Origin: Comamonadaceae bacterium
Lineage (GTDB): Bacteria; Pseudomonadota; Gammaproteobacteria; Burkholderiales; Burkholderiaceae_C
DNA: 11,092 bases
Assembly: GCA_027490485.1 (NCBI GenBank)
Contig: JAIXYA010000026.1
Location: 1-11,092, forward strand
Reading direction: 5' to 3'
Shown here: in pieces, positions 1-11,092 of the stretch
How the letters are laid out: the number at the start of each line of letters is the position of its first letter
How positions within the stretch are numbered: the first letter of the stretch is position 1
Made by a program: the position numbers and the translations under genes
Notes under the pieces: model-generated
Seen by the model: only the letters and a program-made list of their open reading frames with translations
Told to the model about the DNA's origin: nothing
The model's database searches: none

Positions 1-164
1 CCCGAAGCAGGTGCAGGCATGCCAGGTTCACCAAACAAAGCTTGCTCTTGATCGGTGTGGGCATCAGCATCTTCAACAGAGACGCTCAACGCATCTAAGG
101 CCAAGAGCGCTTCACTGATGGTCTCTACTTGGTCTTGCGCACACAGCAGGATCAATTCGAACAT
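1..164 (-). CDS. prmA: Ribosomal protein L11 methyltransferase, N-terminal part (cut by window edge)
   Basis: Reading leftward from an ATG at 164-162, an open frame of 54 codons runs off the left edge. It starts [17 protein letters not shown] and continues with ALDALSVSVEDADAHT and an ALFGEPGMP stretch. This matches the N-terminal substrate-recognition part of PrmA as it reads in Burkholderiales. PrmA uses S-adenosylmethionine to methylate ribosomal protein L11 in the cytoplasm. The catalytic SAM-binding half lies outside the window, so identity rests on the N-terminus and on context. Its ATG overlaps the TGA stop of accC (ATGA), which implies translational coupling, and accB-accC-prmA is a familiar order in this group. 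Confidence 0.88.
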   Translation of the reverse strand, partial: MFELILLCAQDQVETISEALLALDALSVSVEDADAHTDQEQALFGEPGMPAPAS

Positions 165-1519
165 CAGACTGCAGACGCTCTCACGACCAACCATTCTTCC
201 AAATAGTGGATATTGGTACCGCCTGCAATAAAGCCCGGGTCCATCATGAGTTCGCGGTGCAAAGCAATATTGGTTTGAATGCCTTCCACCACCGTCTCAC
301 CCAAAGCAGTTCGCATGCGTGCCAAAGCATGTTCGCGGTTATCGCCGTGAACAATGATTTTCCCAATCATCGAGTCGTAATGGGGTGGAACAAAGTAATT
401 GGTGTAGATGTGAGAGTCGACCCTGACACCTGGCCCACCAGGCGGGTGCCACATGGTGATGCGCCCAGGTGAAGGTGTGAATTTGAAGGGGTCTTCCGCA
501 TTGACACGGCACTCCATCGCATGGCCCTTGATCACCACTTGGCGTTGCGTATAGGGCAATTTTTGCCCTGCAGCGGTAATGATTTGGGTTTTAACAATGT
601 CAATGCCGGTGATGAACTCGGTGACAGGGTGTTCCACTTGAACACGGGTGTTCATTTCTATGAAATAAAACTCGCCGTTTTCATACAAAAACTCAAACGT
701 TCCCGCGCCACGGTAGCCCATTTTTTTTTTTTTCGTCACACAACGCTCGCCAATGCGTTCAATCAATTTGCGGGCAATGCCAGGTGCTGGCGCTTCTTCA
801 ATGACTTTTTGGTGACGACGCTGCATGGAGCAGTCACGTTCGCCCAAATAAATGGCGTTTTTGTAGTTATCGGCCAGAATTTGAATTTCAATGTGCCTGG
901 GGTTTTGTAAAAACTTTTCCATGTACACCGCAGGGTTACCAAAGGCAGCGCCTGCTTCAGCCTTGGTGGTTTGCACCGCATGGATAAGGGCTGCTTCGTT
1001 GTGCACCACCCGCATACCTCGGCCACCACCGCCACCGGCGGCTTTGATGATGACGGGGTAGCCAATTATTTTGGCAATTCTGCGGATTTGAGTGGGGTCA
1101 TCGGGCAACTCGCCTTCAGAGCCTGGCACACAAGGCACACCCGCCTTGATCATGGCCTGCTTGGCTGAGACCTTGTCACCCATCATGCGAATGGACTCAG
1201 GCGTAGGGCCAATGAAGGTAAAGCCACTTTTTTCAACCCGTTCGGCGAAGTCAGCGTTCTCACTTAAAAAGCCATAGCCTGGGTGGATGGCCTCCGCGTC
1301 GGTCACTTCTGCCGCCGAAATGATGGCCGGCATGTTCAGGTAACTGAGGGTAGAGGAGGCAGGGCCAATGCACACCGCCTCTTCGGCCAACTTCACATAT
1401 TTGGCTTCACGATCGGCTTCGGAATACACCACCACCGCTTCCACACCCAGCTCTTTACACGCACGCTGAATTCGCAGCGCAATTTCGCCGCGGTTGGCAA
1501 TCAAGATTTTTTTAAACAT
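164..1519 (-). CDS. accC: Acetyl-CoA carboxylase, biotin carboxylase subunit
   Basis: This 451-residue protein (E. coli AccC has 449) carboxylates the biotin on AccB using ATP and bicarbonate, the first half-reaction of malonyl-CoA synthesis in the cytoplasm. Visible signatures: N-terminal [14 protein letters not shown], the ATP-grasp glycine loop GGGGGRG at 162-168 after K159, [12 protein letters not shown] at 227-238 (C230, K238), and [13 protein letters not shown] at 286-298 with E276, E288, N290, R292 and E296. Numbering at these sites matches E. coli exactly. The ATG is nine bases after the accB stop, and the TGA overlaps the prmA start, so the three genes are probably one operon. No strong Shine-Dalgarno is seen before the ATG. 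Oddity: K263-K266 are encoded in a run of 13 A bases (721-733), discussed as a finding. Confidence 0.98.
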
Positions 1520-1528
1520 GCGCTGGGG

Positions 1529-1993
1529 TTACTCGATGTGGAACAAGGGCTGACCGTATTCCACAGCTTGGCCGTTGTCGACCAAGATGCGGGTGATGGT
1601 GCCGCTTTTGTCTGCCTCAATTTCATTCAAAATCTTCATGGCTTCGATGATGCAAATGGTTTCACCCTCTTTGACCACAGTGCCTACTTGCACAAAGGGC
1701 TTAGCCTCTGGGCTAGATGAAGCATAAAAAGTACCGACCATTGGCGACTTGACCACATGACCGGCAGCGGCTGCTTGCTCGGCTTCGGACATAGAGGCTG
1801 GCACTGTAGGGGCCGGCTGCACGGCCAAAGGCGCGGCGGACATGGGTGCTGTCGCTGGCGCTGCGACCATGATTGGGGCGCCCACAGGACCTTTGACAAT
1901 GCGTACCTTGCCTTCGGCCTCGGTGATTTCCAACTCCGACACATTGGAGTCAGAGACCAAGTCGATTAATGTTTTAAGTTTTCTTAAGTCCAT
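1529..1993 (-). CDS. accB: Acetyl-CoA carboxylase, biotin carboxyl carrier protein
   Basis: This 154-residue protein (E. coli has 156) carries the biotin that is carboxylated by AccC and then donates the carboxyl group to acetyl-CoA at the AccA/AccD transferase. It starts [23 protein letters not shown], the usual N-terminal region, followed by a flexible Ala/Pro/Met-rich linker at roughly residues 38-78. The C-terminal biotinyl domain (about 80-154) includes [10 protein letters not shown] and the biotin attachment motif EAMKILN, with the target lysine at K120. E. coli usually reads EAMKMMN here; Ile-Leu after the lysine is a conservative change. It lies first in accB-accC-prmA. An 82-base gap separates it from the TlpA-like gene upstream, so a dedicated promoter is plausible. 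Confidence 0.98.
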
Positions 1994-2075
1994 GAATTTT
2001 GTAGTCTTCTGTGGTTAACAGCGGTTAAAGTTGCGCCATTGTAAAGATAACGGCAAAGTCATAAAGGGACTTAAT
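1994..2075 (-). promoter_or_regulatory. Candidate accB promoter and 5' leader
   Basis: This is the only real gap in the left minus-strand block. On the minus strand a good -10-like hexamer TACAAT lies at 2043-2038, with a weak -35-like TTTATG at 2065-2060 (16-base spacer), placing a start near 2031. Between that point and the accB ATG, GGTTAA occurs twice on the plus strand (2013-2018 and 2023-2028), exactly ten bases apart. That spacing would suit a small operator, but no known regulator motif is recognised. No clear terminator for the TlpA-like gene is seen, so read-through is also possible. Confidence 0.35.
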
Positions 2076-2615
2076 TTACACCCATTCGCGCATTTCTTGA
2101 CTAGATAGTTTTCCTAATTTCTGCACTATCGGCCCACCTTGGGCATTTAAAACCAGTGTAAAAGGCAAACCACCTTCCGTGTTGCCCAGTGTTTTCAAGA
2201 GTTCGGTGCCGCCTAATCCTGCAAAACCGATGGGGTAGTTTACGGGGTTTTGTTTCAAAAAACGCTTGACGGCACTGGGTTGATCGATAGCCAATCCCAC
2301 AACTTGCCAGCTTTTAGATTGGTTTTCTTGAAAGAAGGCCTCCAATAAAGGCATTTCTTCAACACAGGGGGTACACCAAGTAGCCCAAAAATTCAGCACC
2401 AAGGGCTTGCCTTGAAATTGGGAGAGACGCAAAACTTCGCCATTGGGTTGGTCAAACTCAGCCGCCCATAAAGCTTGCGCAGCTTCAGGGGGCAAGGCCT
2501 TGGGCTTGAGTCTGGCCCAGTTAAAGGCCGCCCCAGCCACCAAGGCCATGGCAGCGGTACCCAAAAGCAGTCGGCGCGACGAACGCTTGGGTGTATCAGT
2601 CAGAGGATCATCCAT
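2076..2615 (-). CDS. TlpA-like membrane-anchored or exported thioredoxin-fold protein
   Basis: This 179-residue protein has a cytoplasmic head with SSRRLLLGT at 12-20, then a hydrophobic stretch AAMALVAGAA at 21-30. That is either a membrane anchor or a twin-arginine-type signal. A thioredoxin/TlpA fold follows: LVLNFWATWCTPC at 72-84 with redox cysteines C81 and C84, VVGLAIDQP at 105-113, and the cis-proline site GGLPFT at 148-153. Members of this family (TlpA, ResA, CcmG) usually act in the periplasm as thiol-disulfide reductants, for example in cytochrome maturation; the partner here cannot be told from the sequence. Its ATG overlaps the TGA of the upstream gene by 8 bases and has no Shine-Dalgarno, so it is probably translated by coupling. 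Confidence 0.9.
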   Translation of the reverse strand: MDDPLTDTPKRSSRRLLLGTAAMALVAGAAFNWARLKPKALPPEAAQALWAAEFDQPNGEVLRLSQFQGKPLVLNFWATWCTPCVEEMPLLEAFFQENQSKSWQVVGLAIDQPSAVKRFLKQNPVNYPIGFAGLGGTELLKTLGNTEGGLPFTLVLNAQGGPIVQKLGKLSSQEMREWV

Positions 2616-3204
2616 CCGAGGAGTTTACCAACCGCCGCACTGCATCGGTATCCCCCCGCCAAGGGCGGCCATGGCTGTCAGGCAACAAAGCACCACGCAA
2701 GTCGTCATAGCCGTAAATCATGAAATGCACACCTATTTCTTCATTAAGAACGTCACAATGGCTCCTCACACTCAAGGCGTCCACGGTTTCGCCTTTAAAG
2801 CCGCTCACCGCATGCACTTCGTAGCGCACACCTTTGTCAATCAGCAAAAGTTCAGCCGACTTGGCATCGTCGCAAAACAACTGAATGTAAATGTCGGACA
2901 AGCGGGTAGCGGTGCCTCGCCAAACCGCACCACTTAGGTGCGGACGAAACTCGGTTACACGCAGCATCCATTTCAAGGCCAATTCACGCAAAGCTGCCAC
3001 CTCTATGGGCTGTGTGTCTGCGCAAAAAATGGCTATGTATTCGCGAACGGCTTGTTCTGTGAGCTCGTTGTTTGGCAAGGCTGCTCGGGAATTCAAACCA
3101 AGCTCTTTCACAGCGCGACGTTTGGCAGGGCCGTATTCCAAACCCTCCTCTACGATGAGTCGGGCTGCTGTAGCAGCAATTTCTTCAGCTTCGATGGAAT
3201 TCAT
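2608..3204 (-). CDS. Conserved protein of unknown function
   Basis: I do not recognise a named family, although the protein reads like one that sits beside mpl in other Burkholderiales. With the ATG at 3204 it has 198 residues. A GTG at 3225 in the same frame would add seven residues, but the ATG leads straight into a helical segment (EEIAATAARLIVEEGLEYGPAKRRAVKELG) that looks like the natural N-terminus; neither start has a clear Shine-Dalgarno. Visible parts are this alpha-helical N-terminal third, a middle region with TATRLSDIYIQLFCDDAKSA and GVRYEVHAV, and a C-terminal IYGYDDLRGALLPDSHGRPWRG. There is no signal peptide or membrane segment, so it is probably cytoplasmic. It overlaps the TlpA-like gene by 8 bases and is divergent from mpl. 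Confidence 0.8.
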   Translation of the reverse strand: MNSIEAEEIAATAARLIVEEGLEYGPAKRRAVKELGLNSRAALPNNELTEQAVREYIAIFCADTQPIEVAALRELALKWMLRVTEFRPHLSGAVWRGTATRLSDIYIQLFCDDAKSAELLLIDKGVRYEVHAVSGFKGETVDALSVRSHCDVLNEEIGVHFMIYGYDDLRGALLPDSHGRPWRGDTDAVRRLVNSSDG

Positions 3205-3245
3205 GGTGGGCGCATTGTGCCGCACAGACTTTTACAATGAATGCC
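3205..3245. promoter_or_regulatory. Very short divergent intergenic region between the unknown gene and mpl
   Basis: Only about 40 bases separate the two divergent start codons, or 11 if the GTG at 3225 and the ATG at 3237 are used. A -10-like TACAAT lies on the plus strand at 3233-3238, seven bases before the mpl ATG at 3246, with no matching -35 at the right distance. No Shine-Dalgarno precedes either gene. Promoters must overlap each other or lie inside the opposite coding region. Confidence 0.3.
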
Positions 3246-4670
3246 ATGCACATACATATATTAGGTGTCTGCGGCACCTTCATGGGCGGTTTGGCCGCCC
3301 TGGCCCGCGAAGCCGGCCACCGCGTCACCGGTTGCGACAGCGGCGTCTACCCTCCGATGAGCGACCAACTGCGGGCTTTGGGCATCGAACTGATCGAGGG
3401 CTACAGCGCCGATCAGTTGGCATTGAAACCCGACATGTTCGTCATCGGCAATGTGGTGTCTCGAGCCCGTTTGGCCGACGGCACACCCCGCTACCCGCTG
3501 ATGGAAGCCATTTTGGAAGCCGGCCTGCCCTACACCAGCGGTCCGCAGTGGCTGAGCGACCATGTGCTGCACGCACCGGGCCAGTCCCGCCATGTGCTGG
3601 CCATCGCCGGCACCCACGGCAAAACCACCACCACCGCGATGCTGAGCTGGGTGCTGGAACACGCGGGTCTGAAGCCAGGTTTTTTGATCGGCGGCGTGCC
3701 GCTCAACTTTGGCGTGTCGGCCCGCTTGGGGTCTTTGGCCCCAAACCAAACCCGACCGCTGTTTGTCATCGAGGCCGACGAATACGACACCGCGTTTTTT
3801 GACAAGCGCAGCAAGTTTGTGCATTACCGCCCCCGCACCGCAGTGCTCAACAACCTCGAGTTTGACCACGCCGACATCTTCCCCGACTTGGCCGCGATTG
3901 AGCGCCAGTTCCACCACCTGGTGCGCACCGTGCCCGCCAGCGGGCGTTTGGTGGTGAATGCCGAACAAGACAGTTTGCGGCGGGTGCTGGACCTGGGCCA
4001 CTGGAGCGAGGTGGCGGGTTTTGGCAACGCCCCGCATGCCGCATGGCAGATGCGCGGCGAGCCTTCAGACTTCGAGGTCTTGCACCACGGCACGGTGAAA
4101 GGCCGGGTGCAATGGGCTTTGGGTGGGGTGCACAACCAAATGAACGCCTTGGCCGCGGTCATTGCTGCCGATCATGTGGGCGTGGCGGTTTCCGATGCGT
4201 GCCAAGCCTTGTCAAGCTTTGAAAATGTGCGCCGCCGCATGGAGGTGCGCGGCCACGTGGGCACGGGGGCACAGGCCATCACGGTCTACGACGACTTTGC
4301 CCACCACCCCACCGCCATCCGCACCACGGTCGATGGCCTGCGCCGCCAAGTGGGCGCAGCGCGCATCTTGGCGGTGTTCGAACCGCGCAGCAACACCATG
4401 AAACTCGGTGCGATGAAATCGCAACTGCCCTGGAGCTTGGAACAAGCCGACTTGGCGTTTTGCCACACCGCCGGTTTGGACTGGGACGCCGCCGAGGCGT
4501 TGTCACCCATGGGTGAAAGGGCACATACCGCAGGCGACATCGACAGTTTGGTGGCACAGGTCAAAGCCGCTGCCCGACCCGGCGACCATGTGCTGTGCAT
4601 GAGCAATGGCGGTTTTGGCGGGGTACACAGCAAGTTGCTGCAAGCCTTGAAAGGGATTGCTTCGGCCTGA
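3246..4670 (+). CDS. mpl: UDP-N-acetylmuramate:L-alanyl-gamma-D-glutamyl-meso-diaminopimelate ligase
   Basis: This cytoplasmic Mur-ligase family enzyme uses ATP to join recycled murein tripeptide to UDP-MurNAc, returning wall fragments to peptidoglycan synthesis. With the ATG at 3246 it has 474 residues (E. coli Mpl 457) and starts HIHILGVCGTFMGGLA, as Mpl does. An in-frame ATG at 3237 would add three residues. Further signs are the P-loop GTHGKTTT at 122-129, the EADEYD motif at 176-181, NNLEFDHADIF at 202-212, and the C-terminal domain with YDDFAHHP at 348-355 and FEPRSNTMK at 378-386. The opening and FEPRSNTMK favour Mpl over its relative MurC. It stands alone on its strand, divergent from the unknown gene and convergent with aroG (27-base gap, no obvious terminator). 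Its GC content looks higher than that of the flanking blocks. Confidence 0.97.
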   Translation: MHIHILGVCGTFMGGLAALAREAGHRVTGCDSGVYPPMSDQLRALGIELIEGYSADQLALKPDMFVIGNVVSRARLADGTPRYPLMEAILEAGLPYTSGPQWLSDHVLHAPGQSRHVLAIAGTHGKTTTTAMLSWVLEHAGLKPGFLIGGVPLNFGVSARLGSLAPNQTRPLFVIEADEYDTAFFDKRSKFVHYRPRTAVLNNLEFDHADIFPDLAAIERQFHHLVRTVPASGRLVVNAEQDSLRRVLDLGHWSEVAGFGNAPHAAWQMRGEPSDFEVLHHGTVKGRVQWALGGVHNQMNALAAVIAADHVGVAVSDACQALSSFENVRRRMEVRGHVGTGAQAITVYDDFAHHPTAIRTTVDGLRRQVGAARILAVFEPRSNTMKLGAMKSQLPWSLEQADLAFCHTAGLDWDAAEALSPMGERAHTAGDIDSLVAQVKAAARPGDHVLCMSNGGFGGVHSKLLQALKGIASA

Positions 4671-4697
4671 CAGCCTCGCAATGACTTTTCTGACCGA

Positions 4698-5813
4698 TTA
4701 CTTCTTGCCGCGCCGCGCCTTCACGCCAGCAGACAGCGCCTCCAGCGCTTGCAAGGAATCGTCCCAGGCCAAACAAGCATCGGTGATGCTTTGGCCGTAA
4801 GCCAAGTTCTCGACTTTGTCCTTGCCGGGGGTGAATTTTTGCGCACCCGCCTTGAGGTGGCTTTCAATCATCACGCCAAACACACTGTGTGAGCCACCGG
4901 CCAATTGATTGGCGATGTCTTTGGCCACCACCAACTGGCGCTCATGCTGCTTGCTGCTGTTGGCATGGCTGCAATCCACCATCAGGCTGGCCGGCAATTT
5001 GGCAGATTCCAGTTCTTTGCAAGCAGCGGCCACGCTGGCAGCGTCATAGTTAGGCGCTTTGCCGCCGCGCAAAATCACGTGGCAATCGGGGTTGCCCTGG
5101 GTTTGCACAATCGCCACTTGGCCGTTTTTGTGCACCGACAAAAAATGGTGGCCACGGGCGGCGGCTTGGATGGCGTCGGTCGCAATCTTGATGTTGCCGT
5201 CTGTACCGTTTTTGAAGCCAATCGGCGCTGACAAGCCCGAGGCCAATTCGCGGTGGACCTGGCTTTCTGTGGTTCTGGCACCAATCGCGCCCCAGCTGAT
5301 AAGGTCGCCGATGTACTGGGGTGAAATCACGTCCAAAAACTCGCTGCCTGCAGGCACACCGGCGCGGTTGATCTCGATCAGCAACTGGCGGGCAATGCGC
5401 AAACCCTCGTCGATACGGAAGCTCTCGTCCAAGTAGGGGTCATTGATCAAACCTTTCCAGCCCACAGTGGTGCGGGGCTTTTCAAAATAGACGCGCATCA
5501 CGATTTCCAAGGTATCGGCGTATTTTTCACGCTCGACCTTCAAGCGCCGGGCATAGTCCAAAGCGGCGGCGGGGTCGTGGATGGAGCAGGGACCCATCAC
5601 CACCAGCAAGCGGTCGTCTTTGCCCACCATGATTTTGTGGATGCGTTGGCGGGTTTTGGCGATCAAGCTCTCGACCGCAGTGCCGGCAATGGGGAAGAAG
5701 CGGATCAAATGTTCAGGAGGCGGCAACACGGTGATGTCCTTGATGCGTTGATTGTCGGTTTGGCTGGTCTGGTCGTTGATCGGCGCATAAGCATCAGGCT
5801 TGGGGGTTTTCAT
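4698..5813 (-). CDS. aroG: 3-deoxy-7-phosphoheptulonate (DAHP) synthase, class I, probably Phe-sensitive type
   Basis: This 371-residue enzyme condenses phosphoenolpyruvate and erythrose 4-phosphate, committing carbon to the shikimate pathway for Phe, Tyr and Trp. The start is the ATG at 5813: AAGGAG lies at 5824-5819, five bases before it. The frame could extend to a TTG at 5837, but that has no such signal. Visible motifs: LLVVMGPCSIHDP with metal-ligand cysteine C76, MRVYFEKPRTTVGWKGLIND, GAIGARTTESQVHRELASGLS, GFKNGTDG, DCSHANSSK, VMIESHL and SITDACLAW. The RIKDITVLPPP N-terminus and HHFLSV (E. coli AroG CFLSV, AroF RFVGI) favour the Phe-inhibited AroG type; this is inference. An apparent attenuator with a Phe/Tyr-rich leader peptide lies upstream. 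Confidence 0.97.
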   Translation of the reverse strand: MKTPKPDAYAPINDQTSQTDNQRIKDITVLPPPEHLIRFFPIAGTAVESLIAKTRQRIHKIMVGKDDRLLVVMGPCSIHDPAAALDYARRLKVEREKYADTLEIVMRVYFEKPRTTVGWKGLINDPYLDESFRIDEGLRIARQLLIEINRAGVPAGSEFLDVISPQYIGDLISWGAIGARTTESQVHRELASGLSAPIGFKNGTDGNIKIATDAIQAAARGHHFLSVHKNGQVAIVQTQGNPDCHVILRGGKAPNYDAASVAAACKELESAKLPASLMVDCSHANSSKQHERQLVVAKDIANQLAGGSHSVFGVMIESHLKAGAQKFTPGKDKVENLAYGQSITDACLAWDDSLQALEALSAGVKARRGKK

Positions 5814-5857
5814 CGAAGCTCCTTGGAAGCGATTCAAATCGGGGGCAAAAAGAAGGC

Positions 5858-5886
5858 AAAAAAAAACCGCCGTTGTTTCGGCGGTT
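5858..5886 (-). terminator. Intrinsic terminator in the aroG leader (attenuator)
   Basis: Read on the minus strand, AACCGCCG (5886-5879), a six-base loop AAACAA (5878-5873) and CGGCGGTT (5872-5865) form a perfect 8-bp GC-rich hairpin. It runs straight into T bases at 5865-5858. It faces aroG and ends about 45 bases before the aroG ATG, so it would stop transcription before aroG unless overridden. It could also serve as the end of the tldD transcript. The alternative-pairing segment and the leader ORF upstream make an attenuator the better reading. Confidence 0.92.
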
Positions 5887-5915
5887 GGTTCGGGGTTTCA
5901 GTGCGCTGTTTGCGT

Positions 5916-5987
5916 TTAAACCTCTCGACCGCCGGTGAAGCGTGAGAAGAAGTAAGCAAAGTAAAAGTGCAAGGAAACCATGGGCAT
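5916..5987 (-). CDS. Aromatic-rich leader peptide of aroG
   Basis: A small ORF starts at ATG 5987 (23 residues) or at the in-frame ATG 5981 (21 residues) and ends with TAA at 5918-5916. Its core reads HFYFAYFFSRF, then TGGREV. Counted from the second ATG, residues 6-15 hold five Phe and two Tyr, far more than chance would give. It resembles in kind the pheA and pheST leader peptides of enterics, whose only role is to sense charged tRNA. It starts 38 bases after the tldD stop. No clear Shine-Dalgarno precedes either ATG, which is a weak point; translation might be coupled to tldD or use a weak site. Confidence 0.78.
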   Translation of the reverse strand: MPMVSLHFYFAYFFSRFTGGREV

Positions 5988-6019
5988 TAATGTATCACAG
6001 GCTTTTTCAGCGTTTGAGG

Positions 6020-6033
6020 CCGCTTTTAAGCGG
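6020..6033. repeat. Small inverted repeat over the tldD stop codon
   Basis: CCGCTTTTAAGCGG on the plus strand is a 14-base imperfect palindrome covering the tldD TAA. On the minus-strand transcript it can form a 5-bp CCGCT/AGCGG stem with a four-base loop. No run of T follows, so it is not an intrinsic terminator. Its role, if any, is unknown. Confidence 0.35.
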
Positions 6034-7486
6034 TGCCGCCCACCGTCAGGCCGTCAATGCGCAAAGTGGGTTGGCCCACGCCCACAGGCACGCTTTGGCC
6101 CTCTTTGCCGCAGGTGCCCACACCTGGGTCCAGCGCCATGTCGTTGCCGATCATGCTGACGCGGGTGAGCGCATCAGGGCCGTTACCGACCAAGGTGGCA
6201 CCCTTGACGGGGTATTGGATTTTTCCGTTTTCCACCCAATACGCCTGACTGGCCGAGAACACAAACTTACCCGAGGTGATGTCCACCTGCCCGCCGCCAA
6301 AGTTGGTGGCATACAAACCTTTTTTGATGCTGGCGACGATTTCTTCGGGGTGCTTTTCTCCCGCCAACATATAGGTGTTGGTCATGCGGGGCATGGGCAC
6401 ATGCGCATAGCTCTCACGACGACCGTTGCCGGTGGGTGGCACACCCATGAGACGGGCGTTCATGCTGTCTTGGATGTAGCCGACCAAAATGCCGTCTTCA
6501 ATCAGCACATTTTTCTGACTGGCGTGGCCTTCATCGTCCACATTGAGCGAGCCACGGCGATCAGCAATGGTGCCATCGTCCAGCACGGTGACGCCTTTGG
6601 CGGCGACACGCTTGCCAATTTTTCCGCTGAACGCACTTGAGCCCTTGCGGTTGAAGTCGCCCTCCAAGCCATGACCGATGGCTTCGTGCAACAAAATGCC
6701 TGGCCAACCCGAACCCAGCACCACCGTCATTTCACCCGCAGGCGCAGGACGCGCCTCAAGGTTGGTGAGCGCTGAACCCACCGCCTCATCGACATAACGG
6801 GTGAGGCATGCCGCATCAAAATGGGCCAAACCAAAGCGACCACCGCCGCCTGCGGAGCCACTTTCACGCCTTCCGTTTTGCTCCACGATGACCGACAACG
6901 ACAAGCGCACCAAGGGGCGAACATCTGCGGCCAAAGTGCCGTCAGCGCGGGCTACCATGACCACGTCGTACTCACTGGCCAAACCGGCCATGACTTGCAC
7001 CACACGCGGGTCTTTGGCCCGGGCTTGCTTTTCCAAGCGCTCAAGCAGCTGAACTTTGGCGGTGCTGTCCAAGCTGCCGATCGGGTCAAGCCCGTGGTAA
7101 AGCGATCTGCTGGGCGCGATGACTCTGGCAGGCACGTGTGTGCTGGCATTCAAACCCGCTGAGGCAATGCTGCGCACCGTGTGCGCCGCGTCCATCAATG
7201 AAGCCATGGAAATATCGTCTGAATAGGCGAAAGCGGTTTTTTCGCCACTGACTGCTCGCACGCCCACGCCTTGGTCGATGCTGAACGAACCGGTTTTAAC
7301 GATCCCTTCTTCCAAACTCCAGCCTTCGGAGCGGGTGTACTGGAAGTACAAGTCTGCGTCATCCACCTGATGGGCTCGGATGGCAGACAAAGCTTGGGTG
7401 AGATGGGATTCATCCAAACCGAAAGGGGTCAGGAGCAGGTTTTGCGCGATGGTCAATCGCTCGAGGGTGGGTTCGCGTGAAATCAT
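6026..7486 (-). CDS. tldD: Metalloprotease TldD
   Basis: TldD pairs with TldE/PmbA in a cytoplasmic zinc protease that trims unfolded peptides and, in E. coli, matures microcin B17 and degrades the CcdA antitoxin. With the ATG at 7486 the protein has 486 residues (E. coli 481); a TTG nine codons upstream at 7513 is less likely. Key motifs are DADLYFQ and EEGIVKTGSFSIDQGVGVRAVSGEKTAFAYSDD near the N-terminus, the zinc site HEAIGHGLEGD with H267, E268 and H272, and the C-terminal DPGVGTCGKEGQSVPVGVGQ. The partner PmbA is not in the window. It lies 54 bases after the rodA stop and 38 bases before the aroG leader ORF on the same strand, so rodA, tldD and aroG could share transcripts. Confidence 0.97.
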   Translation of the reverse strand: MISREPTLERLTIAQNLLLTPFGLDESHLTQALSAIRAHQVDDADLYFQYTRSEGWSLEEGIVKTGSFSIDQGVGVRAVSGEKTAFAYSDDISMASLMDAAHTVRSIASAGLNASTHVPARVIAPSRSLYHGLDPIGSLDSTAKVQLLERLEKQARAKDPRVVQVMAGLASEYDVVMVARADGTLAADVRPLVRLSLSVIVEQNGRRESGSAGGGGRFGLAHFDAACLTRYVDEAVGSALTNLEARPAPAGEMTVVLGSGWPGILLHEAIGHGLEGDFNRKGSSAFSGKIGKRVAAKGVTVLDDGTIADRRGSLNVDDEGHASQKNVLIEDGILVGYIQDSMNARLMGVPPTGNGRRESYAHVPMPRMTNTYMLAGEKHPEEIVASIKKGLYATNFGGGQVDITSGKFVFSASQAYWVENGKIQYPVKGATLVGNGPDALTRVSMIGNDMALDPGVGTCGKEGQSVPVGVGQPTLRIDGLTVGGTA

Positions 7487-7510
7487 GTGGCTATTGTAGG
7501 AGTCGGTCAA

Positions 7511-7532
7511 CAACCCTGTGCGCCACGGGTTG
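7511..7532. repeat. Hairpin in the rodA-tldD gap
   Basis: CAACCC at 7511-7516 pairs with GGGTTG at 7527-7532, and GTG 7518-7520 pairs with CAC 7524-7526 around a CGC loop, leaving one bulged T. This is a 9-bp stem within 54 non-coding bases between the rodA stop and the tldD ATG. On the minus strand no T run follows, so it is not a standard intrinsic terminator. It could pause polymerase or protect the rodA 3' end. Confidence 0.45.
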
Positions 7533-7540
7533 AGGCCAGG

Positions 7541-8695
7541 CTAAGACTGCACCAACTGCTTGGCTTTGGCGATGGAGAGCAAAATACCAATGCCAAAACC
7601 CAGTGTCACCATGGCCGTCCCCCCATAGCTGACAAAAGGCAAGGGCACCCCAACCACGGGTAAAAAACCACTGACCATGCCCATATTGACAAAGGCATAG
7701 GTGAAGAAAATGAGGGTGATGCTGCCCGCCAACAAACGGGCAAACAAGGTAGGGCCTTCAAGGGCAATCGCCAAGCCCCTGAAAACCAACACCAAAAAGC
7801 CGCCGATTAAAAAGATATTGCCCAACAAACCAAATTCTTCAGAATAGGCCGCAAACACAAAGTCGGTGGTGCTCTCAGGTATGAAATCGAGTTGGGATTG
7901 GGTGCCCTGCATAAAGCCTTTGCCCCAAAAACCGCCAGAGCCAATAGCAATCATGCCTTGTATGGTGTGAAATCCCTTACCTAGAGGGTCTCGCCCTGGA
8001 TCCAACAAAGTACATACCCGCTGCTGTTGGTAATCCCTCAAAAAGGGCCAGTCGACACCTTTGACACACAAGCTGGGCTCAAAAATCACCAGCAAGGCCA
8101 TGCCGACAATACCCAAAACCAAGGGCGGAATAATCAGCCACCAACTCAGGCCAGCGAGAAAAATCACATACAAGCCGGCAGCCATCACCAAAATCGCTGT
8201 ACCTAAATCAGGTTGTTTGACGATCAGCGCCACAGGAATGAGCAATATCAAGCCACCTACAAAAAAATCCAAGGTACGTAATTGGCCCTCGCGTTTTTGA
8301 AACCACCAAGCGAGCATCAGCGGCATGCCAATTTTCATGATTTCACTGGGCTGAATCACGATACCCACATTCACCCAGCGCTGAGCGCCTTTGCGGGTTA
8401 AACCAAACAAGGCCACCGCAACCAACAAAGCCAAACCCACGGTGTAAATGGGAACAGCCAAAGACATCATGCGTTGCGGTGGGATTTGTGCCACCACAAA
8501 CATGATGGCGCAGGCAATCAGCATATTGCGGCCGTGGTCTAAAAACCGCTGTCCTTCGCCATAACCTGAAGAATAAATGGTCAGTAACCCGACGATCGAC
8601 AACAGCAGTATCGCGAAGCCTAAAACAGTGTCAAAGCCTTTGACCAGCGGCGTGATGCGCTGAAAAACACTGTATTTACCGATTTGGGTTCCCAT
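7541..8695 (-). CDS. rodA: Rod-shape peptidoglycan glycosyltransferase RodA (SEDS family)
   Basis: RodA (MrdB) polymerises lipid II into glycan strands in the inner membrane as part of the elongasome, with class B PBP2. This 384-residue protein (E. coli 370) is hydrophobic throughout, consistent with about ten membrane helices. It carries SEDS signatures in order: KGAQRWVNVG, QPSEIMKIGMPL, KQPDLGTAI, DYQQQRVCTLLDPGRDPLGKG, IAIGSGGFWGKGFMQGTQSQLDFIPESTTDFVFA, which includes the aspartate matching E. coli D262, and NMGMVSGFLPVVGVPLPFVSYGG. The C-terminal motifs favour RodA over FtsW. It is the first gene of its minus-strand block, divergent from the RNB gene. mrdA (PBP2), its usual partner, is not next to it here. 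Confidence 0.97.
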   Translation of the reverse strand: MGTQIGKYSVFQRITPLVKGFDTVLGFAILLLSIVGLLTIYSSGYGEGQRFLDHGRNMLIACAIMFVVAQIPPQRMMSLAVPIYTVGLALLVAVALFGLTRKGAQRWVNVGIVIQPSEIMKIGMPLMLAWWFQKREGQLRTLDFFVGGLILLIPVALIVKQPDLGTAILVMAAGLYVIFLAGLSWWLIIPPLVLGIVGMALLVIFEPSLCVKGVDWPFLRDYQQQRVCTLLDPGRDPLGKGFHTIQGMIAIGSGGFWGKGFMQGTQSQLDFIPESTTDFVFAAYSEEFGLLGNIFLIGGFLVLVFRGLAIALEGPTLFARLLAGSITLIFFTYAFVNMGMVSGFLPVVGVPLPFVSYGGTAMVTLGFGIGILLSIAKAKQLVQS

Positions 8696-8735
8696 GCCTG
8701 AAGTTTATCGGAGCGCCATGGGAGAATCCGCACCC
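8696..8735. promoter_or_regulatory. Divergent start region between rodA and the RNB gene
   Basis: About 40 bases lie between the rodA ATG (minus) and the preferred RNB-gene ATG (plus). A GGGAGA element at 8720-8725 could be the ribosome site for the RNB gene, with a rather long ten-base spacer. No convincing -35/-10 pair is seen in so small a space, so promoters probably extend into the coding regions. Confidence 0.25.
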
Positions 8736-10796
8736 ATGTATGCAATTTATGAAGAAGGCGGAAAATTCAATACGGGCCGGGTTTTGTCCGAGACCGATGC
8801 GTCTGCTCAACTCGAACTCGACAGTGGCAAACGTGTCAAGGTCAAGTCCACCCAATTGCTGATGCGGTTTGATAAGCCTCAACCAACGGAATTCATGCTT
8901 GCGGGAAAAGCTGTCGCCTCGGGCATGGAAGTGGACATGGCTTGGGAGTTCGCACCCGAAGAAGAATTTGGGTTTGCCGACTTGGCACGTGACTATTTCT
9001 CGAAAGACGCCAGCCCCAGCGAGCAATTGGGCACCTTGCTTTGCCTGTTTGATGCCCCTCACTATTTCCGTCGAGCCGGCAAGGGTCGCTTTCGCAAAGC
9101 GTCGGCTGAGATCGTGCAACAAGCCCTGATCGCTATTGAAAAGAAAAAGCAGCTTCAACAGCAAATTTCAGATTGGGCACAAGAACTCATGCTTGGCCGA
9201 TGTCCGCCTCAAGTGCAGACACAACTTTTCAAGATTCTCTTCAAGCCCGATAAAAACGCCCCCGAGTACAAAGCTGTGGTCGAGGCTGCTAAACAAAGCC
9301 AAACCGCACCATTGGTGTTGCTGCAAAAAGCAGGCGCCATCCGCTCCGCTTACGACTTTCACTGGCAGCGTTTTTTGTTTGAGCATTTCCCCAAGGGAAC
9401 GGCTTTCCCTCCGCTGCAAGCGCCAGCCATCACCACTGACTTGCCTTTGGCCAATGTCAAAGCCTATTCCATCGATGACTCGCAAACCACCGAAATTGAT
9501 GACGCTTTGTCGGTTCAAGGCTTGGGCAGCGACTGCATCACTGTGGGCATCCACATTGCCGCACCGGCTTTGGCGATCAAGCCGGGGGACGCCATCGATC
9601 TGTGTGGGCGTGCCCGTTTATCAACGGTGTATATGCCTGGTCACAAAATCACCATGCTGCCTGACAGCGTGGTGCAGGCCTACACCTTGCAAGAAGGCCG
9701 CAACTGTCCGGCCTTGTCTTTGTATGTCAGCTTTGATGCGCAAACCTTGTCCGTTCTCCATACCGAAACTCACCTCGAGTTGGTGCCTATTCAAACCAAT
9801 ATGCGCCACGATCAACTGGACACGGTGGTTACCGAAAGCTGGTTGAGCAAAGAGGCCAGCGGTGTGGAAACCGCACCGGTTGTCGCCATGCCCCATGCCG
9901 AATTGGCCTTCTTGTTTCGTCTGGCAAAACATTTGAAAGCAGCGCGGGAAGTTGTTCGTGGCAAACCTGAAACCTTCAACCGCCCCGATTACAACTTCCG
10001 CTTGGCAGAAGTGGCCGATACCGGCCCGAATGGGCATGAAAGCGTAGGCATCAGCATTCGCACACGCGGGTCGCCGCTGGACCTGATCGTGGCTGAAGCC
10101 ATGATTTTGGCCAACAGCACCTGGGGACAATGGTTAGCCAGCTTGGGCGTGCCTGCCATTTACCGCAGCCAAGCCTCTTTAGCCCCTGGTATCAAAGTTC
10201 GCATGGGCACCAAGGCCCTGCCCCATGCTGGCATTGGCGTCCCCAGCTACGCTTGGAGTACCTCGCCCTTGCGTCGCTATACAGATCTGGTCAACCAGTG
10301 GCAATTGATTGCAAGCGTGCGCCATGGCGCAACCGCTGCACTGGCAGCACCTTTCAAACCTAAGGATGCAGAACTCTTTGGCATCATCACTGCTTTTGAA
10401 TCAGCCTACAGCGCCTACAACACCCACCAAGCCAGCATGGAGCGGTTTTGGACTTTGCAGTACTTGCGCCAAAACTCGCTTGCCGAATTGGACGCTACCG
10501 TGATCAAATCCTTTCCCGGTGAACCAGCACTCGCACGTGCTGACCATTTACCGCTGGTTTTTGCGGTCATGGGTTCTCCAGCGCTTGAAAGAGGCAGTCG
10601 GGTGCGGGTTCGTTTAGGTGATATGGATTTGATTGCCTTGGATATCCATGCACAATTCATAGAATCCTTGCAGCAAACGCAAGAGCCCATCAACACCGAA
10701 GAAGATGAAGAGTTGGCAGCCGGTCCCCTTGCCATTGCAGTTGACTTGAATGATGCTGAACTTGTACCCACTGCGCCTACGGACGCACCCAGCTGA
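8736..10796 (+). CDS. RNB-domain exoribonuclease (RNase II/R superfamily)
   Basis: This 686-residue protein is a likely cytoplasmic 3'-to-5' exoribonuclease. I prefer the ATG at 8736 (MYAIYEEGGKF), which begins the conserved part and follows GGGAGA; ATGs at 8694 and 8718 are in frame, but the first overlaps the rodA start. The N-terminal ~60 residues with GKRVKVKSTQLLMRF look like a small beta-rich RNA-binding region. The RNB catalytic domain has SIDDSQTTEIDDAL at 245-258 (metal aspartates D247, D255, D256; Glu253 where E. coli RNase II has D207), VYMPGHKITMLPD, and SPLRRYTDLVNQW from S510. The end (VRVRLGDMDLIALDIHA) resembles a short S1-like OB fold. It is longer than RNase II and shorter than RNase R, so I give no rnb or rnr symbol. 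Confidence 0.93.
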   Translation: MYAIYEEGGKFNTGRVLSETDASAQLELDSGKRVKVKSTQLLMRFDKPQPTEFMLAGKAVASGMEVDMAWEFAPEEEFGFADLARDYFSKDASPSEQLGTLLCLFDAPHYFRRAGKGRFRKASAEIVQQALIAIEKKKQLQQQISDWAQELMLGRCPPQVQTQLFKILFKPDKNAPEYKAVVEAAKQSQTAPLVLLQKAGAIRSAYDFHWQRFLFEHFPKGTAFPPLQAPAITTDLPLANVKAYSIDDSQTTEIDDALSVQGLGSDCITVGIHIAAPALAIKPGDAIDLCGRARLSTVYMPGHKITMLPDSVVQAYTLQEGRNCPALSLYVSFDAQTLSVLHTETHLELVPIQTNMRHDQLDTVVTESWLSKEASGVETAPVVAMPHAELAFLFRLAKHLKAAREVVRGKPETFNRPDYNFRLAEVADTGPNGHESVGISIRTRGSPLDLIVAEAMILANSTWGQWLASLGVPAIYRSQASLAPGIKVRMGTKALPHAGIGVPSYAWSTSPLRRYTDLVNQWQLIASVRHGATAALAAPFKPKDAELFGIITAFESAYSAYNTHQASMERFWTLQYLRQNSLAELDATVIKSFPGEPALARADHLPLVFAVMGSPALERGSRVRVRLGDMDLIALDIHAQFIESLQQTQEPINTEEDEELAAGPLAIAVDLNDAELVPTAPTDAPS

Positions 10797-10815
10797 TTTT
10801 TTTTGAACCACGCAG

Positions 10816-11092
10816 ATGCTTGTAGCCTTTTCCCATGCTGACAGACTTTTGCCCTGGGCCTTGGGCATTTCGCTGACTGTTCATGCCGTCTTACTGGCTG
10901 TGCGGCTAACTCCACCAGAAGATATCGACAGGTTGGTACGCGACACTGGTTTGGAAGTGATTTTGGTCAACACCGAGTCAGACGAAAAAGCTCCAGCTAA
11001 GCCTAAGGCTATTGCACAAACCAATTTGGCAGGTGGTGGTGAAACCACCAAAGACAGATCTACCTCACCATTGATCAATTCGCCAACGACCC
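10816..11092 (+). CDS. TonB-like energy transducer, N-terminal part (cut by window edge)
   Basis: From an ATG at 10816, 92 codons stay open to the window end. The protein starts MLVAFSHADRLLPW, followed by a single hydrophobic segment ALGISLTVHAVLLAV at about 15-29, a typical inner-membrane anchor whose in-membrane histidine (H23) recalls the TonB anchor. A charged and then Lys/Pro/Ala-containing spacer follows (LEVILVNTES, KAPAKPKAIAQTNLAGGGE), as in the TonB-family proteins of Burkholderiales. TonB proteins transmit ExbB/ExbD proton-motive energy to outer-membrane receptors, but the C-terminal TonB domain is outside the window, so function is inferred. It is 19 bases after the RNB gene stop on the same strand and is probably cotranscribed. 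No strong Shine-Dalgarno is seen. Confidence 0.8.
   Translation, partial: MLVAFSHADRLLPWALGISLTVHAVLLAVRLTPPEDIDRLVRDTGLEVILVNTESDEKAPAKPKAIAQTNLAGGGETTKDRSTSPLINSPTT

Follow-up and report, generated by a model that had tools for sequence, protein, structure and literature searches.

The pheL-pheA locus of enterobacteria combines a Phe-rich leader peptide, competing hairpins and a terminator placed before the gene. RNA-level control has also been proposed directly in front of genes for DAHP synthase. In the aroR-aroF locus of the actinobacterium Corynebacterium glutamicum, a leader peptide that includes Phe-Tyr-Phe is encoded before the DAHP synthase gene aroF, and Phe limitation is reported to cause read-through, Tyr having no effect (PMC11802643, PMC4046766). 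Attenuation was likewise proposed, by comparison, for uORFC-13-1, which is described in front of aroF from 24 representatives, in Acholeplasma and in unassigned environmental sequences, as a candidate uORF with a ribosome-binding site, at least one Phe codon and a terminator (PMC8632094); the same source refers to Camakaris 1980 for a hypothesis that E. coli aroF is attenuated. An attenuator is predicted before the Vibrio aroF-tyrA genes (PMC1173090, Table 7), and RNA motifs are described before the Shewanella aroF and aroH genes (PMC2659441). A further proteobacterial attenuator, trpL-trpE(G) of Sinorhizobium meliloti, is reported to have a transcript that starts at the leader ATG (PMC7298713), and leaderless leader ORFs are reported both in this organism (PMC7298713) and in Streptomyces (PMC8079986). 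As for the protein regulators, TrpR and TyrR are described as conserved in gammaproteobacteria and absent from other classes (PMC5343134).

Here we analyze the gap between tldD and aroG in an 11,092-nucleotide stretch of DNA from a Comamonadaceae bacterium (assembly GCA_027490485.1, contig JAIXYA010000026.1; this whole stretch is hereafter the window), which very probably contains a ribosome-mediated transcription attenuator controlling aroG. Compared by description, it is like the C. glutamicum aroR leader in target and peptide, although the run in the window is longer (FYFAYFF) and most of its relatives include Trp. With uORFC-13-1, as presented in PMC8632094, it has in common a candidate uORF with Phe codons, a terminator and a DAHP synthase gene downstream, whereas the Burkholderiales leader has a long mixed aromatic run and no Shine-Dalgarno (SD) sequence. 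It differs from pheL-pheA in its target gene, here aroG, and again in having no SD. The S. meliloti trpL leader, as reported, senses Trp and serves a different gene, and leaderlessness at aroG is a prediction only. The Vibrio and Shewanella cases, also compared by description, resemble the present one in that RNA control is proposed before DAHP synthase genes, in other lineages. The mechanism class, the leaderless start and attenuation of DAHP synthase are each already known or proposed elsewhere; the novelty here lies in the lineage, in how widely the leader is conserved and in the three-amino-acid run. We found no description of a betaproteobacterial aroG attenuator in the open-access literature, and an earlier prediction elsewhere is possible; the aroG leader may overlap with the motif Burkholderiales-1, which is listed without an Rfam number (PMC2864571). 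No Rfam family reached its gathering score in the window or in 20 related loci, and the match of the window to Phe_leader (RF01859) amounts to 23.5 bits (E = 0.07), below the gathering score of 55.

Anatomy of the tldD-aroG gap

The window belongs to a 1.64-Mb assembly that is 74% complete and in which one aroG was found. An earlier reading of the window (the preliminary description) had named it as a DAHP synthase gene. Its product is a class I DAHP synthase of the AroFGH family (TIGR00034, 534 bits against a cut-off of 173) and scores 542 bits with NF006723 (AroG), just below the cut-off of 568. The same description had placed in this gap the three parts of an attenuator, namely an aromatic-rich leader ORF, an alternative-pairing arm and a strong terminator just before the gene, and we find all of them at that place, in the right order and on the right strand (Table 1). 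The leader has 23 codons, of which five specify Phe and two Tyr. Arm 2 is complementary over 7 nt to arm 3, which lies in the 5' arm of the terminator; the terminator itself comprises 8 bp, six of them G-C, followed by U. A 500-nt scan of the window recovered two terminator-like sites against 0.7 expected from shuffles. The folding energy of the window leader is unexceptional (z = -1.23), a value that is uninformative when taken from a single sequence. Elsewhere in the window, positions 2608-3225 encode a 205-aa protein with no Pfam or NCBIfam match at E 0.001, and positions 8694-10796 a 700-aa RNB-domain protein that scores far under the RNase II and RNase R cut-offs.

Table 1. Positions in the window of the aroG leader, its parts and the flanking genes
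Feature	Position	Strand	Remarks
tldD	6026-7513	minus	gene directly upstream of the gap, same strand as aroG
Extended -10 element TGTGATACATT	5989-5999	minus	direct reading; predicted
Leader peptide ORF MPMVSLHFYFAYFFSRFTGGREV	5987-5916	minus	ATG 5987, in-frame ATG 5981 (the likelier start, giving MVSLHFYFAYFFSRFTGGREV), stop TAA 5918-5916
Hairpin 1:2 (CUUCUC-A-CGCU / GGCG-GUC-GAGAGG)	5921-5949	minus	minimum-energy fold; can sequester arm 2
Arm 2, CGGCGGU	5928-5934	minus	5' half of antiterminator, inside leader ORF
Arm 3, ACCGCCG	5879-5885	minus	pairs with arm 2 in the antiterminator and with arm 4 in the terminator
Arm 4	5866-5872	minus	3' arm of terminator, pairs with arm 3
Intrinsic terminator hairpin 3:4, AACCGCCG-AAACAA-CGGCGGUU	5865-5886	minus	terminator scan
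Terminator U-tract	5858-5866	minus	9 U, first two able to pair; direct reading and terminator scan
aroG, DAHP synthase	4698-5813	minus	probable start ATG 5813 with AAGGAG upstream; automatic ORF call starts at TTG 5837

Conservation of the leader ORF

An aroG match is present in 119 of 120 genomes of the window's family. Defining a leader as a short ORF with at least five F, Y or W within ten residues, we examined the regions upstream of aroG in a named-genome sample (the best 80 of at least 592 aroG loci) and in a family sample (one aroG copy from each of 69 genomes, the best-scoring apart from that of the window). In the latter, 68 of the 69 upstream regions reach five aromatic residues and the remaining one, L138, reaches four. 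Across a set of 144 aroG loci, in which the window is counted and from which five loci with identical leaders and the truncated L007 were removed, an aromatic-rich leader ORF is found in 126. The 18 loci without a leader by this threshold include three from Polynucleobacter, two from Cupriavidus (L036 and L037), several distant records, L022 and L138; the last two look leader-like by eye yet fall below five in ten, and L073 met the threshold but was excluded by hand.

As a control we used the regions upstream of second aroG copies (the first 20 listed, the copies being 56-63% identical), none of which has an aromatic-rich leader, the maximum being three aromatic residues. The chance level is similarly low: five aromatics are reached on the opposite strand in two of the 80 named loci and in a single one of 690 sequences obtained by mononucleotide shuffling from the family regions, with none going higher. 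On such comparative grounds, a chance origin of the attenuator anatomy appears very unlikely. Within the aromatic columns of 49 aligned peptides (of the 126), the first, second and third codon positions have diversities of 0.044, 0.196 and 0.297, respectively. This pattern, highest at the third position, is what one expects from translation of a run that tolerates swaps between F and Y. The aromatic residues, whose codons the preliminary description had suggested checking for conservation, are retained, the third codon positions varying most. Three aroG genes from records titled Planctomycetota, Verrucomicrobiia and Gemmataceae (L045, L047 and L049) are 65-69% identical to that of the window, which may reflect transfer or misbinning; no leader ORF was found at these loci with the five-in-ten threshold.

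Linkage to aroG and phyletic range

In the window tldD is the next gene upstream, on the same strand, and it was found upstream of aroG in 73 of 108 loci, which raises the possibility that the hairpin is a mere terminator of tldD transcription and the aromatic ORF a chance ORF in the gap. Against this, 22 of 88 leader-bearing loci have no tldD within about 1.5 kb upstream, whereas L029-L031, L064 and L073 have tldD and no leader (the duplicates L056, L084 and L107 being left out of this group). Moreover, the ORF, arm 2 and the -10 box are all conserved. A covariance model built from 79 leaders, the window's included, gave matches at E <=0.01 in 62 of 200 genomes from the order, 48 of these at <=1e-5, and in all of the 30 best matches, which were those examined, aroG lies directly downstream. 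Because every one of these 30 precedes aroG and a quarter of the leader-bearing loci do without tldD, the element belongs to aroG and not to tldD, and we regard its reading as a tldD terminator as extremely improbable.

Class-wide, 20 of 276 genomes match the model at E <=0.01. All 17 new loci outside the order were examined: four (L203-L206) have aroG directly downstream, and no aroG is seen at the other 13; the presence of an aroG-linked leader in these four hints at an older origin or at transfer. All four display aromatic-rich runs, FYFWYYF being one example, together with a -10-like box close to the start. The window genome yielded one strong match and no second, along with two weak ones (E 0.22 and 0.98). 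We also observed an aroG-like sequence occurring twice in tandem in L195 (1598-3147) and L197 (1-1474), the second copy running past the end of the sequence retrieved.

Alternative pairing and the terminator

Since alignment A1 shifts arm 2 by one column between clades, we counted arms 2 and 3 with an anchored script, which covered 109 leaders, 13 of 122 being lost to failures of the arm finder. The five core pairs between the arms each form in 107-109 of the 109, and all five together in 106, as against 430 of 2180 trials with a letter-shuffled arm 3. At the three variable arm positions 300 of 327 cells are paired, compared with a mean of 272.2 (sd 3.0, highest 282, 300 trials) when arm 3 is swapped between leaders and arm 2 is reselected for the best match; arm 2 was chosen for best complementarity, which biases the pairing counts upward, and the re-searched null takes this choice into account, while all the nulls ignore kinship. 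Arm 2 lies in reading frame 0 in 68 leaders, in frame 2 in 40 and in frame 1 in one, and its motif encodes GG in one set of leaders and LA, PA or KA elsewhere. Because it falls in different frames, it is the RNA of arm 2 rather than its peptide that is conserved.

The preliminary description had suggested compensatory change in the hairpins as a check. On an aroG tree of 75 leaders there are few compensated changes between the arms: a shift to T-A-T took place once at arm position 6 and persists in 12 members of a 20-leader clade; the same position turned to A-T-A once, seen in two leaders, and position 4 shows a single change to A-T-G. Most other arm changes break or weaken a pairing, with parsimony giving 13 changes in total at position 6 and 19 at position 7. 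The broader proposal of an attenuator is supported: both the leader ORF and the alternative pairing recur across relatives, close as well as distant.

In the 79 aligned leaders, 93.7% of cells in the terminator and first stem are paired, against 42-55% with slid partners, the structure having been derived from the same 79 sequences; for the terminator helix alone the value is 97.5%. An over-threshold terminator is present in 127 of 131 leaders and absent from four. In hairpin 1:2, the UUCUC/GAGAG stem has 87.8% of its cells paired (79 leaders), with changes on both sides in three of its five pairs. Its register is less certain than that of the other helices because neighbouring U-rich columns also pair with GAGAG, about equally often when taken one by one.

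Folding of the predicted switch

In the whole leader at equilibrium arm 4 outcompetes arm 2, and we therefore limited folding to the RNA up to arm 3. With the RNA ending after arm 3 and the edge of the ribosome 2-14 nt before arm 2, pairing 2:3 is the predicted fold in all 109 leaders; with the edge farther away it is still found in 102 (20 nt) and 99 (26 nt). A control in which the last 12 letters, including arm 3, were shuffled (edge at 8 nt) retained 2:3 in 59 of 109. Without a ribosome, RNA up to arm 3 gives a mixed outcome, 2:3 in 58 and 1:2-like pairing in 51 of the 109. When the ribosome is placed beyond the stop codon, the terminator folds in 109 of 109. Terminator and antiterminator, in short, each come out as the predicted structure under the condition that corresponds to them. 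With the terminator, the complete leader folds at -38.6 kcal/mol, far below the -25.3 kcal/mol obtained with 2:3 enforced, and once arm 4 is included downstream of the stall, 2:3 wins in just 12 of 109 leaders. Antitermination must consequently be kinetic, as it is in known attenuators.

Start of the leader

Within 30 nt upstream of the leader start, 92 of 126 leaders carry the extended -10 pattern TGNTANWKT, as against 35 of 6300 shuffled 30-mers. The resulting consensus, GTGCTACATT (92/126), is partly forced by this search pattern; not forced are a G preceding TG (0.93 at two places upstream of TA), a C following it (0.86) and the C in TACATT (0.78). No enrichment of a -35 box over shuffles was detected in the leader upstream regions, and a consensus promoter scan of the window found no promoter. 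In 89 of the 92 box-bearing leaders, 6-9 nt separate the -10 box from the ATG; in the window the distance is 7 nt to the ATG at 5981, scored as 1 in our count, which used the ATG at 5987. SD-like 4-mers precede the leader start in one of 126 cases, and a lenient test recovers such a 4-mer by some ATG or GTG near the aroG start in 115 of 126. Because the -10 box sits 6-9 nt before the ATG and an SD is nearly absent, the leader ORF is predicted to be leaderless, probably with transcription starting at or near the second ATG of the window, 5981, which the 7-nt gap favours.

As a variant of the attenuator rather than a competing account, the same switch might have a normal 5' UTR, with a start, for example, at 5987. 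The two in-frame ATGs of the window leave room for such an arrangement, and at the Burkholderia-type loci a TATAAA-like box is visible by eye some 30 nt upstream of the ATG, which would imply a short 5' UTR, so that these particular loci may not be leaderless. The spacing of the -10 box and the rarity of SD-like 4-mers both argue against this variant, which we consider possible but rather unlikely.

Proposed mechanism

In the attenuator that we favour, transcription would begin at or very near the leader ATG, as the spacing of the -10 box suggests, and a ribosome would load on the SD-less, probably leaderless AUG to make a peptide with the run FYFAYFF. Where charged Phe- or Tyr-tRNA is scarce, this ribosome would stall within the run, covering arm 1 and leaving arm 2 free. 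Arm 2 would then pair with arm 3 as soon as the latter is made, before arm 4 exists, so that no terminator would form and aroG would be read. With translation continuing to the stop codon, arm 2 would be covered by the ribosome or the 1:2 hairpin would reform; arm 3 would pair with arm 4 and transcription would end before aroG. The start site, translation, stalling, read-through and the identity of the amino acids that count are the elements of this scheme that we infer.

A different sensor could in principle be coupled to the same element, responding to a peptide-specific arrest, with nascent peptide plus ligand as in TnaC, or to general translation, instead of to charged aromatic tRNAs. The frequency among relatives of a motif like FYFxYFWFS would be in keeping with such an arrest peptide. 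A fixed arrest peptide, however, would be expected to keep exact residues, whereas here F and Y replace one another at given positions, the residues that follow the run vary by clade and the frames of arm 2 differ; the composition of the leader also fits the pathway. We accordingly judge a sensor of this kind to be very improbable, and return to the sensing of charged aromatic tRNAs.

Amino acids in the run and the search for TrpR and TyrR

All 126 leader peptides contain F, 123 contain Y and 106 contain W. The preliminary description had matched the leader to the pathway through Phe and Tyr; this stands for the window itself, while in most relatives Trp has to be added. The position occupied by Trp in the common form of the peptide is Phe in the window and in L105 (MSSARFYFAYFFISRPHGGREI), the single relative of the same genus that was compared. 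Judged from these peptides, the leader of the family may be a three-amino-acid sensor for Phe, Tyr and Trp, and the copy in the window looks like a sensor of Phe and Tyr only; we infer an active role for the Trp codon in the leaders that have one. If the Phe/Tyr/Trp design is true, it would constitute a compact multi-input sensor within one peptide, and the two same-genus leaders without Trp would represent a natural experiment in retuning.

We searched 60 genomes of the family for the repressors of the enterobacterial system, and recovered TrpR (TIGR01321) in none, with the E. coli control positive, and TyrR (NF008085) above its cut-off in none. The preliminary description had presented attenuation of a DAHP synthase gene as a different way of control from that by TyrR and TrpR. 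The absence of TrpR and of above-cut-off TyrR from these 60 genomes agrees with this, but such attenuation is not unprecedented, given the C. glutamicum and Acholeplasma cases. The leader offers a candidate explanation of the way in which flow into aromatic amino-acid synthesis is set in bacteria that lack TrpR and, for the most part, any TyrR-like protein. The proposed sensor of tRNA charging would act on the first committed enzyme; the element is conserved across much of a large order and lies below the Rfam cut-offs in the loci examined. A more far-reaching proposition, for and against which we see the balance as even, is that in many Burkholderiales entry into the shikimate pathway is set by one conserved leaderless attenuator that polls Phe, Tyr and Trp tRNAs in a single peptide, replacing the enterobacterial control by TrpR and TyrR, and that the genus of the window has retuned it by loss of the Trp codon. 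With regard to TyrR, two genomes (G052 and G058) have nearly full-length matches below the threshold, at 464 and 448 bits versus a cut-off of 576, and the many partial matches to the TyrR model probably represent other sigma-54 activators.
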